A stretch of 64,000 nt of DNA from Kiloniellaceae bacterium. GTDB lineage: Bacteria; Pseudomonadota; Alphaproteobacteria; Kiloniellales; J153. Positions 1 through 64,000 of this stretch are shown in pieces. How positions within the stretch are numbered: position 1 is the first letter of the stretch; each line of letters starts with the position of its first letter. Below the pieces are notes generated by a model. That model was given only the letters and a program-made list of their open reading frames with translations, was not told where the DNA came from and did not search any database. A program made the translations under genes and the position numbers. The stretch lies in assembly GCA_021776175.1 (NCBI GenBank), contig JAJFGJ010000016.1, positions 136,107-200,106 of the forward strand, in the 5' to 3' direction.

Positions 1-801
1 CGCCTGGGCGTGCGCAACATCGAAGGCTACAACAACCGCATCGAACAGGCGCTCAAATCCGGCGAGGTTCTGACCCGTAAGGTGCAGACCGGGTTCGATC
101 CCGACACCGGCCAGCCCTTGCAAGAGGAAGTGCCCCTGGATCTGGAGCCCTTGCCGCTGATTGTCGTCGTGGTCGACGAAATGGCCGACCTCATGCTGGT
201 GGCGGGCAAGGACATCGAGATGGCGGTTCAGCGCCTGGCGCAGATGGCGCGCGCCGCCGGCATCCACATCATCATGGCGACCCAGCGCCCCTCGGTCGAT
301 GTCATCACCGGCACCATCAAGGCTAATTTCCCGACCCGGATCAGCTTCCACGTCACCTCCAAGATCGACAGCCGCACGATTTTGGGAGAACCGGGGGCGG
401 AGCAACTGCTCGGCCAAGGCGACATGCTCTACATGATGCACGGCGGGCGGATCGAGCGCGTGCACGGCCCCCTGGTCACCGACGGCGAGGTCGAGGACAT
501 CGTCGCCTTCCTGAAGAAGCAGGGCCAACCGTCCTACATCGAAGGCGTGACCGAGGACGACGAGGCCGAGTTCGATCCCCTGGGCGGCGGCAACACCGGC
601 GAGGGCGACGAGCTTTACGACAAGGCCATCGCCGTCGTCCATCAGTACGGCAAGGCCTCGACCAGTTTCATCCAGCGTCACTTGCAGATCGGCTACAACC
701 GCGCCGCGCGCATCGTCGAACGCATGGAGGCGGAGGGCGTGGTCAGCCAAGCCAACCACGTCGGCAAGCGCGAGGTCCTGTTGCCGGGCGGGGAGCGCTA
801 G
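1..801 (+). CDS. ftsK: DNA translocase FtsK, C-terminal part (5' end outside window)
   Basis: FtsK is a septum-anchored hexameric ATPase that pumps DNA and helps resolve chromosome dimers at division. The window holds its last 266 residues, open at position 1. The hydrophobic Walker B strand '[13 protein letters not shown]' lies around residues 53-65. The '[12 protein letters not shown]' segment of the RecA-like motor follows, and a winged-helix gamma domain (about residues 205-266, '[20 protein letters not shown]') ends the protein. In the family the gamma domain reads the polar KOPS sequences and contacts XerD. The stop overlaps by 3 bp the stop of the convergent acyltransferase gene. The last 44 codons are repeated with synonymous changes at 4365-4499, so this 3' end may have been swapped by an insertion event. 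Confidence 0.97.
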
Positions 802-1439
802 GGGCGCGGGGTCATTTTCTCGCCGGCGAGCGTTGTCATTGCTGTCTCCAGCGCCGCCATGAACGATGCCCGGTCCTTTGTCCAAGTCATCGCCCGGCCG
901 ACAATCGCATCGAAAATGAAAGGTATGGGTAGCCTCGCACCTTTTGGCAGCGCCCTGCCAACACCGTGCAGGAACACGGGTACCACCGGGACTTCCGGGC
1001 GACGGCGGGAGAGATGAGCGATGCCGGTCTTGAGGACGGCCCGCCGCTCCGGTTCACCGCGGGATCCTTCCGGGTATAGGATCAGAATTTCGTTTCGATC
1101 CAACGCCGTGACGCAACCGGCAAGCGGGTCGCCGTCCTTTCGGCAATATCCTCCTCTTTTTATCGGGATGATCCCCAGCAGGTTGAGAGAGATCCAGGCG
1201 AGCCAAGGGTTGCGTAGAAAATAATCACCCGCTGCCAGCGGCCGCAGGCGTTTTTGAAGGCGGAGCGGAAACATGGCCATCAGCACCAGCGTATCCAGGT
1301 GCGAGTTATGATTCGCGACAACGATTGCCGGACCGGAAATCGGCAGGCGCCCGCGGTGGTGAAGATTGACACCGAACAGACCAAAGACAATCGGCCGCAG
1401 GATCGCCAAGTGCAAAAACCAGTGAACTGCCGGGTTCAT
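798..1439 (-). CDS. PlsC-family 1-acylglycerol-3-phosphate acyltransferase
   Basis: Predicted inner-membrane lysophospholipid acyltransferase of 213 residues; the family adds a second acyl chain to lysophosphatidic acid to give phosphatidic acid. The catalytic NHxSxxD motif is seen as 'NHNSHLD' near residues 43-49, and the substrate-binding motif as 'LYPEGSRGE' near 121-129. The N-terminus is hydrophobic. It is the last gene of a minus-strand set with a CdsA-like synthase and a CDP-alcohol phosphatidyltransferase, so it probably feeds phosphatidic acid to them. It is likely a paralogue of a housekeeping plsC elsewhere. The 11 bp gap to the upstream gene supports co-transcription. Substrate choice cannot be read from the sequence. 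Confidence 0.9.
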
Positions 1440-1450
1440 GGCGCTTCCTC

Positions 1451-2392
1451 CTAGCGTGGGACAGTGTAGACGAGATGGAAAAACAACGGCGCGCTGAAGA
1501 TCAGACTATCGACACGGTCGAGGATGCCGCCGTGCCCCGGTAGCAATGTGCCGGTATCCTTAACGTTCATGTCTCGCTTCAATGCCGAAATCGTAGCATC
1601 GCCCATGAACCCAGCGGCAGCGATGGCGATGCCGATGAAAAATCCCTGTCCGGCGTTAAAAGGGGTCAACCACGGGGCCAGCGCCGCGCCTAGAACCGCG
1701 CTCGACAGCACACCGCCGATCAGACCCTCCCAGGTCTTGTTGGGGCTGACCCTGGGAAGGATTTTCCTGCGGCCAAACGACTTACCGAAAATATATTGGG
1801 CCACATCGTTGGATTGGCTCAGGAGAACCAGATAGAGAACCAAGCCGGCGCTGCCTGCGGCTGGATTGACCGAGGCCGGCAGCATCAGGAGAAGGCTGAG
1901 ATGGCCGAGCGCGAAAACCGTGGTCATCATGCCCCAACTTAGCGTGCCGGCGGCGCGCAAGAACCCTGCTGTGTCTCCCACCAAGACCATACCGATGGAT
2001 GGCATCAGCAATGCCCATAACGGGACAAACGCCATGAAAGCTCTATAATGACCCTGAGCAATGAGGACGTACTGGGCGGGTATTGTCAGGTAGCCCACGA
2101 CAAGAACAAGTCGATCCGTCTGGCGTGTCGGAACCAGGGATACGAACTCCTTGAGCGCTAGAAAGCTCACTATCGCGAAGAAGATTAAAGAGATGGAACG
2201 ATGGAAGGCGACCGCTAGAGAGAACACCGCCACCATCATCCACCAGGAGCGAACCCGTAGCTTGAGTTCGCTAAGATCTCGGTCCGGCCTTATCGTGGCG
2301 GCCGTCATCAGCGCAAAAGTCGCCAGGACGAGGACCGCGAAGACGCCCAACAGCGCAAGCTGGGCGTTAAGGGGGATCGCAACGGCGTTCAT
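1451..2392 (-). CDS. CdsA-family phosphatidate cytidylyltransferase (YnbB-like)
   Basis: Integral membrane enzyme that would make CDP-diacylglycerol from phosphatidic acid and CTP. The family signature is complete near the C-terminus: 'SALKRDMNVKDTG' followed by 'LLPGHGGILDRVDS'. The rest is a series of about seven hydrophobic segments. I chose the ATG at 2392 (313 residues). It overlaps the upstream stop as ATGA and has an AGGAGG ribosome-binding site just ahead. The reading frame stays open another 460 bases upstream, but that stretch lies inside the preceding gene and encodes an Arg-rich, non-membrane shadow. Its place between a CDP-alcohol transferase and a PlsC protein recalls the E. coli ynbA-ynbB pair rather than the housekeeping cdsA. 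Confidence 0.92.
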   Translation of the reverse strand: MNAVAIPLNAQLALLGVFAVLVLATFALMTAATIRPDRDLSELKLRVRSWWMMVAVFSLAVAFHRSISLIFFAIVSFLALKEFVSLVPTRQTDRLVLVVGYLTIPAQYVLIAQGHYRAFMAFVPLWALLMPSIGMVLVGDTAGFLRAAGTLSWGMMTTVFALGHLSLLLMLPASVNPAAGSAGLVLYLVLLSQSNDVAQYIFGKSFGRRKILPRVSPNKTWEGLIGGVLSSAVLGAALAPWLTPFNAGQGFFIGIAIAAAGFMGDATISALKRDMNVKDTGTLLPGHGGILDRVDSLIFSAPLFFHLVYTVPR

Positions 2393-2997
2393 TCCGCTAC
2401 CTCCTGCAAGGCTTTCAGGGTCCGGTTGAAGACGGTAACGATCATCAGCGCCACCGTTCCAGCGAGCACCCCGTCGATCCATGGGCCGGGCTCGATACCC
2501 AAGGCCAAGACCAAAGCCAAGCCGCCGAAAACAACGGCGCGGAACTTCTTCGTCATCGGGCCGTCGGTACGGCGTTCGGCGCCTATTTGTACCGCCACAG
2601 CGCCGGTCAGTTCGATAACGACCGTAAGCACGACCGCCGCAACCGCGAGAAAAGGGGAAACTCCCGGCACTACGGCCAAAGGCAGATAAAGCACGACATC
2701 GGCGACCGCGTTCAGGTGTTCGTTCAGAAGGCATCCCAAGGGCGACGACATGCCATGTTCGCGGGCCAGCAGGCCATCGATATGATCGAGCGCGAGGCGC
2801 AATAGAAGGACGCCTGGAACCGTTAACAAGGCCCAAGCTTCCTCGGGCCAAGCGAGGACGATCCCGCCGGCGGTCATCGAGAGCATGAACGAGGCGGTGG
2901 TTACCTCATTGGCGGTCACACCGGCTTTCGCAAGACCGCGCGCCCAGGGGCGGAAAATGTTTTCGAATAGAGGTTTGGTGTTACCGATTGGGAACAT
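2389..2997 (-). CDS. CDP-alcohol phosphatidyltransferase family protein (YnbA-like)
   Basis: Membrane enzyme expected to use CDP-diacylglycerol and an alcohol to form a phospholipid. I chose the ATG at 2997 (202 residues) because 'gggagaaag' precedes it; an upstream ATG at 3150 would add 51 residues of non-family character. The motif DGxxARx8GxxxDxxxD is only partly kept: 'DHIDGLLAR' and the glycine are present, but the next two positions are Asn, in 'GCLLNEHLN', and an Asp follows four residues later. As far as I recall YnbA-like proteins deviate at the first of these positions, but I cannot confirm the second. First gene of the three-gene lipid set, read divergently from the regulator at 3417. 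Confidence 0.85.
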   Translation of the reverse strand: MFPIGNTKPLFENIFRPWARGLAKAGVTANEVTTASFMLSMTAGGIVLAWPEEAWALLTVPGVLLLRLALDHIDGLLAREHGMSSPLGCLLNEHLNAVADVVLYLPLAVVPGVSPFLAVAAVVLTVVIELTGAVAVQIGAERRTDGPMTKKFRAVVFGGLALVLALGIEPGPWIDGVLAGTVALMIVTVFNRTLKALQEVAE

Positions 2998-3416
2998 TTT
3001 ATCTTTCTCCCTTTGGTGATGAACGCGCGGGGCCGTCGTATGGATCCCGGTCCTTGGAAGGCATTTGCATGGTCTTTGAATAGCCTCCGAGAACGCCACC
3101 AGCGCACGCGCTGCGACCAGTCCTGTTAGGGCTTTGGGGATGATGTCCACGATCCAGATTTCCCCCTCTAAATAAAAATATCTCGTCTGAAATATTTATC
3201 CGCTGAAGAAAAGTTTCCAGAGAATCGATAAACATTCAACAATATTGGTGTATTTGTTGTGAGATGGAATTACCTTTATTTACACCGCAAACAAATATTA
3301 CTCTCCGTTATCTTGCGTTCGATGCGGTGGGTGAGGACTCTCCACCATTTAGGGCTCTACCGGCGGGCGGTAAAAAAGGGTAAAATCTGCCACGTATTGG
3401 GGAGGGGAGGCCCAAC
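2998..3416. promoter_or_regulatory. Divergent promoter region between lipid genes and HTH regulator
   Basis: About 420 bp without a supported gene. The part from 3165 to 3300 is strikingly AT-rich against its surroundings. It holds an inverted pair 'tatttgtt' (3251-3258) and 'aacaaata' (3290-3297), each inside longer similar sequence, a reasonable operator candidate for the regulator encoded at 3417. The regulator has a strong purine-rich Shine-Dalgarno ('gaggggaggc') before its ATG. No unambiguous -35/-10 pair could be fixed by eye. Confidence 0.5.
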
Positions 3417-4325
3417 ATGGCGGACAAAGACCTAACTAAGCCAGATCGCCAAATTGGCTCGATGCTCAGCGGTGAAGAAGTCGAACGATTGCGCGAGGCG
3501 ATCGATACGCTGCGCACACAACTTGGCTTTCGCTTGAATGAAATCGCGCTCGAGTGCGACGTCCCAGAGCACACGGTACGTAACTTCGCCTACCGCAAAA
3601 GCAATCGGCCCGACAGCGCCGTTCTGGGGAAGCTCTATAAGTACTTCCTCGGCAATCGAGATCTGCTTCCCGAAGGGTTTTTTTCGCCCGGCGGAGAGTC
3701 GGTCCCGGAACTGACCGATGGATTCCTGGGGAGAATCGCCCGACTCGATCTGATTAAGATGGAGTTGCCGATATCCGAGAATAATCTGAAACGGGTTTAC
3801 GACCGTTACAGCGGTTATTACATCTGCTTCCGGCATTCCAATCGGTCAGAGGCCATTTCAGTCTCCTGGCTGCACATCATGCCCCTCAGACCAAGAGCCA
3901 AAATCCCGCGATGGGGCTTGCCATTACCCCGCTTCACGCTCTTCATCGAGTATCCGGACCGGTTCGACCCCGGCACCACGCGCAGTTACGTCGTTATCGG
4001 ATATGGGTTCAGCAGAGGGGAGCAAATTTACTTAACCGGGCAACATGACGGGGGTCTGCACCACTTCATCCTGAACGAACCGCCAATCCCAAAGTACACT
4101 TATATACAGGGCCTCTATCTGGCGACTTCGTCGGAAGACAGGCACCCATTCGCGGCCAAGGTTGTGTGCCAGCACCTTGGAAGCGATGTGTCACGTCAAG
4201 ACTGGAGCGACAAACTCGGGATATTCCCTCGCGGAGAATTCAACGCACGTTTCGAGAACTCCGACATCATACAGCGCGCGATCGGAGATAACGATCTTCT
4301 GGTGGCAGGGAACGGCAGTGCATGA
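3417..4325 (+). CDS. HTH transcriptional regulator with unrecognised C-terminal domain
   Basis: A 302-residue soluble protein. Residues about 20-80 form an XRE-like helix-turn-helix: 'LNEIALECDVPEHTVRNFAY' has the expected spacing, with the Arg/Lys-rich recognition side 'YRKSNRP' after it. Residues about 115-300 form an alpha/beta domain starting 'NNLKRVYDRYSGYYICFRHS' that I do not recognise; it has no membrane segment and looks like a ligand or lipid sensor (inference). Its divergence from the three lipid genes suggests that it controls them. Its stop lies 3 bp before the ftsK fragment and in the same frame, so read-through would fuse the two. Codon use is less GC-biased than in the flanking core genes, which fits acquisition. 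Confidence 0.8.
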   Translation: MADKDLTKPDRQIGSMLSGEEVERLREAIDTLRTQLGFRLNEIALECDVPEHTVRNFAYRKSNRPDSAVLGKLYKYFLGNRDLLPEGFFSPGGESVPELTDGFLGRIARLDLIKMELPISENNLKRVYDRYSGYYICFRHSNRSEAISVSWLHIMPLRPRAKIPRWGLPLPRFTLFIEYPDRFDPGTTRSYVVIGYGFSRGEQIYLTGQHDGGLHHFILNEPPIPKYTYIQGLYLATSSEDRHPFAAKVVCQHLGSDVSRQDWSDKLGIFPRGEFNARFENSDIIQRAIGDNDLLVAGNGSA

Positions 4326-4328
4326 TCT

Positions 4329-4499
4329 GCCGCCCGCCATCAGCACCGTAAGGCCTCGACCGGCTTCATCCAGCGTCACTTGCAGATCGGCTACAACCGC
4401 GCCGCGCGCATCGTAGAGCGCATGGAAGCCGAGGGCGTGGTCAGCCAAGCCAACCACGTCGGCAAGCGTGAGGTGTTGTTGCCGGGCGGGGAGCGCTAG
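4329..4499 (+). pseudogene. Truncated second copy of the ftsK 3' end
   Basis: Aligns without gaps to 631-801 at a constant offset of 3698. From 667 to the stop the two copies differ at seven bases (717, 720, 729, 732, 771, 777, 778), all synonymous, so the encoded C-terminal 44 residues of the FtsK gamma domain are identical. Two further codons differ in amino acid near the left edge, and similarity fades before about 4339. There is no start codon or ribosome-binding site, so it is a remnant rather than a gene. Synonymous-only divergence means both copies evolved in working ftsK genes before they were brought together, which marks the right edge of an inserted segment. Confidence 0.93.
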
Positions 4500-4522
4500 G
4501 CCAGCACGGGACAAGGAAGAAG

Positions 4523-4620
4523 ATTTACCGCGAAGACACGAAGGCACTAAGGCGCGAAGATAGGCAAAGAAAATTCTACTTCGCGGCTTCTTAGTGCCTT
4601 CGTGTCTTCGTGGTGAAAAT
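4523..4620. repeat. Long palindromic intergenic repeat
   Basis: Two arms, roughly 4523-4560 and 4581-4620, pair almost throughout. The core arms 4531-4551 and 4590-4610 are perfect reverse complements of 21 bases. The loop is about 20-30 bases. The sequence type ('cgaagacacgaaggca') resembles dispersed palindromes found between genes in many environmental bacteria. It lies just beyond the ftsK remnant. The remaining bases of the 4500-4803 gap hold no supportable gene; a frame open upstream of the ureohydrolase start from 4657 looks non-coding. Confidence 0.85.
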
Positions 4621-4803
4621 TTACTTTCCCGTGGGGCTCCCGCCCAGTTGTAATCCTTGGGCTTGACCCGAACGTCCGTGCATCCCCTGAAAGTAGACCA
4701 GAATTACCGTGCCGGACTTGGCCTCGAATTAGCCATGAGCGGGTCGAGGCGTTACCATGTACTCGCGAACCAGCCGTTAGGGTTGCCGCGAAAGGATGGA
4801 CTC

Positions 4804-5769
4804 ATGACCAAGAACACCTACGAAACCGGACGCTTGAATTTACCCTTCGTCGGTCATTGCACCTTTGGTAAGCAACCGGCCTGCCTCGACTGGGACGCCA
4901 TCGACGCCGATATCGCCGTCCTGGGCGCACCCTTCGATATGGGGACACAGTACCGTGCCGGGGCGCGCTTCGGACCGCGCTCGATCCGCGAAGCGTCAAC
5001 CTTGTTTTCCTTCGGTCACGGCGGCGCCTACGATTTCGAAGACGACATCACCTATCTGCCTAGCGATAAAGTGCGGATCGTCGACATCGGCGATGCCGAT
5101 ATGATTCACACCGATACCCTGCAAAGTCACGGCAATATTGAATTCGGCGTGCGCAAGATTTTGAAGGCCGGGGCGCTGCCGGTCGTTCTCGGCGGCGATC
5201 ATTCCGTGCATATTCCCTGCATCCGGGCGTTCGACGATCAAGCGCCGGTTCACATCGTCCATGTGGACGCCCATCTGGATTTTGTCGATGAGCGCCATGG
5301 GGTCAGATACGGCCACGGCAATCCCCTGCGCCGGGCCTCGGAAATGCCGCACGTGACGGGGTTCACGCAATTGGGCATCCGCAATGTGTCCTCTTCCAAT
5401 CGCGACGATTACGAGGCGGCCCGCGCCGCGGGGTCTACCATTCTGTCTGTCCGCGATGTGCGCGGGCTCGGCACCCAAGGGGTGTTGGCTCTCGTACCGG
5501 AAGGGGCGCGCTACTACCTGACCATCGATATCGACGGCTTCGACCCCTCCATCGCGCCCGGCACCGGCACGCCGAGCCACGGCGGCTTCCTGTATTACGA
5601 AGTGCTGGAAATCATGCAGGGTTTAGCCAAACGCGGCGACGTCGTCGGCATGGACCTGGTAGAGGTCGCCCCCGACTACGACCAGTCAGGCTCGACGGCG
5701 TTTCTTGCCGCGCAGTTGCTGATGAATGTGCTGGGCTACGTGTTCCACGAAAAGGGCCTGAGCGACTGA
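4804..5769 (+). CDS. Ureohydrolase, agmatinase/guanidinobutyrase family
   Basis: Manganese-dependent hydrolase of the arginase superfamily, 321 residues. The metal ligands are visible as 'GGDHS', 'DAHLDF' and 'DIDGFDP', with the late 'DLVEVAPDYD' motif. This pattern fits agmatinase-type enzymes, which release urea from agmatine or a related guanidino compound; sequence alone does not separate agmatinase from guanidinobutyrase or guanidinopropionase. I chose the ATG at 4804, which has 'aaagga' ahead and starts at the family's usual N-terminus; the 49-residue upstream extension is not family-like. Agmatine deiminase is encoded at 13072, so agmatine could be used by two routes. Monocistronic in the accessory ftsK-lolA interval. 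Confidence 0.88.
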   Translation: MTKNTYETGRLNLPFVGHCTFGKQPACLDWDAIDADIAVLGAPFDMGTQYRAGARFGPRSIREASTLFSFGHGGAYDFEDDITYLPSDKVRIVDIGDADMIHTDTLQSHGNIEFGVRKILKAGALPVVLGGDHSVHIPCIRAFDDQAPVHIVHVDAHLDFVDERHGVRYGHGNPLRRASEMPHVTGFTQLGIRNVSSSNRDDYEAARAAGSTILSVRDVRGLGTQGVLALVPEGARYYLTIDIDGFDPSIAPGTGTPSHGGFLYYEVLEIMQGLAKRGDVVGMDLVEVAPDYDQSGSTAFLAAQLLMNVLGYVFHEKGLSD

Positions 5770-5953
5770 TCCTAAGTGGCCGGCCCCGGCCCCGAACAGT
5801 CTCAGCCAAGAGCGGTCATTGGCTATTGCCCTGCTGTAATCGTTCCAACCTTTCAGCGTGACTTAGATTGTTGCGACCCCGGTGTACGATTGAGACGAAG
5901 AACTCAAGGTCTAAAATCTGATCCTGTTGCAACTTTGCAGCTAAACGATCTAC

Positions 5954-6919
5954 CTAAGCAGCACGCCTTGATACTTTGGTCGCGAAAATTGAAATCAATC
6001 CACCAAGCATGACATAGCCAAGAACCACCTCAATCGTTAACCAAATTTCGCCTGAAAGATTGAGAGGAAGAACATCGCCGAAACCAAGCGTCGTGAATGT
6101 GACAAAACTAAAATAATAAGGCGTGAAAACTGTCGCATCCCGCCCTTGCGTATCGATAGACGGAGCAATTTCAATCAAGAAATGAGCCAGCGGTTCAGGC
6201 ATCCAATCGGGGACTGGGTAACCCGCATACGCAACGCCAAAAATTATCGCAAACGACAGGGACCACATAAACCAGAGGGAAAATGATCGGCCACAATCGG
6301 ACATTGCCGACCAGAAAAAATAGGCAAGCCAAGATATGTACATCTTAGGGTTTTGCTTTCTGATCGACGGAAATATTTTCACATGGGCAAAACACTGCCT
6401 TAAAAAATGCGTTTTCCCACTTACTTTTATGAGCGGGCGAGCACTAGCTTGGCCTCTGAACTCTTCTATAAATGACTGATCATGTGCAAAGCGTAAAAAT
6501 AGTTGGCTACCGTAACTACCAGAAAGTCTGATACCTCTGTAAATGGCCCATCGATTATACTTAACCGAAAACAAACTCGAATTTTCCACCCTCGCGCCTA
6601 CTAAAACCGCATTTCTGAAGTCTGCACCATTTGCACAGGATGAAGATAGGTCGGCGGCCATTAAATGGGCGCCCTGAAAGTTTGTGCCTATCAATATGCA
6701 ATCTGTAAAATTTGCTCCATACAGTTTTGATAAACTTAAGTCCGCACCAACAAGGTTTGCTCCTGAAAAGTTCGCTTCTATAAAATCAGCTCCGCACAAG
6801 TTTCTTTTTCTTAAATCTGCTCCTGTAAAATCCAGTGGAATAGAGCGATTAGCCCTCCGCCATTCATTCCATTTATCTATCCCTGAAAGAAGGAGTTTTA
6901 GTTGTTCTTGGTTGGCCAT
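5954..6919 (-). CDS. Pentapeptide-repeat protein fused to a potassium-channel-like pore
   Basis: A 321-residue protein in two parts. Residues about 29-112 are pentapeptide repeats of the A(D/N)LxxA(D/N)F type ('GADLRKRN', 'GADFIEAN', 'GANLVGAD', 'GANFTDC'), which should form a right-handed beta helix. Residues about 190-318 hold two hydrophobic helices around a pore loop with the filter 'TLGFGD' (277-282), as in two-TM ion channels. Base composition and codon choice are clearly more AT-rich than the surrounding genes, so recent acquisition is likely. No partner gene is adjacent. Plausible roles are a gated cation channel whose soluble repeat domain senses or docks a partner, or a toxin/defence effector; neither can be shown from sequence. 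Confidence 0.85.
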   Translation of the reverse strand: MANQEQLKLLLSGIDKWNEWRRANRSIPLDFTGADLRKRNLCGADFIEANFSGANLVGADLSLSKLYGANFTDCILIGTNFQGAHLMAADLSSSCANGADFRNAVLVGARVENSSLFSVKYNRWAIYRGIRLSGSYGSQLFLRFAHDQSFIEEFRGQASARPLIKVSGKTHFLRQCFAHVKIFPSIRKQNPKMYISWLAYFFWSAMSDCGRSFSLWFMWSLSFAIIFGVAYAGYPVPDWMPEPLAHFLIEIAPSIDTQGRDATVFTPYYFSFVTFTTLGFGDVLPLNLSGEIWLTIEVVLGYVMLGGLISIFATKVSRRAA

Positions 6920-7258
6920 ATCCGTACCGCATAAAAATCAAGTATAGGGTGCCCAAGTCTAATCTGTAAATCCGCCACCGCATCAAAATGGATAAGAATT
7001 TGAGCTGGCTTCTCATGCCACCGATAGTCCGAATCGGGTCATCTTTCCCCTTCCAAGCCCCGTCCGGTCTACGTCGGTAGCTGGGGGCGAACCGGGCGCA
7101 ATCACGACGAAAACCGACATTCAGGCTCGAACGCCCGAAGTTGGAGGTACTGCTGCCGTGGCTGAACCCCGGCCCGCCGCTTTGACGCCAGCCGGGGCCG
7201 GTTCGGGCACGGGTGTGCACGCGGTCAAAACGCCGACCAGCCGCCACGCGCGAAAATC
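6920..7258. other. Gene-poor spacer
   Basis: A 339 bp gap between the channel gene and the oxidoreductase stop. A minus-strand frame is open across 6873-7247, but its translation is Arg/Pro/Gly-rich without recognisable motifs, and it runs into the channel gene. Base composition shifts from AT-rich to GC-rich near 7040, which may mark a junction between segments of different origin. Nothing else is supported. Confidence 0.6.
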
Positions 7259-8989
7259 CTAGCTCGATCCGCTCTTGTCCCCGCCGAGCAACTCGCGCAG
7301 GTGCCGGTTCACGTCCGCGCCGCGGTGCCGCGCCATCTTGCCGCTGGGCGCGAGGGCTTCATCGTAGAAGAACGCCGGAAGCTCGTCGTCTTCCTCCGTG
7401 AAGCCGGCCTGGCGGTTGAATTCCCATTCCATCCGCAAGGTTTCGCGGCCCAGGTTCTCGATGAAGGACGGGTCGAGATCGGTGCCGTGGGCGTCGTTGA
7501 GCGCGGTGACGACGAGCTCGGCACTGACGTTCGTCACCGATCGTCCGAAGACGCAGAGTCCCAGGGAATCGGCCGCCGCGCAGGCGATCTGCGATTCCAG
7601 GCTGGCCGCGACCAGATCCCCGGTTGTCTTGTCCGTGCATTTGTAGCTCGGCAGATTGCCCGCGGTGTGGTCCGCGCCCTGCGCCGTCACCATCATCGAT
7701 ATACCGGTCACCTCGATGACGCGCGGATCGTAGGCGCTGATCCCCTGTTTCTTGATGACGGGAACGCGCGCGGCCTTGTAATGCTCGCCGACCCGGGCGG
7801 TGCCTTGGGCGAGGAGCCGGCCCCGTTCGTTGCCTTCGCGAATATCGTCGAGCGCCTTTCGCATGAACCCGGTATCGCCGAATTCGCCCTCGCCGAGTTC
7901 CATCAGAACGCCCAACAAGGCGCCGATTTCGATCGTATCCACGCCAAGGTCGTTGGCCGCATGGTTGAGTCTCGCCACATCGTCGGGGTCTTTCAGTCCG
8001 CAGTTGCTGCCCATGAGGCCGAGCGTTTCGTATTCCAGCGGCGAGACGATTTCCTCGCCTTTGCCGTCGACGTAGATATTGCTGCACTGGATCAGGCAGC
8101 CCGGCATGCAAGCGTGCGCCGGCTCGCCGCCGCGTTCGAGGTTCTGCTCGCGGATGAAGGTCCCACCCAGCTTCATGGGTCCCTCGGCGCTGTCCACCAG
8201 TGTGCCGGTGCTGAAGTTGCGCGTCGGCAGGCCGCCCACCTGGTTGGTGAAATCGCCGACCATCGCGGTGCCGTAGAGGGTGAAGGCCTCGATAGCCTTG
8301 TCGTTCTTCAGCCGCTTGCCGTATTCGCGGATCGAGCCCATCAGCTTCTTGCGGTCGTGGAACGGCGGCATCCTGTCGGTGTCGACGACGATAGCCTTGA
8401 CCTTCTTGCTGCCCATGACCGCGCCGACGCCGCCGCGCGCGGCGAGGCGCACCGGCCGTCTCTCGGGATCCGTAAAGGCGATACCGGCCACGAGGCCCAG
8501 ATACTCGCCGACCGGTCCGCACAGGCTAAGAGCGATCTTGTCGCCGTATGTCTCGAATAGGAGCCGCGCGGCCTCCATGTTGCCCTTACCCAGGTAGGGG
8601 GCGGCGGAGTCGAAAGAGATCCCGCCCTCCTTGGTGATGCGAATGACCACCCAGTCCTGCGAGGCGCCGTAAAGCGTCAGGCCGGCCATCAGCGACTGGC
8701 CAAGGGCGAAGGCGAAGGTGCCGCCGGAGTTGGACTCCTTGATGCCGCCGGTGAGCGGGCTCTTGCAGCCCACGCTCAGGCGGTTCGCATTGGAAAAGTT
8801 GGAGCCGGCGAAGGGCCCGGCGGAGAAGATCAGCGGGTTGTCCGGAGACAGCGGATCGATCGTCGCGGCCCCGCGCTCGAGCAGGGTTTTGGCGATGTAG
8901 TGCCGGCCGGCGCGAATGACCGCTTCCCCATGCAATTCCTCGATTTCGACAGCGCGGTCACCGAGGTTTATGTGAAGGTATTTTCTCAT
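7259..8989 (-). CDS. Aldehyde:ferredoxin oxidoreductase family (tungstopterin) enzyme
   Basis: A 576-residue AOR-family enzyme, expected to carry a tungsten bis-pterin and one 4Fe-4S cluster and to oxidise aldehydes (or reduce acids) with a low-potential partner. The N-terminal domain begins 'MRKYLHINLGDRAVEIEEL'. Cluster ligands are visible as Cys294, 298 and 302 in 'HACMPGCLIQCSN' and Cys479 in 'DSLGLCVFG', the last inside the pterin-binding DxxGLC motif. The first three cysteines are spaced CX3CX3C, whereas the Pyrococcus AOR reference, as I recall it, is CX2CX3C. No ferredoxin-like or flavin subunit gene and no tungstate uptake gene is adjacent, so the electron partner is unknown. Length and order match the family, so it looks intact. 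Confidence 0.92.
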   Translation of the reverse strand: MRKYLHINLGDRAVEIEELHGEAVIRAGRHYIAKTLLERGAATIDPLSPDNPLIFSAGPFAGSNFSNANRLSVGCKSPLTGGIKESNSGGTFAFALGQSLMAGLTLYGASQDWVVIRITKEGGISFDSAAPYLGKGNMEAARLLFETYGDKIALSLCGPVGEYLGLVAGIAFTDPERRPVRLAARGGVGAVMGSKKVKAIVVDTDRMPPFHDRKKLMGSIREYGKRLKNDKAIEAFTLYGTAMVGDFTNQVGGLPTRNFSTGTLVDSAEGPMKLGGTFIREQNLERGGEPAHACMPGCLIQCSNIYVDGKGEEIVSPLEYETLGLMGSNCGLKDPDDVARLNHAANDLGVDTIEIGALLGVLMELGEGEFGDTGFMRKALDDIREGNERGRLLAQGTARVGEHYKAARVPVIKKQGISAYDPRVIEVTGISMMVTAQGADHTAGNLPSYKCTDKTTGDLVAASLESQIACAAADSLGLCVFGRSVTNVSAELVVTALNDAHGTDLDPSFIENLGRETLRMEWEFNRQAGFTEEDDELPAFFYDEALAPSGKMARHRGADVNRHLRELLGGDKSGSS

Positions 8990-9443
8990 GACGAGGTCAC
9001 CTTATCATCGAGGTTGACGAGAGCGGCGAATACCGCCACGGATTTCCGCGCCGTGCCGGCACCCGCGCGCCTCTCTTTGCACGATTCGAAGCCCTAACCC
9101 ATTATATGGCTTCCCCGTGCCGGCTCATTGTAGCGCTTCCCGCCGTTCAGCCTACCGGGTCATGGCTCAGCCGACCAGGACGCTTCCAAACAAAGCTTGG
9201 CCTCGTAACGCACAACGTCGGCTTGGGGTCAGGAGTCGGCATGCCGGGCCGATTCACGGGTGGCCCGGTTCTGCGCCCATAAGCGGACATCGTCACGCGT
9301 AACGCCAGTTAAGGTGTTCAAGCCCTAGGACACTCCCCGCCTATTTAGGTTAGTATCTAGGCTTGCGGCCGAACGCCGCTAGGGGATGAAATTCCCCGGC
9401 GCGCGTATTACTTATAGTCTCAATGTTCAGGCGGTGATCTATC
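8990..9443. other. Gene-poor spacer upstream of lolA
   Basis: A 454 bp gap between the divergent AOR and LolA genes. It must hold both promoters, but no convincing -35/-10 pair was fixed. Short open frames here encode Arg- and Pro-rich sequence without family features. No tRNA-like fold, insertion sequence or terminator was seen. It is the right edge of the interval that separates ftsK from lolA. Confidence 0.6.
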
Positions 9444-10097
9444 TTGGCGGCTTCATTTCTTAGGTTCCTAGCGGCGGTCCTGCTCCTGGCCGGGGCTCTC
9501 GCGGCCGCCCCCACCGCCACCCGGGCGGCGGCGCTTTCGGCCGACGACTTGGCCAATGTCGAGCGCGCGCTTGGCTATTTGAACGATATCTCGACCATGC
9601 GCGCGCGTTTCGTGCAGATCTCCTCCAACGGCGCCTATGCCGAAGGCGAGGTTCTGATCGACCGGCCCGGCAAGCTGCGTTTCGATTACGATCCGCCGGT
9701 GCCGGTGCTACTCATCGCCGACGGCTTGAGCCTTTTGTTCTACGACCGGGAATTGAAGGAGGCGAGTTTCCTGCCCTTGCGGGAGACGCCGCTGTGGTTC
9801 CTGATCCGCGAGGAGGTCAAGCTCAGCGACGACATGGTGGTCGAGAAGGTTGTCCAGGAGCTCGGCACCCTGCGCGTGACCCTGCGCGATGCCGGCAACC
9901 CGGATATCGGCGAGATAACCTTGGTGTTCGAAGACCGCCCCTTGTCCTTGCGCAAATGGCGGATGATCGATGCCCAAGGTGTGCTGACCGAGGTCTCTTT
10001 GGTCGATCCGCGCTACGGCGTCGCCCTCGAAGCAAGCGCCTTCGAGCACGGCGATCTGGAAATCTACAACCCCGGCCAGCGCCTGCAGGAGCGCTAG
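9444..10097 (+). CDS. lolA: Outer-membrane lipoprotein carrier protein LolA
   Basis: Periplasmic chaperone that accepts lipoproteins from the LolCDE exporter and carries them to the outer membrane. The 217-residue product has a cleavable signal peptide: basic-free 'AASFLRFLAAVLLLAGALAA' then Ala-rich cleavage region near residue 30. The mature part matches the family: 'MRARFVQISSNGAYAEGEVL' and 'RPGKLRFDYDPP' near 50-85, and 'ITLVFEDRPLSLRKW' later. The start is a TTG at 9444; the nearby ATG frame at 9423 stops after four codons and no other in-frame ATG or GTG gives a signal peptide. Its usual neighbour ftsK lies 8.6 kb away here. Confidence 0.92.
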   Translation: MAASFLRFLAAVLLLAGALAAAPTATRAAALSADDLANVERALGYLNDISTMRARFVQISSNGAYAEGEVLIDRPGKLRFDYDPPVPVLLIADGLSLLFYDRELKEASFLPLRETPLWFLIREEVKLSDDMVVEKVVQELGTLRVTLRDAGNPDIGEITLVFEDRPLSLRKWRMIDAQGVLTEVSLVDPRYGVALEASAFEHGDLEIYNPGQRLQER

Positions 10098-10112
10098 GCG
10101 CCCAAGGCCAAT

Positions 10113-10196
10113 GTCATCCCGGACTACGATCCGGGATCTTCGAGTGTGACCGGGCTCGCGCCTACCCAAAGATCCCGGATCGTAGTTCGGGATGAC
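10113..10196. repeat. Palindromic repeat with 28-base arms
   Basis: Arms 10113-10140 and 10169-10196 are reverse complements with one mismatch, around a 28-base loop. They begin and end 'gtcatcccg', a form common in dispersed alphaproteobacterial palindromes. It sits 15 bases after the lolA stop and could act as a transcript end, although no T-run follows it. Confidence 0.85.
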
Positions 10197-10245
10197 GATG
10201 TTTCCGTTTCTGGATTTAGTGACCTAAACGCAGGCACGCCGCGCC

Positions 10246-10290
10246 CTCACTCCTTCGCGGGGGCCTGGCGCTCACTCCTTCGCGGGGGCC
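10246..10290. repeat. Two tandem 20-base units
   Basis: The 20 bases at 10246-10265 recur exactly at 10271-10290, a step of 25 bases. The right copy covers the last codons and the stop of the small secreted protein gene; the left copy lies just past that stop and would encode the same ending in another frame. It looks like a local slippage or duplication event. Confidence 0.85.
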
Positions 10291-10526
10291 ACGCCGCTCG
10301 CCTTGAGGTCCCACCACGCGGTCAGGCACTCACCCGGCGTGGGGTTGGCGATACCGTCGAGAAGAAACTTGGCCCGCACCTGGGCGCGCGCCACCAGGCG
10401 CGGCAGGCCGCTCGCGCCGGCGGCGTCGCGATCCAGCCAGACGCAGGGGTCCAGGCTGCCATAGCGCCCAACGGTCGCGATTCCAGCGGCGCCGAGCAAG
10501 GCCAGCACAAGTACCAAGATCTTCAT
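10272..10526 (-). CDS. Small secreted or membrane-anchored hypothetical protein
   Basis: An 84-residue protein of unknown function. It starts 'MKILVLVLALLGAAGIATVG', a signal peptide or single membrane anchor. A short body with Trp and two cysteines ('DPCVWLDRD' and 'TPGECLTAWW') follows; the pair could form a periplasmic disulfide. Its ATG overlaps the stop of the upstream hydroxylase-family gene as ATGA, a strong sign of a real, translationally coupled gene. No family recognised. Its last codons lie in a tandemly duplicated 20-base unit. Confidence 0.65.
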   Translation of the reverse strand: MKILVLVLALLGAAGIATVGRYGSLDPCVWLDRDAAGASGLPRLVARAQVRAKFLLDGIANPTPGECLTAWWDLKASGVAPAKE

Positions 10527-11335
10527 TCAAGTTCCTTTTGAGGTGTTTCTTGTTGGGAGGTTGCGTCCCTGCCCGAAAAAGGCAGCGCGAAAAGCGCGAG
10601 CAAAGGCCGCTCCGCCCGGCCTTCCACGCCGATCGTCATATCCGCGCGGCGCGGGGTCGCGCTGCGGGTGCCGAACAAGGGGTCCCAAAAACTGAACAAG
10701 GTGCCGTAGTTCGAATCCGTGTCCCGGCGCACCGCATGGTGATGAACCCAATGAATCGACGGCGTGATGAAAAGGCGCGCCAGGGCGCGCTCCAAGGCCG
10801 CCGGGATGGCCAGATTCGAGTGATGGAAAATCGCCGCCACGAGCAGAAGGGTTTCGAACACCAGCACCGAAGACAGGGGAATCGCGAACACCACGATCAT
10901 CCCCGCGCGGGCCAGGGCCGACAGGATCACCTCGCCGAAGTGAAACCGAACCGCGCTGGTGACATCCAGAAATTGGTCGAGATGGTGGACCTCGTGAAAC
11001 CGCCACAGGATCTGGGCCTCGTGGTTGGCGCGGTGCCACCAATAGATCAGCAGGTCCAGCAAAACGATGTCCAGGGCGAGGCCCCCTAGGCCCGACCACC
11101 AGCCCGGCCGCCAGGCGAGGTGATATTCCACCGCCAGCACCGAGACCGGCACGACCACCAGAGGAGAAAGCACCAAGTTGGACAGCCAGAGCCCACCGTT
11201 GCGCCCCAAGCGGTTTCGGGCGCCGTCCGGTTCCGACGCCATGGGGCGCAGGCGCTCGGCCACGAAAAAAAACGCCAGCCAGACTCCCACCGCGGCCGCC
11301 TTCCAAGGCAGAAGAGTCTCTAACCCGAGTTCCAT
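10523..11335 (-). CDS. Fatty acid hydroxylase/sterol desaturase superfamily membrane protein
   Basis: A di-iron membrane oxygenase of 270 residues. The histidine clusters of the superfamily are all present: 'HRANHE' (HX3H), 'HEVHH' (HX2HH), 'HHSNL' and 'HWVHHHA' (HX2HH). Four or more hydrophobic segments surround them. The family hydroxylates or desaturates lipid chains, sterols, carotenoids or alkylglycerols; the substrate cannot be named here. It is the first gene of a two-gene unit with the small secreted protein, and is divergent from the amidotransferase gene at 11526. Residues after about 235 are a short soluble tail rich in Gln and Glu. Confidence 0.9.
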   Translation of the reverse strand: MELGLETLLPWKAAAVGVWLAFFFVAERLRPMASEPDGARNRLGRNGGLWLSNLVLSPLVVVPVSVLAVEYHLAWRPGWWSGLGGLALDIVLLDLLIYWWHRANHEAQILWRFHEVHHLDQFLDVTSAVRFHFGEVILSALARAGMIVVFAIPLSSVLVFETLLLVAAIFHHSNLAIPAALERALARLFITPSIHWVHHHAVRRDTDSNYGTLFSFWDPLFGTRSATPRRADMTIGVEGRAERPLLALFALPFSGRDATSQQETPQKELE

Positions 11336-11428
11336 AATCCAAGCTACTCGCCGAAAAAGCCCCGTGGGGACGCGGACGGTATAGAGATAATATATTCCCG
11401 CCCCGCCGCCAGTACATTCTTGGTGAAA

Positions 11429-11450
11429 TCTTATACGAAGATTATACGAA
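11429..11450. promoter_or_regulatory. Tandem 11-base repeat in a divergent promoter region
   Basis: Two adjacent copies of 'ttatacgaa' plus two variable bases, at 11429-11439 and 11440-11450, lie in the 190 bp gap between the divergent hydroxylase-family and amidotransferase genes. The spacing of one helical turn fits a direct-repeat operator. An AT-rich stretch 'gataatatattc' about 11387-11398 could be a minus-strand promoter element. Inference only. Confidence 0.35.
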
Positions 11451-11525
11451 TCTCATAGATCCAAGCCCCGTATTATGCGGCTTCGGCCCTTGCACGGACC
11501 CGGCTCCAACCTTAGCTTTCGCGCC

Positions 11526-12281
11526 ATGAGCAAAACAAAGAGCAAGCCCCTGATCGGCCTTCCAGCCTGCATCAAGCACATCGACGGCATGCCTTTCCAC
11601 AGCGTTCAGGACAAGTACCTGCGCGCCGTGGTCGAGGCGGCCGGCGGCCTGCCCCTGGTGATTCCGGCCTATGGCGACGAGAGCGAACCGGCCCGCCTGA
11701 TCGGGATGCTGGACGGGCTGATGTTGACCGGCAGCCCCTCCAACGTGCACCCGGCCCGCTACGGCCGGGCCGCCCACCGCGAGGCCGAACCGCACGACGA
11801 AGACCGGGACGCGACGACCTTACCGCTCATAAACATGGCATTGGATGCCGGCTTGCCCCTGCTCGCCATTTGCCGCGGGTTCCAGGAACTGAACGTCGCC
11901 CTCGGCGGTACCCTCCATGCCGAAGTCCATGAGGTGCCGGGACGGCGCGACCACCGCCGGCCGCAAGACCCCGATCTCGATGTCCAATACGGCCCCCAGC
12001 ACACCATCCGCTTGACCCCCGGCGGCGTCTTCGAGGATCTGTTCGGCGAATCGCAAATCTCGGTTAACTCCCTCCATGGCCAGGGCCTGGACCGGGTCGC
12101 CGGGCGCCTTTGCGTGGAAGCGATGGCCCAAGACGGCACCATCGAGGCAGTGAGCGTCAAGAACGCGGCCGGTTTCGCCCTCGGGGTGCAGTGGCATCCC
12201 GAGTACAAGGTTTTGGAAAACCCGCAATCGAGACAACTGTTCGCCGCCTTCGGCGCCGCCGCCCGGGCCCGCGCCGTATGA
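11526..12281 (+). CDS. Class I glutamine amidotransferase, gamma-glutamyl-GABA hydrolase-like (peptidase C26)
   Basis: A 251-residue cytoplasmic hydrolase. The catalytic cysteine is in 'LLAICRGFQELNVALGG', and the His/Glu pair in 'GVQWHPEYK' completes the triad. The N-terminal 'PLIGLPACIK' strand and 'DGLMLTGSPSNVHPARYG' match PuuD-type enzymes, which release GABA or a related amine product from its gamma-glutamyl conjugate in polyamine breakdown. With agmatinase- and agmatine-deiminase-type genes in the window, a link to polyamine use is plausible but not proved. I chose the ATG at 11526, which starts the family domain; the frame extends 17 codons further. Its stop overlaps xthA as ATGA. Confidence 0.85.
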   Translation: MSKTKSKPLIGLPACIKHIDGMPFHSVQDKYLRAVVEAAGGLPLVIPAYGDESEPARLIGMLDGLMLTGSPSNVHPARYGRAAHREAEPHDEDRDATTLPLINMALDAGLPLLAICRGFQELNVALGGTLHAEVHEVPGRRDHRRPQDPDLDVQYGPQHTIRLTPGGVFEDLFGESQISVNSLHGQGLDRVAGRLCVEAMAQDGTIEAVSVKNAAGFALGVQWHPEYKVLENPQSRQLFAAFGAAARARAV

Positions 12282-13075
12282 GTCTGCGCATCGCCACTTG
12301 GAACGTGAATTCCCTGCGCCGCCGTTTGGACCACCTCGCCCAATTTTGCGCGACCGAGCAGCCGGACGTCGTGTGTCTGCAGGAAACCAAGGTCCGCGAC
12401 GAGGAGTTCCCCCATGAAGCCATCAATGACCTTGGCTTTACCCACGTTTTACGCCATGGCCAGAAAGGCACCAACGGCGTCGCCATCCTCTCGCGCCTGC
12501 CTTTCGAGGCCGAGGAGACCTTGAGCTTTTGCGGCCGCGACGATTGCCGCCATGCCAGCGTGCGCCTGGCCGGGGGGCTGGAAATTCACAATTTCTACGT
12601 CCCGGCCGGGGGCGACAAGCCGGATCCGGAGGCGAACGACAAGTTCGCGCATAAATTACAGTTTCTCGACGAAATGGCGGCTTGGGCGAAGGAACGCCTG
12701 ACCGGACGCCGGGCGGTCCTGGTCGGCGACCTCAATGTGGCGCCCCTGGAAACCGATGTCTGGAACCACAAGCGCCAAGTAAAGAACGTGGGACACACGC
12801 CGGGCGAATCAGAGCGCATGTCGCGCCTGCAAGCCGCCGCCGGCCTGATCGACGCGCCGCGCCGCTTCGTATCCCCGGATCAACCGCTGTATTCCTGGTG
12901 GGGTTACCGGTTCCGCGAATCTTTTCAGAAGAATTACGGCTGGCGCCTGGATCACGTCTTGGTCACCCCGGCCCTGGACGGGGACATCCTGGATTGCCGG
13001 GTCTTCAAGGATCCCCGGTCGTGGGATCAGCCCTCCGATCACGTGCCGGTGATCTTGGACTTGGCCTCGGCCTAG
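12278..13075 (+). CDS. xthA: Exodeoxyribonuclease III
   Basis: AP endonuclease and 3'-5' exonuclease of base-excision repair, 265 residues. The family motifs are in order: 'RIATWNVNSLRRRLDHL' at the N-terminus, 'CLQETKV' (metal-binding Glu), 'VLVGDLNVAP', 'GWRLDHVLVTP' and the terminal 'SWDQPSDHVPVI' with the catalytic Asp-His. The ATG at 12278 overlaps the stop of the upstream amidotransferase, so the two are coupled. The 3' end overlaps by 4 bp the stop of the convergent agmatine deiminase. ftsK-lolA-xthA is a familiar alphaproteobacterial order, here interrupted twice. Confidence 0.96.
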   Translation: MSLRIATWNVNSLRRRLDHLAQFCATEQPDVVCLQETKVRDEEFPHEAINDLGFTHVLRHGQKGTNGVAILSRLPFEAEETLSFCGRDDCRHASVRLAGGLEIHNFYVPAGGDKPDPEANDKFAHKLQFLDEMAAWAKERLTGRRAVLVGDLNVAPLETDVWNHKRQVKNVGHTPGESERMSRLQAAAGLIDAPRRFVSPDQPLYSWWGYRFRESFQKNYGWRLDHVLVTPALDGDILDCRVFKDPRSWDQPSDHVPVILDLASA

Positions 13076-14103
13076 TCCTCGCGCGGATCGACGTCCGGTT
13101 CTTGCTGGGTGATGCAATGGATGCCGCCGCCGCCGCGCACGATGTCGCCGGCCGGCACTTGCCGGACCTTGCGACCGGGGAAGCACTTAGAGACCGTGGC
13201 GAACGCGGCGCTGTCCTTGGGGTCTTCGAACGAGGGCATCACGATGCCGCCGTTGGCGATATAGAAGTTGATGTAGGAGCGCGCCAAGCGCTTGCCGTTG
13301 TCGTCGAGAGCGGCCGCCGGCTGCTCAATCTCAACCACTTCGAGCTCCCGGCCCTTGGCGTCGCGCGCGGCGCGCAGACGCGCCAGGTTGTCCTGCAGCG
13401 CCGCGTGGTTGGTGTCCTGGGAATCCTGGGTCGTCAGCGCCAGGACCACACCCGGTTTCACGAAACAGGCGAGATTGTCGACATGGCCGTCGGTCTCGTC
13501 GTCCACCAGGCCCTGGCCCAGCCAAACGACGGTGCGCGCGCCCAGGTAATCGCCTAGGTGAGTTTCTATTTCCTTGGGTGTCAGCGCTGGGTTGCGATTT
13601 GGATTGAGCAGGCATTGCTCGCTGGTTAGCAGCGTGCCCTCGCCGTCGACATGGATCGATCCGCCTTCCAGAACCAGCGGCGCCTCATAGCGGGACACCT
13701 CCAGATGGCTCAGCAGGGCCCGCGCCAAATCGGCGTCTTTCTTGTAGTCGCTATATTCGCCGCCCCAGGCATTGAACTGCCAATCGACGCCCGCCAGGCC
13801 GCCTTTTCCATCGACCAGGAAGCTGGGGCCGATATCGCGGGCCCAGGAATCGTCCAGATCCAGAGGCAGGGCGCCAACTTGGGAACCGCAGCGCAGCGAG
13901 ACTTCGGCCACATCCTCGGGTTTCGCGATCATGGTGACCGGCTCGAATTCGGCGATGGTCTTGGCGACTTCGGCATAGGCCTCGCGCGCCGCGTCCAGAT
14001 GCCCGCCCCACAATTCCACCCGGCACGGCCACGCCATCCAACAGCGCTTGTGGATCGCCCATTCGGCGGGCATGAAGAATCCGTCTTCGACCGGACGACG
14101 CAT
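13072..14103 (-). CDS. aguA: Agmatine deiminase
   Basis: Converts agmatine to N-carbamoylputrescine and ammonia, on the way to putrescine. The 343-residue sequence has the guanidino-group-modifying fold with 'DDSWARDIGPSF', 'VLEGGSIHVDGEG', 'DDETDGHVDN' and the C-terminal catalytic cysteine in 'RGGGGIHCITQQ'. Length fits the family. No N-carbamoylputrescine amidase gene is adjacent; one would be needed elsewhere to complete the route. It faces xthA convergently. Confidence 0.94.
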   Translation of the reverse strand: MRRPVEDGFFMPAEWAIHKRCWMAWPCRVELWGGHLDAAREAYAEVAKTIAEFEPVTMIAKPEDVAEVSLRCGSQVGALPLDLDDSWARDIGPSFLVDGKGGLAGVDWQFNAWGGEYSDYKKDADLARALLSHLEVSRYEAPLVLEGGSIHVDGEGTLLTSEQCLLNPNRNPALTPKEIETHLGDYLGARTVVWLGQGLVDDETDGHVDNLACFVKPGVVLALTTQDSQDTNHAALQDNLARLRAARDAKGRELEVVEIEQPAAALDDNGKRLARSYINFYIANGGIVMPSFEDPKDSAAFATVSKCFPGRKVRQVPAGDIVRGGGGIHCITQQEPDVDPRED

Positions 14104-14258
14104 GATTCGGCCACCCCCTCGGCCACCAAGCGAAACGACGCACCCTTAGCGGTGCGACTTTAGGTTACCAGGCCGGGTCTTGGCAAACGCCGCCGCAACC
14201 GTGAATCGTGGCGTTAGCGTCCGCATTTGGCGTGGTCAAAGGAAAAATGTGGCGGGAT

Positions 14259-14753
14259 TCAGCCGTTTATGCCGGCCGCCAGGTAAATGAAACCGTCGCG
14301 ATAAGCGATACCGGCGGCCTGCTGTTCGCCGTCCATGCCGGCGAAGGACGCGGCCGGGAGCTCGCCTTCGGGCGCCGGCCCACTGGCAACGGCGAGGCCA
14401 AGGGCGCCGCCGAGATAGGCCAGATGGCGCGGCACGGCCATGGGATCGGACACCACGGGGTTCAGGGCCGGATCGGCCATGGGCGTCAGGGCGACCAGCG
14501 CCCCTTCGGGCGTTCCTTCATCCGGTGCGTGGTCCTTGCAGACTTTCCCGTCGAACACGCGCATCACCGCGCAGTCCTGCTGCATGACGAAGGAGATGCC
14601 GTGATCGCTGACAGTTTTACCGGTCTCGCCCAGGCTAAACATATCCGCGCCGAGGGAAACAGCGGTGATGATGGGTGGCAGGGCGCAGGCCGAAGCGAAA
14701 ATCGATAGCGCGGCGACCGCTGCCAGGCGTCCAAGGTACTTTCGCGACCTCAC
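14259..14753 (-). CDS. Hypothetical lipoprotein
   Basis: A 164-residue protein with a clear lipoprotein signal: basic start 'MRSRKYLGR', hydrophobic stretch, then lipobox 'FASAC' near residue 23. The mature part, with 'GADMFSLGETGKTVSDHG' and 'QQDCAVMRVF', is of a type I associate with uncharacterised alphaproteobacterial proteins, but I know no function. It stands alone between aguA and aspS and is probably anchored in the outer membrane by the Lol system. Confidence 0.75.
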   Translation of the reverse strand: MRSRKYLGRLAAVAALSIFASACALPPIITAVSLGADMFSLGETGKTVSDHGISFVMQQDCAVMRVFDGKVCKDHAPDEGTPEGALVALTPMADPALNPVVSDPMAVPRHLAYLGGALGLAVASGPAPEGELPAASFAGMDGEQQAAGIAYRDGFIYLAAGING

Positions 14754-14937
14754 CGGTATACAACTCCCCCCGCGCGGACTCGCCGACGCCAGTCCAGGTA
14801 TTCAATGAAATGGAAGATTAAAACCCCCTGCGTTAAGCTAAAGTTAACCGCCGCACGCGGTGCTGGCCAGGGCTAAAAAAGTGGCCGGCGCGATGAAGTA
14901 TCTCGATTCCTTGGATTTTACCGCGATTCCAATCCGG

Positions 14938-16746
14938 TCACTCCGGCGGCAAATCCAGTTTGAGGCAGAGTTCCTTCAGGCGATCGCGCGGAATTTCGGC
15001 CGGGGCGTGCATCATCAAGTCCTCGGCCTTCTGGTTCATGGGGAAGGTCACGACCTCGCGAATGTTCGGCTCGTCGGCCAGCATCATGACGATCCGGTCG
15101 ATCCCCGGGGCCGAGCCGCCATGGGGCGGGGCGCCGTATTTAAGAGCCGAGATCAAACCGCTGAAGCGCGACTCGACTTCCTCGCGCGCATAGCCGGCGA
15201 TCGCGAAAGCCTTATACATGACATCCGGCAAATGATTCCGGATCGCGCCCGACGACAATTCGATGCCATTGCACACGATGTCGTACTGATAGGCCAAGAC
15301 CTCCAGCGGGTCCTGTTTCTCCAGGGCCTCCAGCCCGCCTTGCGGCATGGAGAAGGGATTGTGGCTGAACTCGATTTTGTTGGTCTTCTCGTCCAGCTCG
15401 TACATGGGATAATCGACGATCCAGCAGAACTTGAAACAATCCGGCTCCAGCAAATCCAGATCGAGTCCCAGCTTGGACCGCGCCGCGCCGGCCAGGCGTT
15501 CCGCGCCGCGCACCTTGTCGCAGGCGAAAAAGACCGCGTCGCCGTCGACCGATCCGGTCTCCGACTTGATCTTCTCCACTCGCTCGTCATCGAGGTTTTT
15601 CGCGATCGGCCCCTTGGCCCCACCTTCCGCGAAAACGATATAGCCCAGGCCGGGCGCGCCCGCGGCGCGCGCCCCAAAGTTAATATTGTAGAAAAAGCTG
15701 CGCGGGCGAGCCCCGGCGCCGGGCGCCGGTATCGCCCGCACGACCGCGCCGCGCTCCACCGCCTTGGCGAAAATGCCGAACCCGGAGCCGCGGAAAGCCT
15801 CGCTCACATCGCGGATCTCGATGGGATTGCGCAGATCCGGCTTGTCGCTGCCGTACTTCAGCATGGCCTCGCCATAGGGGATGCGCGGGAACGGCGCCTC
15901 GGTTACCGCGCGGCCGCGCGCGAATTCGCCGAACACCCCGGCCATGACCGGTTCGATGGCGGCGAAGACGTCGTCCTGGGTGACGAAGCTCATTTCGAAG
16001 TCGAGTTGATAGAACTCCCCCGGCGAGCGGTCGGCGCGGCTGTCCTCGTCGCGAAAGCACGGCGCGATCTGAAAATACTTGTCGAAACCCGCGATCATGA
16101 GGAGTTGCTTGAACATCTGCGGCGCCTGCGGCAGGGCATAGAACTTGCCGGGATGAATCCGGCTCGGCACCAGATAGTCGCGCGCGCCCTCGGGGCTGCT
16201 GGCGGTCAGGATCGGGGTTTGGAATTCGGCGAAGCCCTGCTCGATCATGCGCCGGCGGATCGAGGCGATAACCGCGCTGCGCAGCATGATCTTGGCCTGC
16301 ATCTTCTCGCGCCTAAGGTCCAGGTAGCGGTAGCGCAGGCGAATATCCTCGCCCGCGTCCTCGTCCGAGTTGACTTGCAGGGGCAGGACCTCCGCGGTCG
16401 ATTGAACGCTCAGGGAATCGACGCGGACCTCAATCTCTCCGGTCGGGACCTGCGCGTTTATGGTCTCGGCCGAGCGCTTGACCACCGGTCCGGTCACCGT
16501 GATCACGCTTTCGACGCGGGCGGCCTCCAGCTCCTTGAACAAGGGGCTGGAGATATCGATCACGCACTGGGTTTGCCCAAATCGATCGCGCAGATCCACG
16601 AACAGAAGCTGGCCGTGATCGCGCTTGCGGTGAATCCAGCCGGATAAACGCACGGTCTGCCCCGCATCGGCCGCGCGCAAGACGCCGCAAGTGTGGCTGC
16701 GATAGGGGTGAAGGGCGCCTGGGGCGCCAGTCTGATCGTTCGGCAC
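14938..16746 (-). CDS. aspS: Aspartate--tRNA ligase
   Basis: Charges tRNA-Asp (and possibly tRNA-Asn in species lacking AsnRS). At 602 residues it is the long bacterial type. An N-terminal OB-fold contains '[20 protein letters not shown]'. Class II motif 2 appears as '[13 protein letters not shown]', the bacterial GAD insertion occupies about residues 290-420, and motif 3 appears as '[16 protein letters not shown]' near the C-terminus. Whether it is discriminating or not cannot be settled by eye. It is a single gene, convergent with nothing, preceded by the small membrane-protein unit on the same strand. Confidence 0.97.
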
Positions 16747-16823
16747 GGGAGAAATCCTCGGGTTTTGAAGTCGCGCGCAAAAGGCACGGCGGCACCGGAT
16801 TTGTCAAGCCGAGGGCGGAGTTC

Positions 16824-17303
16824 TCACCGGGATACGAACGCCTTGGCGGCGCGCCGATAGGCAAGGGCTTGCGACAGCATGCCGAAGGCCAAGGGCAGGC
16901 TGAAGGCCTGTGCGAGCAGGGGCAGCGGCAGGCCACTCAGGTTCCCCTGGTCCAAAAGCGCGGCCATGGCAGCCGTGACGGTGTTGACGCCACCGACCGG
17001 TAAAGCCAGAAGCGCCGCCCTGAAGGGTATGCCATGGGAAATAACCGTCGAAAGGAAGGTTTCGCCCGCCGCCTTACCGGTAGCAGCCTCGACCCCCGCC
17101 CGATGCGCACCCAGAAGCTGGGAGACCGCCACCACGACAAACGGTGTCAGAAAAACCTGAGCCATGGGAAGAAGTTGAAACTCACCCCCCTGAAAGACAG
17201 CGCCCGCCTGGTTGATGAGCGTCAGGATGCTGCCCAGGATCAAGGCGACCAGCGCCGCGCGGAGAACCACGGCGCCGGTCATATAATCCCATAGGAGATG
17301 CAT
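16824..17303 (-). CDS. NrtS-like membrane transporter with two tandem repeats
   Basis: A 159-residue membrane protein. Residues 14-68 ('LRAALVALILGSILTLINQA' onward) have the 'LINQ' segment and two-helix plan of NrtS nitrate/nitrite transporters. Residues 94-150 repeat this plan: both halves begin RAAL-AL, contain a short loop, and end 'SQ-L-A-R'. A duplicated-and-fused NrtS is the best reading; NrtS is known as small two-helix subunits that work as pairs. The gene abuts the stop of the upstream membrane-protein gene with no gap, so they are one transcription unit, probably controlled by the MarR protein at 18025. Function as a nitrate/nitrite carrier is inference. Confidence 0.6.
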   Translation of the reverse strand: MHLLWDYMTGAVVLRAALVALILGSILTLINQAGAVFQGGEFQLLPMAQVFLTPFVVVAVSQLLGAHRAGVEAATGKAAGETFLSTVISHGIPFRAALLALPVGGVNTVTAAMAALLDQGNLSGLPLPLLAQAFSLPLAFGMLSQALAYRRAAKAFVSR

Positions 17304-17975
17304 TCAGGCCGCCACGGCCTGCGGGGTCCTTAGTGCCGCGCGGCGAAGGTGCCGCACCTTAAACAGCACGCACAGGTGCAAGACGATGAAAATCGGCACG
17401 ATGAAGCTCGGGAACAAGTTTAGAGGCCAGATATCCAGAGGGGCGCTGGTAACGCCATTGGCGATCAGGCCCGGGATTGTGCCCGAGGCGAGACCCGCCG
17501 CCGCGATGGCGACCGCGAAATCAAGCAGTCCCAAGAGGTGATAGCGTACCAATCCCACCGAGATCCCGGCATCCAAGCCACGTCCGATCCGAGCCACGAC
17601 AAAGGGCGCGGCAAGGCCAATCGCGACATCGCCAAACCCGGCCGACCATGCGAACCAGCCAGGCAGGATGTCGAAGAAAGCCAGCGGCAAAAAGACAAAG
17701 CCGACCACCCGCCAATGCTGAAGCATGGTCAGGGTCCGTATATCCAGGGCCAGCACAAAGCGTCGCAAACGCGACGAAAGGGCATAGAGCAGCAGAAAGG
17801 CCACGACCGGGATAACCGCCGTGACGGCTATCGGCGCGAAGAAGGACTGTCCTTCATTAACCATAAATTGCTGGGTCCCTATTACGGCGGCGGCGGCGAA
17901 CCACACCAGCAATAGTCCGGCGAGCCCGGCCCAAGCCGCCCGGCTCAATTCAATCTTGTTATCGGCGGTGTCCAT
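17304..17975 (-). CDS. Hypothetical polytopic membrane protein
   Basis: A 223-residue protein with about six hydrophobic segments and no motif I can assign. The loop 'DILPGWFAWSAGFGDVAIG' joins two of them. It has a good ribosome-binding site ('aaaaaggag') before the ATG at 17975. It is the first gene of a two-gene unit with the NrtS-like protein, and a palindromic operator candidate matching that of the MarR gene lies at 17996-18005. It may be a small-molecule or ion carrier partner, but this is only context. Confidence 0.7.
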   Translation of the reverse strand: MDTADNKIELSRAAWAGLAGLLLVWFAAAAVIGTQQFMVNEGQSFFAPIAVTAVIPVVAFLLLYALSSRLRRFVLALDIRTLTMLQHWRVVGFVFLPLAFFDILPGWFAWSAGFGDVAIGLAAPFVVARIGRGLDAGISVGLVRYHLLGLLDFAVAIAAAGLASGTIPGLIANGVTSAPLDIWPLNLFPSFIVPIFIVLHLCVLFKVRHLRRAALRTPQAVAA

Positions 17976-17995
17976 CTCATTATCTCCTTTTTAGG

Positions 17996-18005
17996 TGTAA
18001 TTGCA
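17996..18005. promoter_or_regulatory. Candidate MarR operator upstream of the membrane-protein unit
   Basis: The sequence 'tgtaattgca', inside 'ggtgtaattgcacgttata', lies about 20 bases ahead of the first membrane gene's ATG. It matches 'ggtgtatatgcacttata' at 18490-18507 in all but a few bases and has the same near-palindromic TGYA-NN-TRCA form. A shared operator for the MarR protein is the simplest reading. Confidence 0.55.
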
Positions 18006-18024
18006 CGTTATATGAGAAAAAAAG

Positions 18025-18486
18025 TCACCGCTCCTGGGTGGCGGCGATTGCCTCGGATAGATCGCCGAGGAAGCCGGACCAGCGCTCGGGCCCGAGCCGC
18101 CCGACCAGCCTGGATTGGGCCGAGCGCCAAAGCGGGAGCGCGGTGTCGTGAGCTTGCCGCCCGGCCCCGGTCAGGGCGATTCGGCGCACTCTTTGATCCG
18201 CGTCGCGGGTGGCGCCGACCCAGCCCTTTCCAAGCAGGGGCTTCAAATTCCGCGTCAAGGTCGTGCGGTCCATGACCAAGACCTCCGCCAGCTTGGTCAG
18301 GGGCATATCGCCGAGTTTCGCGAGCGCCGCCAGCAGGGTGAACTGCGTTGACTTCATGCCGCTGGGCCGCAGGGCATCGTCGTAGGCCTGGGTCACCGCG
18401 CGCGCCGCCTTGCGCAGGTTCGCGCAGGTGCAAGACGCCGGGTCCAGGGCGCCGCGCGGATCCATGGGGGGTTTGTTCTCGGTCAT
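18025..18486 (-). CDS. MarR-family transcriptional regulator
   Basis: A 153-residue winged-helix repressor. The core is seen in 'STQFTLLAALAKLGDMPLTK' followed by 'LAEVLVMDRTTLTRNLKPL' (recognition helix) and the wing 'RDADQRVRRIALTGAG', about residues 42-110. A Cys pair near the N-terminus ('ASCTCANLRK') may sense oxidants or metals, as in some relatives. I prefer the ATG at 18486; a GTG five codons earlier lies inside the operator candidate. The gene is divergent from rnd and upstream of the NrtS-like unit, and near-identical palindromes precede both this gene and that unit, suggesting autoregulation plus control of the transporter. Confidence 0.85.
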   Translation of the reverse strand: MTENKPPMDPRGALDPASCTCANLRKAARAVTQAYDDALRPSGMKSTQFTLLAALAKLGDMPLTKLAEVLVMDRTTLTRNLKPLLGKGWVGATRDADQRVRRIALTGAGRQAHDTALPLWRSAQSRLVGRLGPERWSGFLGDLSEAIAATQER

Positions 18487-18490
18487 AAGG

Positions 18491-18519
18491 TGTATATGCA
18501 CTTATAATACGCTTTGTCA
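18491..18519. promoter_or_regulatory. marR promoter with operator candidate, shared with rnd
   Basis: On the minus strand 'ttgaca' (18514-18519) lies 18 bases before 'tataca' (18490-18495), giving a plausible marR promoter with almost no leader. The near-palindrome 'tgtatatgca' (18491-18500) covers that -10 box. On the plus strand 'tataat' at 18503-18508 could be the -10 box for rnd. A repressor bound here would block both. Confidence 0.5.
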
Positions 18520-18563
18520 AGAGGGCCTTTCCGCGCCCTCCGTTTTGCGTGTATACCGCAGCC

Positions 18564-19736
18564 ATGACCCTGATTGTCGACTCCGATGCCCTGGCGGCCT
18601 TCTGCGGCCGCCAAGCCAAGGCCGAATTCCTGGCCGTGGACACCGAATTCATGCGCGATTCGACCTATTGGCCGAAGCTGTGCCTGGTCCAGATCGGCAC
18701 CCCGGACGAGGCGGTCGGGATCGATCCCCTGGCGCCGGGGATGGATCTCACGCCGCTATTCGATCTGATGAGAAACGGGCAAATCCTGAAGGTTTTTCAT
18801 TCGGCCCGCCAGGACATGGAGATTTTCTATCTGCTCATGGACGCCCTGCCAGCGCCGATTTTCGATACCCAAGTGGCGGCCATGGTGTGCGGTTTCGGCG
18901 AGTCGGTGGGTTACGACACCCTGGCGCGCAAGCTCAGCGGGGCCAAGATCGATAAGTCGTCGCGGTTCGCCGATTGGTCGCGCCGGCCCTTGAAGCAGCG
19001 TCAGGTCGATTACGCGCTCGCCGATGTCATCCATCTGCGGCCGGTTTACGAGAAACTGCACGGCCTCCTGAAAACCAACGGCCGAACCGCTTGGCTGGAG
19101 GAGGAGATGGCGGTCCTCACCGCGCCCAAAACCTATCGACTTTTGCCGGAAACCGCTTGGCGGCGGCTCAAGACGCGCTCGACCGGTCCCCGTTACCTCG
19201 CGATCCTGCGGGCGCTCGCGGCCTGGCGCGAGAGCGAGGCGCAGCGCCGCGACGTGCCGCGCAACCGGGTCATGCGCGATGAACAGTTATTCGATATCGC
19301 GGCCCATCACCCGGCCGGGGTCGAGGACTTGGCCCGCACGCGCGGTTTATCGCGCGAGTTCGCCCAGGGCCGCGTCGGCCAGGCAATTCTAAAGGCGGTG
19401 GCCGAGGGACAGGCGGTGCCGGCGGCCGACTGCCCATCCGTGCCGCCGCGCCCCGAACGCCCGGCCGGCCTGGGGCCGGTGGTCGAACTTTTGAAGGTCT
19501 TGTTGAAGATGAAGTGCGAGGACCATGAGGTCGCGCAAAAGCTGGTCGCCAACACGGCCGATTTGGAGGCGATCGCGGCCGACGATCACGCGCCGGTTCC
19601 AGCCCTTAGCGGTTGGCGCAAGGATATCTTCGGCCAGGACGCGCTGGCCCTCAAACACGGTGAGCTGGCCCTGGCGGTCGAGGGCCGCAAGGTTCGCCTG
19701 GTTCCCGCCCCCGCCACGCGGGCGAAGGCGTCCTAG
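18564..19736 (+). CDS. rnd: Ribonuclease D
   Basis: A 3'-5' exoribonuclease that trims tRNA and other RNA 3' ends, 390 residues. The DEDDy catalytic set is visible: 'FLAVDTEFMRDSTYWPKLC' (DxE), 'VFHSARQDMEIFY' (Asp), and 'VDYALADVIHLRPVY' (Tyr...Asp). An HRDC domain follows at about residues 205-290 and a second, weaker helical one at the end. I chose the ATG at 18564; a GTG at 18549 is possible. rnd beside aspS and the ppk-ppx pair is a familiar alphaproteobacterial order. Its stop codon is the first triplet of a dispersed repeat. Confidence 0.95.
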   Translation: MTLIVDSDALAAFCGRQAKAEFLAVDTEFMRDSTYWPKLCLVQIGTPDEAVGIDPLAPGMDLTPLFDLMRNGQILKVFHSARQDMEIFYLLMDALPAPIFDTQVAAMVCGFGESVGYDTLARKLSGAKIDKSSRFADWSRRPLKQRQVDYALADVIHLRPVYEKLHGLLKTNGRTAWLEEEMAVLTAPKTYRLLPETAWRRLKTRSTGPRYLAILRALAAWRESEAQRRDVPRNRVMRDEQLFDIAAHHPAGVEDLARTRGLSREFAQGRVGQAILKAVAEGQAVPAADCPSVPPRPERPAGLGPVVELLKVLLKMKCEDHEVAQKLVANTADLEAIAADDHAPVPALSGWRKDIFGQDALALKHGELALAVEGRKVRLVPAPATRAKAS

Positions 19737-19799
19737 AGTGTTTCCAGGAAAAGTGGATGCCGGTTTTCCGCCCGGAAACACGACAAGACAACAACCTGG
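19734..19799. repeat. Dispersed alphaproteobacterial intergenic repeat, copy 1
   Basis: About 66 bases beginning at the rnd stop. The form is 'gtttccaggaaaagtgg', 'ccggttttcc', 'ggaaacacg' and 'agacaacaac', the type of repeat scattered between genes in rhizobia and relatives. A second copy with one base fewer lies at 45776-45840. The inner parts ('gtttccagg...cccggaaac') can pair into a hairpin, so it may also act as a transcript end. Confidence 0.8.
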
Positions 19800-19849
19800 G
19801 GCCGGGATTTGAGTCAATCGAAACCGGAAAGAGCTTAGAGGCCGCTTCG

Positions 19850-20854
19850 ATGTCGGCGGCCTTCCGGTTCGGCTTGGTGCTTGTGGCCACCTTGGCGGCG
19901 CCGGCCTTGGCGGCCGGAAAGGACCCGCGTTTCGCCCTGCCCGTCGATTGCGAGATCGGCACTCTGTGCACGGTCCAAAATTACCTCGACCATGCGCCCG
20001 GGCCCGGCGCCAAGGACCAAAACTGCGGCTCGCTCACCTATAACGGCCACCGGGGGATCGACATCCGCCTTCCCAGCCTGCGGGCCATGACGGCGGGGGT
20101 CGCGGTCCTGGCCGCCGCGCCGGGCATTGTGCTGCGGGTGCGCGACGGCGAACCCGATATCTCCTTTCGCGAGCGCGGCGAGGACGCGGTGCGCGGGCGC
20201 GAGGCGGGCAACAGCGTCATCGTCGATCACGGCGGCGGCTGGCGCAGCCAGTACAGCCACATGGGGAACGGCAGCATCGCGGTTAAACCGGGCCGCTGGG
20301 TCGAGACCGGAACCCGCCTCGGCCTCATCGGGCTGTCGGGCAAATCCGAATTCCCGCACCTGCATTTCGCCTTGACCCGGAACGGTCACATCCGCGATCC
20401 CTTCACCGGCCGGGCGCCTGAAAGCGGCTGCGGGCAAGGCGGGACGTCCTTGTGGAATGCCGAGGCGCAAGCCGCCCTGGCGTACCGGGCCGGCGGCCTC
20501 CTGGACGCGGGTTTCGCCCCTGGCCCGCTCGATCCCGGTTCGGCCCTGGGGGCCACGCTTCCGCCGGCGCCCGGCCCCAAGTCCCCGGCCCTGGTGTTCT
20601 GGACCGCGGCCTGGGGTCTGCGCGCCGGGGACCGCGAGGAGATCCGCCTTCTCGGCCCGGACGGCGAGATTCTGGCCGAGTGGTCGGGCCAGGCGCCAAG
20701 CGATAAGGCGCAATCCCTGCGCTACGCCGGGCGCAAACGGCGCGGCGCATCCTGGCCGCCCGGCACCTACCGGGGTGAGTACCGGGTAACGCGACAAGAG
20801 AACGGCGGGGCGGTCGCGGTTATCGAAACGGCGCGCGAGATCGAAGTGCCTTAA
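19850..20854 (+). CDS. Secreted M23-family metallopeptidase (LytM-like)
   Basis: A 334-residue protein with an N-terminal signal peptide ('FRFGLVLVATLAAPALAAG') and an M23 peptidase core. Zinc ligands are seen in 'YNGHRGIDIR' (HxxxD), while 'SQYSHMGNGS' and 'FPHLHFAL' supply the HxH side. These enzymes cut peptidoglycan cross-bridges or activate amidases. Residues after about 210 form a beta-rich domain of unknown role. Four or more cysteines ('DCEIGTLCTV', 'QNCGSL', 'ESGCGQ') suggest disulfides. I chose the ATG at 19850 because it gives the signal peptide. It is alone on its strand between rnd and ppx. Confidence 0.88.
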   Translation: MSAAFRFGLVLVATLAAPALAAGKDPRFALPVDCEIGTLCTVQNYLDHAPGPGAKDQNCGSLTYNGHRGIDIRLPSLRAMTAGVAVLAAAPGIVLRVRDGEPDISFRERGEDAVRGREAGNSVIVDHGGGWRSQYSHMGNGSIAVKPGRWVETGTRLGLIGLSGKSEFPHLHFALTRNGHIRDPFTGRAPESGCGQGGTSLWNAEAQAALAYRAGGLLDAGFAPGPLDPGSALGATLPPAPGPKSPALVFWTAAWGLRAGDREEIRLLGPDGEILAEWSGQAPSDKAQSLRYAGRKRRGASWPPGTYRGEYRVTRQENGGAVAVIETAREIEVP

Positions 20855-20869
20855 AGCCCGATCCTGATC

Positions 20870-22414
20870 CTAACCGCCAATCACATAGGCCTCGGCCTCC
20901 AGCGCCTCGGCGAGGGCGGCCAGGCGGCGTTGAACCGCGTCGCCGGCGGGGATTGTGCCGTCCTTGGGCAGCACGAGATGCAGCCTGTTGGCATCGTCAA
21001 GACGCAGGGCGCATTGGGCCAGGACCTCGCGCGTCGCGCCCGAAAGCTGATAGGCAAGGCGTTGGGCCAGCCCCAGGACACGGGCGACGCGCGCCTCTTC
21101 GGGCGAAAGCAAACTTCGGTACGATGAAAACACCGCGCTGTCCTCCCGTCCGCCGTAGCGCGTATAGGCGGCCAAACCCAGGAACACGCGCCCCACGTGG
21201 TTCAATCCAATGAAGGGGAAATACAAGATCCGGAACAGAGCTTCCTTGGCGCGGTAGTCAGGGTATTCCCGCCAAGCGATATCGGAGAGCGAACAGGACG
21301 CCTGACGCAAGCGCCGGACGCCGGGCGTCTCCTGAGTGAACAAGGGGTCAGTCCAGGCCATCAAGGGATCGGCCATGCGATCGAGGCGCGTATCGCGCCC
21401 GGCGATATCGGCGCAGGTCGTCAGAAGCGGGTCGCGCGCCTGCTCCTCGGGGGTCAAGAGATCGAAGACATGCCCTTCGCGCAGGCCAAAGGCCGAGAAG
21501 CGCGCCGCGCTGCTTCCAAGGGTATCCATGACCCGGCTAAGAACGATGGAGGAGGTTGGCAAAACCTCCAAGCGCGCCTTGGTCAAGCCGGAAACCCGCG
21601 CCAGAAATGGCCTGTTCTCCTGGCCCATGGCGGCGGCGAGTTCGCCGACTTCCTTGGGGCCCATGACATAGTCCTGGACCACACGCAGGGGATATCCGCT
21701 TTTCTCCATGTTGATTCGCGCCAAGTTGCGCCAGGCGCCGCCGACGGCGAAAAAATCGCCGGACTTACGCACATCGTCCAACCATTCCACGGAAGCCAAG
21801 CAACGGCCAACCTCGGCCGCGATCGCCGAGTCGTTACCGGCGCAGGTGTCCATCAACTTCAAGGGCCCCAGCGGCAGGGTAACGGAGCGTCCCGGCCGGC
21901 CCTCGATCAGTTCCACAAGTTCCAGGCTGCCGCCGCCTAAATCGCCCATGATGCCTTGGGCGCCGGGGAATCCCGCGGCCACACCCAGGGCCGAGAGGCG
22001 GCCCTCCTCTTGACCGCTGAGCACCTGGACCTCATGGCCGCTCAAGGCTTCCAGTTCGGACTTGAACTCAGGGCCGTCGGCGGCATCGCGTACCGCTGCG
22101 GTCGCCAGCAGATCGATCCGCCCAACCCCCATGGCCCGCGCCAGGCGGGTGAAGCGGACTAAGTTGTCACGCGCCAGCGCGGCGCCCTTGGGATTGAGCC
22201 TGCCGGTCTTCGCCAGTCCGCGGCCCAGGCCGCAGAGGACCTTTTCGTTGAACAGCGTCACCGCCGCCCGGTGCTGGGAATCGTAGACCACTAGACGGAT
22301 CGAGTTCGACCCGATGTCGATCACGGCCAAGGCGCCGGGCCGGGCCGGGAACGCCGTCGAGCCCGGGGTCACCTGAAGCTCATGCCTTGGATCGCCGATA
22401 CCGGTCCATGGCAT
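20870..22414 (-). CDS. ppx: Exopolyphosphatase / Ppx-GppA phosphatase
   Basis: Hydrolyses polyphosphate (and possibly pppGpp) from the chain end. The 514-residue protein has the ASKHA fold: 'LAVIDIGSNSIRLVVYD' (phosphate 1), 'GIMGDLGGGSLELVEL' (phosphate 2) and 'LLATAAVRDAADG' between them. The C-terminal HD-like helical part spans about residues 320-510. Its ATG overlaps the ppk stop by one base, so the polymer's synthesis and breakdown genes are coupled. The N-terminal 25 residues before the fold are not conserved, and a later start is possible. Confidence 0.94.
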   Translation of the reverse strand: MPWTGIGDPRHELQVTPGSTAFPARPGALAVIDIGSNSIRLVVYDSQHRAAVTLFNEKVLCGLGRGLAKTGRLNPKGAALARDNLVRFTRLARAMGVGRIDLLATAAVRDAADGPEFKSELEALSGHEVQVLSGQEEGRLSALGVAAGFPGAQGIMGDLGGGSLELVELIEGRPGRSVTLPLGPLKLMDTCAGNDSAIAAEVGRCLASVEWLDDVRKSGDFFAVGGAWRNLARINMEKSGYPLRVVQDYVMGPKEVGELAAAMGQENRPFLARVSGLTKARLEVLPTSSIVLSRVMDTLGSSAARFSAFGLREGHVFDLLTPEEQARDPLLTTCADIAGRDTRLDRMADPLMAWTDPLFTQETPGVRRLRQASCSLSDIAWREYPDYRAKEALFRILYFPFIGLNHVGRVFLGLAAYTRYGGREDSAVFSSYRSLLSPEEARVARVLGLAQRLAYQLSGATREVLAQCALRLDDANRLHLVLPKDGTIPAGDAVQRRLAALAEALEAEAYVIGG

Positions 22415-24624
22415 CAGTGTTTCTTAAGCACCAGCCGCGGAGCTTTCTTCGATTTCTTCAGGGCGCTGCCCTGTCCGGACATACTGGGATTGGTCATGAA
22501 GAAGGTGTGGGCGCTGAAGGCATCCTCGTCGGCATGGACACGCCTGTATTCGCCTTTGGAATCCAGGATCCAACTTTGGGACTCGTCGTTCAAATTGGCG
22601 ATCATGATTTGCTCGAGAATCTGCTGATGCACGGTCGGGTTCTCGATGGGAAGCAGAACCTCGACCCTGCGGTCCAGGTTTCGCGGCATCCAATCCGCCG
22701 AGGAGATAAACACCTTGGCCTTGGGCGAGGGAAGGTCCTTGCCCGATCCGAAACAGACAATGCGGCTATGCTCCAAGAATCGGCCAATAATGCTCTTGAC
22801 GCGAATATTGTCGGACAGGCCCTTCACACCGGGCCGCAAGCAGCAAATGCCGCGCACGACCAGTTCAACCGACACACCGGCCTGCGAAGCACGATAAAGC
22901 GCGTCGATGATGGCCGGATCGACCAAGGAGTTCATCTTCGCCCAAATGGCCCCCGGCCGGCCGGCCTTGGCGTGCTCGGCTTCCTCCGCGATCAGAGTCA
23001 AAAGCCGGGCGCGCAGGGTCAGCGGCGCGATCGCGAGTTTCTCCATCGGCTTAGGCTTGGCATAGCCGGTCATGTAGTTGAACAAGCGCGCGGCATCCCG
23101 GCAGTAAGCCGGAGCGCAGGTGAAAAACGATAGGTCGGTATAAATCTTCGCCGTCACCGGATGATAGTTTCCGGTGCCGAAATGCACATAGGAATGCAAG
23201 GTTTCGCCTTCCCTGCGCACCACAAGGGACACCTTCGCGTGCGTCTTCAAGGAAATGAACCCGTAAACGACATGAACGCCCGCGCGTTCCATGTTGCGTG
23301 CCCAGCGGATGTTGCGTTCTTCGTCGAAGCGGGCCTTGAGTTCGACCAGCGCGGTAACCGATTTACCCGCCTCCGCCGCTTCGATCAGCGCCTTGACCAC
23401 CGGCGAATTCTCGCTGGTGCGATAGAGCGTTTGCTTGATCGCGACCACCGCCGGGTCGGCCGCCGCTTGGAGGATAAACTGCGCGACCACGTCGAAGCTT
23501 TCGTAAGGATGGTGAACGACGATGTCCTTGGCCCGGATTGCCGCGAAGCAATCGCCGCCGAAATCGCGCACCCTCTCGGGAAAGCGTGCGTTATAAGGCG
23601 AAAAGACCAGTTCCGGCCGGTCGCCGACAATCAATTCCTTGGTATCCGACAGGCCGAGCAGGCCATCGAGCACGACCACATCCTCGGGCGCGACACTCAT
23701 TTCCTCGCGCACGAATTCGCGCAGGTATTCAGGCATGCCGGAATCAATGGTTAGGCGAATCGCGGCCCCACGGCGGCGCCGTTTCAAGGCCGTTTCGAAC
23801 ACCCGCACAAGGTCCTCGGCCTCCTCTTCGACTTCGAGATCGCTATCGCGCAGGACCCGGAAGATCCCTATGCCCGTTACTTTAATACCGGGGAATAAAG
23901 TATCGATATAAAGCTCGACAATTTGCTCCATGCGGATGAAGCGCACACCCTTTCCGGGAAGACGGACAAAGCGCTCGACTTGCGGCGGCAGGGGTATCAG
24001 GCCCACGAACTTTTCTTGGGTTTCCGGATCGGCCATTTCCAACGCCATGGAGAAACCGCCGTTCGGTATGAAGGGGAACGGGTGCGCCGCCGAAATCGCG
24101 ATGGGGGTTAGAACTGGAAAGATCCGGTCGTTAAAGTAGGTGTTCAGCCAACTTAGCTCGCTGTCTTTCAGTTCTTTCGAACGCAAGACCTCAATGCCGC
24201 TGGCGGGTAATTTCTTACGCAAGCGGCGCCAGATATCTTGCTGGCGCGCCATGAGAGCGGTCACGTTCTTGGAAATCTTACTGAGTTGTTGATCCGGCGT
24301 CAGCCCTTCGGGGCTTGGTGTCTTGATCCCCGCGCTGACCTGCCCTTTCAGGCCGGCGATGCGGACCGTGTAAAATTCGTCGAGATTGCTGAAGGAAATC
24401 GACAGAAATCGCACCCGTTCGAGGATCGGGTGATTGGGATTGTTCGCCTCGCTGAGCACCCGCTCGTTGAACTTCAACCATGAAAGTTCGCGGTTGATCA
24501 GGCGCTCCGGGGCGTCGATGGCTATTTCATGTCCGGGCGCGATGGTAGCGCTCGCCAATTTTCTTTTAGATTTTTCCTCTACCCGCTGGGCCACTTCAGC
24601 CATGCTCAATCTCTCCCTCGACAA
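22414..24624 (-). CDS. ppk: Polyphosphate kinase 1
   Basis: Polymerises the terminal phosphate of ATP into polyphosphate; a membrane-associated tetramer in relatives. The 736-residue protein has the N-terminal helical domain beginning '[20 protein letters not shown]', the head domain, and two phospholipase-D-like catalytic domains. The autophosphorylated histidine is that of '[12 protein letters not shown]', and the second conserved region is '[20 protein letters not shown]'. It forms an operon with ppx and is divergent from sixA. Length agrees with PPK1. Confidence 0.97.
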
Positions 24625-24743
24625 AAACCGCCATCGGTCGCACTGTCATGCTCCCCGGCCGCGACCGTCATGATATCTTATGGAGATATCGTTACTAAAT
24701 TAGTCGCCGCCAAGCCCGGTGGCAAACTCTCGAGGGAGGCACC

Positions 24744-25262
24744 ATGAAGACCCTTGCCTTGCTGCGGCACGCCAAGGCGGGCCGAATCGCCCCCGGCCTG
24801 GGGGACTTCGAGCGGTCCCTGACCCCGCGCGGAGCCAAGGCCGCGCCACGCATGGGCCAGGCCATGCGCACCCTGGGTTTAAGCCCCGGCCTAGTCTTGT
24901 GTTCCCAAGCCCGGCGCGCGCGCGAAACCTGGGATCTGGCGGCCCCCGAGCTGGACGGCGCGCCACAGGTGCAAATCCGCCGCGACCTGTACCTCGCCGC
25001 GCCCATGACCTTGCTGGATGCCGTACGAAGTGCCGGGGACGCGGCCGGGTCGCTGCTGTTGATCGGCCACAACCCAGGCCTGGAATGGCTGGTGGGGGCG
25101 CTGCGCGGGCCGGAATCCGACCCCGGCGCGATACGAAACCTGTCGGAAAAGTTTCCGACCGCCGGGCTCGCCGTGCTGACCTTTGAAGCCATGTCCTGGC
25201 GCGACGTCGAACAAGGCAAGGGCCGCTTGGTCCATTTTCTGCGGCCGGGGGACCTCGACTAG
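24744..25262 (+). CDS. sixA: Phosphohistidine phosphatase SixA-type
   Basis: A 172-residue histidine phosphatase of the phosphoglycerate-mutase-like fold. The nucleophile is in 'LLRHAKAG' (RHA), and the second catalytic histidine in 'LLIGHNPGLEW'. The family removes phosphate from histidine residues of phosphorelay or PTS proteins; the sugar-free PTS encoded at 39116-41660 is a possible client, but this is inference. A strong ribosome-binding site ('gagggaggc') precedes the ATG. Its stop overlaps that of the convergent DUF3303 gene. Confidence 0.9.
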   Translation: MKTLALLRHAKAGRIAPGLGDFERSLTPRGAKAAPRMGQAMRTLGLSPGLVLCSQARRARETWDLAAPELDGAPQVQIRRDLYLAAPMTLLDAVRSAGDAAGSLLLIGHNPGLEWLVGALRGPESDPGAIRNLSEKFPTAGLAVLTFEAMSWRDVEQGKGRLVHFLRPGDLD

Positions 25263-25552
25263 GGGGTATCGGGGGCCGGATCCAGATAGGGCGCCAGCGC
25301 CTCGGCTGTCTCCTTGCCGGGGATCACGGGAATGAACTCGAAACTCACCAGATCGCGCCAGTGCGCGGCCCAGACCTGAAGCAAGCGGGCGTCGCCGCAC
25401 TCCATGAGTTGAAAACAGCGGTCGCAATTTACCTCGACCCAAGAGCCGACAAAGGTCAGGCCCTCGGGGGTCATGCGGCCGCGGTCGCGGAAACGGCGGT
25501 AAACGGACGGCGCGTCGCGGTCCTTGAAGCGCTCGATCACCATGTAAAGCAT
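25259..25552 (-). CDS. DUF3303-like small protein
   Basis: A 97-residue soluble protein beginning 'MLYMVIERFKDRDAPSVYRR', with 'MTPEGLTFVGSWVEVNCDRC' and 'LLQVWAAHWRDLVSFEFIPV' following. This pattern fits the DUF3303 group, dimeric ferredoxin-like folds of unknown function. I chose the ATG at 25552; the frame runs 44 codons further upstream but into the cupin gene and without family character. It follows that gene by 20 bases on the same strand and probably shares its transcript. Confidence 0.75.
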   Translation of the reverse strand: MLYMVIERFKDRDAPSVYRRFRDRGRMTPEGLTFVGSWVEVNCDRCFQLMECGDARLLQVWAAHWRDLVSFEFIPVIPGKETAEALAPYLDPAPDTP

Positions 25553-25571
25553 GGGTGTCCTCCAACAGAAC

Positions 25572-26519
25572 CTAGCGTTCCGGCAAATCGAAGCTATTAC
25601 GCTTGAGCGGCATCGCCCGGCGCAAATCCCGGGCCGCCGCGATTCCGTGTTCGTCCAAGGCCACACGCCGGAATTGTTCCACAAGGTCTTCCAGGTGCCC
25701 CTGCAGGTCGGCGGCGCCCTGCGGTGTGTCGGCGAGCGGCAGGTCGGCGCGATAGGCCGATTCTCCGACGGCGCGTTCCCACATGCGGGTTAGCCAATCG
25801 AGACCGGTCGGTTCGCTGCACCCGAAGGTCAGGTGCATGGATGCCTCGCTGCTGGCGAGGGCATCGTGGAACTGCCCGCGCGGCAGGTACAGCAAATCGC
25901 CGGGACGCATCGTGACCTCCGCCGCCACGCGTCCTTTCAGGCGGTCGCACTCGGCTTGCGGAATTCCATAATACGCCGGGTGCTCGATCGGGTTGTCCAT
26001 ACGCCCTTCGTATATATTCCAGCGCTTCGCGCCGGCGATTTGAAGCGCGTAAACCTCATGGCGGTCATAGTGCGAGTCGAAAGCCTGATGCGCCTGCCAA
26101 GAGCAATAGAGATTGGCGGAAACCTTAGCCCCCAGCCGCTTGGCGATCGTCTCCGCGACCGCCAGGACACCGGCATCGAGGGTCTCGATATTGTTGAGTA
26201 CCAACGAGGCGCCGCGCCGCAGAAGTTCCAGGACCTTGCCGGAGTCCGGCTGCATCACTTGGCGCTGCCCGCGATTGAGGACGTTGCGGGAATAGGCGCC
26301 GGGCGGTATCCGCTGGCGGTCGAGGACAAGCTGCAGCGTGCTCGGATCCCAAACATCCATGGCCAGGATATCGTTCAATGCCCGCCACGAAAATATCGCG
26401 GCCGCCTTCGCCGTCGCCCCCGCCACATGCAGTGGCCGGCGATGATAGTACTCGGCGAAAAACGTTTGGGCGCCAAGCGGCTCCAGAAGCTTCGCGAAGT
26501 CCGTGAGTTTATCGTCCAT
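25572..26519 (-). CDS. JmjC/cupin-domain oxygenase, ribosomal-oxygenase-like
   Basis: A 315-residue 2-oxoglutarate/Fe(II) oxygenase-type protein. The HxD...H metal set is seen in 'FDSHYDRHEVYALQIAG' and 'LYLPRGQFHDAL'. The family (Cupin_4/8, including E. coli RoxA/YcfD, which hydroxylates ribosomal protein L16) modifies proteins, but C-terminal differences mean the substrate is not certain. The residues after about 215 form the helical dimerisation/winged-helix part. I prefer the ATG at 26519; another lies three codons upstream (26528). Downstream of an SDR gene by about 10 bases, likely co-transcribed. Confidence 0.82.
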   Translation of the reverse strand: MDDKLTDFAKLLEPLGAQTFFAEYYHRRPLHVAGATAKAAAIFSWRALNDILAMDVWDPSTLQLVLDRQRIPPGAYSRNVLNRGQRQVMQPDSGKVLELLRRGASLVLNNIETLDAGVLAVAETIAKRLGAKVSANLYCSWQAHQAFDSHYDRHEVYALQIAGAKRWNIYEGRMDNPIEHPAYYGIPQAECDRLKGRVAAEVTMRPGDLLYLPRGQFHDALASSEASMHLTFGCSEPTGLDWLTRMWERAVGESAYRADLPLADTPQGAADLQGHLEDLVEQFRRVALDEHGIAAARDLRRAMPLKRNSFDLPER

Positions 26520-26531
26520 GGTCCCCAACCG

Positions 26532-27311
26532 TTACAAAGTGCCTGGAAAGGCGCCGCCGTCGAGCAGCAGATTCTGACCGGTGATAAAACCGCTCTTTTG
26601 GCCGCAAAGAAACGCGCAGGCGGCGCCGAACTCTTCCGGATCGCCGAAGCGCCCGGCGGGATTGCCCGCCATGCGTTCCTGGGTGACTTCCTCGACCGGC
26701 CGGCCCGCCTTATCGGCCTGCACCCGCATATTTTCGCGCAGGCGGTCGGTTTCGAAGGGGCCGGGCAAGAGATTGTTGATGGTCACGTTATGGCGCACCG
26801 TCTTGCGCGCGATCCCGGCGACGAAACCGGTCAGGCCGGCCCGCGCGCCGTTCGACAGACCTAGAATATCGATCGGGGCCTTGACCGCCGAGGAGGTGAT
26901 ATTGACGATGCGGCCAAACCGCTTAGCGATCATGGAATCGACCGTCGCCTTGATCAATTCGATCGGCGTCAACATGTTCGCGTCGAGAGCCTTGATCCAA
27001 TCGTCGCGTTCCCAATCGTGAAAATCGCCGGGCGGCGGACCGCCCGCGTTATTGATCAGGATGTCGGGCTCCGGACAGGCGGCCAGCGCCGCTTGGCGGC
27101 CGGCGGCGCTGGCGATATCGGCGGCCACGGCGACCGCCCGGACACCGGTTTCGCGCTCGATTTCCTTGACCGTCGCCTCCAGGGTTACGGCCGTGCGCGC
27201 GACCAGGGTCAGCGCGACGCCCTCGCGCCCCAGTGCCATGGCGCAGGCCCGGCCCAAGCCCCTGCTGGACGCGCAGACCAGCGCCGTTTTACCCTTCAAT
27301 CCCAAATCCAT
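26532..27311 (-). CDS. Short-chain dehydrogenase/reductase with altered active site
   Basis: A 259-residue Rossmann protein. The nucleotide-binding 'VCASSRGLGRACAMALG' and 'DILINNAGGPPPG' are SDR-typical. The catalytic Ser is present ('NITSSAV', residues 140-141), but the YxxxK motif is replaced: the aligned segment reads 'LSNGARAGLTGF', with Ser153 and Arg157 in place of Tyr and Lys. A subgroup of SDRs with this sequence exists, and its chemistry is unclear to me. The gene is probably in a unit with the cupin and DUF3303 genes, and separates ppk from hda. Confidence 0.88.
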   Translation of the reverse strand: MDLGLKGKTALVCASSRGLGRACAMALGREGVALTLVARTAVTLEATVKEIERETGVRAVAVAADIASAAGRQAALAACPEPDILINNAGGPPPGDFHDWERDDWIKALDANMLTPIELIKATVDSMIAKRFGRIVNITSSAVKAPIDILGLSNGARAGLTGFVAGIARKTVRHNVTINNLLPGPFETDRLRENMRVQADKAGRPVEEVTQERMAGNPAGRFGDPEEFGAACAFLCGQKSGFITGQNLLLDGGAFPGTL

Positions 27312-27333
27312 GCCTGTCTCCTCGAATGCTAGG

Positions 27334-28032
27334 TCAAATTTCGCCGGTTCCGTCCAGGTCCGCCAGGACCGCGCGCGCCAAGGGCACGGTGATTTCCCTG
27401 CGATCCGCCAGGGCCGCGCGGTCCAGCGCCTCGACCAAGACCCGCGCGGCGGCGAAGGAGCGTTCCATGCGCGGCATCAGGAAGCGCACGACATCGCTTC
27501 CAACCCGCAACTGCCGGTCGGCGAACAGCTTGACCATGACCGCCTCGATCAAGGCATCTCCCGGCGCCGCCAACTCGACCGCCGGCACCGAAGCCAAGCG
27601 GGTTTCCAAATCGCGCAGCGCCACGGGCCAGCGCGAGGGCGCGGCGCGGCCGATGAAGAGCATGTGGCCGCCGCGCTCCACGAGCATATTGTACAGGTGA
27701 AATAACCGCTTGGCGCGGCCGTCGTTGCCGCCGAGGGCGTCCTCCACATCGTCGAGAGCGCAGGCCGTGGCCGTACCCAAAAGCGCCGGGGGTTCGGCGG
27801 CCGCCAACATGGCGCCGTCAATTCTCACCGCCCCGCTGGCGCCGCGCCACACCTGGCACAAATGGCTTTTGCCGCACCCGGCCGGGCCATGGAGCGCGAG
27901 CGCGGCCCCCGGCCATGACGGCCAGCGATCGATCCAGGCGACCGCCACCTCGTTGCCTGGCGCGACCAGAAAATCTTCCCGGCCCAGCGCCGGGCGATGG
28001 CCGAGATCGAATGCAAGCTGCGCCGCGCTCAT
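27334..28032 (-). CDS. hda: DnaA-homologous regulator Hda
   Basis: A 232-residue AAA+ protein related to DnaA domain III. With the DNA clamp it stimulates ATP hydrolysis by DnaA to prevent re-initiation (RIDA). The N-terminal 'MSAAQLAFDLGHRPA' contains the clamp-binding motif (QLAFDL), the P-loop is 'GPAGCGKSHLCQVW', and 'ACALDDVEDALG' is Walker B-like. Sensor II is in the C-terminal helices. Its start overlaps the stop of the AI-2E transporter gene as ATGA. The order DUF2066-PgsA-like-PerM-like-hda opposite purMN is a conserved alphaproteobacterial cluster. Confidence 0.93.
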   Translation of the reverse strand: MSAAQLAFDLGHRPALGREDFLVAPGNEVAVAWIDRWPSWPGAALALHGPAGCGKSHLCQVWRGASGAVRIDGAMLAAAEPPALLGTATACALDDVEDALGGNDGRAKRLFHLYNMLVERGGHMLFIGRAAPSRWPVALRDLETRLASVPAVELAAPGDALIEAVMVKLFADRQLRVGSDVVRFLMPRMERSFAAARVLVEALDRAALADRREITVPLARAVLADLDGTGEI

Positions 28033-29156
28033 GCCCCCGAAGCCGTTTCGTCTTCGCGGCCGCCATCCCGGTCCCCGCCGCGGTAGATCCCACTGTCCTT
28101 GTACCGCTCAAGCGCGAAACGCACGCCGACACCTATGGCCGCCGTCGCCGGCACCGCCAGGAGCAAGCCAGCGAAGCCGAACAGGGCACCGCCGGCCAAG
28201 AGTCCGAACATGATCCACACCGGATGCAGGCCAACCCGTTCCCCAATCAGTCGCGGCGTCAGGATGTTCCCCTCGATCGCTTGGCCGAGAACGAAAATGC
28301 CGGCGACAATGGCGATGCGCACCCAGTCGTCGAATTGAACCAAAGCCAGGCCAACGGAAAGCAGAAGGCCGATGATGGCGCCAACGAAGGGGATGAAGGA
28401 GGCGAGACCCGCGATCATGCCGACGACGAGGCCGAACTGCAGATCGGCCAGGGACAGGGCAATGGCATAGGCGGTGCCCAAGATCAGGCAGACCATGCCC
28501 TGACCGCGCAAGAATCCGGCAAGACGCTCGTCTACTTCCTGGGCCAGTCGGGATATCGTCACCGCGTGATCGCGCGGCAGCCAAGAGCCGACCGCGGCGA
28601 TGATTTTGTCCCAGTCGCGCAACAAATAGAAGGTAACCACCGGTGTGACGATCAGCAGGGAGGCAAGGTTGACCAGCGCCACGCCGCCGCTGATCAAGCT
28701 GCCAAGCAAACCGCTCGCCCATTCGACCAGGCGTTCGGCCGAACCGGCCAAGGCGCCCTGCATTTTGGCCACCACGGCCGGATCGACCCGCGCTTCGATG
28801 ACGGTGATCGTATTGGCGGCGGCATTGCGTAAAGAGTCGACGTAATCCGGTGTGTTCTTGATCAGGGTGACCAGTTGCCCGGCCACGACCGGCGCGAGAA
28901 GCAAGACCGCGCTCACGGTCACCAACACGAAGGCCGCGGTCAGCACGGCGGTCGCCACGCTTCGCGACAATCCCCATTTTTCCAATCGATCGCAGATGGG
29001 GTCCAGCAGGTAAGCCACCGCCATGCCGGCGATAAAGGGCAGCAAGACATCGCGCAGAAAAAACAAGGCGAGCGCGAAAACCGCGAATCCGATCAACCAA
29101 AACCGGATCTGCCGCTCGATCTCCACCCCTGCCTCGCGCGGGCCGTTCTTGGCCAT
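28029..29156 (-). CDS. AI-2E family transporter (PerM-like)
   Basis: A 375-residue membrane protein with about seven or eight hydrophobic segments, from 'FWLIGFAVFALALFFLRDVL' through 'GIFVLGQAIEGNILTPRLIG'. The last phrase, with following 'GLHPVWIMFGLLAGGALFG', is the signature of the AI-2E exporter/PerM group, whose members move autoinducer, fatty-acyl or ion cargo. I chose the ATG at 29156 with 'gggagaaat' ahead, two bases after the upstream stop; a start 14 codons earlier would overlap that gene. The cargo cannot be named. C-terminal residues are a charged tail. Confidence 0.9.
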   Translation of the reverse strand: MAKNGPREAGVEIERQIRFWLIGFAVFALALFFLRDVLLPFIAGMAVAYLLDPICDRLEKWGLSRSVATAVLTAAFVLVTVSAVLLLAPVVAGQLVTLIKNTPDYVDSLRNAAANTITVIEARVDPAVVAKMQGALAGSAERLVEWASGLLGSLISGGVALVNLASLLIVTPVVTFYLLRDWDKIIAAVGSWLPRDHAVTISRLAQEVDERLAGFLRGQGMVCLILGTAYAIALSLADLQFGLVVGMIAGLASFIPFVGAIIGLLLSVGLALVQFDDWVRIAIVAGIFVLGQAIEGNILTPRLIGERVGLHPVWIMFGLLAGGALFGFAGLLLAVPATAAIGVGVRFALERYKDSGIYRGGDRDGGREDETASGA

Positions 29157-29158
29157 GA

Positions 29159-29725
29159 TTATTTCTCCCGCTCCATCAAGATCGCCATCCAACCCCACTT
29201 AATGACATAGGCCGCACCCGACAGAAAGGTTGTCGCCCCGACAAACAGGGTTAGCGCCATGGTCACCGCCACCGCCTCCCAACCGGAGGCCAGTTGCGCC
29301 AGGATCGTACAGGCCAGGACAATCTGAGCCGCCGTGTTGATCTTGCTTATGTACAGCGGGTTCACTTCGAGCGACTGGGTCAGGGTCTGAAACAGAATCG
29401 CGCCCCCGATAATCATCAGGTCGCGGAAGACAATCAGGATAACCAGCCACATGGCGACCTGGTCGAGATACCCGAGGGCGATGAAGACACTGACCAGCAG
29501 CGCCTTGTCGGCCAAGGGATCGAGAAACTCGCCGATCACGCTCACCGCGTTGAGGTGCTTGGCGAGAAAACCGTCGAGGGCATCGGATATGCCGGCGGCG
29601 ACGAACAGCCAGAACGCGGGCAGGAAAGCGCCTTGCAAAATGAAGTAGACGGTGACCGGTACCGCGAGCAGGCGCGCCAGCGAGATGATGTTGGGCAGAA
29701 GTGAAAGAACACCCCGCGCTGTCAT
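29159..29725 (-). CDS. CDP-alcohol phosphatidyltransferase, PgsA/cardiolipin-synthase-like
   Basis: A 188-residue membrane enzyme with the intact motif DGxxAxx8GxxxDxxxD: 'SDALDGFLAKHLNAVSVIG' followed by 'EFLDPLADK'. Six hydrophobic segments surround it. It resembles phosphatidylglycerophosphate synthase and the eukaryotic-type cardiolipin synthase; the 'DPLADK' form fits both. It is the second CDP-alcohol transferase of the window and, unlike the one at 2389, has all acidic ligands. Co-transcribed with the AI-2E exporter and hda. A hairpin lies between it and the upstream DUF2066 gene. Confidence 0.9.
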   Translation of the reverse strand: MTARGVLSLLPNIISLARLLAVPVTVYFILQGAFLPAFWLFVAAGISDALDGFLAKHLNAVSVIGEFLDPLADKALLVSVFIALGYLDQVAMWLVILIVFRDLMIIGGAILFQTLTQSLEVNPLYISKINTAAQIVLACTILAQLASGWEAVAVTMALTLFVGATTFLSGAAYVIKWGWMAILMEREK

Positions 29726-29730
29726 ACCAA

Positions 29731-29820
29731 GGATCGCCGGAAATGACCCATGTAGATCGCCTAGGAGGTCGTCTGTCGGGCGGGAGGGAAGCCGTCTCTA
29801 GGGGTCATTACCGGCGATCC
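29731..29820. repeat. Palindrome with 19-base arms between DUF2066 and PgsA-like genes
   Basis: Arms 29731-29749 and 29802-29820 are reverse complements with one mismatch. The 52-base interior is GC-rich. Both flanking genes read on the minus strand, so the hairpin would form in their shared leader or intergenic RNA. It could attenuate or process the transcript; no T-run follows on the minus strand, so it is not a standard terminator. It may equally be a copy of a dispersed palindrome. Confidence 0.8.
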
Positions 29821-29826
29821 TCGTTA

Positions 29827-30963
29827 TCACTCGCTGGCCGGGGCGCTGGCCGGGGCGCTGGACGCCGGCGCCCCGGCTACGCGCAGCAACCATCCCTCCG
29901 CTTCATCGCGGGAGAGATCGAGATCCCTTTGCGACATCGCGAGCACGAGTTGCCGCTCATCCCCGACAAAGCTGATGTCTAGCTCGCCACGGGTTCGCGT
30001 CAAGGTTACCACCTCGCTACGCGCGACGCCGGCGACGCCGCTCAGGCTGCGCCGGATTTTCAACCATTCGTCCAGGCCGCTCACCGGCACCGCCACGGTG
30101 ATGCGCAGCGCCTGGCCGGGGCGCAGGAGGTTGCGCCGCTTCCAGTCCTCCTGCACGTCTCGCGCCACCACATCGGCGGCCCGGGCGTACAGCGCCGGCA
30201 GGCCTTCTTGCGCGCCCTGGATGAAGGTTTCGATGGTCGTGTTTTGCTGGCGCCGGCCGAAGCGGCTGGTGCCTATCTGCAAGGTAACCGGGCCCAGCGC
30301 CGGATCGCTCTGCTCTATGGCCTGGGTGATGAGGACATCGTCGGCGCCGTAACGCCGCGCGAGTTCGCTCAAGGGTCCCATCTCGCCATTCAGGGCTTGT
30401 CCCGCATTGACCGTTCCTATGTCGCCCAAGTCTCCTAGCGGAACGATAAGAGGGACCAAGGCGCCGCCCGGGGGCCGCGTGGCCCAGGCCGTCCACCATG
30501 GGTTTCCTTCTTCCCACAACCGGGACCATTCGGCGGCGCCGAAGATAGGCACGACAACCACCGGCTTGCTGAGCGTTTCGGCATGGGCGAGGCCGTTGTT
30601 GGCGAGGAAGCGGCGCACCGCGTCTTGGTTGAAGCGGACCGTGATTTCAGCCAGATACCGCACATCCGAGGTGCGCTCCTTGGCGACCTCGAAATCCGTG
30701 ACGAATTCCACGACCTGGCTTGGCTCGACCGCGCGCATGCCAATCAGCTCGCCGCGCGGCAACAAGCGCGCCATCAAACGCCCGAACGCCTCCATCTGCC
30801 CTTGCGCATGGGCCGCGTCGCGGGCCGCGGCGGCGGCTTCCGCCGTCACGTCGACCGAAATGCCGCGCACGGTGAAGGCCTCGGGGGCGCCGCGCGCGCC
30901 GGGGGCGCCGGTTATCAGAAAAAATCCGATCAGAACCGCCCAAGCGGCACGGTGAAAGCGCAT
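29827..30963 (-). CDS. Exported DUF2066 protein
   Basis: A 378-residue protein with a signal peptide ('WAVLIGFFLITGAPGARG'). The mature body begins 'FTVRGISVDVTAEAAAAARD' and carries 'FEVAKERTSDVRYLAEITV' and 'LLRPGQALRITVAVPV', as in the DUF2066 family found next to purM and hda in many proteobacteria. Function is unknown; a periplasmic scaffold is possible. The C-terminus is a short Ala/Pro/Ser repeat ('PASSAPASAPASE'). It is divergent from purM across about 125 bp that must hold both promoters. Confidence 0.85.
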   Translation of the reverse strand: MRFHRAAWAVLIGFFLITGAPGARGAPEAFTVRGISVDVTAEAAAAARDAAHAQGQMEAFGRLMARLLPRGELIGMRAVEPSQVVEFVTDFEVAKERTSDVRYLAEITVRFNQDAVRRFLANNGLAHAETLSKPVVVVPIFGAAEWSRLWEEGNPWWTAWATRPPGGALVPLIVPLGDLGDIGTVNAGQALNGEMGPLSELARRYGADDVLITQAIEQSDPALGPVTLQIGTSRFGRRQQNTTIETFIQGAQEGLPALYARAADVVARDVQEDWKRRNLLRPGQALRITVAVPVSGLDEWLKIRRSLSGVAGVARSEVVTLTRTRGELDISFVGDERQLVLAMSQRDLDLSRDEAEGWLLRVAGAPASSAPASAPASE

Positions 30964-31086
30964 TGCAAAGCGCCCCTTATGAAGTATCTTCGCCCCGCCC
31001 GGCGGGCGCGGTGTTGTCCCGCCCCGGCAAGGATCCTTGGTATAACCGGGCTGCGGCCTTCATACCCCATGTAGCGGGAGGATGCC

Positions 31087-32166
31087 ATATCTAGCGGAAA
31101 CGGCCTGACCTACAAGGACGCCGGGGTCGATATCGAGGCCGGGAATGCCCTGGTCGAGGAGATCAAGCCCTTGGCCCGCTCCACCGCGCGGCCCGGCGCC
31201 GGGGCCGCCCTGGGCGGGTTCGGCGGTTTTTTCGACCTGAAAGCGGCCGGCTACAAGGACCCTCTCCTGGTCGCCGCCAACGACGGCGTCGGCACCAAGG
31301 TCAAGCTCGCGATCGAGGCCGGCAACCACGATAGCGTCGGCATCGACCTGGTCGCCATGTGCGTCAACGATCTCGTGGTCCAGGGCGCGGAGCCGCTGTT
31401 CTTCCTGGATTACTATGCCACCGCCAAGCTGGAGGTCGCCGCCGCGCGCTCAGTCGTGGCCGGTATCGCCGCCGCCTGCCGCGAATCGAATTGCGCCCTG
31501 ATCGGCGGCGAAACGGCGGAAATGCCCGGCCTCTACGCGCCCGGCGACTACGACCTGGCGGGATTCGCGGTCGGCGCGGTCGAGCGCGGCGAGGCCCTGA
31601 GCGGCGAGCGCGTCGCCCCGGGCGATATCGTGCTCGGCCTTGCCTCCAGCGGCCTGCACTCGAACGGTTTTTCCCTGGTCCGCAGGATCTTGGCCGATTT
31701 GGGCCTGAATCTCGCGGACCCGGCCCCTTTCGATTCGTCGCGAAGCCTGGGCGATGCTCTCTTGACCCCGACCCGGCTCTATGTGGCGTCTTGCCTGGCC
31801 GCCTGCCGCGCCGGGCATATCGGGGCCTTGGCCCATATCACCGGCGGCGGCCTGATCGAAAACCTGCCGCGGGTCCTGCCGGCCGGCACCGGCGCGCGAA
31901 TCGACGCCCAGTCCTGGCCGCGGCCCCTGGTATTCGATTGGCTGGCGCGAAGCGGCGGCGTGCCGGCGGCCGATATGGCGCGAACCTTCAACTGCGGCCT
32001 TGGGATGGTCGCGATATGCCCGCCGGACGCGGTCGAACAGGTCACCGGCGGCCTCACCGCGCACGGCGAGGCGGTTTACCGGATTGGCCGCATCGTCGCC
32101 CGCGCGCCGGAGGCGCCGGCGGTCGAAATCGACGGACTGGAAACCTTGGGCATGAGCGGCACATGA
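31087..32166 (+). CDS. purM: Phosphoribosylformylglycinamidine cyclo-ligase (apparent AUA start)
   Basis: AIR synthetase, the fifth step of purine synthesis, 359 residues. Family sequence is complete: '[20 protein letters not shown]', '[12 protein letters not shown]', '[15 protein letters not shown]', '[20 protein letters not shown]' and '[14 protein letters not shown]'. The N-terminal family residues start upstream of any ATG, GTG or TTG: in frame, a stop sits at 31072 and the first usable canonical start is TTG 31171, which would delete 28 conserved residues. The codon in the expected place is ATA at 31087, 4-5 bases after 'gggagg'. I therefore infer an AUA start or a base error in the assembly. 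It overlaps purN as ATGA. Confidence 0.9.
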
Positions 32167-32798
32167 AGACCGGCCGGCCCCTGCGTGTCGGCGTCATGAT
32201 CTCCGGCCGGGGCAGCAATCTTCAGGCCTTGCTCGAGGCCTGTGCCGGCGCGGATTTTCCGGCCCGCATCGTTCTCGTCGTCTCCAACCGGGCCGACGCC
32301 CCAGGGCTATCCCTGGCCCAGGCGGCGGGGGTCCCGGTCAAGGTCCTGCCGCACCGCGATTTCGCCAGCCGCGACGCCTTCGACGCCGCCGTGAGCGAGG
32401 CCTTTGAATCGGTTGCCGTCGAACTGATCTGCATGGCGGGCTTCATGCGCCTTTTATCGGCCGGCTTCGTCGAGCGCTGGCGCGATCGCCTGATCAACAT
32501 CCATCCGGCGCTTCTACCGGCCTTCAAGGGCCTGGACACCCACCGGCGCGCCTTGGCCGCCGGGGCCAAGGAACACGGCTGCACCGTGCACTACGTCCGC
32601 CACGAGATGGATAGCGGGCCGGTTATCGGCCAAGCCGCCGTGCCGGTCTTGCCCGGCGATAGCGCCGATACCTTGGCGGCGCGAGTGCTGGAAGCCGAGC
32701 ACAGGCTCTATCCACACTGCCTGCGCCTGATCGCCGAGGGCCGGGTCAGGGTTCGCGGCGAGACAGCCGAAATAATGGCCAAGGGCGCTCCCACCTAG
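32163..32798 (+). CDS. purN: Phosphoribosylglycinamide formyltransferase
   Basis: GAR transformylase of purine synthesis, using 10-formyl-tetrahydrofolate, 211 residues. The substrate loop '[19 protein letters not shown]', the catalytic Asn-His of '[20 protein letters not shown]' and the Asp of '[14 protein letters not shown]' are all present. It overlaps purM by ATGA and is translationally coupled. Length and order are ordinary. Confidence 0.96.
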
Positions 32799-32830
32799 GG
32801 TTTTTCCGGTTTCGACGACCCCGAAACCTG

Positions 32831-32960
32831 CCCCTTAGTCGGTGTTTTGCCGCGCTCGCGAACCGAAAGCCGGCGCCCGCTTAGCCTTGAACCGCTCTAA
32901 CCGATCGAGTATGAGGATGGTCGGTTTCGCGGGCCAGGGTGGCCGCGGGCGACTAAGGGG
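32831..32960. repeat. Inverted 11-base pair flanking the leader of the oxidase subunit gene
   Basis: 'ccccttagtcg' (32831-32841) and its exact reverse complement 'cgactaagggg' (32950-32960) bracket about 110 bases. The right arm ends 11 bases before the ATG at 32972 and includes the purine-rich sequence that would serve as its ribosome-binding site. If both arms are in the transcript, pairing would hide that site. Alternatively they are operator half-sites. Inference only. Confidence 0.45.
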
Positions 32961-32971
32961 AGAAAGACGCC

Positions 32972-33094
32972 ATGGCTGACGACCAGATGCTCCAAGAACA
33001 CCGCCAGCAATGGCACGGCTTCGTCTCGCTGATGAAGTATTCAGTGATATTCATGATCGTGCTTCTGGTGGGAATGGCGATCTTCCTGCTCTAG
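32972..33094 (+). CDS. aa3-type cytochrome c oxidase subunit IV
   Basis: A 40-residue single-helix membrane protein. The soluble start 'MADDQMLQEHRQQWHGF' and the following helix 'SVIFMIVLLVGMAIFLL' fit the bacterial aa3-oxidase subunit IV family, where an H-x-x-x-W-x-x-F pattern precedes one transmembrane helix. It would pack at the edge of the cytochrome oxidase core. An 'aaggggag' site precedes the ATG. It stands alone between purN and ndk rather than in an oxidase operon, which is usual for this family. Its leader is flanked by an 11-base inverted pair. Confidence 0.85.
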   Translation: MADDQMLQEHRQQWHGFVSLMKYSVIFMIVLLVGMAIFLL

Positions 33095-33132
33095 GCGCGA
33101 CCGCCGGGCGATCCCCTCGCCCCGCGACTCCG

Positions 33133-33555
33133 TTACCCCACGATATCGACTTGGGAGAAGAAGTAGGCGATCTCGATCGCCGCGTTCTCCGGCGAGTCCG
33201 AGCCGTGAGCCGAGTTGGCCTCGATGGATTCGGCGAACTCCGCCCGGATGGTGCCCGGTGCCGCCTTGGCCGGGTCGGTCGCGCCCATGACTTCGCGGTT
33301 CTTCTCGACCGCGTTTTCGCCCTCCAGAACCTGGACTACGACCGGGCCCGAGGTCATGAAATCGCACAGGCTGGAAAAGAACGGCCGTTCCCTATGCACG
33401 CCGTAGAAACCCTCGGCCTGGGCCCGGGTCATGAGAATCCGGCGTTGGGCGACCACGCGCAGGCCTGCTTCCTCCAGGCACGCGACGATCTTGCCGGTGA
33501 GGTTACGCCGGGTCGCGTCGGGTTTGATGATCGAAAAAGTCCGCTGGGTCGCCAT
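33133..33555 (-). CDS. ndk: Nucleoside diphosphate kinase
   Basis: Balances nucleoside triphosphate pools by a phosphohistidine ping-pong. The 140-residue sequence has '[19 protein letters not shown]' at the start, '[11 protein letters not shown]', '[20 protein letters not shown]' with the active-site His, and 'EIAYFF' near the end. The stop is convergent with the oxidase subunit IV gene. Ordinary length for the bacterial enzyme. Confidence 0.97.
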
Positions 33556-33741
33556 GACGGGGAGTCTCCTCGTTGCATAAAAATCTAGGGTTTGGATTTG
33601 GCCGCGTTATAGCGGGCCGCCGAGGCGCCGACAACCACGGCGGCGGCCAGGGTAGCTCCGCTATCGTTCGGGGATTACGCGGTCCTGGAAGCGCGAAACC
33701 CCCGCCCTCCCGGCAAAGCTGTCAACCTCCAGACGGGCGGT

Positions 33742-34938
33742 TCAATGACCCTCGCTCTCCGCCGACGCAAGTGCCTTCGCCACCCAGCGGTGGAAGCAGT
33801 GGGTCGGGGGTTCCAGCACCGGGGTGAAGACACCGCCCTGAAACGCCGGCGAGTCGCGGCCGCGCTGCATTTCCTCGACCACGCTCACGTCCTCGGCGAA
33901 GACCGTGCGCCAGATTTCCGCGTTCTCCGCGCGTATCGCGGCGAAATCGGGGCCCAGGGGCTCATCGCCGACGTAGTAGATCTCGAAATGCTCAAGAGTA
34001 CGGTCCGGGTCCAGCGGCTCGAGCCGCACCGCATAGAAATGGTCGGCATGGAGGCCGAGCAGGAGGTTGGGGAACAGGGCCACGTACTCCGCCGCCTGGT
34101 CCCATTTCGACGACAGGTCCGGAAAGTGCGGCAGAGCGGGACCGGCCTTCGACATCTGCGGCTTGTAGGCGGTGCTGCCCTGACCGGCATGGAAACCGTC
34201 GGCCACGATGTTGTAGTGGTCCTCCAGGCGCGAATAGGCGTTCAGCCCGGGGTGGACCCAAGGCAGGTGATAGGCCTCGCAATAGTTCTCGACCGCCAGC
34301 TTCCAGTTGCAGGCGATATCGAAGCGCAGGGAAGAATCGGGCCCGCCGTGACGAATCAAGCTTAGATCGAATTCGGCCCAGCGCGCGCTCAGCGGCGCGG
34401 CGTGATCCTCGAAGGCCGGCGCATCGCCCGATAGGTTGACGAATATCTGGTCCAGCCACACGGCGCTGCGGACCTCGTGCAGGCCGTGCTGGGATTTATC
34501 GAAACCCTCGACGTTGTTCTTTCCGGTCCCCCCGATGGTGGGGGTGGCGCGCAGGCGCCCCTCGAAGTCGTAGGCCCAGGAGTGATAGGGGCAGCGCAGG
34601 ACGGTCAGGCTTTTGCACGGCTTGGTGACCAGGCGGTGGCCGCGATGGCTGCAGACGTTGTGAAAGACCCGCACCTTGCCATCGCGCCCGCGCACGATCA
34701 TGAGCGGCAGGCCCACGAGATCGGCCGGGCTGGCGTCGCCGGGGTCGGGGATGGCGCTGGCCGTGCCGATACAGGTCCAGGTCCGCGCCAGAACGCCGTC
34801 GCGCTCCTGCAGCGCGAATTCCGGCCCGGTGTAGGCCAGGTTTGGCAGGCCCCTGGCTTGCCCGATGGGCCGGTCTATCCCGGCCAGAACCTCGGCCCAG
34901 GCGATTTCCCGCGGTCCGAAAGCCATGCCCTGCGTCAT
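33742..34938 (-). CDS. Rieske-type aromatic/quaternary-amine oxygenase alpha subunit
   Basis: A 398-residue oxygenase. The Rieske cluster ligands are in 'VCSHRGHRLV' (CxH) and 'LRCPYHSWAYDFEG' (CxxH), about residues 96-125. The mononuclear iron triad is in 'VENYCEAYHLPWVHPGL' near residues 215-232. The architecture is that of ring-hydroxylating dioxygenase alpha subunits, including those acting on glycine betaine, carnitine or choline. The reductase partner is not adjacent, so the substrate remains open; the FNR-like gene at 45874 is too distant to claim. A second ATG lies four codons into the gene. Confidence 0.9.
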   Translation of the reverse strand: MTQGMAFGPREIAWAEVLAGIDRPIGQARGLPNLAYTGPEFALQERDGVLARTWTCIGTASAIPDPGDASPADLVGLPLMIVRGRDGKVRVFHNVCSHRGHRLVTKPCKSLTVLRCPYHSWAYDFEGRLRATPTIGGTGKNNVEGFDKSQHGLHEVRSAVWLDQIFVNLSGDAPAFEDHAAPLSARWAEFDLSLIRHGGPDSSLRFDIACNWKLAVENYCEAYHLPWVHPGLNAYSRLEDHYNIVADGFHAGQGSTAYKPQMSKAGPALPHFPDLSSKWDQAAEYVALFPNLLLGLHADHFYAVRLEPLDPDRTLEHFEIYYVGDEPLGPDFAAIRAENAEIWRTVFAEDVSVVEEMQRGRDSPAFQGGVFTPVLEPPTHCFHRWVAKALASAESEGH

Positions 34939-35266
34939 ATTCCGTCTCCAGTCCGGCGCCGGGGTCTCTCGAATCCAGGGCCCGGCCGCCTGTGCAAGCC
35001 CTTACATCTAGGTCAAGGCGGGCCGGCATTCCTGCGGATTCGCGCCAAGTTTCTGTCGCGGATCAGCGAGGATCCGAGGCCGGATCCAGGAACCCATGGC
35101 GCCAAGGCGTGCCCCAGAAGCGCCATAGTCTAGGGCTAACAAACACCCGCCGCCGGCCTATGGGCCGGGGTGTGAACGCCCGGCATCCTCGCGGGAAACA
35201 AGGGACCCTGGTTCCCTTCCCGTGGGTCGTGGTATTTTAGAAGCGGCCTGGAACAGGAGGGTGGCC
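34939..35266. other. Spacer upstream of chvI
   Basis: A 328 bp gap between the divergent Rieske oxygenase and ChvI genes, expected to hold both promoters. No coding sequence is supported. A short hairpin-like element lies near 35199-35220 ('agggaccctggttccct'). A strong 'aggaggg' ribosome-binding site lies just before the chvI ATG. Confidence 0.6.
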
Positions 35267-35968
35267 ATGCAGCACACGATAGCTCTGGTTGACGACGACC
35301 GGAACATTCTCACCTCAGTCTCGATCGCCCTGGAGGCCGAAGGCTTCAAGGTGCGGACCTACGCCGACGGCGCGGAAGCCTTGCGCGGCCTTTCGGCCAC
35401 CCCGGCCGACATAGCGATCCTGGACATCAAGATGCCGCGCATGGACGGGATGGAGCTACTTGGCCGGATACGCAATTCTTCTAACATGCCGGTGATTTTC
35501 CTGACCTCGAAGGACGACGAGGTGGACGAGGTGCTGGGCTTGCGCCTGGGCGCCGACGACTACATAACCAAGCCGTTCTCGCAGCGCCTCTTGATCGAAC
35601 GAATTCGCGCCCTGCTGCGCCGCGAGCGTAGCGCGCGCGACGACTCCGGTCCCGGTTCCGGCGAAAAACCCATTTTGAGGGGCGATCTGGTGCTCGATCC
35701 GGCGCGCCACCTATGCACCTGGAAGGGTCAAGCGGTCAATTTGACGGTGACCGAATTCCTGATTCTCAAGGCCTTGGCCGCCCGGCTGGGGCACGTCAAG
35801 AGCCGCGATCAGCTGATGGATTCGGCTTACGGCGAATCCATCTACGTCGACGATCGGACCATCGATAGCCACATCAAGCGGCTGCGTAAAAAATTCAAGG
35901 ATATAGACAGCGGTTTCAACGAGATCGAAACCCTTTACGGTGTCGGCTATCGGTATAAGGATCGATAG
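35267..35968 (+). CDS. chvI: Two-component response regulator ChvI
   Basis: OmpR-family regulator of the alphaproteobacterial envelope/acid-stress pathway, 233 residues. The receiver has acidic pocket '[11 protein letters not shown]', phospho-acceptor Asp in '[14 protein letters not shown]', and Lys in '[10 protein letters not shown]'. The winged helix is residues about 135-230, with '[12 protein letters not shown]'-like recognition sequence read here as '[20 protein letters not shown]' and '[13 protein letters not shown]' at the end. It sits 58 bp before chvG, as expected. The ATG at 35267 follows a strong AGGAGG. Confidence 0.95.
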
Positions 35969-36026
35969 CGCAGGCGCCGTTCCGCCAACTTTCCCGCCAC
36001 GACCGCGGGCCTGAATTCTGAAAGCC

Positions 36027-37679
36027 ATGAGCGCCGAACACGACCCTAAAGGACGATCGGTGGACTTGGCCGCGAGGACGCGGCGCGGGCGCCGGCGGCG
36101 TGGGCTTGGTTCGCCGCTGATCAGGCGGATTCTACTGCTCAATGTCCTGGTTCTCGTCATTCCCGTGCTCGGGCTGCTGCACCTCGACCAATACCGTCAC
36201 ACGCTGATCGATTCCGAGTTGGACAGCTTACGCGTGCAGGCGCGAGCCTTCGCCTTGACCCTGGGCAGCACCGCCGTGGTTGGCACCCCGCGCGGCGAAG
36301 AGCGCCTGATGGCGGTATCGGCCCGCCATTTGATGCGCGTCCTGCTTTACGATACCGGCGTGCGGGCGCGCATCTTCGACCGAAAAGGCGATCTTGTGGC
36401 CGATAGTTTCGTATTGGCCGGGCCCGGCGGCCTGGTTCAGGTGGTGGAGCTTCCGGCGGCCGGCGAAAGCGGAATCCTGGCGGCGCTGGAGCGCTGGTAC
36501 GACAAGGCCGCCGGTTGGCTGCCGTCAAGCGGCGAGCTGCCTCTCTACACGGAGTCGCGCACGCAAACGGCAACCGACTACGAGGAGGTCCAGCGGGCCT
36601 TGTTCGGCGAGGCGCGCGGCGTGGCGCGGGCCGACCGCCGGGGCCGTCTGATTCTCACGGCCGCGGTTCCGGTTCAGCGCTACCGCCAAGTGCTGGGCGC
36701 GCTCATGGTGTCCAAGGGCGGAGTCGAGGTCGACGCGGCCGTGAGCGCCCGCCGCCTGGAGATCATGCTGGTCTTCGGCATCGCCCTGGCGGTTACCGTG
36801 CTGTTATCCTTGTACCTGGCCGGGACCATCGCCCGGCCGATCAGGCGGCTGGCCCTGGCCGCCGATCAGGTGCGCCACGGCAAAGGCCGCACCCATGAAA
36901 TTCCGGATTTCACCCGCCGGGGCGACGAGATTGGCGACCTTTCGGCGGCGCTGCGGGGCATGACGACCGCCTTGTGGGCCCGGCTCGACGCCATCGAGGG
37001 TTTTGCCGCCGATGTGGCGCACGAGATCAGAAACCCGCTGACATCCTTGCGCAGCGCGGTCGAAACCGTGGCCCGGGTCGAGGACCCGGCGCAGCAAAAG
37101 CGCCTTATGTCGATCATCCTCGACGACGTGCAGCGCCTGGACCGCCTGATCGGCGATATATCCGGGGCTTCCCGCCTCGACGCCGAACTGTCGCGGGCCG
37201 AGAACGCGCCCGTGGATATCGCCCACTTGCTCAAGACCCTGGCCGAAACCTACGACGCCACGGCGCCGGCCGCGGGCCCGCGGTTGCGCTTGGATCTCGA
37301 ATCCGGGCGGGACTTGACCGTCATGGGCATGGAAGACCGGCTTGGCCAGGTGGTGCGCAATCTCATGAGCAACGCGGTCACCTTCTCTCCGCCCGATGGC
37401 GAGATCGTGCTGTCCGGCCGCCGCGAGGGGCCGTGGGTGATCGTGGAGGTTATGGATGAAGGGCCCGGCATTCCCGAAACCAAGCTCGCGGCGGTATTCG
37501 ATCGTTTCTATACCGAGCGGCCCAGCGGCGAGAAATTCGGCACCCATTCGGGACTGGGTCTAAGTATCTCGAAACAGATCGTCGAGGCCCATGGCGGCAC
37601 GATCGTGGCGCGGAATCGGGATGGCGGCGAGGATAAGCCGCGCGGGGCGGCATTTACGATCCGCTTGCCGGCGGCGTAA
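36027..37679 (+). CDS. chvG: Sensor histidine kinase ChvG
   Basis: A 550-residue inner-membrane kinase partner of ChvI. A first membrane helix lies at about 30-52 ('ILLLNVLVLVIPVLGLLHL'), a periplasmic sensing domain at about 53-245, and a second helix at about 246-266. A HAMP domain follows. The H-box is 'FAADVAHEIRNPLTSL' with His332, followed by the ATPase boxes 'VVRNLMSNAVTFSPP' and 'VMDEGPGIPETKL'. In relatives the periplasmic part binds ExoR, which was not found here. The conserved order chvI-chvG-hprK-PTS supports the call. Confidence 0.94.
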   Translation: MSAEHDPKGRSVDLAARTRRGRRRRGLGSPLIRRILLLNVLVLVIPVLGLLHLDQYRHTLIDSELDSLRVQARAFALTLGSTAVVGTPRGEERLMAVSARHLMRVLLYDTGVRARIFDRKGDLVADSFVLAGPGGLVQVVELPAAGESGILAALERWYDKAAGWLPSSGELPLYTESRTQTATDYEEVQRALFGEARGVARADRRGRLILTAAVPVQRYRQVLGALMVSKGGVEVDAAVSARRLEIMLVFGIALAVTVLLSLYLAGTIARPIRRLALAADQVRHGKGRTHEIPDFTRRGDEIGDLSAALRGMTTALWARLDAIEGFAADVAHEIRNPLTSLRSAVETVARVEDPAQQKRLMSIILDDVQRLDRLIGDISGASRLDAELSRAENAPVDIAHLLKTLAETYDATAPAAGPRLRLDLESGRDLTVMGMEDRLGQVVRNLMSNAVTFSPPDGEIVLSGRREGPWVIVEVMDEGPGIPETKLAAVFDRFYTERPSGEKFGTHSGLGLSISKQIVEAHGGTIVARNRDGGEDKPRGAAFTIRLPAA

Positions 37680-37692
37680 ACTGACCCCGGCA

Positions 37693-39060
37693 ATGAAAAC
37701 GCAAACCATCCACGCAACCTGTGTCGCGCTCGATGGGCCTTCGGGCCAGAAGGGGATCCTTCTGCGGGGCCCTTCGGGAGCGGGCAAATCCGATCTGGCG
37801 CTGCGATTGATCGACGAGGGAGCGCGCCTGGTCGCGGACGACCGCTGCGAGCTCAGCTTGGACGAAGCAGGCCCAGGCGCGGAGCCCCGCGTGATCGCGC
37901 GCGCGCCGTCCATCCTGGCTGGGCGGATGGAAGCGCGGGGCTTGGGCATCGTCGAGGCGCCCCGGGTGGCCGAAGCGCCGGTCGCCTTGATCGTCGATTT
38001 GGTTCGCGGCGATGCGGTCGAACGCCTGCCGGAGCCCGCCCGCGAGGATCTGCTTGGAGTAGCACTACCGTGCCTGGCGCTCGATCCCTTCGAGGTTTCG
38101 GCGCCGGCCAAGCTGCGCCTGGCCATGCGTCAACTGGCGGCGCCCGCCGCCGCGGCAAGCACGGCCGGAGGCAAAACGGCCAAGACCGAGCGCCGGCGCG
38201 CGGTTCTGGTCACGGGCATGTCCGGCGCCGGGCATTCGACGGCCCTGAAAATTCTCGAGGATGCGGGTTACGAGACCATCGACAACCTGCCGCTGGACCT
38301 GCTCGACGCTGTTTTGCTCGAACCCGAGGCGACCCGCCCCCTGGCGGTTTGCGTGGATACCCGGACCCGCCGATTCGCCGCCGCGACCGTGGTCGAGCAC
38401 CTGCACTATCTGTCCGCCCAACCCGGCCTGGCCGTGACCTTGGTATTTCTCGACTGCCAGGACGACGTCCTCGCGCGCCGCTACACGGAGACACGCCGGC
38501 GCCACCCCCTGGCGCGCGACCGCCCCGTGGCCGACGGTATTTCGGCCGAGCGCGGCCTCATCGCCCCGCTCAAGGCGCGCGCCGACCTGATGCTCGACAC
38601 CTCGGCGTTTTCTCCCGCCGAGCTCGGCCGGGTCTTGGCCGGGCACTTCGATCTGGGGGAAGACGCGGCCATGACGCTGTTCGTGACCTCGTTTTCATAT
38701 CGCCACGGCCTACCGCGCGAGGCCGATCTGGTTTTCGACGTGCGGTTCCTGACCAATCCTCACTACGACCCGGCGCTTCGGCCCTTCGATGGCCGCGACC
38801 CCAAAGTCGCCGCCTATATCGAAAAAGACCCTGAATTCGCGCCCTTCATGGCCCACATGACCGGCTTGCTGGCGCCCTTGCTGCCAAGGTACGAGCGCGA
38901 GGGGAAAAGCTATCTGACGATCGCGCTCGGCTGCACCGGCGGCCGCCATCGCTCGGTCCTGGTCGCGGAGCGGCTTGGCGCCTGGTTCCGCGAGCAAGGC
39001 CGGCCGGCGGAAACCAGCCACCGGGACCTCGAGCCCGGCGGCCAGGCATTACGGGGATGA
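37693..39060 (+). CDS. hprK-rapZ: HPr kinase/phosphorylase fused to RNase adapter RapZ
   Basis: A single 455-residue frame joins two usually separate neighbours. Residues 1-145 are a short HPr kinase: P-loop 'LRGPSGAGKSDLALRLID', then 'LVADDRCELS' and the K-like signature 'GRMEARGLGIVEAP'. A linker of about 20 Ala/Lys-rich residues (146-170) follows. Residues about 171-455 are RapZ/YvcJ: 'VLVTGMSGAGHSTALKILED', 'YETIDNLPLDLLDAV', 'SFSYRHGLPREADLVFDVRF' and 'IALGCTGGRHRSVLVAERLG'. Its P-loop has His181 where Lys is usual. No stop, start or frame break lies between the parts. Expected roles are Ser-phosphorylation of HPr and nucleotide-signal/RNA-turnover control. Confidence 0.92.
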   Translation: MKTQTIHATCVALDGPSGQKGILLRGPSGAGKSDLALRLIDEGARLVADDRCELSLDEAGPGAEPRVIARAPSILAGRMEARGLGIVEAPRVAEAPVALIVDLVRGDAVERLPEPAREDLLGVALPCLALDPFEVSAPAKLRLAMRQLAAPAAAASTAGGKTAKTERRRAVLVTGMSGAGHSTALKILEDAGYETIDNLPLDLLDAVLLEPEATRPLAVCVDTRTRRFAAATVVEHLHYLSAQPGLAVTLVFLDCQDDVLARRYTETRRRHPLARDRPVADGISAERGLIAPLKARADLMLDTSAFSPAELGRVLAGHFDLGEDAAMTLFVTSFSYRHGLPREADLVFDVRFLTNPHYDPALRPFDGRDPKVAAYIEKDPEFAPFMAHMTGLLAPLLPRYEREGKSYLTIALGCTGGRHRSVLVAERLGAWFREQGRPAETSHRDLEPGGQALRG

Positions 39061-39115
39061 TTTTCCCGACGATTCGCGCTAAAACCCGGCGGCTTGCTGT
39101 TCAAAGGATCGCGAA

Positions 39116-39520
39116 ATGATCGGAATGGTGCTGGTCACCCACGGGCGGCTCGCCTTGGAATTCATTGCTGCGCTGGAGCATGTCGTGGGGCCGCAGAAGA
39201 ACGTGGCCGCCATTTGCATCGGCCCCGACGACGACATGGAGCAGCGCCGCCGCGAGATTATCGAAAGCGTCGAAAAGGCGGACGATGGCCGCGGAGTCGT
39301 GCTCTTGACCGACATGTTCGGGGGCACCCCGTCCAATCTGGCTATCTCCGTGCTCGATCAAGGGCGGGTCGAGGTAATTGCAGGAGTTAATCTGCCGATG
39401 CTCATAAAGCTAGCCAGTTTGCGCGAGAGCGAGACCTTGGCCTCGGCGGTGGCCCAAGCCCAGGAAGCGGGCCGGAAATATATCAACGTCGCGTCACAGT
39501 TGCTGGCCGACAAAACCTGA
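39116..39520 (+). CDS. PTS EIIA component, mannose family
   Basis: A 134-residue soluble phosphocarrier that accepts phosphate from HPr. The phospho-His is in 'GMVLVTHGRLALEFI' (His9). The 'VVLLTDMFGGTPSNLAI' segment and 'VEVIAGVNLPMLIKL' complete the EIIA(Man) fold. In alphaproteobacteria this protein lacks a sugar permease and serves regulation. It lies between the HprK-RapZ gene and HPr, 55 bp after the former. Confidence 0.94.
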   Translation: MIGMVLVTHGRLALEFIAALEHVVGPQKNVAAICIGPDDDMEQRRREIIESVEKADDGRGVVLLTDMFGGTPSNLAISVLDQGRVEVIAGVNLPMLIKLASLRESETLASAVAQAQEAGRKYINVASQLLADKT

Positions 39521-39547
39521 AGACGCGAAAGTCATGCGGGAGTCATC

Positions 39548-39823
39548 ATGACGGCGTCGGCCACGATTCGTGCCACGATTCGCAATCGGCGGGGTTTGCA
39601 TGCTCGCGCGGCGGCGAAATTCGTTAAATTGGCCGGCGCCTACGACGCGGAGATCACGGTGCGGGCCAATGGCACGGAGGTGCCGGGATTGTCGATCATG
39701 GGCCTGATGATGCTCGCGGCCTCGATCGGATGCGAGCTTTCATTGAGCGCCCGCGGCCCCGATGCCCAGGCCGCCGTGGAAGCCCTGGCGGCGCTGGTCG
39801 GAAAGAAGTTCGATGAAGACTGA
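39548..39823 (+). CDS. ptsH: Phosphocarrier protein HPr (NPr-type)
   Basis: A 91-residue phosphorelay protein between Enzyme I and EIIA. The phospho-His is in 'RNRRGLHARAAAKFVKLAG' and the regulatory serine, target of HPr kinase, is in 'VPGLSIMGLMMLAAS'. Its presence fits the kinase encoded upstream. It overlaps the Enzyme I gene by 11 bases, so translation is coupled. Confidence 0.96.
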   Translation: MTASATIRATIRNRRGLHARAAAKFVKLAGAYDAEITVRANGTEVPGLSIMGLMMLAASIGCELSLSARGPDAQAAVEALAALVGKKFDED

Positions 39824-41660
39824 AAAGCCCGGCAAAAAGACCAAGCGCGCCGCGCCGCGAACCCGGGCGCCGGAAAAACGCGCCAAAGCCAAGGCCGCGG
39901 CGGCCGATCCGTGTGGGCAAGAGGTCATCGAGGGCCTTGGCGTCTCGCCGGGAATCGCGATCGGCCCCGCGCATCTGCGCGACGGCGGCGACGTGCAGGT
40001 GGTCGAGCGCCAGATCGCGAAACGCGAGGTCGAGGGCGAGCTGGAGCGGTTTCAAAATGCCGTCGCGCAGTCCTTGCGCCAGATCTCGAAACTCAAGACC
40101 AAGGCCAAGACGTTTCATGGCACGGCGGCGGAAGAGTTGGGATATCTTCTGGACGCGCACGCCCACATGCTCAAGAGCCGCAGCCTCGTCGGCGGGATCA
40201 AGCACCGCATCCAGGCCAGGCTATGCAACGCCGAAGCGGCGGTCATGGCCGAGATCGGGATCGTCGCGCGGAACTTCGCCGAAATGGACGATGCCTACTT
40301 GCGCTCGCGCGGCCAGGAGGTGCGTGAGGTCGGCCTGAGAATCGTCCGCAATCTGACCAAGGCGTCGTTCAGCGGCTTCGATCACCTGGAGCCGGGCAGC
40401 ATCGTCATCGCGGAAGAGATTACTCCCGCCGATACAGCCCTTATGGATCCGCGCATCATCGGTGGATTCGCCTGCGCGATCGGGGGCGCGGAGGGGCACA
40501 CCGCGATCATGGCCCGCTCGCTCGGCCTGCCGGCGGTCCTGGGCGCCGGCGCCTTGATCGGCGGCGTGAGCAACGGCGATACCGTTATTGTCGACGGCTC
40601 CAACGGCGTCGTCGTGATCAATCCAACCGCCGCATGCCGGAGCAGCTACGAACGCCGGCGCAAGGCGATGGCGCGCGAGACCCAGGCCCTGAGCCGCTTG
40701 CGCAACGTCGAACCGGTCACACGCGACGGGACTCGGGTCACCCTGCTGGCCAACCTCGAATTGCCGCGCGAAATCGGCCAGGCGGTCGCGGCCGGCGCCG
40801 AGGGGATCGGTCTCCTGCGCACGGAATTCCTGTTCATGAATCGCGACGACCTCCCAAGCGAGGACGAGCAGACGGCGGCGCTAAGCGAAATTGTCGAGGC
40901 CATGCCAGGGCGTCCGGTGACCGTGCGGACCCTGGATATCGGCGGCGAGAAGCTAACCTCTTCCCTGGGGGCGCATTTCGCCGAAACCCAGAATCCGGCG
41001 CTTGGCTTGCGCGCGATACGCCTGTCGCTCAAGGAACCCAAGCTATTGGAGACGCAGCTCGCGGCGATGCTGCGCGCCGGCGCGAAGGGTAATCTGCGCA
41101 TCCTCCTGCCCATGATTTCGACGGTCGCGGAGGTTAAGGAAGTCCGCAAGATCCTAACCAGCGTCGCGGCCCGGCTTAAGCGCCGGAAGGTGCGGATCGC
41201 CGACCCCCTGCCGCCCCTCGGCGTTATGATCGAGATCCCGGGCGCCGCGCTGACCGCGGACGCCTTGGCCAAGGTCTCGGATTTCTTCGCCATCGGCAGT
41301 AACGATCTGACCATGTATACGTTGGCGATCGACCGGGGCGAGGAAAGCGTCGCCCATCTTTATAACCCGCTGCATCCCAGTGTCCTTAGGCTCATGCAAT
41401 TCGCCATTCAGGCGGCGCTGCGCGCCCGTATTCCGATCTCCATTTGCGGCGAGATCGCCGGAGACGCGCGTTTCACGGCCTTGAACCTGGGGTTGGGCGT
41501 GCGGGAGCTGTCCATGGGCGCCAACGCCCTGCCACGAATCAAAAGCCGTATTCTGAACCTGGACATGCAAGCCGCGACACAGCGGGCGCAGATGATAATG
41601 GATCAATACGATGCCGGACGAATCGCCGCCCTGCTCGACGATTTCAACGATGTTAGCTAG
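39813..41660 (+). CDS. Phosphoenolpyruvate-protein phosphotransferase (Enzyme I)
   Basis: Transfers phosphate from PEP to HPr. The 615-residue protein opens with a Lys/Ala-rich segment (residues 1-30), then the swivelling domain with catalytic His in 'GGAEGHTAIMARSLGLPAV', and the PEP-binding barrel with 'EGIGLLRTEFLFMNRDDLPS', 'VRTLDIGGEKL', 'FFAIGSNDLTMYTLAIDRG' and 'SICGEIAGDARF'. No N-terminal GAF domain, typical of PtsP (EI-Ntr), is present; this is the short PtsI-like type used in the alphaproteobacterial regulatory PTS. I chose the ATG at 39813, which overlaps HPr. Confidence 0.93.
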   Translation: MKTEKPGKKTKRAAPRTRAPEKRAKAKAAAADPCGQEVIEGLGVSPGIAIGPAHLRDGGDVQVVERQIAKREVEGELERFQNAVAQSLRQISKLKTKAKTFHGTAAEELGYLLDAHAHMLKSRSLVGGIKHRIQARLCNAEAAVMAEIGIVARNFAEMDDAYLRSRGQEVREVGLRIVRNLTKASFSGFDHLEPGSIVIAEEITPADTALMDPRIIGGFACAIGGAEGHTAIMARSLGLPAVLGAGALIGGVSNGDTVIVDGSNGVVVINPTAACRSSYERRRKAMARETQALSRLRNVEPVTRDGTRVTLLANLELPREIGQAVAAGAEGIGLLRTEFLFMNRDDLPSEDEQTAALSEIVEAMPGRPVTVRTLDIGGEKLTSSLGAHFAETQNPALGLRAIRLSLKEPKLLETQLAAMLRAGAKGNLRILLPMISTVAEVKEVRKILTSVAARLKRRKVRIADPLPPLGVMIEIPGAALTADALAKVSDFFAIGSNDLTMYTLAIDRGEESVAHLYNPLHPSVLRLMQFAIQAALRARIPISICGEIAGDARFTALNLGLGVRELSMGANALPRIKSRILNLDMQAATQRAQMIMDQYDAGRIAALLDDFNDVS

Positions 41661-41816
41661 ATGTTAGCCAGCCATAGCGCATAACTTGCCGTCGCCGCGC
41701 GCGGCTGATAAAGGACCGGCCCAAGGGCGCCGCCGCGATCCCCGGCGGCCCGAGCGCATATCAGTCCCTGTGCAGCAAACCAAAGCAGACAATCCGTGGA
41801 AAAGGACGAGACTCGC

Positions 41817-43217
41817 ATGACCGAATTCACCGATTTTGAGATCAAGGATATCTCCCTCGCCGGCTGGGGCCGCAAGGAACTCGATATCGCCGAATCCGAG
41901 ATGCCGGGATTGATGGCGCTGCGCGAGGAGTTCGGGGCGGCGAAGCCGCTCAAGGGCGCGCGCGTGGCCGGCTCGCTGCACATGACCATCCAGACCGCGG
42001 TCTTGATCGAAACCCTCAAGGTCCTGGGGGCGGACCTTCGTTGGGTGTCTTGCAACATCTACTCGACCCAGGACCATGCAGCGGCCGCGATCGCCAAGGC
42101 CGAGATACCGGTTTTCGCTTACAAGGGCGAAACGCTCGCCGAGTATTGGGACTTCACTCACCGCCTGTTCGAATGGGGCGACGGCGGGGCGCCGAATATG
42201 ATTCTGGACGACGGCGGCGACGCCACCCTGCTGGTTCACCTGGGCATGCGCGCGGAACAGGATATATCGCTGGTGTCCAAGCCGGGGACCGAGGAAGAGG
42301 AATTCATGTTCGCCGCCATCAAGAAACGCCTGGAAAGCCAGCCGGGCTGGTACACGAAGATGGGCAAGGACATTCGCGGCGTCACGGAAGAAACCACCAC
42401 GGGCGTGAACCGGCTTTATCAAATGGAAAAGCAGGGAAGCCTTCTTTTCCCCGCCATCAACGTCAACGACTCGGTGACCAAATCCAAGTTCGATAACCTC
42501 TACGGCTGCCGGGAAAGCCTGGTCGACGGCATTCGCCGCGCCACCGACGTGATGATGTCGGGCAAGGTCGCGGTGGTCGCCGGCTTCGGCGATGTCGGCA
42601 AGGGATCCTCCGCTTCCCTGCGCAACGCCGGATGCCGGGTTCTGGTCACCGAGATCGATCCGATCTGCGCCCTGCAGGCGGCCATGGAAGGCTATGAGGT
42701 GGTCACCATGGAGGAGGCGGCGCCGCGCGGCGACCTCTTCGTCACCACGACCGGCAATTTCGACGTCATCACCATCGATCACATGCGGGCCATGAAAGAC
42801 CGCGCGATCGTGTGTAACATCGGCCATTTCGATAACGAGATTCAGGTCGGCGCGCTGCGCAACTTGACCTGGAACAACATCAAGCCGCAGGTCGACGAAA
42901 TCGCCTTCGCCGACGGTAAGCGGATCATTTTGCTGGCCGAGGGCCGCCTGGTGAACCTGGGCTGCGCGACCGGGCATCCCAGCTTCGTGATGAGCGCTTC
43001 TTTCACCAATCAGGTATTGGCGCAAATAGAGCTTTGGACCAAGCCGGACGCCTACGACAAGAAGGTCTATGTCCTGCCCAAGCATCTGGACGAGAAGGTC
43101 GCGGCGTTGCACCTGGCCAAGGTCGGGGCGAACTTGAGCAAGTTGAGCCAGGAGCAGGCCGATTATATCGGCGTTTCGACCGAAGGCCCCTTCAAGCCGG
43201 AAACCTACCGCTACTGA
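41817..43217 (+). CDS. ahcY: Adenosylhomocysteinase
   Basis: Splits S-adenosylhomocysteine into homocysteine and adenosine with bound NAD, keeping methylation going. The 466-residue sequence has '[20 protein letters not shown]', '[17 protein letters not shown]', the NAD-binding '[20 protein letters not shown]' and '[14 protein letters not shown]', ending in the family's 'KPETYRY'. I chose the ATG at 41817 with the purine-rich 'aaaggacgag' ahead. The 156 bp before it were checked for an SAH riboswitch and none could be supported. Confidence 0.97.
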
Positions 43218-43378
43218 CGCCTGGACGTGAGCCGGCGCGGCGTCTTGTCGGCACGGCGCGAAAGACCTAGAATCCCGGCCAATCGGCGATTCGGCGGATT
43301 GCCGGCCAAATTGGGAACCGGGCCACGCCGCCGCGAAGCGTCTCGCGGCAAGGCCCCGGAAGGATTCGTGTCGCACCG

Positions 43379-45778
43379 ATGCAGCCGGGCGTAATAGCAA
43401 TGAATATGCTGGCCCAGTATGGTGGCTGGGCCGCGGCTGTTCTGTGCGCCGTTTTCGCCACTTTCGCCTTGATATACCGCGCCCGCTGGCGCCGCGCCGA
43501 GGAGGCGCTGCCGCTGGCGGAGCAGCGCGCGGATGCCGCCGAGGTTGCCTTGTCGGCGGCACCCATGGGTTGCTTGGCGTTTTCCCACCTCGACGGGACC
43601 ATTCAGGCATCTCCGCGCCTGATCGAAACCCTGGATCTGAGCGAGAACCAGCCCACCGTTGCCCTGTCGGGAGTGCTGAGCGCGTTCGAGGATGCGAGCG
43701 CGCGAAAGCTCTCGATCGCTCTCGAGGCCTTGCTGGCTCAGGGCGGTGGATTCTCGCACCGGCTGCGCGCCGCCGACGGTGCCCGCACCTTTGACGTCAT
43801 AGGGACTCGCGCTCACGCCGCCGACAACGAGGTGGCGATCGATTTCGTTTGGTTCCACGATACCACCGCGGGCGTGGACGCCTTGGCCCGGGCCGAGGCC
43901 GAGCGGAACGCGCTGGCCGCTATCCTCGATACCCTGCCGGTGCCGGTGTGGCGTCGCGGCGAGGACCTGAAATTGAATTATTGCAACGCCGCCTACGCCA
44001 AGGCGGTAGACGCGAAACAGCCGGCGGTGCTGAGCCAGGCGATAGAGATCTTGGGCAAGGCCAAGTCGGACGCCACACTGGCGCTCGCCCGCCGCGCGGT
44101 TCAGAACCAGGCGTCCGCGTATGAATCCCATCACGTCGTGATCGATGGCGCGCGGCGCCGGCTGGAGATCGGCGAAAGCCCCCTGGGCGATGGCACCCTG
44201 GTCGGTCACGCGGTGGACCGCACCGACGCCGAGGACCTGGCGAGCGAGTTGAAACGTCACGTCGAGGCCCATGACGACGTGCTGGAGAACCTGGGCAGCG
44301 GCATCGCCATATTCGGCAAGGATTTTCGTCTGCGGTTCTTCAACTCGGCCTATGCCCGCCTGTGGCACTTGGAAGAATCTTTCCTGAGCACGGAACCGGC
44401 GTTGGGGGATATTCTGGAAGTCCTGCGCGAGCAGCGGAATCTTCCCGAGCATCCCAACTTCCCCGAATACAAGCGCGACTGGATTCGCAGCCTGCAAACC
44501 ATGATCGATACCACGGAGGAGTTGGTTCACCTGCCGGACGGATCGACGTTGCGCCGATTGTCCAGCCCGCATCCCTTTGGCGGCGTGCTCTTCGTCTACG
44601 AGGACGTGACCGACCGCCTGACGCTGGAACGGTCCTACAACACCCTGATCGAAGTGCAACGCGAGACCCTGGACAATCTTTACGAGGGGGTCGCGGTTTT
44701 TGGCGCCGACGGCAGGCTGAAGCTCTTCAATCCCGCCTACTCGCGGATCTGGAACCTGCCGCCGGACCTGCTGGACCAGAAGCCGCACGTGAGGCAGTTG
44801 CTGGATCATGGCCGGCCCTACTTCGAAGAAGGCGATTTGCCCTGGGACGACTACGTTGAATCGCGGGCGGCGCGCGCGACCGAAGCGGAACCGCGTGACG
44901 GACGGCGCACCCGGGCCGACGATTCGGTCATCGACTGGGCCCAGGTGCCCTTGCCGGATGGGGCCTCGCTTTTCACATTCCTGGACGTGACCGATTCCAA
45001 CCGGGTCGAGCGGGCCCTGCGCGACCGCAACGACGCACTGGAGACGGCCGACCGTTTGAAATCGGAGTTCGTGGCCAATATATCCTACGAGTTGCGCACG
45101 CCGCTTAACGCCATCGTCGGGTTCGCCGAAATTCTGGAGAATCAGTTCTTCGGCACTTTGAATGAAAGGCAGTTGGAATACAGCCACGGCATTGTCGAGG
45201 CCTCGCAGCGCCTGATCGCCCTGATCAACGATATCCTCGATCTGGCCACGATCGAGGCCGGTTACATGGAGCTCGACCTCGGCCCCGTGGAAGTGAAGAG
45301 CGTGCTGGAGAGCATCCAGACCCTGGGCCACGAACGCGCGCGCAACCAGAATATTTCGCTGCGGGTGGAATGCCCCGACGATATTGGCACCGTGACCGCG
45401 GATGGGCGGCGTTTGCGGCAGGCCTTGTTCAACCTCTTGTCCAATGCCTTCAAGTTCACGCCCGACGGCGGGGCGATCACGGTATCGTCCCTGCGCACCG
45501 ACACCGAGATCCAATTCGTCGTCTCCGATAGCGGCGCTGGGATTAGCGAAGAAGATCTGGGCCGGGTCTTTGACAAATTCGAACGCGGCAAATCCCTGGC
45601 GGGGAAAGGTGGGCAAAGCGGCGCCGGACTAGGCCTGTCCTTGGTGAAAAGCCTGATCGAATTGCATGGCGGCCGGGTCGATCTACGCTCTACCCCGCAA
45701 GAGGGAACGCAGGTTGTTTGCCGCATCCCCTTGCACGCGACGGGCACGGCGGCGGCGCCCCTGGACGCGACCGCCTAG
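43379..45778 (+). CDS. divL: DivL-like PAS-domain pseudo-histidine kinase (Tyr in H-box)
   Basis: A 799-residue protein. One hydrophobic helix near the N-terminus ('GGWAAAVLCAVFATFALIY') is followed by about four PAS-like repeats (for example 'VLENLGSGIAIFGKDFRLRF' and 'TLDNLYEGVAVFGADGRLKL'). A DHp domain has 'FVANISYELRTPLNAIVGF', with Tyr570 in place of the usual His. The ATPase boxes 'LFNLLSNAFKFTPDGG' and 'VSDSGAGISEED' are intact. A tyrosine here is the hallmark of DivL, which in Caulobacter is an allosteric controller of CckA in the cell-cycle pathway. The gene sits before tsaE, as I recall for other alphaproteobacteria. Confidence 0.85.
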   Translation: MQPGVIAMNMLAQYGGWAAAVLCAVFATFALIYRARWRRAEEALPLAEQRADAAEVALSAAPMGCLAFSHLDGTIQASPRLIETLDLSENQPTVALSGVLSAFEDASARKLSIALEALLAQGGGFSHRLRAADGARTFDVIGTRAHAADNEVAIDFVWFHDTTAGVDALARAEAERNALAAILDTLPVPVWRRGEDLKLNYCNAAYAKAVDAKQPAVLSQAIEILGKAKSDATLALARRAVQNQASAYESHHVVIDGARRRLEIGESPLGDGTLVGHAVDRTDAEDLASELKRHVEAHDDVLENLGSGIAIFGKDFRLRFFNSAYARLWHLEESFLSTEPALGDILEVLREQRNLPEHPNFPEYKRDWIRSLQTMIDTTEELVHLPDGSTLRRLSSPHPFGGVLFVYEDVTDRLTLERSYNTLIEVQRETLDNLYEGVAVFGADGRLKLFNPAYSRIWNLPPDLLDQKPHVRQLLDHGRPYFEEGDLPWDDYVESRAARATEAEPRDGRRTRADDSVIDWAQVPLPDGASLFTFLDVTDSNRVERALRDRNDALETADRLKSEFVANISYELRTPLNAIVGFAEILENQFFGTLNERQLEYSHGIVEASQRLIALINDILDLATIEAGYMELDLGPVEVKSVLESIQTLGHERARNQNISLRVECPDDIGTVTADGRRLRQALFNLLSNAFKFTPDGGAITVSSLRTDTEIQFVVSDSGAGISEEDLGRVFDKFERGKSLAGKGGQSGAGLGLSLVKSLIELHGGRVDLRSTPQEGTQVVCRIPLHATGTAAAPLDATA

Positions 45779-45840
45779 CGTTTTTCCAGGAACAGCGCGT
45801 CCTGGTTTTTGTCCAGAAACACGGCCAGACAACAACATGG
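45776..45840. repeat. Dispersed alphaproteobacterial intergenic repeat, copy 2
   Basis: About 65 bases, aligning with one gap to 19734-19799. It too begins at the stop codon of the gene before it, here divL, and shares 'tttccaggaa', 'tttt', 'gaaacacg' and 'agacaacaac'. The two copies differ in the middle, so neither is a recent transposition. Confidence 0.75.
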
Positions 45841-45873
45841 CGTTCGCCGCGTGGCCGGCTTTCCTAGTTTTTT

Positions 45874-46890
45874 TCAGCCGTTTCCCGGTATGCCCTTAGT
45901 GGTCGAATATTCCCAATGCAAGGCTTGATCGGGAAAAACCAGGTCACGTATCGCGTGCGCCGCCATCGCCGCTTCGGAAAAGCCGCAGAGGATGAGCTTC
46001 AGCTTGCCCGGATAGGCCGCGATGTCGCCGATCGCGAACACGCCCGGTGCGCTGCTTTGGCAGGTTTCCGGATCGACGGCGACATGGCCGTGGTCGAGTT
46101 CCAGCCCCCAATCCGCGATCGGGCCCAGGTTCATGGACAGGCCGAAAAAGGGGAGGAGAATATCGGCTTCCAGGCGCCGGGTTTCGCCGTCCAGGGTTTT
46201 CACGCTCACCGCGTTCAGGTGGCCGTTTTCGCCCTCCAGCCCAGCCAGTTGATAGGGCACGACCAATTCGACGACGCTGCCGCTTTCGGCCAGGGCGTGC
46301 AGGCGCGCGACGGTTTCCGGCGCGCCGCGAAACTTGGGCCGGCGGTGCACGACGTAAATCTTGCGCGCCAGTTCCGCCAGCGACAGCACCCAATCGAGAG
46401 ACGAGTCTCCGCCACCCGCGATGACAAGGCGCTTGCCGCGAAAATCTTCCCGCCGCTTGACCCGATAGAATACGCTGGTGCCCTCGAACTCCGCCAGGCG
46501 CGCCAAGGGCGGCCGGTTCGCGCCGAAGGCGCCGGCGCCCGCCGCGATAATCACCGCGCGGGCGTCGATCCGGGCCCCGGCCGAGGTTTCGACCAACCAG
46601 CGTTCGCCGTGTTTGGTCAGGGCCGTGACCTGCTGGCCCAGGTGATGGACGGGATTAAACGGCGCCGCCTGTTCGCCCAGGCGGTCGACGAAATCCTGGG
46701 CCAGAATCGTAGGGAATCCAGGGATATCGTATATTGGTTTTTCCGGATATAGCGCCGCGCATTGCCCGCCCACGGCCTCCAGGGTGTCGATCACATGGCA
46801 ACTCATTTTCAGCATGCCGCATTCGAAGACGGCGAAGAGGCCGACCGGGCCGGCGCCGATAATGGCGATGTCAGTGGTATGCTCGGTCAT
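45874..46890 (-). CDS. Ferredoxin--NADP reductase, thioredoxin-reductase-like type
   Basis: A 338-residue FAD/NADPH protein that would pass electrons between NADPH and ferredoxin or flavodoxin. The FAD site is 'DIAIIGAGPVGLFAVFECGM', the NADPH site 'RLVIAGGGDSSLDWVLSLAE', and the C-terminal FAD motif 'APGVFAIGDIAAYPGKLKL'. No CxxC redox motif is seen, which separates it from thioredoxin reductase. I chose the ATG at 46890; another lies seven codons upstream. It is divergent from tsaE and convergent with divL, the one minus-strand gene within a long plus-strand run. Confidence 0.9.
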   Translation of the reverse strand: MTEHTTDIAIIGAGPVGLFAVFECGMLKMSCHVIDTLEAVGGQCAALYPEKPIYDIPGFPTILAQDFVDRLGEQAAPFNPVHHLGQQVTALTKHGERWLVETSAGARIDARAVIIAAGAGAFGANRPPLARLAEFEGTSVFYRVKRREDFRGKRLVIAGGGDSSLDWVLSLAELARKIYVVHRRPKFRGAPETVARLHALAESGSVVELVVPYQLAGLEGENGHLNAVSVKTLDGETRRLEADILLPFFGLSMNLGPIADWGLELDHGHVAVDPETCQSSAPGVFAIGDIAAYPGKLKLILCGFSEAAMAAHAIRDLVFPDQALHWEYSTTKGIPGNG

Positions 46891-47024
46891 GGCGCCCCGC
46901 TGGTTCGCCAAGCAGAAACACGGCCGGCGCGATATTGCAAGGCTTGACCCTGGGCGCGGCGCGACAGGGACGCCGGCGTTTCCCCGGTTGCCGCCCCAGG
47001 TTGCGCCCGCTACAAGCTCGGCCT

Positions 47025-47513
47025 ATGGCAGCGCCGCTTCCCCGCTCCGTGACACTGACCCTGGACCTGCCCGATGCGGCGGCGACCGCCGCCCTGGCGC
47101 GGGCCGTGGCCGGACGCGCGCGCCAAGGCGATGTCATCGCCTTGTCCGGCGATCTGGGTGCCGGCAAGACGCACTTCGCGCGCGCTTTCATCCATGCCCT
47201 ATCCGGTGACGAGGCGGAAACCGTGCCCAGCCCCACCTTTACCTTGGTGCAGGTCTACGAACGCACGCCGGCGCCGGTTTGGCACTTCGATCTTTATCGC
47301 CTGGAGCAACCCGAAGAGGTTTATGAGTTGGGCTTCGAGGACGCCCTGGCCCAGGGTATCTCCCTGATCGAATGGCCGGAGCGCCTGGGCCCGCTTTTGC
47401 CGCGCGACCGGCTCGACATCGCGCTGGCTTTCACCGAGAATCCGGACGCACGCCTGGCCGCGCTTAGCGGTCATGGGAACTGGGCGGGGCGCTGCGGGGA
47501 CTTGGCGCCATGA
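47025..47513 (+). CDS. tsaE: tRNA threonylcarbamoyladenosine biosynthesis ATPase TsaE
   Basis: A 162-residue ATPase of the TsaBDE complex that makes t6A37 in tRNA. The P-loop is 'LSGDLGAGKTHFARAF', followed by 'VPSPTFTLVQVYE' and the Walker B-like 'WHFDLYRLE', then 'ISLIEWPERLGPLLP'. I chose the ATG at 47025 because the family fold begins after it; the frame is open 30 codons further. It overlaps amgK as ATGA. It lies downstream of divL. Confidence 0.93.
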   Translation: MAAPLPRSVTLTLDLPDAAATAALARAVAGRARQGDVIALSGDLGAGKTHFARAFIHALSGDEAETVPSPTFTLVQVYERTPAPVWHFDLYRLEQPEEVYELGFEDALAQGISLIEWPERLGPLLPRDRLDIALAFTENPDARLAALSGHGNWAGRCGDLAP

Positions 47514-48544
47514 CCGTGAACCGAGATGCCTCGATCGCGGCTTTCCTCGCCACCGCCGGCTGGGACGGGGCGGAGCGCCGCCTCTTGGCCGCCGATGCTT
47601 CCTTTCGCCGCTACGACCGGGTCGCGCGCGGGAACGAACGCGCGGTCCTCATGGACGCCCCGCCGCCCAAGGAAAGCGTGGCGGCGTTCCTGCGGGTCGC
47701 GCGGCGGCTGATCGACCTGGGTTTGAGCGCGCCACGGCCGCTGCATATGGATGAGCCGGCCGGGTTGCTGCTGCTGGAAGATTTCGGCGACCGCACCTTC
47801 ACCCGCGCCCTGGCGCAGGGGGTGGATGAAGCCGCCTTGTATGGCCTGGCGGCCGATACCTTGATCGCCCTGCATCGCGCCTGGCGGCCACGGGCGCGAG
47901 AAGGCGAAGACCTGCCGCCTTACGATGACGCGCGCCTGCTCGGGGAAGCGGCCCTGCTCACCGAGTGGTTTCTGCCCGCGGTGCGCGGCCTGGAAACTTC
48001 CGATAGCCTCAAGGCTTCGTACCTCGAGGCGTGGCGGGCGGTTTTGCCGAAGGCGCGCGGGGTCCCGGATACCCTGGTCCTGCGCGACTATCACGTCGAT
48101 AATCTCATGCTGCTGGAAGGCCGCGACGGAATCGCGGCGTGCGGCTTGCTCGACTTTCAGGACGCGGTCATAGGACCCATATCTTATGATGTCGTCTCCT
48201 TGCTGGAGGATGCCCGGCGCGATATTCCGCCCGCGATCGTGGAGGCCATGCTGACCCGTTACCTCGATGCCTTCCCCGGTCTGAACCGGGCCGCGTTCCA
48301 GGACTCTTACGCCATCCTGGGGGCGCAGCGCGCGGCCAAGATCATCGGGATTTTCACCCGCCTGCAACGGCGCGACGCCAAGGACGGATACTTGCGCCAC
48401 GTTCCAAGGGTTTGGCGATGGCTCGAGGCGGGATTGGAGAAACCGGTCCTGGCGCCGGTCAAGGCCTGGTTCGACCGCGAGGTGCCGGCCGAACACCGCA
48501 TCGCCCCGCCCGCCGACGACCCGCCCACGGGCGCGCGGCCATGA
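47510..48544 (+). CDS. amgK: N-acetylmuramate/N-acetylglucosamine kinase AmgK-like phosphotransferase
   Basis: A 344-residue aminoglycoside-phosphotransferase-fold kinase. The Brenner motif is 'LVLRDYHVDNLMLLEG', and 'GLLDFQDAVIGPISYDVVSL' supplies the metal-binding Asp. With MurU next to it this is the anomeric sugar kinase of the MurNAc recycling route that bypasses de novo UDP-MurNAc synthesis. It overlaps tsaE before and murU after. The N-terminal 'SFRRYDRVARGNERAVLMD' matches the nucleotide lobe. Confidence 0.9.
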   Translation: MTVNRDASIAAFLATAGWDGAERRLLAADASFRRYDRVARGNERAVLMDAPPPKESVAAFLRVARRLIDLGLSAPRPLHMDEPAGLLLLEDFGDRTFTRALAQGVDEAALYGLAADTLIALHRAWRPRAREGEDLPPYDDARLLGEAALLTEWFLPAVRGLETSDSLKASYLEAWRAVLPKARGVPDTLVLRDYHVDNLMLLEGRDGIAACGLLDFQDAVIGPISYDVVSLLEDARRDIPPAIVEAMLTRYLDAFPGLNRAAFQDSYAILGAQRAAKIIGIFTRLQRRDAKDGYLRHVPRVWRWLEAGLEKPVLAPVKAWFDREVPAEHRIAPPADDPPTGARP

Positions 48545-49275
48545 CGGCCGTCCCTAAACGGGCCATGATCCTGGCCGCCGGCCTGGGTGAGCGCATGCGG
48601 CCCTTGAGCGATTCCCGGCCCAAGCCCCTGATCGAAGTGCGCGGCCGCGCGATGATCGATTCCGTCCTCGACCGTCTGGACGCGGCCGGGGTGCGCGAGG
48701 CGGTGGTCAACTTGCACTACCTGGGGCATATGATCGAGGCCCATTTGAAGGATCGGGCGCGGCCGCGGGTTTCGTTTTCGCCCGAGGCGGATCGCTTGGA
48801 AACCGGCGGCGGCGTGCGCAACGCCCTGCCGCTGCTCGGCAAGAAAGCTTTTTTCGTCATTAATGGCGATATCTGCTGGTTGGACGGCTGCAGCCCGGCC
48901 TTGCACCGCCTGGCCGGCGCCTGGGACGGCGGCAAGATGGATGCCCTGCTGCTCGCCCATCCCACGGCCTTCGCGGTCGGCTACGAGGGGCGCGGCGACT
49001 TTATTCTGGGGCCCGGCGGCCAACTGCGCCGCCGCAGGGAGCGCGAAGTCGCCCCCTTCGTCTTCGCCGGCATGCAAATTCTCCACCCGCGCCTGTTCGA
49101 CGGCGCGCCGGACGGCGCCTTCTCTCTCAACCGCCTCTACGATGCGGCGGCCGAGCGCGGCCGTCTCTGGGGTCTGCGCCACGACGGCGAATGGTTTCAT
49201 GTCGGCACGCCCGAGGACCTCCACGAAGTCGAAGATGAGCTGCATCATCTGAGTGTTCACTCGGTGCACCGGTGA
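48541..49275 (+). CDS. murU: N-acetylmuramate alpha-1-phosphate uridylyltransferase MurU
   Basis: A 244-residue sugar nucleotidyltransferase giving UDP-MurNAc. The signature 'RAMILAAGLGERMRPLSDSR' with following Lys ('PKPLIEV'), 'VINGDICW' (metal Asp), and 'EWFHVGTPEDLHEVEDEL' at the end fit the family. The ATG at 48541 overlaps the amgK stop. The last codons overlap the GTG start of addB. Together amgK and murU make a fosfomycin-insensitive cell-wall recycling branch, as known in Pseudomonas. Confidence 0.92.
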   Translation: MTAVPKRAMILAAGLGERMRPLSDSRPKPLIEVRGRAMIDSVLDRLDAAGVREAVVNLHYLGHMIEAHLKDRARPRVSFSPEADRLETGGGVRNALPLLGKKAFFVINGDICWLDGCSPALHRLAGAWDGGKMDALLLAHPTAFAVGYEGRGDFILGPGGQLRRRREREVAPFVFAGMQILHPRLFDGAPDGAFSLNRLYDAAAERGRLWGLRHDGEWFHVGTPEDLHEVEDELHHLSVHSVHR

Positions 49276-52200
49276 GCCGCGAGGCTTCTCCCTCAAGTAA
49301 AGTCGCGCCGGCGTTCTATACGATCGCGCCCAATGTCTCCTTCGTCGATGCCCTGGCCCACGGCCTCTTGGCGCGCGGCGGCGGCGATCCGCTTGCCCTG
49401 GCCCGGCACACGGTCCTTCTACCCACACGGCGCGCCTGCCGCGCCCTGCAGGAGGCTTTCCTGCGCGCCAGCCATGGCCGCTCCTTGCTTCTGCCGCGCT
49501 TGGTCCCCTTGGGCGATATCGACGCCGAGGAATTGATCCTGGCCGGTGGCGACGCCGGGCTCGAGCCCCCCGGCGCCCTGGACTTGCCGCCGCCCATGGC
49601 AAGCTTGCGCCGGCAACTCTTGCTCGCGCGCTTGATTCAGCATGGAGGGCAGGCGCCGAACGAGGACCTGGCCGTGCGCCTGGCCGGGGAACTGGCCCGC
49701 CTGCTCGATCAGGTCGAGACGGAGGGCCTGGATTTCACCGGCCTGGAGGACTTGGCGCCGGCCGATTATGCCGATCACTGGCAGATCACCCTGCGCTTCC
49801 TGGCGATCCTGACCGAGCGCTGGCCCTCGGTTCAGGCCGAGCTGGGATGCATAGGAGCGGCCGAGCGCCGCCGCCGCTTGTTGGAGCTGCAAGCCGAAGC
49901 CTGGTCCAGCGCCCCGCCCGATCGTCCCATCGTCGCCGCCGGTTCGACCGGCAGCATTCCGGCGACCGCCGCTCTGCTAGGCGTCATAGCGCGCTTACCC
50001 CAGGGCGCCGTGGTTCTGCCCGGCCTGGACCGCGCCTGCGGCGATGCGGCCTGGCGGGAAATTCAGGACGATCCCGCGCATCCGCAACATGGTTTGGCGG
50101 CCCTGCTCGCCGGCCTGGAAGTCCCCCGCGAAGCGGTCCGGGACTGGCCGGGCGAAACGCCGCCCGGCGCCCCCGATGGCAGGGTCCGTTTGATCGGGCT
50201 GGCGCTCGCCCCGGCCGCCGCCACCGCGCGTTGGCACGATCAGGGCGAGGGAGCCGCGCCCAAGGATCTCGCGGCGGCCCTGGCGCGGGTGCGCCGTATC
50301 GACTGCCCCGGACCGGGCGAGGAGGCGGGCGTTATCGCGTGCTTGCTGCGCGAGGCGCTGGAGACGCCGGGCCGCCGGGCCGCCCTGGTCACGCCCGACC
50401 GGGCGCTGGCGCGCCGGGTCGCCGCCACCTTGGGCCGCTGGGGCATCGCGGTCGACGATTCCGCCGGCACCCCCTTGGCCGACACGCCGCTGGGCGCCTT
50501 CCTGCGCTTGACCGCCCAGATGATCGCCGAAGGCTTGAGCCCGCTGGGCCTGCTCGCCGCGCTCAAGCATCCGCTCGCCGCCGGAGGGCTGATGCCGGGG
50601 AAATTTCGTGGCCGTGTGCGGGCGCTTGAACGGTACGTCCTGCGTGGGGCGCGGCCGGCGCCGGGCTTTGCTGGATTACGGGCGGCCTTGCGTGCGGCAC
50701 GCGCGGATAAGGCGTTGCTCGCCTGGTTGAAGGATCTGGAAGCCCTGTGCGCGCCGCTGGTGAAGGCCATGCGCGGCGCGCGGTCTCTCGGCGATATCAT
50801 CGATGCCCATGTCGGGGTCGCGGAAGCCATAGCGGCGACCCGCGAGGAAACCGGGGCGCAACGCCTCTGGGCCGGAGAAGCGGGTGAGGCCATGGCCGAG
50901 TTCTTGGCCGAGCTGCGCGCGGCGGCGGCGGAAGTTCCCGATCTGGCCGCCAAGGCCATGGGCGCGCGCTATCCGGCCTTGTTCTCGGCCCTGCTGGTGG
51001 GCCAGGCTGTGCGGCCGCGCTACGGTCGCCATCCGCGCCTGGCGATCTGGGGGCCACTGGAGGCGCGCCTGCAACACGCCGATCTGGTCATCGTGGGCGG
51101 CCTGAACGAAGGCACCTGGCCGGGCGAGGCCGAAGCCGGCCCCTGGCTCAGCCGGCCCATGCGCGCCGTCTTCGGCCTGCCCGCGCCGGAGCGGCGCATC
51201 GGCCTGTCGGCGCACGATTTCGCCCAGGCGTTTTGCGCGCCAAGCGTGGTGCTGACGCGCGCGGCCCGGGTCGAGGGCACGCCCACGGTGCCGTCGCGCT
51301 GGCTTCTGCGCCTCGACGCCTACCTCGGCACTTTCGATAAGCGTCCGAACTTAAGCGCGCAGGCTCAATCCACGATCGACTGGGCCGAGGCCCTGGACCG
51401 CCCCGCGCGCACGGTCGACTCCGAGGCTCCGGCGCCGCGCCCGCCGCGCGCGGCACGGCCGCGAAAACTCTCGGTCACGGCGGTCGAGACCTGGATGCGC
51501 GATCCCTACGATCTCTATGCCCGACGCATCCTCGGGCTCAAGGCGCTCGATCCCATCGATGCCGATCCCGGCGCGGCGCAGTTGGGGACCCTCGTCCATG
51601 CGGCGCTCGAATCCTACATTCGCGATTATCCGGACGGGCCGCCGGGCGATCCCGAGGTGGCCTTGATCGCCCACGGCCGCGCGATCTTCGAGGCCGATGA
51701 CACGCCCCCCGGTATTCGCGCCTTTTGGTGGCCGCGATACAAGCGCATCGCCCAATGGTTCGCGGCCCGCGAACGCGGCGGCGCGGACATGGGGCGCCGC
51801 TTCGCCGAAGTCACGGGGAAGATGACGATTACCGCGCCCGGCGGCGATTTTACTTTGACCGCCAAGGCCGACCGCATCGACCTGGGCGGCGGCGGCACCT
51901 TGACCATCCTGGATTACAAGACCGGCGGCGTGCCCAATACCAAGGAGGTCGACTTCGGTTTTTCGCCGCAACTGCCGCTCGAGGCCGCGATCGCGGCGGG
52001 CGGCGGTTTCGAATCCGTGCCCGGCGCCGCCGTGGCGCGCCTGGAATATTGGCGCCTGACCGGTGCCGAGCCGCCGGGCGTTATCAAGCCCATAGGCGGC
52101 GACCCAGGCACGCGGGCGGCGGATGCGCTGGCGGGCCTGGAGCAACTGATCGCGGAGTTCGACGATCCGAAAACGCCTTACCTGGCGCGGCCCCGGCCTA

Positions 52201-52283
52201 GATGGGCCGGGCGTTACAGCGACTACGAACACCTCGCGCGCCTTAAGGAGTGGGCCTCCAGCGACGACGGCGGCGAGCCATGA
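49272..52283 (+). CDS. addB: Double-strand break repair protein AddB
   Basis: A 1003-residue subunit of the AddAB helicase-nuclease that processes double-strand breaks for RecA. The N-terminal part ('HTVLLPTRRACRALQEAFL') is the inactive helicase-like fold typical of alphaproteobacterial AddB. The central 'LVIVGGLNEGTWPGEAEAGP' is a family landmark. The C-terminal PD-(D/E)xK nuclease has 'LGTLVHAALESYI' and 'LTILDYKTGGVPN'. Its start is a GTG overlapping murU by 4 bases, and its stop overlaps the addA ATG. Confidence 0.94.
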   Translation: MSREASPSSKVAPAFYTIAPNVSFVDALAHGLLARGGGDPLALARHTVLLPTRRACRALQEAFLRASHGRSLLLPRLVPLGDIDAEELILAGGDAGLEPPGALDLPPPMASLRRQLLLARLIQHGGQAPNEDLAVRLAGELARLLDQVETEGLDFTGLEDLAPADYADHWQITLRFLAILTERWPSVQAELGCIGAAERRRRLLELQAEAWSSAPPDRPIVAAGSTGSIPATAALLGVIARLPQGAVVLPGLDRACGDAAWREIQDDPAHPQHGLAALLAGLEVPREAVRDWPGETPPGAPDGRVRLIGLALAPAAATARWHDQGEGAAPKDLAAALARVRRIDCPGPGEEAGVIACLLREALETPGRRAALVTPDRALARRVAATLGRWGIAVDDSAGTPLADTPLGAFLRLTAQMIAEGLSPLGLLAALKHPLAAGGLMPGKFRGRVRALERYVLRGARPAPGFAGLRAALRAARADKALLAWLKDLEALCAPLVKAMRGARSLGDIIDAHVGVAEAIAATREETGAQRLWAGEAGEAMAEFLAELRAAAAEVPDLAAKAMGARYPALFSALLVGQAVRPRYGRHPRLAIWGPLEARLQHADLVIVGGLNEGTWPGEAEAGPWLSRPMRAVFGLPAPERRIGLSAHDFAQAFCAPSVVLTRAARVEGTPTVPSRWLLRLDAYLGTFDKRPNLSAQAQSTIDWAEALDRPARTVDSEAPAPRPPRAARPRKLSVTAVETWMRDPYDLYARRILGLKALDPIDADPGAAQLGTLVHAALESYIRDYPDGPPGDPEVALIAHGRAIFEADDTPPGIRAFWWPRYKRIAQWFAARERGGADMGRRFAEVTGKMTITAPGGDFTLTAKADRIDLGGGGTLTILDYKTGGVPNTKEVDFGFSPQLPLEAAIAAGGGFESVPGAAVARLEYWRLTGAEPPGVIKPIGGDPGTRAADALAGLEQLIAEFDDPKTPYLARPRPRWAGRYSDYEHLARLKEWASSDDGGEP

Positions 52284-55200
52284 GCGCCGAAGCTCAATAC
52301 GCCAAGGACGAAGCCTCGGCCCGCCAGCGCCCGGCGGCGGACCCGGCGGCCTCGGTCTGGGTCGGCGCTTCGGCCGGCACCGGCAAGACCAAGGTGCTGA
52401 CCGACCGCGTGCTCAGCCTCATGCTCCACGGGTCGGCGCCGGCGCGTATTTTATGCCTGACCTTCACCAAGGCGGCGGCGGCGGAAATGTCCAACCGCCT
52501 GGCCAATCGTTTGGCCCGCTGGACCGCGATCGGCGATGAGGCGCTGAACATTGAATTATCCGGCTTGCTCGGCCGCGCGCCGGACGAGGCCCTGCGTTCC
52601 CGCGCCCGGCAGTTGTTCGCGCGCGTGCTCGATGCGCCGGGTGGCATGAAGATTCAGACCATTCACGCCTTCTGCCAATCGCTCCTTGGGCGCTTTCCCC
52701 TGGAGGCCGGTCTCGCGCCTCACTTTCAGGTCCTCGACGAACGCTCGGCGGCGGAGATGCTGCGCGCGGCGCGCGAGGAGATTCTGATCGACCCGGAATT
52801 CGCCGGCGATATCGCCGAAGTCGCCGTCCATGCGCAGGAACAGAGTTTCACCGAATTGTTGGATGAACTGTCGCGCGAACGTGGCCGGATCGCGCGCTTG
52901 CGCGAGCGCCCCGGTGGCATGGACGCCGCCGAGGCGCAGGTTTACCGCCACTTGGATATTGACCCGGAAGAAACCTCGCAAGGGGTGCTTGACGCCGCTT
53001 GCCTGGATACGGCCCTCGACCGGGTTGGGCTGCGGCGTGCCGTGCAAGCCATGCTGGACCGGGGCGGCAAGAACGACCGCGAACACGGTGCCGAGATCGC
53101 GTCCTGGCTGGATAATCCAGCGGGCCGGGTCGAAACCTTCGATCTCTACCTGGGCGCGTTTTTCACCGAGGGTGGCAAGGGCGATGTCTTCAAGAAGCTG
53201 GTCTATAAGGATGCCCTGGCCGCCGCGCCGGGAATCGACATGGTGCTCGAAGCCGAAGCGCGGCGGCTCGAGGAAGTCCGGGCCAAGCTGAATGCCTTGA
53301 CCGTCGCCGGGGCGACGGCGGCCCTGCTGCGCCTGGGCGCCGCGATCCTGGCTGTTTACGAAGATCGCAAGCGCGCCCGCGCCTTGCTCGACTACGACGA
53401 TTTGATTTTGAACGCCCGCGATCTGCTGGCCCGTCAGGGCGCGGCGTCCTGGGTCTTGTTCAAGCTCGACGGCGGCCTGGACCACATCCTGATCGACGAG
53501 GCGCAGGACACCAATCCCGAACAGTGGGGCGTGATCGAGTGTCTCAGCGCCGAGTTTTTCGCCGGCGCCGGCGCGCGCGAAGGACCGCGCACGGTCTTCG
53601 CGGTCGGCGACGCCAAGCAGTCGATCTATAGTTTTCAGCGTGCCGATCCGGCGGCCTTTGGACGCATGCGCGCGCACTTCGCGGCCAGGGCACGGGACGC
53701 CGGGCAAAGCTGGGCCAAGGTCGATCTGGCGCATTCCTTCCGTTCCTGCCCGGCGGTCCTGCGAACGGTCGATGCGGTATTCGCCCAAGAGGCGGCGCGC
53801 GACGGCGTGTTGTTCGACGAGGCCGCCCTATCCCACGCCGCCGTGCGCCTGGGGCAGGCGGGCCTGGTCGAGCTTTGGCCGCCCACGCCCGCCGAAGCTG
53901 GCGGCGATCCCGCGCCCTGGGAGCCGCCAACTGCGCGGCATGGGGGGACCCCCTCACGCACCCGCTTGGCGCGCCTGATCGCGCAGCGGATATTTGACTG
54001 GACCCGCGCAGAGATTCCCAAGGGTCAATTGGGTTCGGGGCATGAGGCCTGGCTGGAGCCCAAGGGGCGGCGGCTGCGGCCCGGCGACATTCTGGTGCTG
54101 GTGCGCCGGCGCAACGCCTTCGTGGAAGAGTTGGTGCGCGAGCTGAAGCGCCTCGAGGTACCGGTCGCCGGGGTCGACCGCATGGTGTTGCGCGATCAGC
54201 TCGCGGTCATGGACCTGGTCGCGCTCGGCCGCTTCATGCTTCTGCCCGAAGACGATCTGACCCTGGCCAGTATCTTGAAAGGGCCCCTGATCGGGCTTAG
54301 CGAGGAACAGCTTTTCGAGATTGCCTACGACCGTGAACCCAAGACGTTGTGGCAGTCTCTCACTGATCGCGCGACCCGCGACCCGGCCTATGCCGCCGCG
54401 CATGAACATCTGGCCGAGTTGCTCGCGCGGGCCGATTTCGCCCCACCCTACGAGTTTTTCGCCCATGTACTGACACGCGGCTGGGACGGCGCCTCGGGCC
54501 GGTCGCGGCTTCTCGCGCGCCTGGGTCCAGACGCCAACGATCCGATCGAGGAGTTCATCTCCCTGGCCCTGACCTATGAGCGCGAACATGCGCCTTCCCT
54601 GGAAGGTTTTCTCCATTGGCTCGACGTTGGGGCGCAAATGGTCAAGCGCGACATGGACATGGGCCAGGAAGTTGTGCGCGTCATGACCGTTCACGGCGCC
54701 AAGGGCCTGCAAGCGCCGGTCGTTTTCCTGCCCGATACCCTGCAAACGCCGCAGGCGCGCCAAGGCCTTTTGTGGCTGGAGGACGGTCCCGAAGGGGACG
54801 GCGAAGGGCTCGTGCTGTGGCCGGTGCGCAAGGCCTTGGACGGCCCCGCCGCTGGCCGCGCGCGGACCCAGGCCCAAGGCGTGCGGGAGCGCGAATACCG
54901 GCGCCTGCTCTATGTCGCCCTGACCCGGGCCGAGGACCGGCTCTACGTTTGCGGCTGGGCCATGCGCAATACGCCCCCGGCCGATTGCTGGCACGCCCTG
55001 GTGGAAGGGGCACTGTCCCAGGTTGGCGAAGCCACCGATTTCGTTCTCGGCGACCAGGCCGCCGGCGGCTGGGCCGGGCCCGGATGGCGCCTGGCGGGTC
55101 CCCAAGCCGCCAAACCGGACCAAGCCGAGGAGACGGTGCGCCCCGACGCGAAAATCGCGCCCCTGCCGGACTGGGCGCGCCGGGCGCCGCCCCCCGAAGC

Positions 55201-55789
55201 GGCGCCGCCGCGGCCGCTGGCGCCGTCCCGCCCATCGCAAGCCGAACCCGCCGTTGTTTCCCCGCTTGGCCGGGAGCAAGGCCGCCGCTTTCTGCGCGGG
55301 CGCCTCATCCACCGGCTACTGCAAAGCCTGCCCGATTTGCCGGGCGGCGCCCGGCCCGCCGCCGCCGCGCGCTTTCTTTTGGCGGGCGGTCATGACTTGA
55401 GCGCCGCTCAGCGGGCCGAAATCGCGGCCGCCACCCTGGCTATCCTCGAAGACGCGGATTTCGCCCCCCTGTTCGGCCCCGGCAGCCAGGCCGAGGTGCC
55501 GGTCGTCGGCGTCATAGGCCAAGGCGCGGCGGCGGAAGTCGTCTCGGGTCAAGTCGACCGCCTGGTCGTGGAACATGACCGGGTCCACATTATTGATTTT
55601 AAAACCAATCGCCCGGCGCCGGCGCGGGAATCAGAGGCCGCGCCTCTCTACTTGCGGCAGATGGCCGCCTATCGCGCTGTTTTGACAGGGGTTTATCCTG
55701 AACATCGGATCGAGTGCTATTTACTGTGGAGCGATGGGCCGCGTCTGATGCATCTCAGCGATGCATCGTTAAGCGCTCACGCACCTTGA
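52280..55789 (+). CDS. addA: Double-strand break repair helicase AddA
   Basis: The UvrD-like helicase and nuclease subunit, 1169 residues. Walker A is '[20 protein letters not shown]', motif II is '[15 protein letters not shown]', motif V/VI segments are '[20 protein letters not shown]' and '[20 protein letters not shown]'. The C-terminal nuclease has '[17 protein letters not shown]' and '[14 protein letters not shown]'. The ATG at 52280 overlaps the addB stop as ATGA. The order amgK-murU-addB-addA-trxA recurs in alphaproteobacteria. Confidence 0.96.
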
Positions 55790-55884
55790 CGCTCGCGGGC
55801 GCGCATTCCTACATTAGGGGCATCGATAGGCCGCCCGCGATACGTATGTGCGCGTTTGGTCTGAATCCCATTCAGAGGTTGTGC

Positions 55885-56205
55885 ATGTCTACCGTCCCCG
55901 TTAGCGACGATTCCTTCGACTCCGATGTACTCAAGGCCGAAGGCGCCGTTTTGGTCGATTTCTGGGCCGAGTGGTGCGGACCCTGCAAGGTTATCGCCCC
56001 CGCGCTCGAAGATATCGCCAAGGAGATGGACGGCCGGGTAACGGTCGCCAAGGTCAACATCGACGACAACCCCTTAACCCCGCAGAAGTACGGTGTGCGC
56101 GGGATTCCGACGCTCATGCTGTTCAAGGACGGCCAGGTCGCCGCGACCAAGGTTGGCGCCTTGGCCAAGAACCAGCTTCAAGAATGGGTCGAGTCGGTGC
56201 TCTAA
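55885..56205 (+). CDS. trxA: Thioredoxin 1
   Basis: A 106-residue dithiol protein that reduces cytoplasmic disulfides. The redox site is '[19 protein letters not shown]', and the cis-proline loop '[14 protein letters not shown]' follows at the usual spacing. I chose the ATG at 55885; the frame is open 57 codons upstream, but that part is the tail of addA and the intergenic gap. It is followed by an intrinsic terminator. Confidence 0.97.
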
Positions 56206-56237
56206 CCGCTTCGCCCCTCAGCGATCGCGAATGTTAG

Positions 56238-56264
56238 AACCCCGCCGAGTTGGCGGGGTTTTTT
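56238..56264 (+). terminator. Rho-independent terminator of trxA operon
   Basis: Perfect 9-base stem 'aaccccgcc' (56238-56246) and 'ggcggggtt' (56252-56260) with a 5-base loop, followed directly by four more T. It lies 32 bases past the trxA stop, in the gap to the convergent folC. Confidence 0.95.
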
Positions 56265-56269
56265 CGCGG

Positions 56270-57619
56270 TCAATCGGGGACCGCGTTCCGGGCCAAGACG
56301 GTGCCGGCCAGGTAAAGCGAACCGCAGATCAAGATCCGGCCCGGCTGGCGCGCGCGCGCGAGGATTTCGCGAATCGCGGTTTCGACATCGGGGCTGACGC
56401 GCGCGTGGATCCCGGCGTCCCCGGCCTCGGCCGCCGCGTCCTCGGCCGAGAGCGCGGCCTCGACGCCGGGTATGGTGACGGCGTGCAGGCTGTGCGCGAG
56501 CGGTGCGAGGGGCTGAACGAAATCGCGCGCCGCCTTGGTGTTGAGCATGCCGTAAACGAGGTGCAGCGGCCGCTCGCTCCATGCCGCCGCGATGTCGGCC
56601 AAGGCCGCGCCGGCGGCGGCATTGTGGCCGCCATCGAGCCAGAGTTCCCAGCCCTCGGGCATCAAGGCGGCCAAGGAACCTTCGCGCAGGTGTTGCAGGC
56701 GCGCGCGCCATCGCGCGCCGGTCAGGCCGGCGCCGCGCGCGCCGTGGTCCAGGCCGAATTCCGCCAATTGAGCCGCGCAGGCCAGGGCTAGCCCGGCGTT
56801 CTCGATCTGAAAGCGGCCGGGCAAGCCGGGCAAGGGATAGTCATGAACCTGCCCCGCGCTCTCGAACCGCAAGGCGCCGCCGGTGGCGCCGGCATGCCAT
56901 TCCTCGCCGAAACGAAACAGCGGCGCGCCGATTTCGCGCGCGCGCTCTTCGATGACGGCACGCGCCGGCACGGGCTGCGGCCCGACGACGGCCGTTACCC
57001 CGGGCTTGAGAATACCGGCTTTCTCGTAAGCGATTTTTTCGATCGTATCGCCCAGGTATTGCACATGATCGATCGATACCGGGGTGATCGCCGTGAGCCG
57101 GGGCCGGGCGATGACGTTGGTCGCGTCCAGGCGCCCGCCCAGGCCGGTTTCGAGAAAGAGAATATCGGCGCGCTCGCGCGCGAAAGCCAAAAACGCGGCG
57201 GCGGTGGTGATCTCGAAAAAGGTGATCGGCTCCGGCCCGTTGGCGGCCTCGCAGTCTTCCAGAAGCGCGATCAGGGCGGCCTCGCCGATGAGGCCGCCGG
57301 CCAGGCGAATGCGCTCGTGAAAGCGCACCAGGTGGGGCGAGGTGTAGACCTGCGCGCGCTTGCCGGCGGCGCGCATCATGGCGTCGAGAAAAGCGATCGA
57401 GGAACCCTTGCCGTTGGTGCCGGCCACATGCAGGACCGGCGCCAAGCCTTGCTCGGGATGATCGAGACGCGCCAAAAGACGCTCGATCCGGCCCAGGGAC
57501 AGATCGATGATCTTGGGGTGCAGCCGGTTCAGCCGCGCGAGGACCGCATCGCTTGTGACCGGGTCACTTGTGATCGCGTCACTCTTGGGCGGCGGGGGCG
57601 GGGTCTTCACCGGGCTCAC
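56270..57619 (-). CDS. folC: Bifunctional folylpolyglutamate/dihydrofolate synthase
   Basis: A 449-residue Mur-ligase-family enzyme that adds glutamate to dihydropteroate and to folates. The P-loop is 'VLHVAGTNGKGSSIAFLDAM', then 'RFHERIRLAGGLIGEAALI', 'ILFLETGLGGRLDATNVI' and 'PVSIDHVQYLGDTIEKIAYE' follow. The C-terminal domain includes 'WELWLDGGHNAAAGAALADI'. Its start overlaps accD by about 41 bases, so it is translated from the same message, as in many proteobacteria. Last gene of the pyrF-trp-accD operon. Confidence 0.95.
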   Translation of the reverse strand: MSPVKTPPPPPKSDAITSDPVTSDAVLARLNRLHPKIIDLSLGRIERLLARLDHPEQGLAPVLHVAGTNGKGSSIAFLDAMMRAAGKRAQVYTSPHLVRFHERIRLAGGLIGEAALIALLEDCEAANGPEPITFFEITTAAAFLAFARERADILFLETGLGGRLDATNVIARPRLTAITPVSIDHVQYLGDTIEKIAYEKAGILKPGVTAVVGPQPVPARAVIEERAREIGAPLFRFGEEWHAGATGGALRFESAGQVHDYPLPGLPGRFQIENAGLALACAAQLAEFGLDHGARGAGLTGARWRARLQHLREGSLAALMPEGWELWLDGGHNAAAGAALADIAAAWSERPLHLVYGMLNTKAARDFVQPLAPLAHSLHAVTIPGVEAALSAEDAAAEAGDAGIHARVSPDVETAIREILARARQPGRILICGSLYLAGTVLARNAVPD

Positions 57620-58532
57620 CGGTTAGGGATGGATCGCGAGCGGGAGGGCCTTCGGCCTTGGTCAAGGCGATAACCTCGGCCACGGGGCCCTTGTCGCGCA
57701 ACAGGCGCAGCAGGCGAACCAGGGTCGAGTGAAGATCGTGGCGATGCACGACCATGTCGATCATGCCGTGCTCCAAAAGATACTCGGCGCGTTGAAATCC
57801 TTCGGGCAGGGTTTCGCGGATCGTTTCCTCGATCACACGCTGCCCGGCGAAACCTATGACCGCGCCGGGTTCCGCGATGGCGATATCGCCGAGCATGGCG
57901 AAGGACGCGGACACCCCACCCGTGGTGGGATCGGTCAAGAGGACGATATAGGGCAGACCCGCTTTCTTAACATCCTCGATCGCGATAATCGTGCGCGGCA
58001 GCTGCATCAGCGACAAGACGCCCTCTTGCATGCGCGCCCCGCCCGAGGCCGGAACCACGATGAGCGCGGCCTCCTGCAGAATCGCCAAGCGCGCGGCCGC
58101 GATCAGGCCCTCGCCGACCGCGACCCCCATGGAGCCGCCCATGAAAGTGAAATCGAAGGCGGCAATGACGGCCGCCATGCCGCCGAGCTTGCCATGGGCG
58201 ACCAGGATCGCCTCCTTGCTCGCGCCGCTGGCTTTGGCGTCTTTCAGGCGGTCGCCGTAGCGTTTGCGGTCGCGGAATTTCAGCGGATCGATGAGCGTCT
58301 CGGGAAGCTCGATCGGGCTGAACTCGCCGTCGTCGAACAGCAGCGATAAGCGCTTGTGCGCCCCGATGCGCATGTGATGGCCGCAGTGAGGGCAAACCTG
58401 ATTCTTCGCTTCCAATTCGCGATGAAAAATCATTTGCGCGCAGGAAGGGCACTTGTGCCAAAGATTCTCCGGGACATCGCGGTTGACCAGGGCCCGGATC
58501 TTGGGGCGGACGAAATTCGCGATCCAATTCAT
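57579..58532 (-). CDS. accD: Acetyl-CoA carboxylase carboxyltransferase subunit beta
   Basis: The beta subunit that transfers carboxyl from biotin to acetyl-CoA to make malonyl-CoA, 317 residues. The N-terminal zinc ribbon 'LWHKCPSCAQMIFHRELE' and 'QVCPHCGHHMRIGAHKRLS' is intact, then the crotonase-fold core with 'VPASGGARMQEGVLSLMQL' and 'DPTTGGVSASFAMLGDIAIA'. I chose the ATG at 58532, which starts the family; 36 more codons are open upstream. Located between trpA and folC. Confidence 0.96.
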   Translation of the reverse strand: MNWIANFVRPKIRALVNRDVPENLWHKCPSCAQMIFHRELEAKNQVCPHCGHHMRIGAHKRLSLLFDDGEFSPIELPETLIDPLKFRDRKRYGDRLKDAKASGASKEAILVAHGKLGGMAAVIAAFDFTFMGGSMGVAVGEGLIAAARLAILQEAALIVVPASGGARMQEGVLSLMQLPRTIIAIEDVKKAGLPYIVLLTDPTTGGVSASFAMLGDIAIAEPGAVIGFAGQRVIEETIRETLPEGFQRAEYLLEHGMIDMVVHRHDLHSTLVRLLRLLRDKGPVAEVIALTKAEGPPARDPSLTGEPGEDPAPAAQE

Positions 58533-58581
58533 CTCGGTGCCCTCAAGGAGCGCTGCCACGCGGTCCGACCGTATCCCATCT

Positions 58582-59418
58582 CTATCCGTTCCGCGCCTTG
58601 CGCACGCCCGCCGCCAGCGCGCGCACGAAACCCAGAACATCGGGCACCATGGCGGGCCGCGGCCGGTCGCCGTCGTCCAAGCCGCCCTTGATTCGCTCGA
58701 CTATGGCGGAGCCGACCACGGCCGCGTCGGCGACGCGCGCGATACTGGCCGCTTGTTCCGGTGTTTTGATGCCAAAGCCGACCGCGATCGGCAGCTCGCT
58801 ATGACGTTTCAAGCGCTCGACCGCCACGCGCACGGCATCGGCTTGCACCTCGCGCGTTCCGGTGATGCCCATGATCGACACGTAGTAGACGAAGCCGCCG
58901 GTGTTGGCGAGAACCGACGGCAGCCGCTTGTCGTCGGTGGTCGGCGTGGCCAGGCGAATCCAATGGATGCCCGCCTTCAGGGCCGGCAGGCAAAGCTCAT
59001 CGTCTTCCTCGGGCGGCAAGTCGACAACGATCAAGCCATCGACGCCGGCCGCTTTCGCGTCCGCCAGGAACGCCTCGACGCCATAGCTGTGGATCGGGTT
59101 GTAGTAGCCCATGAGGACGATCGGCGTATCCTCGTCCGTGCCGCGGAAGCGGCGCACCAGATCCAGGGTCCGGGCCAGGTTCATGCCGGCGCCCAGGGCG
59201 CGCAGGCTTGAGGCTTGAATGGCCGGGCCGTCGGCCATGGGATCGGAGAACGGCATGCCTAGCTCGATCACGTCGACCCCGGCGCCGGGCAGGCCCAGAA
59301 CCAATTCGAGCGAGGCTTCGAATGTCGGGTCGCCGGCGGTCGTGAAGGTGACCAGGCCGCCCCGGCCTTGGGCCTTTAGATCGGCAAAGCGCCGCTCCAG
59401 CCGGCTTTTCGTGCTCAT
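58582..59418 (-). CDS. trpA: Tryptophan synthase alpha subunit
   Basis: Cleaves indole-3-glycerol phosphate into indole and glyceraldehyde 3-phosphate; 278 residues of TIM-barrel. Catalytic Glu is in '[20 protein letters not shown]' and Asp in '[14 protein letters not shown]'. The phosphate site is '[20 protein letters not shown]'. Its start overlaps trpB as ATGA, so the two subunits are made together. Confidence 0.97.
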
Positions 59419-60638
59419 ATCTCGGTTCCCAGGGCCTCGGCCACGGTGAACACGTCCTTATCGCCGCGCCCGCACAGGTTCATGACCAGGAGATGATCCT
59501 GGGGCAGGGTCGGGGCCAGTTTCACGACGAAAGCCAGGGCGTGGGCGGGCTCCAGGGCCGGTAGAATGCCTTCCAGGCGCGAACACGTCTGAAAGGCCTC
59601 CAGGGCTTCCGCGTCGCTCGACGAGACGTACTCGACCCGGCCCGATTCCTTCAGCCAGGAATGTTCCGGCCCAATTCCAGGATAGTCCAGGCCGGCCGAG
59701 ATCGAATGGGCCTCCAAAATCTGGCCGTCGTCGCTTTGCAGCAGATAGGTCCGGTTGCCGTGCAGCACACCGGGCCGCCCGCCGGTCAAGGACGCCGCGT
59801 GTTTGTCGGTGTCCAGGCCCAGGCCCGCCGCCTCGACCCCGAATATGCGCACGTTCTTGTCGTCGAGGAAGGGGTGGAACAGGCCGATGGCGTTCGATCC
59901 GCCACCGATGCAGGCGACCAGGGAATCGGGGCCGCGCCCTTCCATCTCCATGATCTGTTCGCGCACCTCATTGCCGATAACGCATTGGAAGTCGCGCACC
60001 ATCGCCGGATAGGGGTGGGGGCCGGCGGCGGTTCCGATGATGTAGAAGGTGTCGTCGACGTTGGCGACCCAGTCGCGCAGGGCCTCGTTCATGGCGTCTT
60101 TCAGGGTCCGACTGCCGCTGGTCACGGGGACCACGCGGGCACCCAGAAGTTTCATGCGAAAGACATTGGGCTTTTGGCGCTCGATATCCTCTTCACCCAT
60201 GTAGATGACACAGGGCAGATCGAAGCGCGCGCACACGGTGGCCGTGGCCACGCCGTGCTGGCCGGCGCCGGTTTCGGCGATGATCCGTTTCTTGCCCATG
60301 CGCCGGGCAAGCAGCATTTGACCTATGCAATTATTGATCTTGTGCGCGCCGGTATGATTGAGTTCGTCGCGCTTGAAATAGATCTTCGCGCCCTTGTCGC
60401 CCCGGCGCAGGTGTTCGGTGATCCGCTCCGCGTGGTAAAGCGGGCTTGGCCGGCCGACATAATGCTTGGCGAAATAGTCGATCTCGGCCTGAAAGGACGG
60501 GTCCGCCTTGGCCGCCGTGTAGGCGCGCTCGACCTCCAGGATCAAGGGCATCAGAGTCTCGGCCACGAAGCGGCCGCCGAATTGGCCGAAATGGCCGCCT
60601 TCGTCGGGTCCGCCGCGGTAGGTGTTCAGTGAGGTCAT
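59415..60638 (-). CDS. trpB: Tryptophan synthase beta subunit
   Basis: PLP enzyme that joins indole and serine, 407 residues. The PLP lysine is in '[19 protein letters not shown]', the phosphate cup is '[19 protein letters not shown]', and '[19 protein letters not shown]' is the catalytic loop. The N-terminal '[20 protein letters not shown]' is family-typical. It precedes trpA in the operon. Confidence 0.97.
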
Positions 60639-60724
60639 GGGGCCATTTTATATCGCTTGCACGCGGGCGCACTGTGCCCGAAATCGCCCGGCGTCGCAAT
60701 GCCGGGCGCCGCCGCGCAGCCCTC

Positions 60725-61372
60725 TTAGAGCGCCTTGGCGGCGTCCAGAAACGCCTGGATTTTAGCCGGATTTTTTACCCCCGGTTTATCCTCCACGCCC
60801 GAGACCACATCGACGGCCCGGGCGCCGGAGATTCGCACGGCCGTTGCCAGATTGCCCGCGTGCAAGCCGCCCGCCAACATCCACGGGATCGGCCAGGAGC
60901 TTCCGGCCAGGAGCGCCCAGTCGAAGGCCAGGGCGTTGCCGCCGGGAAGCGCGTTCTTCATGTCCTTGGGGGCCTTGGCGTCGAAAAGAAAGCGGTCGGC
61001 GATTCGCTGATAGGCTTGCGCGCCGGCGATATCCTCCGCGCTCGCTACCTTGACGACTTTCATGACCTGAATCCCGAATTGAGCCTTGATCCGCGCCACG
61101 CGCTCCGGGCTTTCGTTGCCGTGCAGTTGCAGCAGGTCGAGCGGCACCGCCGCGCAAATCTCGCGCAGGGTGTCGTCGCCGGCATCGACCACCAGGGCGA
61201 CCTTCTTGACCCGCCCGGGCACCTGGGCGGCGATGGCATGGGCTTGCTTGGGCGTCACCGCGCGCGGGCTGGGCGGGTAAAATATCAAACCGATGAAATC
61301 CGCGCCGCCTTGCACCGCCGCCGCCGCCGCCTGGGCGGTATTGATGCCGCAAATCTTGGCTTCGACGGTCAT
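60725..61372 (-). CDS. trpF: Phosphoribosylanthranilate isomerase
   Basis: Third step of the tryptophan branch, 215-residue TIM barrel. 'AKICGINTAQAAAAAVQGG' has the catalytic Cys, and 'GADFIGLIFYPPSPRAV', 'LDLLQLHGNESPERVA' and 'PWMLAGGLHAGNLATAV' follow, with catalytic Asp in the barrel. I chose the ATG at 61372, which overlaps the stop of the upstream membrane-protein gene. 86 bp before trpB. Confidence 0.95.
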   Translation of the reverse strand: MTVEAKICGINTAQAAAAAVQGGADFIGLIFYPPSPRAVTPKQAHAIAAQVPGRVKKVALVVDAGDDTLREICAAVPLDLLQLHGNESPERVARIKAQFGIQVMKVVKVASAEDIAGAQAYQRIADRFLFDAKAPKDMKNALPGGNALAFDWALLAGSSWPIPWMLAGGLHAGNLATAVRISGARAVDVVSGVEDKPGVKNPAKIQAFLDAAKAL

Positions 61373-62265
61373 GACCCTTCGCCATTTTCTTCGCCGAGGC
61401 GCCCTTGGGTTGGCGGCGGCGCCGGCACCCAGCCGGTACACTGTCGAAACGCGATCGACACCGCCGAGACCATGAGCGCCATGACGATATAGTTCAAGGC
61501 GGCGAGCGCCAGTTGCGCCAAAGAGAAAGCCACCGCGTGGTCGGCCACGGCCTGGCGCAAGGCATTCTGCGGGCTCATCCCCACGTCTTGGGTATTGGCC
61601 ACGATGTCGGGCAGCAAGAGCGCGCCCAGCAGCGTGTTCACGAACCAGATCACGGCCAGCATGGGCAAGGCGGTCGCGATCAGCGTCGCCAGCAACCTGA
61701 AGCCCTGGCCATGTGTGTGGGCCCAGGCATTCCTCAGGGTATATTCCTCATCCACTGCCGCCGCCGGGAACACGAAGCTGACCCGCATCGTCAGATAGGG
61801 CAACGCAACGATAACGGCCACGACCAGCAGGAGCAGTATCAAGGCTAGGCCCTGGGTTCCGTTTCCGGAAAACTTGGCCACGGCGATAGCGAAGGGAGCC
61901 GAGAGTGAATAAATAACTCCCGTCATGATGGCGACATAGCCTAGAAACCGCCAGTGCCGCCGGCGCCAGGACGGAAAGGCGACCGGCGCCCCCTCGGTTG
62001 GCCCGAGCAGGGTCAGTCGGTGCCAGGCGACCCCGAACAGCGTGTAGGGCACGAATCCAGCCAGTACCAGGATGAAGGACGGGAGGGGGTTGGCAGCCGC
62101 CGTCAAGGATAGCCCGATGATCGCCAGCGACAACAAGAACGGCAGTGCGGCGGCCTTAAGCAAAAGGCCGAGCGAACCGAACACGGCCGCGTAGGCCGCG
62201 CGCATGGTCCGGCCGACCGGCACGCGCTGGACCGCGGTAGGCGGCGGGCTGCTGCTTTGGCTCAT
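61369..62265 (-). CDS. Hypothetical polytopic membrane protein in the pyrF-trp operon
   Basis: A 298-residue protein with about six hydrophobic segments, beginning at '[20 protein letters not shown]' and ending at '[19 protein letters not shown]'. The cytoplasmic loops include '[20 protein letters not shown]' and '[20 protein letters not shown]'. I recognise no family. The start at 62265 overlaps pyrF as ATGA and the stop overlaps trpF, so it is locked into the operon. A further 82 codons of open frame upstream lie inside pyrF and are rejected. Confidence 0.8.
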
Positions 62266-63002
62266 GACATGCCGCCCGGCGCGGCCGCTATCTCTTCGGC
62301 GATTTTCCTTGCCGCCGCGAGCGGGTCGGCTTGGCCCGTGATCGGCCGTCCGATGACAAGATAGTCGGCGCCGGCGGCGAGCGCCTCGGCCGGGGCCATG
62401 ACCCGCTTCTGATCGCCAGTGGCGGCCCAGACCGGGCGTATGCCGGGCACGACCAGGGTAAAGTCCGGGCCGCACAGGGCGCGCAAGGCTTCGATCTCGT
62501 GGGGGCTGCACACGGCGCCGTCCAGGCCACTATCGCGCGCCAGCGTGGCCAGGCGTTTGACCTGCTCGCGCACCGGCCCGCGCTGGCCGAGCGCTTCCAG
62601 ATCGCCCTCGTCCAGACTGGTCAGCAGGGTGATGGCGATCAAGCGTGGGGGCTGTGTCTCGGCGTCTTCCGCCGCCTCGCGCGCCGCCTGCATCATGGCC
62701 CGCCCGCCGGCGGCGTGGAGGGTCAAGATGAAAGGGCGCAGGTGCACCGCGGCGCGCACGGCGCCGGCCACGGTGTTGGGGATATCGTGAAATTTCAGAT
62801 CGAGGAACAGGCGCTCGCCGCCGCTGACCGCGCGCACGCCATCGGGTCCTTGGGCGGTGAACAGCTCCTTGCCCACCTTGATGCCGCCGACCGCCCCTCT
62901 CAAGGCGCGCGTCAGCCGCGCGGCCCGGGCCAGGTCGGGCGTGTCCAGGGCGACGAAGATGCGCTCCATGGCATTGGAGGGGATGTCTTTGGCTCCGGTC
63001 AT
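62262..63002 (-). CDS. pyrF: Orotidine 5'-phosphate decarboxylase
   Basis: Last step of UMP synthesis, 246 residues. The catalytic DxKxxD array is in '[18 protein letters not shown]', and '[17 protein letters not shown]' and '[18 protein letters not shown]' (phosphate loop) complete the barrel. I chose the ATG at 63002; two more candidates flank it (MERIF further in, and an upstream start at 63026). It is the first gene of the minus-strand operon. Confidence 0.95.
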
Positions 63003-63041
63003 GGCCCGGATATAGCAGAGGCCCACGGAAGGGTCACGGGG

Positions 63042-63998
63042 TCACAGAACCAGTTCCCAGGTCTGGCCGACCAGGTCCTTGCCGAAACTGCGATGGGGCT
63101 GTTCCTCGACCAGATGAAACCCCGCCGCGCGATAGATCCGCAGCGCGGCGTAGAGGTTGTCGTTGGTCCATAGGGTGACTTTGCCATATCCCGTGCGCCG
63201 GGCGAAGGCGAGCGCCTCCTCGACCAGGCGGTGCCCGATTCCCAGGCCCCGGGCCTTGGGATCCACCAGCAGCAAGCGAATTCGCGCCGTTGAGTCGTCC
63301 TGCTTGACCAGAAGCACGGACCCCACGTTCTCGCCGCCGCGCTCCGCGATCCAGCATCTTTCCCTCGCCGGGTCGAAATCGCGCAGGAATTTACCGGCGA
63401 TATCCGCCACCAGGGCCTCGAAGGTTTCGTCCCAGGCGTATTCGTCGCTATAGAGCCTGGCGTGGCTTTGAACGATCCAACCCATATCGCCGGGCCGGTG
63501 CGGCCGCAGCATATAGGGCGCGCGCGGCGGCGGCCTGGCGCCGAGCAGGTTCTCGATCGTGCCCATGGCTGCGGCCAGGCGTTCGCGCTCCGGGACCGAG
63601 AGACTCTCCAACATGGCCGCGGTGCGGGCGTGGGAACGTGCGTTCAGCGCCGAGAAGGCCGCTTGCCCAGGGGGCGTCAGACACAGATCGCGGCGCCGGC
63701 CGTCGCTGCCGGAGGGACGTTTCTCGATCAGGCCGCGCCGCGCCAAGCCGCTCAACAGGCGGCTGAGGTAGCCGGCGTCGAGCTTTAGCAGGGTCCCCAG
63801 CGCCGCCGCCGATGTCTCCTCGCGCTGCGCGATTTCATAAAGCACCCGGGCCTCGCTCAGCGAAAAGGGGCTGCGTAGCAGTTTCCGGTCCAGAACCCCC
63901 ATGTGCTGGGTGTAGAAGCGCGTGAAGTGGCGCACCGCCGCGACCTCGCGGTCCCTCGTGTCCAGGTCCCCGCAGGGACGGCCGCGGCTATCTTGCAT
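63042..63998 (-). CDS. MarR-type regulator fused to a GNAT acetyltransferase
   Basis: A 318-residue protein in two domains. Residues about 20-150 are a MarR winged helix ('LSEARVLYEIAQREETSAAA', 'LLKLDAGYLSRLLSGLARRG' and wing 'GSDGRRRDLCLTPPGQAAF'). Residues about 163-318 are a GNAT domain with the acetyl-CoA motif 'VDPKARGLGIGHRLVEEALA' and 'LWTNDNLYAALRIYRAAGFH'. Such fusions occur in actinobacteria and proteobacteria; the substrate is unknown. The start at 63998 is complete. It is separate from pyrF by 39 bp and may be the first gene of that transcript or stand alone. Confidence 0.9.
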   Translation of the reverse strand: MQDSRGRPCGDLDTRDREVAAVRHFTRFYTQHMGVLDRKLLRSPFSLSEARVLYEIAQREETSAAALGTLLKLDAGYLSRLLSGLARRGLIEKRPSGSDGRRRDLCLTPPGQAAFSALNARSHARTAAMLESLSVPERERLAAAMGTIENLLGARPPPRAPYMLRPHRPGDMGWIVQSHARLYSDEYAWDETFEALVADIAGKFLRDFDPARERCWIAERGGENVGSVLLVKQDDSTARIRLLLVDPKARGLGIGHRLVEEALAFARRTGYGKVTLWTNDNLYAALRIYRAAGFHLVEEQPHRSFGKDLVGQTWELVL

Positions 63999-64000
63999 GG

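Follow-up and report, generated by a model that had tools for sequence, protein, structure and literature searches.

The gene that lies between chvG and the PTS genes in the analysed 64,000-nucleotide stretch of Kiloniellaceae bacterium DNA (hereafter the window) raises the question of whether HPr kinase (HprK) and RapZ are truly joined in one protein and, if so, what the two halves might do together. In the window, a single stop-free open frame encodes a short HprK of the alphaproteobacterial type, which is followed by a disordered linker and then by a full-length RapZ (Table 1). Pfam assigned Hpr_kinase_C to residues 4–90, RapZ-like_N to residues 171–319 and the RapZ C-domain to residues 327–447 of the protein. 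Both RapZ domains scored above their cut-offs (127.3 and 154.1 bits), and the NCBIfam RapZ model (NF003828) reached 323.5 on the fusion protein against a cut-off of 244. The gene occurs in a single copy in the window's genome. The preliminary description had proposed a continuous frame running from HprK into RapZ, and the open frame with the Pfam and NCBIfam domains on both of its sides bears this out. Its other positional claims proved to be accurate as well: the Walker A motif of HprK falls inside the 37741–37800 interval given for the P-loop, the Walker A of the fused RapZ, GMSGAGHST, places a His exactly at residue 181 instead of Lys, and ChvI, ChvG, EIIA, HPr, and EI flank the fusion in the order ChvI-ChvG-fusion-EIIA-HPr-EI, as expected of the ChvG–PTS operon that had been recognized.

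Table 1. Features of the fused gene and its operon (positions are those of the window)
Feature	Position	Strand	Basis or remark
ChvI-type response regulator	35267..35968	+	
ChvG-type sensor histidine kinase	36027..37679	+	directly upstream of the fusion
HprK-RapZ fusion protein, 455 aa	37693..39060	+	open frame; Pfam/NCBIfam; same fusion in 43/61 genomes of the order
HprK kinase domain, short alphaproteobacterial type, residues 1–148	37693..38136	+	PF07475; PDB sequence matches 2qmh, 1jb1, 3tqf; HprK/P fold matches
HprK Walker A GPSGAGKS, residues 26–33, Lys32 intact	37768..37791	+	sequence
HprK signature MEARGLGIV	37927..37953	+	sequence vs consensus of PMC2937029
Disordered linker core, residues 152–164	38146..38184	+	pLDDT < 50; sequence and length unconserved among congeners, frame kept
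RapZ N-terminal P-loop domain, residues 168–319	38194..38649	+	Pfam PF03668
Codon CAT for His181, in place of the Walker A Lys	38233..38235	+	sequence; four congeners also encode His, by CAT or CAC
RapZ C-terminal metabolite domain, residues 327–447	38671..39033	+	Pfam PF22740; fold match 5o5s, 1.0 A, TM 0.95 of target
Pocket element NPHYDP, His357 = E. coli His190	38755..38772	+	alignment; pocket residues from PMC5737377
Pocket loop GCTGGRHRS = C-X5-R-S (Cys414, Thr415, Gly416, His419, Arg420)	38929..38955	+	sequence; model strand 407–414, helix 420–434
EIIA, mannose family (ManX/PtsM)	39116..39520	+	
HPr/NPr; His18 and Ser49 = expected phosphorylation sites	39548..39823	+	sites read from sequence
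Enzyme I of PTS	39813..41660	+	
Adenosylhomocysteinase	41823..43217	+	operon context

A structure model of the fusion was built from the window protein together with nine loci (L031–L039). It had a mean pLDDT of 80, with residues 152–164 of the linker disordered, and foldseek matched it separately to E. coli RapZ, the N-domain of Rv1421, and several structures of HprK/P. As its pTM was 0.50, the model gives no placing of one half relative to the other.

The same fusion was found in three species of the genus, at 75–85% identity. In the order as a whole, 43 of the 61 sampled genomes carried fused genes and the other 18 had hprK and rapZ adjacent, while among 79 genomes or records from other orders of the class the pair was adjacent and unfused in 68, fused in two, and undecided in nine. 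Since frame lengths obtained from the genome search may span stops, these fusions were re-scored on the DNA by frame and stops, which struck out false ones (e.g., G020, G282, and G304). The aligned segments of the 90 unfused pairs found were separated by 14–321 nt. The identical open frame in three congeners and in most of the order ruled out an assembly or frameshift artefact, and this conservation excludes chance, too. The preliminary description would have given up the fusion if relatives kept the genes separate and the join were unique to this assembly; for the nearest relatives, the opposite is true, as the congeners are fused. Both halves are under purifying selection within the genus (dN/dS between congeners is 0.12–0.28 for HprK and 0.11–0.18 for RapZ). 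The linker showed no constraint between congeners, yet its frame was never lost. The fusion is real and conserved, and, as no earlier report of an HprK-RapZ fusion was found in the open-licence literature, it is apparently a previously undescribed combination of two known families.

A real and conserved join could still have arisen by neutral read-through, that is, by loss of the stop between two co-translated neighbours, leaving two independent proteins on one chain with no gain. Several observations are in line with this: hprK and rapZ are already neighbours across the class, the linkers are unconserved, a Met that could start a separate RapZ is present in the linker at 22 of the 49 fused loci, and the fused or unfused state switches at least seven times on the RapZ tree, although this was a quick tree without a mixture model and the count serves as a rough guide. 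Such repeated changes mean that joining and splitting recur where both genes adjoin. However, the frame is maintained across linkers of 12–67 residues in most of an order, a scan of the window linker for ATG, GTG, and TTG found none, and one fusion retained its join despite the loss of a whole domain. We therefore regard read-through without any gain as rather unlikely. The class survey also contained complete genomes that matched HprK alone and others that matched RapZ alone, thus neither protein strictly needs the other.

The domain-deleted fusion was found in a genome of another order (G129), the one genome sampled from that order, so this form rests on one assembly, which is 100% complete in 7 contigs and whose operon has no sign of damage. 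The operon (locus L177) reads ChvI-ChvG-[HprK-RapZ C-domain]-EIIA-HPr-EI-AhcY, and the joined protein of 303 residues (L103:101-1012, contig C6) passes from HprK straight onto the RapZ C-domain, with the N-domain absent. The RapZ N-domain was not found in the whole G129 genome, in a search that matched it in the window's genome and two others. This suggests that the RapZ C-domain is the part with which HprK works, and that RapZ, when attached to HprK, can do without its P-loop domain. A full HprK-RapZ fusion was present in yet another order of the class (L149, G321 contig C24), and its RapZ has the canonical Lys in Walker A.

The HprK half was recognized by Hpr_kinase_C with 54.7 bits (gathering score 33.3). 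The Pfam match extends to position 84 of the 171 positions of the profile, and the N-terminal domain and the phosphorylase region of Firmicute HprK are absent; the model of full-length HprK, TIGR00679, gave 59.8 against a cut-off of 240, so the protein is below the NCBIfam full-length cut-offs. Lack of the phosphorylase region is typical of alphaproteobacterial HprK (PMC2937029), which lowers the claim of a phosphorylase but not that of a kinase. Compared with the HprK consensus (I,L,M)E(I,V)RG(I,L,M,V)G(I,V)(I,L,M) (PMC2937029), the signature has Ala at position 3, where Ile or Val is expected, and Val at position 9, and the remainder fits. The HprK of Brucella melitensis (PMC2937029) has the same short form, without the N-terminal domain or phosphorylase region, and lies in the same bvrR-bvrS (chvI-chvG) and PTS neighbourhood, but it is a separate protein, whereas the window HprK has RapZ as a C-terminal extension. 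In vitro, the short Brucella enzyme acts as a kinase on Ser61 of NPr; Pi inhibits it, and it hardly removes the phosphate from P-Ser-NPr. In a two-hybrid matrix that had RapZ outside its scope, it bound NPr and not the two-component proteins (PMC2937029).

The unusual Walker A residue of the RapZ half was compared with that of fused and unfused relatives. In the window's order, the Lys site is occupied by Arg in 53 genomes and by His in 8, while in other orders of the class Arg occurs in 43, Lys in 23, Leu in 5, Met in 4, and His in 3. Lys is thus missing in 55 of 78 RapZ proteins from these other orders and cannot be family-defining in this class. Three genomes with unfused genes have His, nine from other orders have Met or Leu, and one fused RapZ (L149) has Lys. 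Neither is His restricted to fused proteins nor Lys to unfused ones; the substitution is therefore not tied to fusion, and His181 as a consequence of the join was ruled out. In the preliminary description, the usual Lys was considered to have been replaced by His perhaps because the HprK P-loop supplies ATP, which would make the fused RapZ a protein without nucleotide binding. The K22A mutant of B. subtilis YvcJ lost the binding of both ATP and UDP-GlcNAc (PMC7525490), the Walker A of the HprK half is intact, and one lineage dropped the RapZ N-domain after fusion, all of which speak for such a division of labour. Nevertheless, Arg is the commonest residue class-wide in fused and unfused proteins alike, and the N-domain of Rv1421, which has Arg and no Walker A Lys, still binds UDP and UDP-GlcNAc (PMC11229554). 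We consider it very improbable that HprK compensates for a RapZ that is unable to bind nucleotides, although His181 may still be of consequence, given the effect of K22A in YvcJ. YvcJ (PMC7525490) and Rv1421 (PMC11229554) are also akin to the window protein in being RapZ homologues outside the GlmZ system, but no HprK link appears in these papers and they have GlmR neighbours.

RapZ had further been taken for an RNA-turnover adapter, and this part of the preliminary description found no support. In E. coli RapZ, GlmZ binding was abolished or strongly impaired by the quadruple K270A, K281A, R282A, K283A substitution or by deletion of the five C-terminal residues (PMC7430671). According to the alignment and the tail sequence, the window protein has Arg, Pro, Gly, and Gly at the four positions, so that three of the RNA-binding residues are gone, and the Lys/Arg triplet of the RNA-binding tail was found in 0 of 134 RapZ tails across the class. 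GlmZ (RF00083) was not found in the window's genome, which is approximately 90% complete, under conditions where the E. coli control matched; glmS is present. The RNA-binding domain is confined to Enterobacteriaceae (PMC7073468). In view of the missing basic tail and the negative GlmZ search, we rejected the adapter role; the name is likely to mislead annotation, and RapZ proteins of this class ought not to be called RNase E adapters.

While it differs from E. coli RapZ (PMC5737377, PMC7073468) by the His in Walker A, the lack of the basic tail, the absence of a GlmZ match in its genome, and its position behind a kinase, the RapZ half shares with it the two domains, the full NCBIfam RapZ score, and identical residues in the sugar-phosphate pocket: His357, Thr415, Gly416, His419, and Arg420 are equivalent to E. 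coli H190, T248, G249, H252, and R253. In all 140 aligned RapZ rows of the class sample, the pocket loop GCTGGxHRS retains its Cys, two Gly, His, and Arg unchanged. Cys414, Arg420, and Ser421 agree with the C-X5-R-(S/T) signature of Cys-phosphatase type, and they lie between a strand and a helix (as judged from sequence and model). No remark on a C-X5-R-S in RapZ was found in the literature examined, the scope of which excluded the primary reports of the phosphatase activities mentioned below.

As HprK of this type barely dephosphorylates its product and phosphatase activity has been reported in RapZ homologues, RapZ as the missing phosphatase becomes a concrete hypothesis. The fusion would then combine a kinase without phosphorylase and a phosphatase, the C-X5-R-S loop of which, resembling the P-loop of Cys phosphatases, would take the phosphate off Ser49 of HPr. 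The C-X5-R is kept in all 140 RapZ rows and also, as GCAGGQHRS, where the N-domain was lost; in the model, the strand ends at Cys414 and the helix starts at Arg420, which is the PTP arrangement. The same pocket of E. coli RapZ binds sulfate through the backbone of T248/G249 and through H252 and R253 (PMC5737377), and C247A and C247S abolished the function of E. coli RapZ, for which the authors suggested a catalytic SH (PMC9841335). Phosphatase activity is reported for YvcJ (PMC7525490), and an ATPase/phosphatase activity for the Xanthomonas protein encoded beside hprK (PMC6916182). The C-domain, however, matches the RapZ CTD 5o5s and is PFK-like (PMC5737377); a PTP, LMW-PTP or Cdc25 fold was not recognized in it, and no PTP was among the 50 foldseek matches listed. 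The phenotype of the E. coli C247 variants can be explained by their loss of RNA binding (PMC9841335), there are genomes with HprK but without a RapZ match, and the reports examined map the phosphatase activity neither to a domain nor to P-Ser-HPr. Considering these, we find it improbable that the fusion is a kinase–phosphatase pair. Less probable still is its fullest version, where RapZ, by a C-domain pocket that converged on a Cys-phosphatase site, would be the P-Ser-HPr phosphatase missing from bacteria whose HprK lacks phosphorylase activity. The fusion would then be a one-chain kinase/phosphatase assembled from two unrelated parts and gated by cell-wall sugar phosphates.

The Xanthomonas gene mentioned above, XC_1307 (HpaP), lies in the order hprK-XC_1307-ptsH, hence hprK adjoins a reported ATPase/phosphatase gene there (PMC6916182). 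As we read PMC7073468, its product is a RapZ-type protein. Unlike in the window, these are separate genes, and the host is a gammaproteobacterium.

Rather than a product of read-through or a phosphatase pair, we are inclined to see in the fusion an HPr(Ser) kinase joined to its long-standing neighbour RapZ, where the RapZ half senses wall precursors and sets the kinase output. The target of the HprK half would be Ser49 of HPr, whose gene is the second one downstream, and its phosphorylation would slow the PEP-driven transfer of phosphate from EI via HPr to the EIIA proteins. The RapZ C-domain pocket would bind sugar phosphates of GlcN6P type, and the N-domain nucleotides or UDP-sugars, by which the RapZ half could tune the attached kinase, and perhaps the neighbouring ChvG as well, to the supply of envelope precursors. 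The fusion would hold HprK and RapZ in one complex at 1:1. We infer the kinase activity on the operon's HPr, the identity of the ligand, and any control between the halves. In E. coli, RapZ is a GlcN6P-binding protein that stimulates the histidine kinase QseE to autophosphorylate, which its authors proposed as the ancestral role (PMC7073468).

Downstream of EI, adenosylhomocysteinase, a PAS histidine kinase, TsaE, an AmgK-like kinase, and a nucleotidyltransferase are encoded on the same strand. The last three, TsaE, the AmgK-like sugar kinase, and the nucleotidyltransferase, occupy 46935–49272 of the window. An AmgK-like kinase and a nucleotidyltransferase take part in wall-sugar recycling, which suggests a wall-recycling block near the PTS–ChvG operon. 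This neighbourhood is consistent with a cell-wall-precursor signal, without being proof of it.

Two questions meet in this protein: what RapZ does outside enteric bacteria, where it has no agreed function, and how P-Ser-HPr is dephosphorylated in alphaproteobacteria. The conserved fusion suggests that HprK and RapZ share one process; that the C-domain is the part needed by it is suggested by the natural HprK-RapZ C-domain protein. By joining the two proteins, the fusion puts both the function of RapZ and the dephosphorylation of P-Ser-HPr within reach of a simple assay of one polypeptide.
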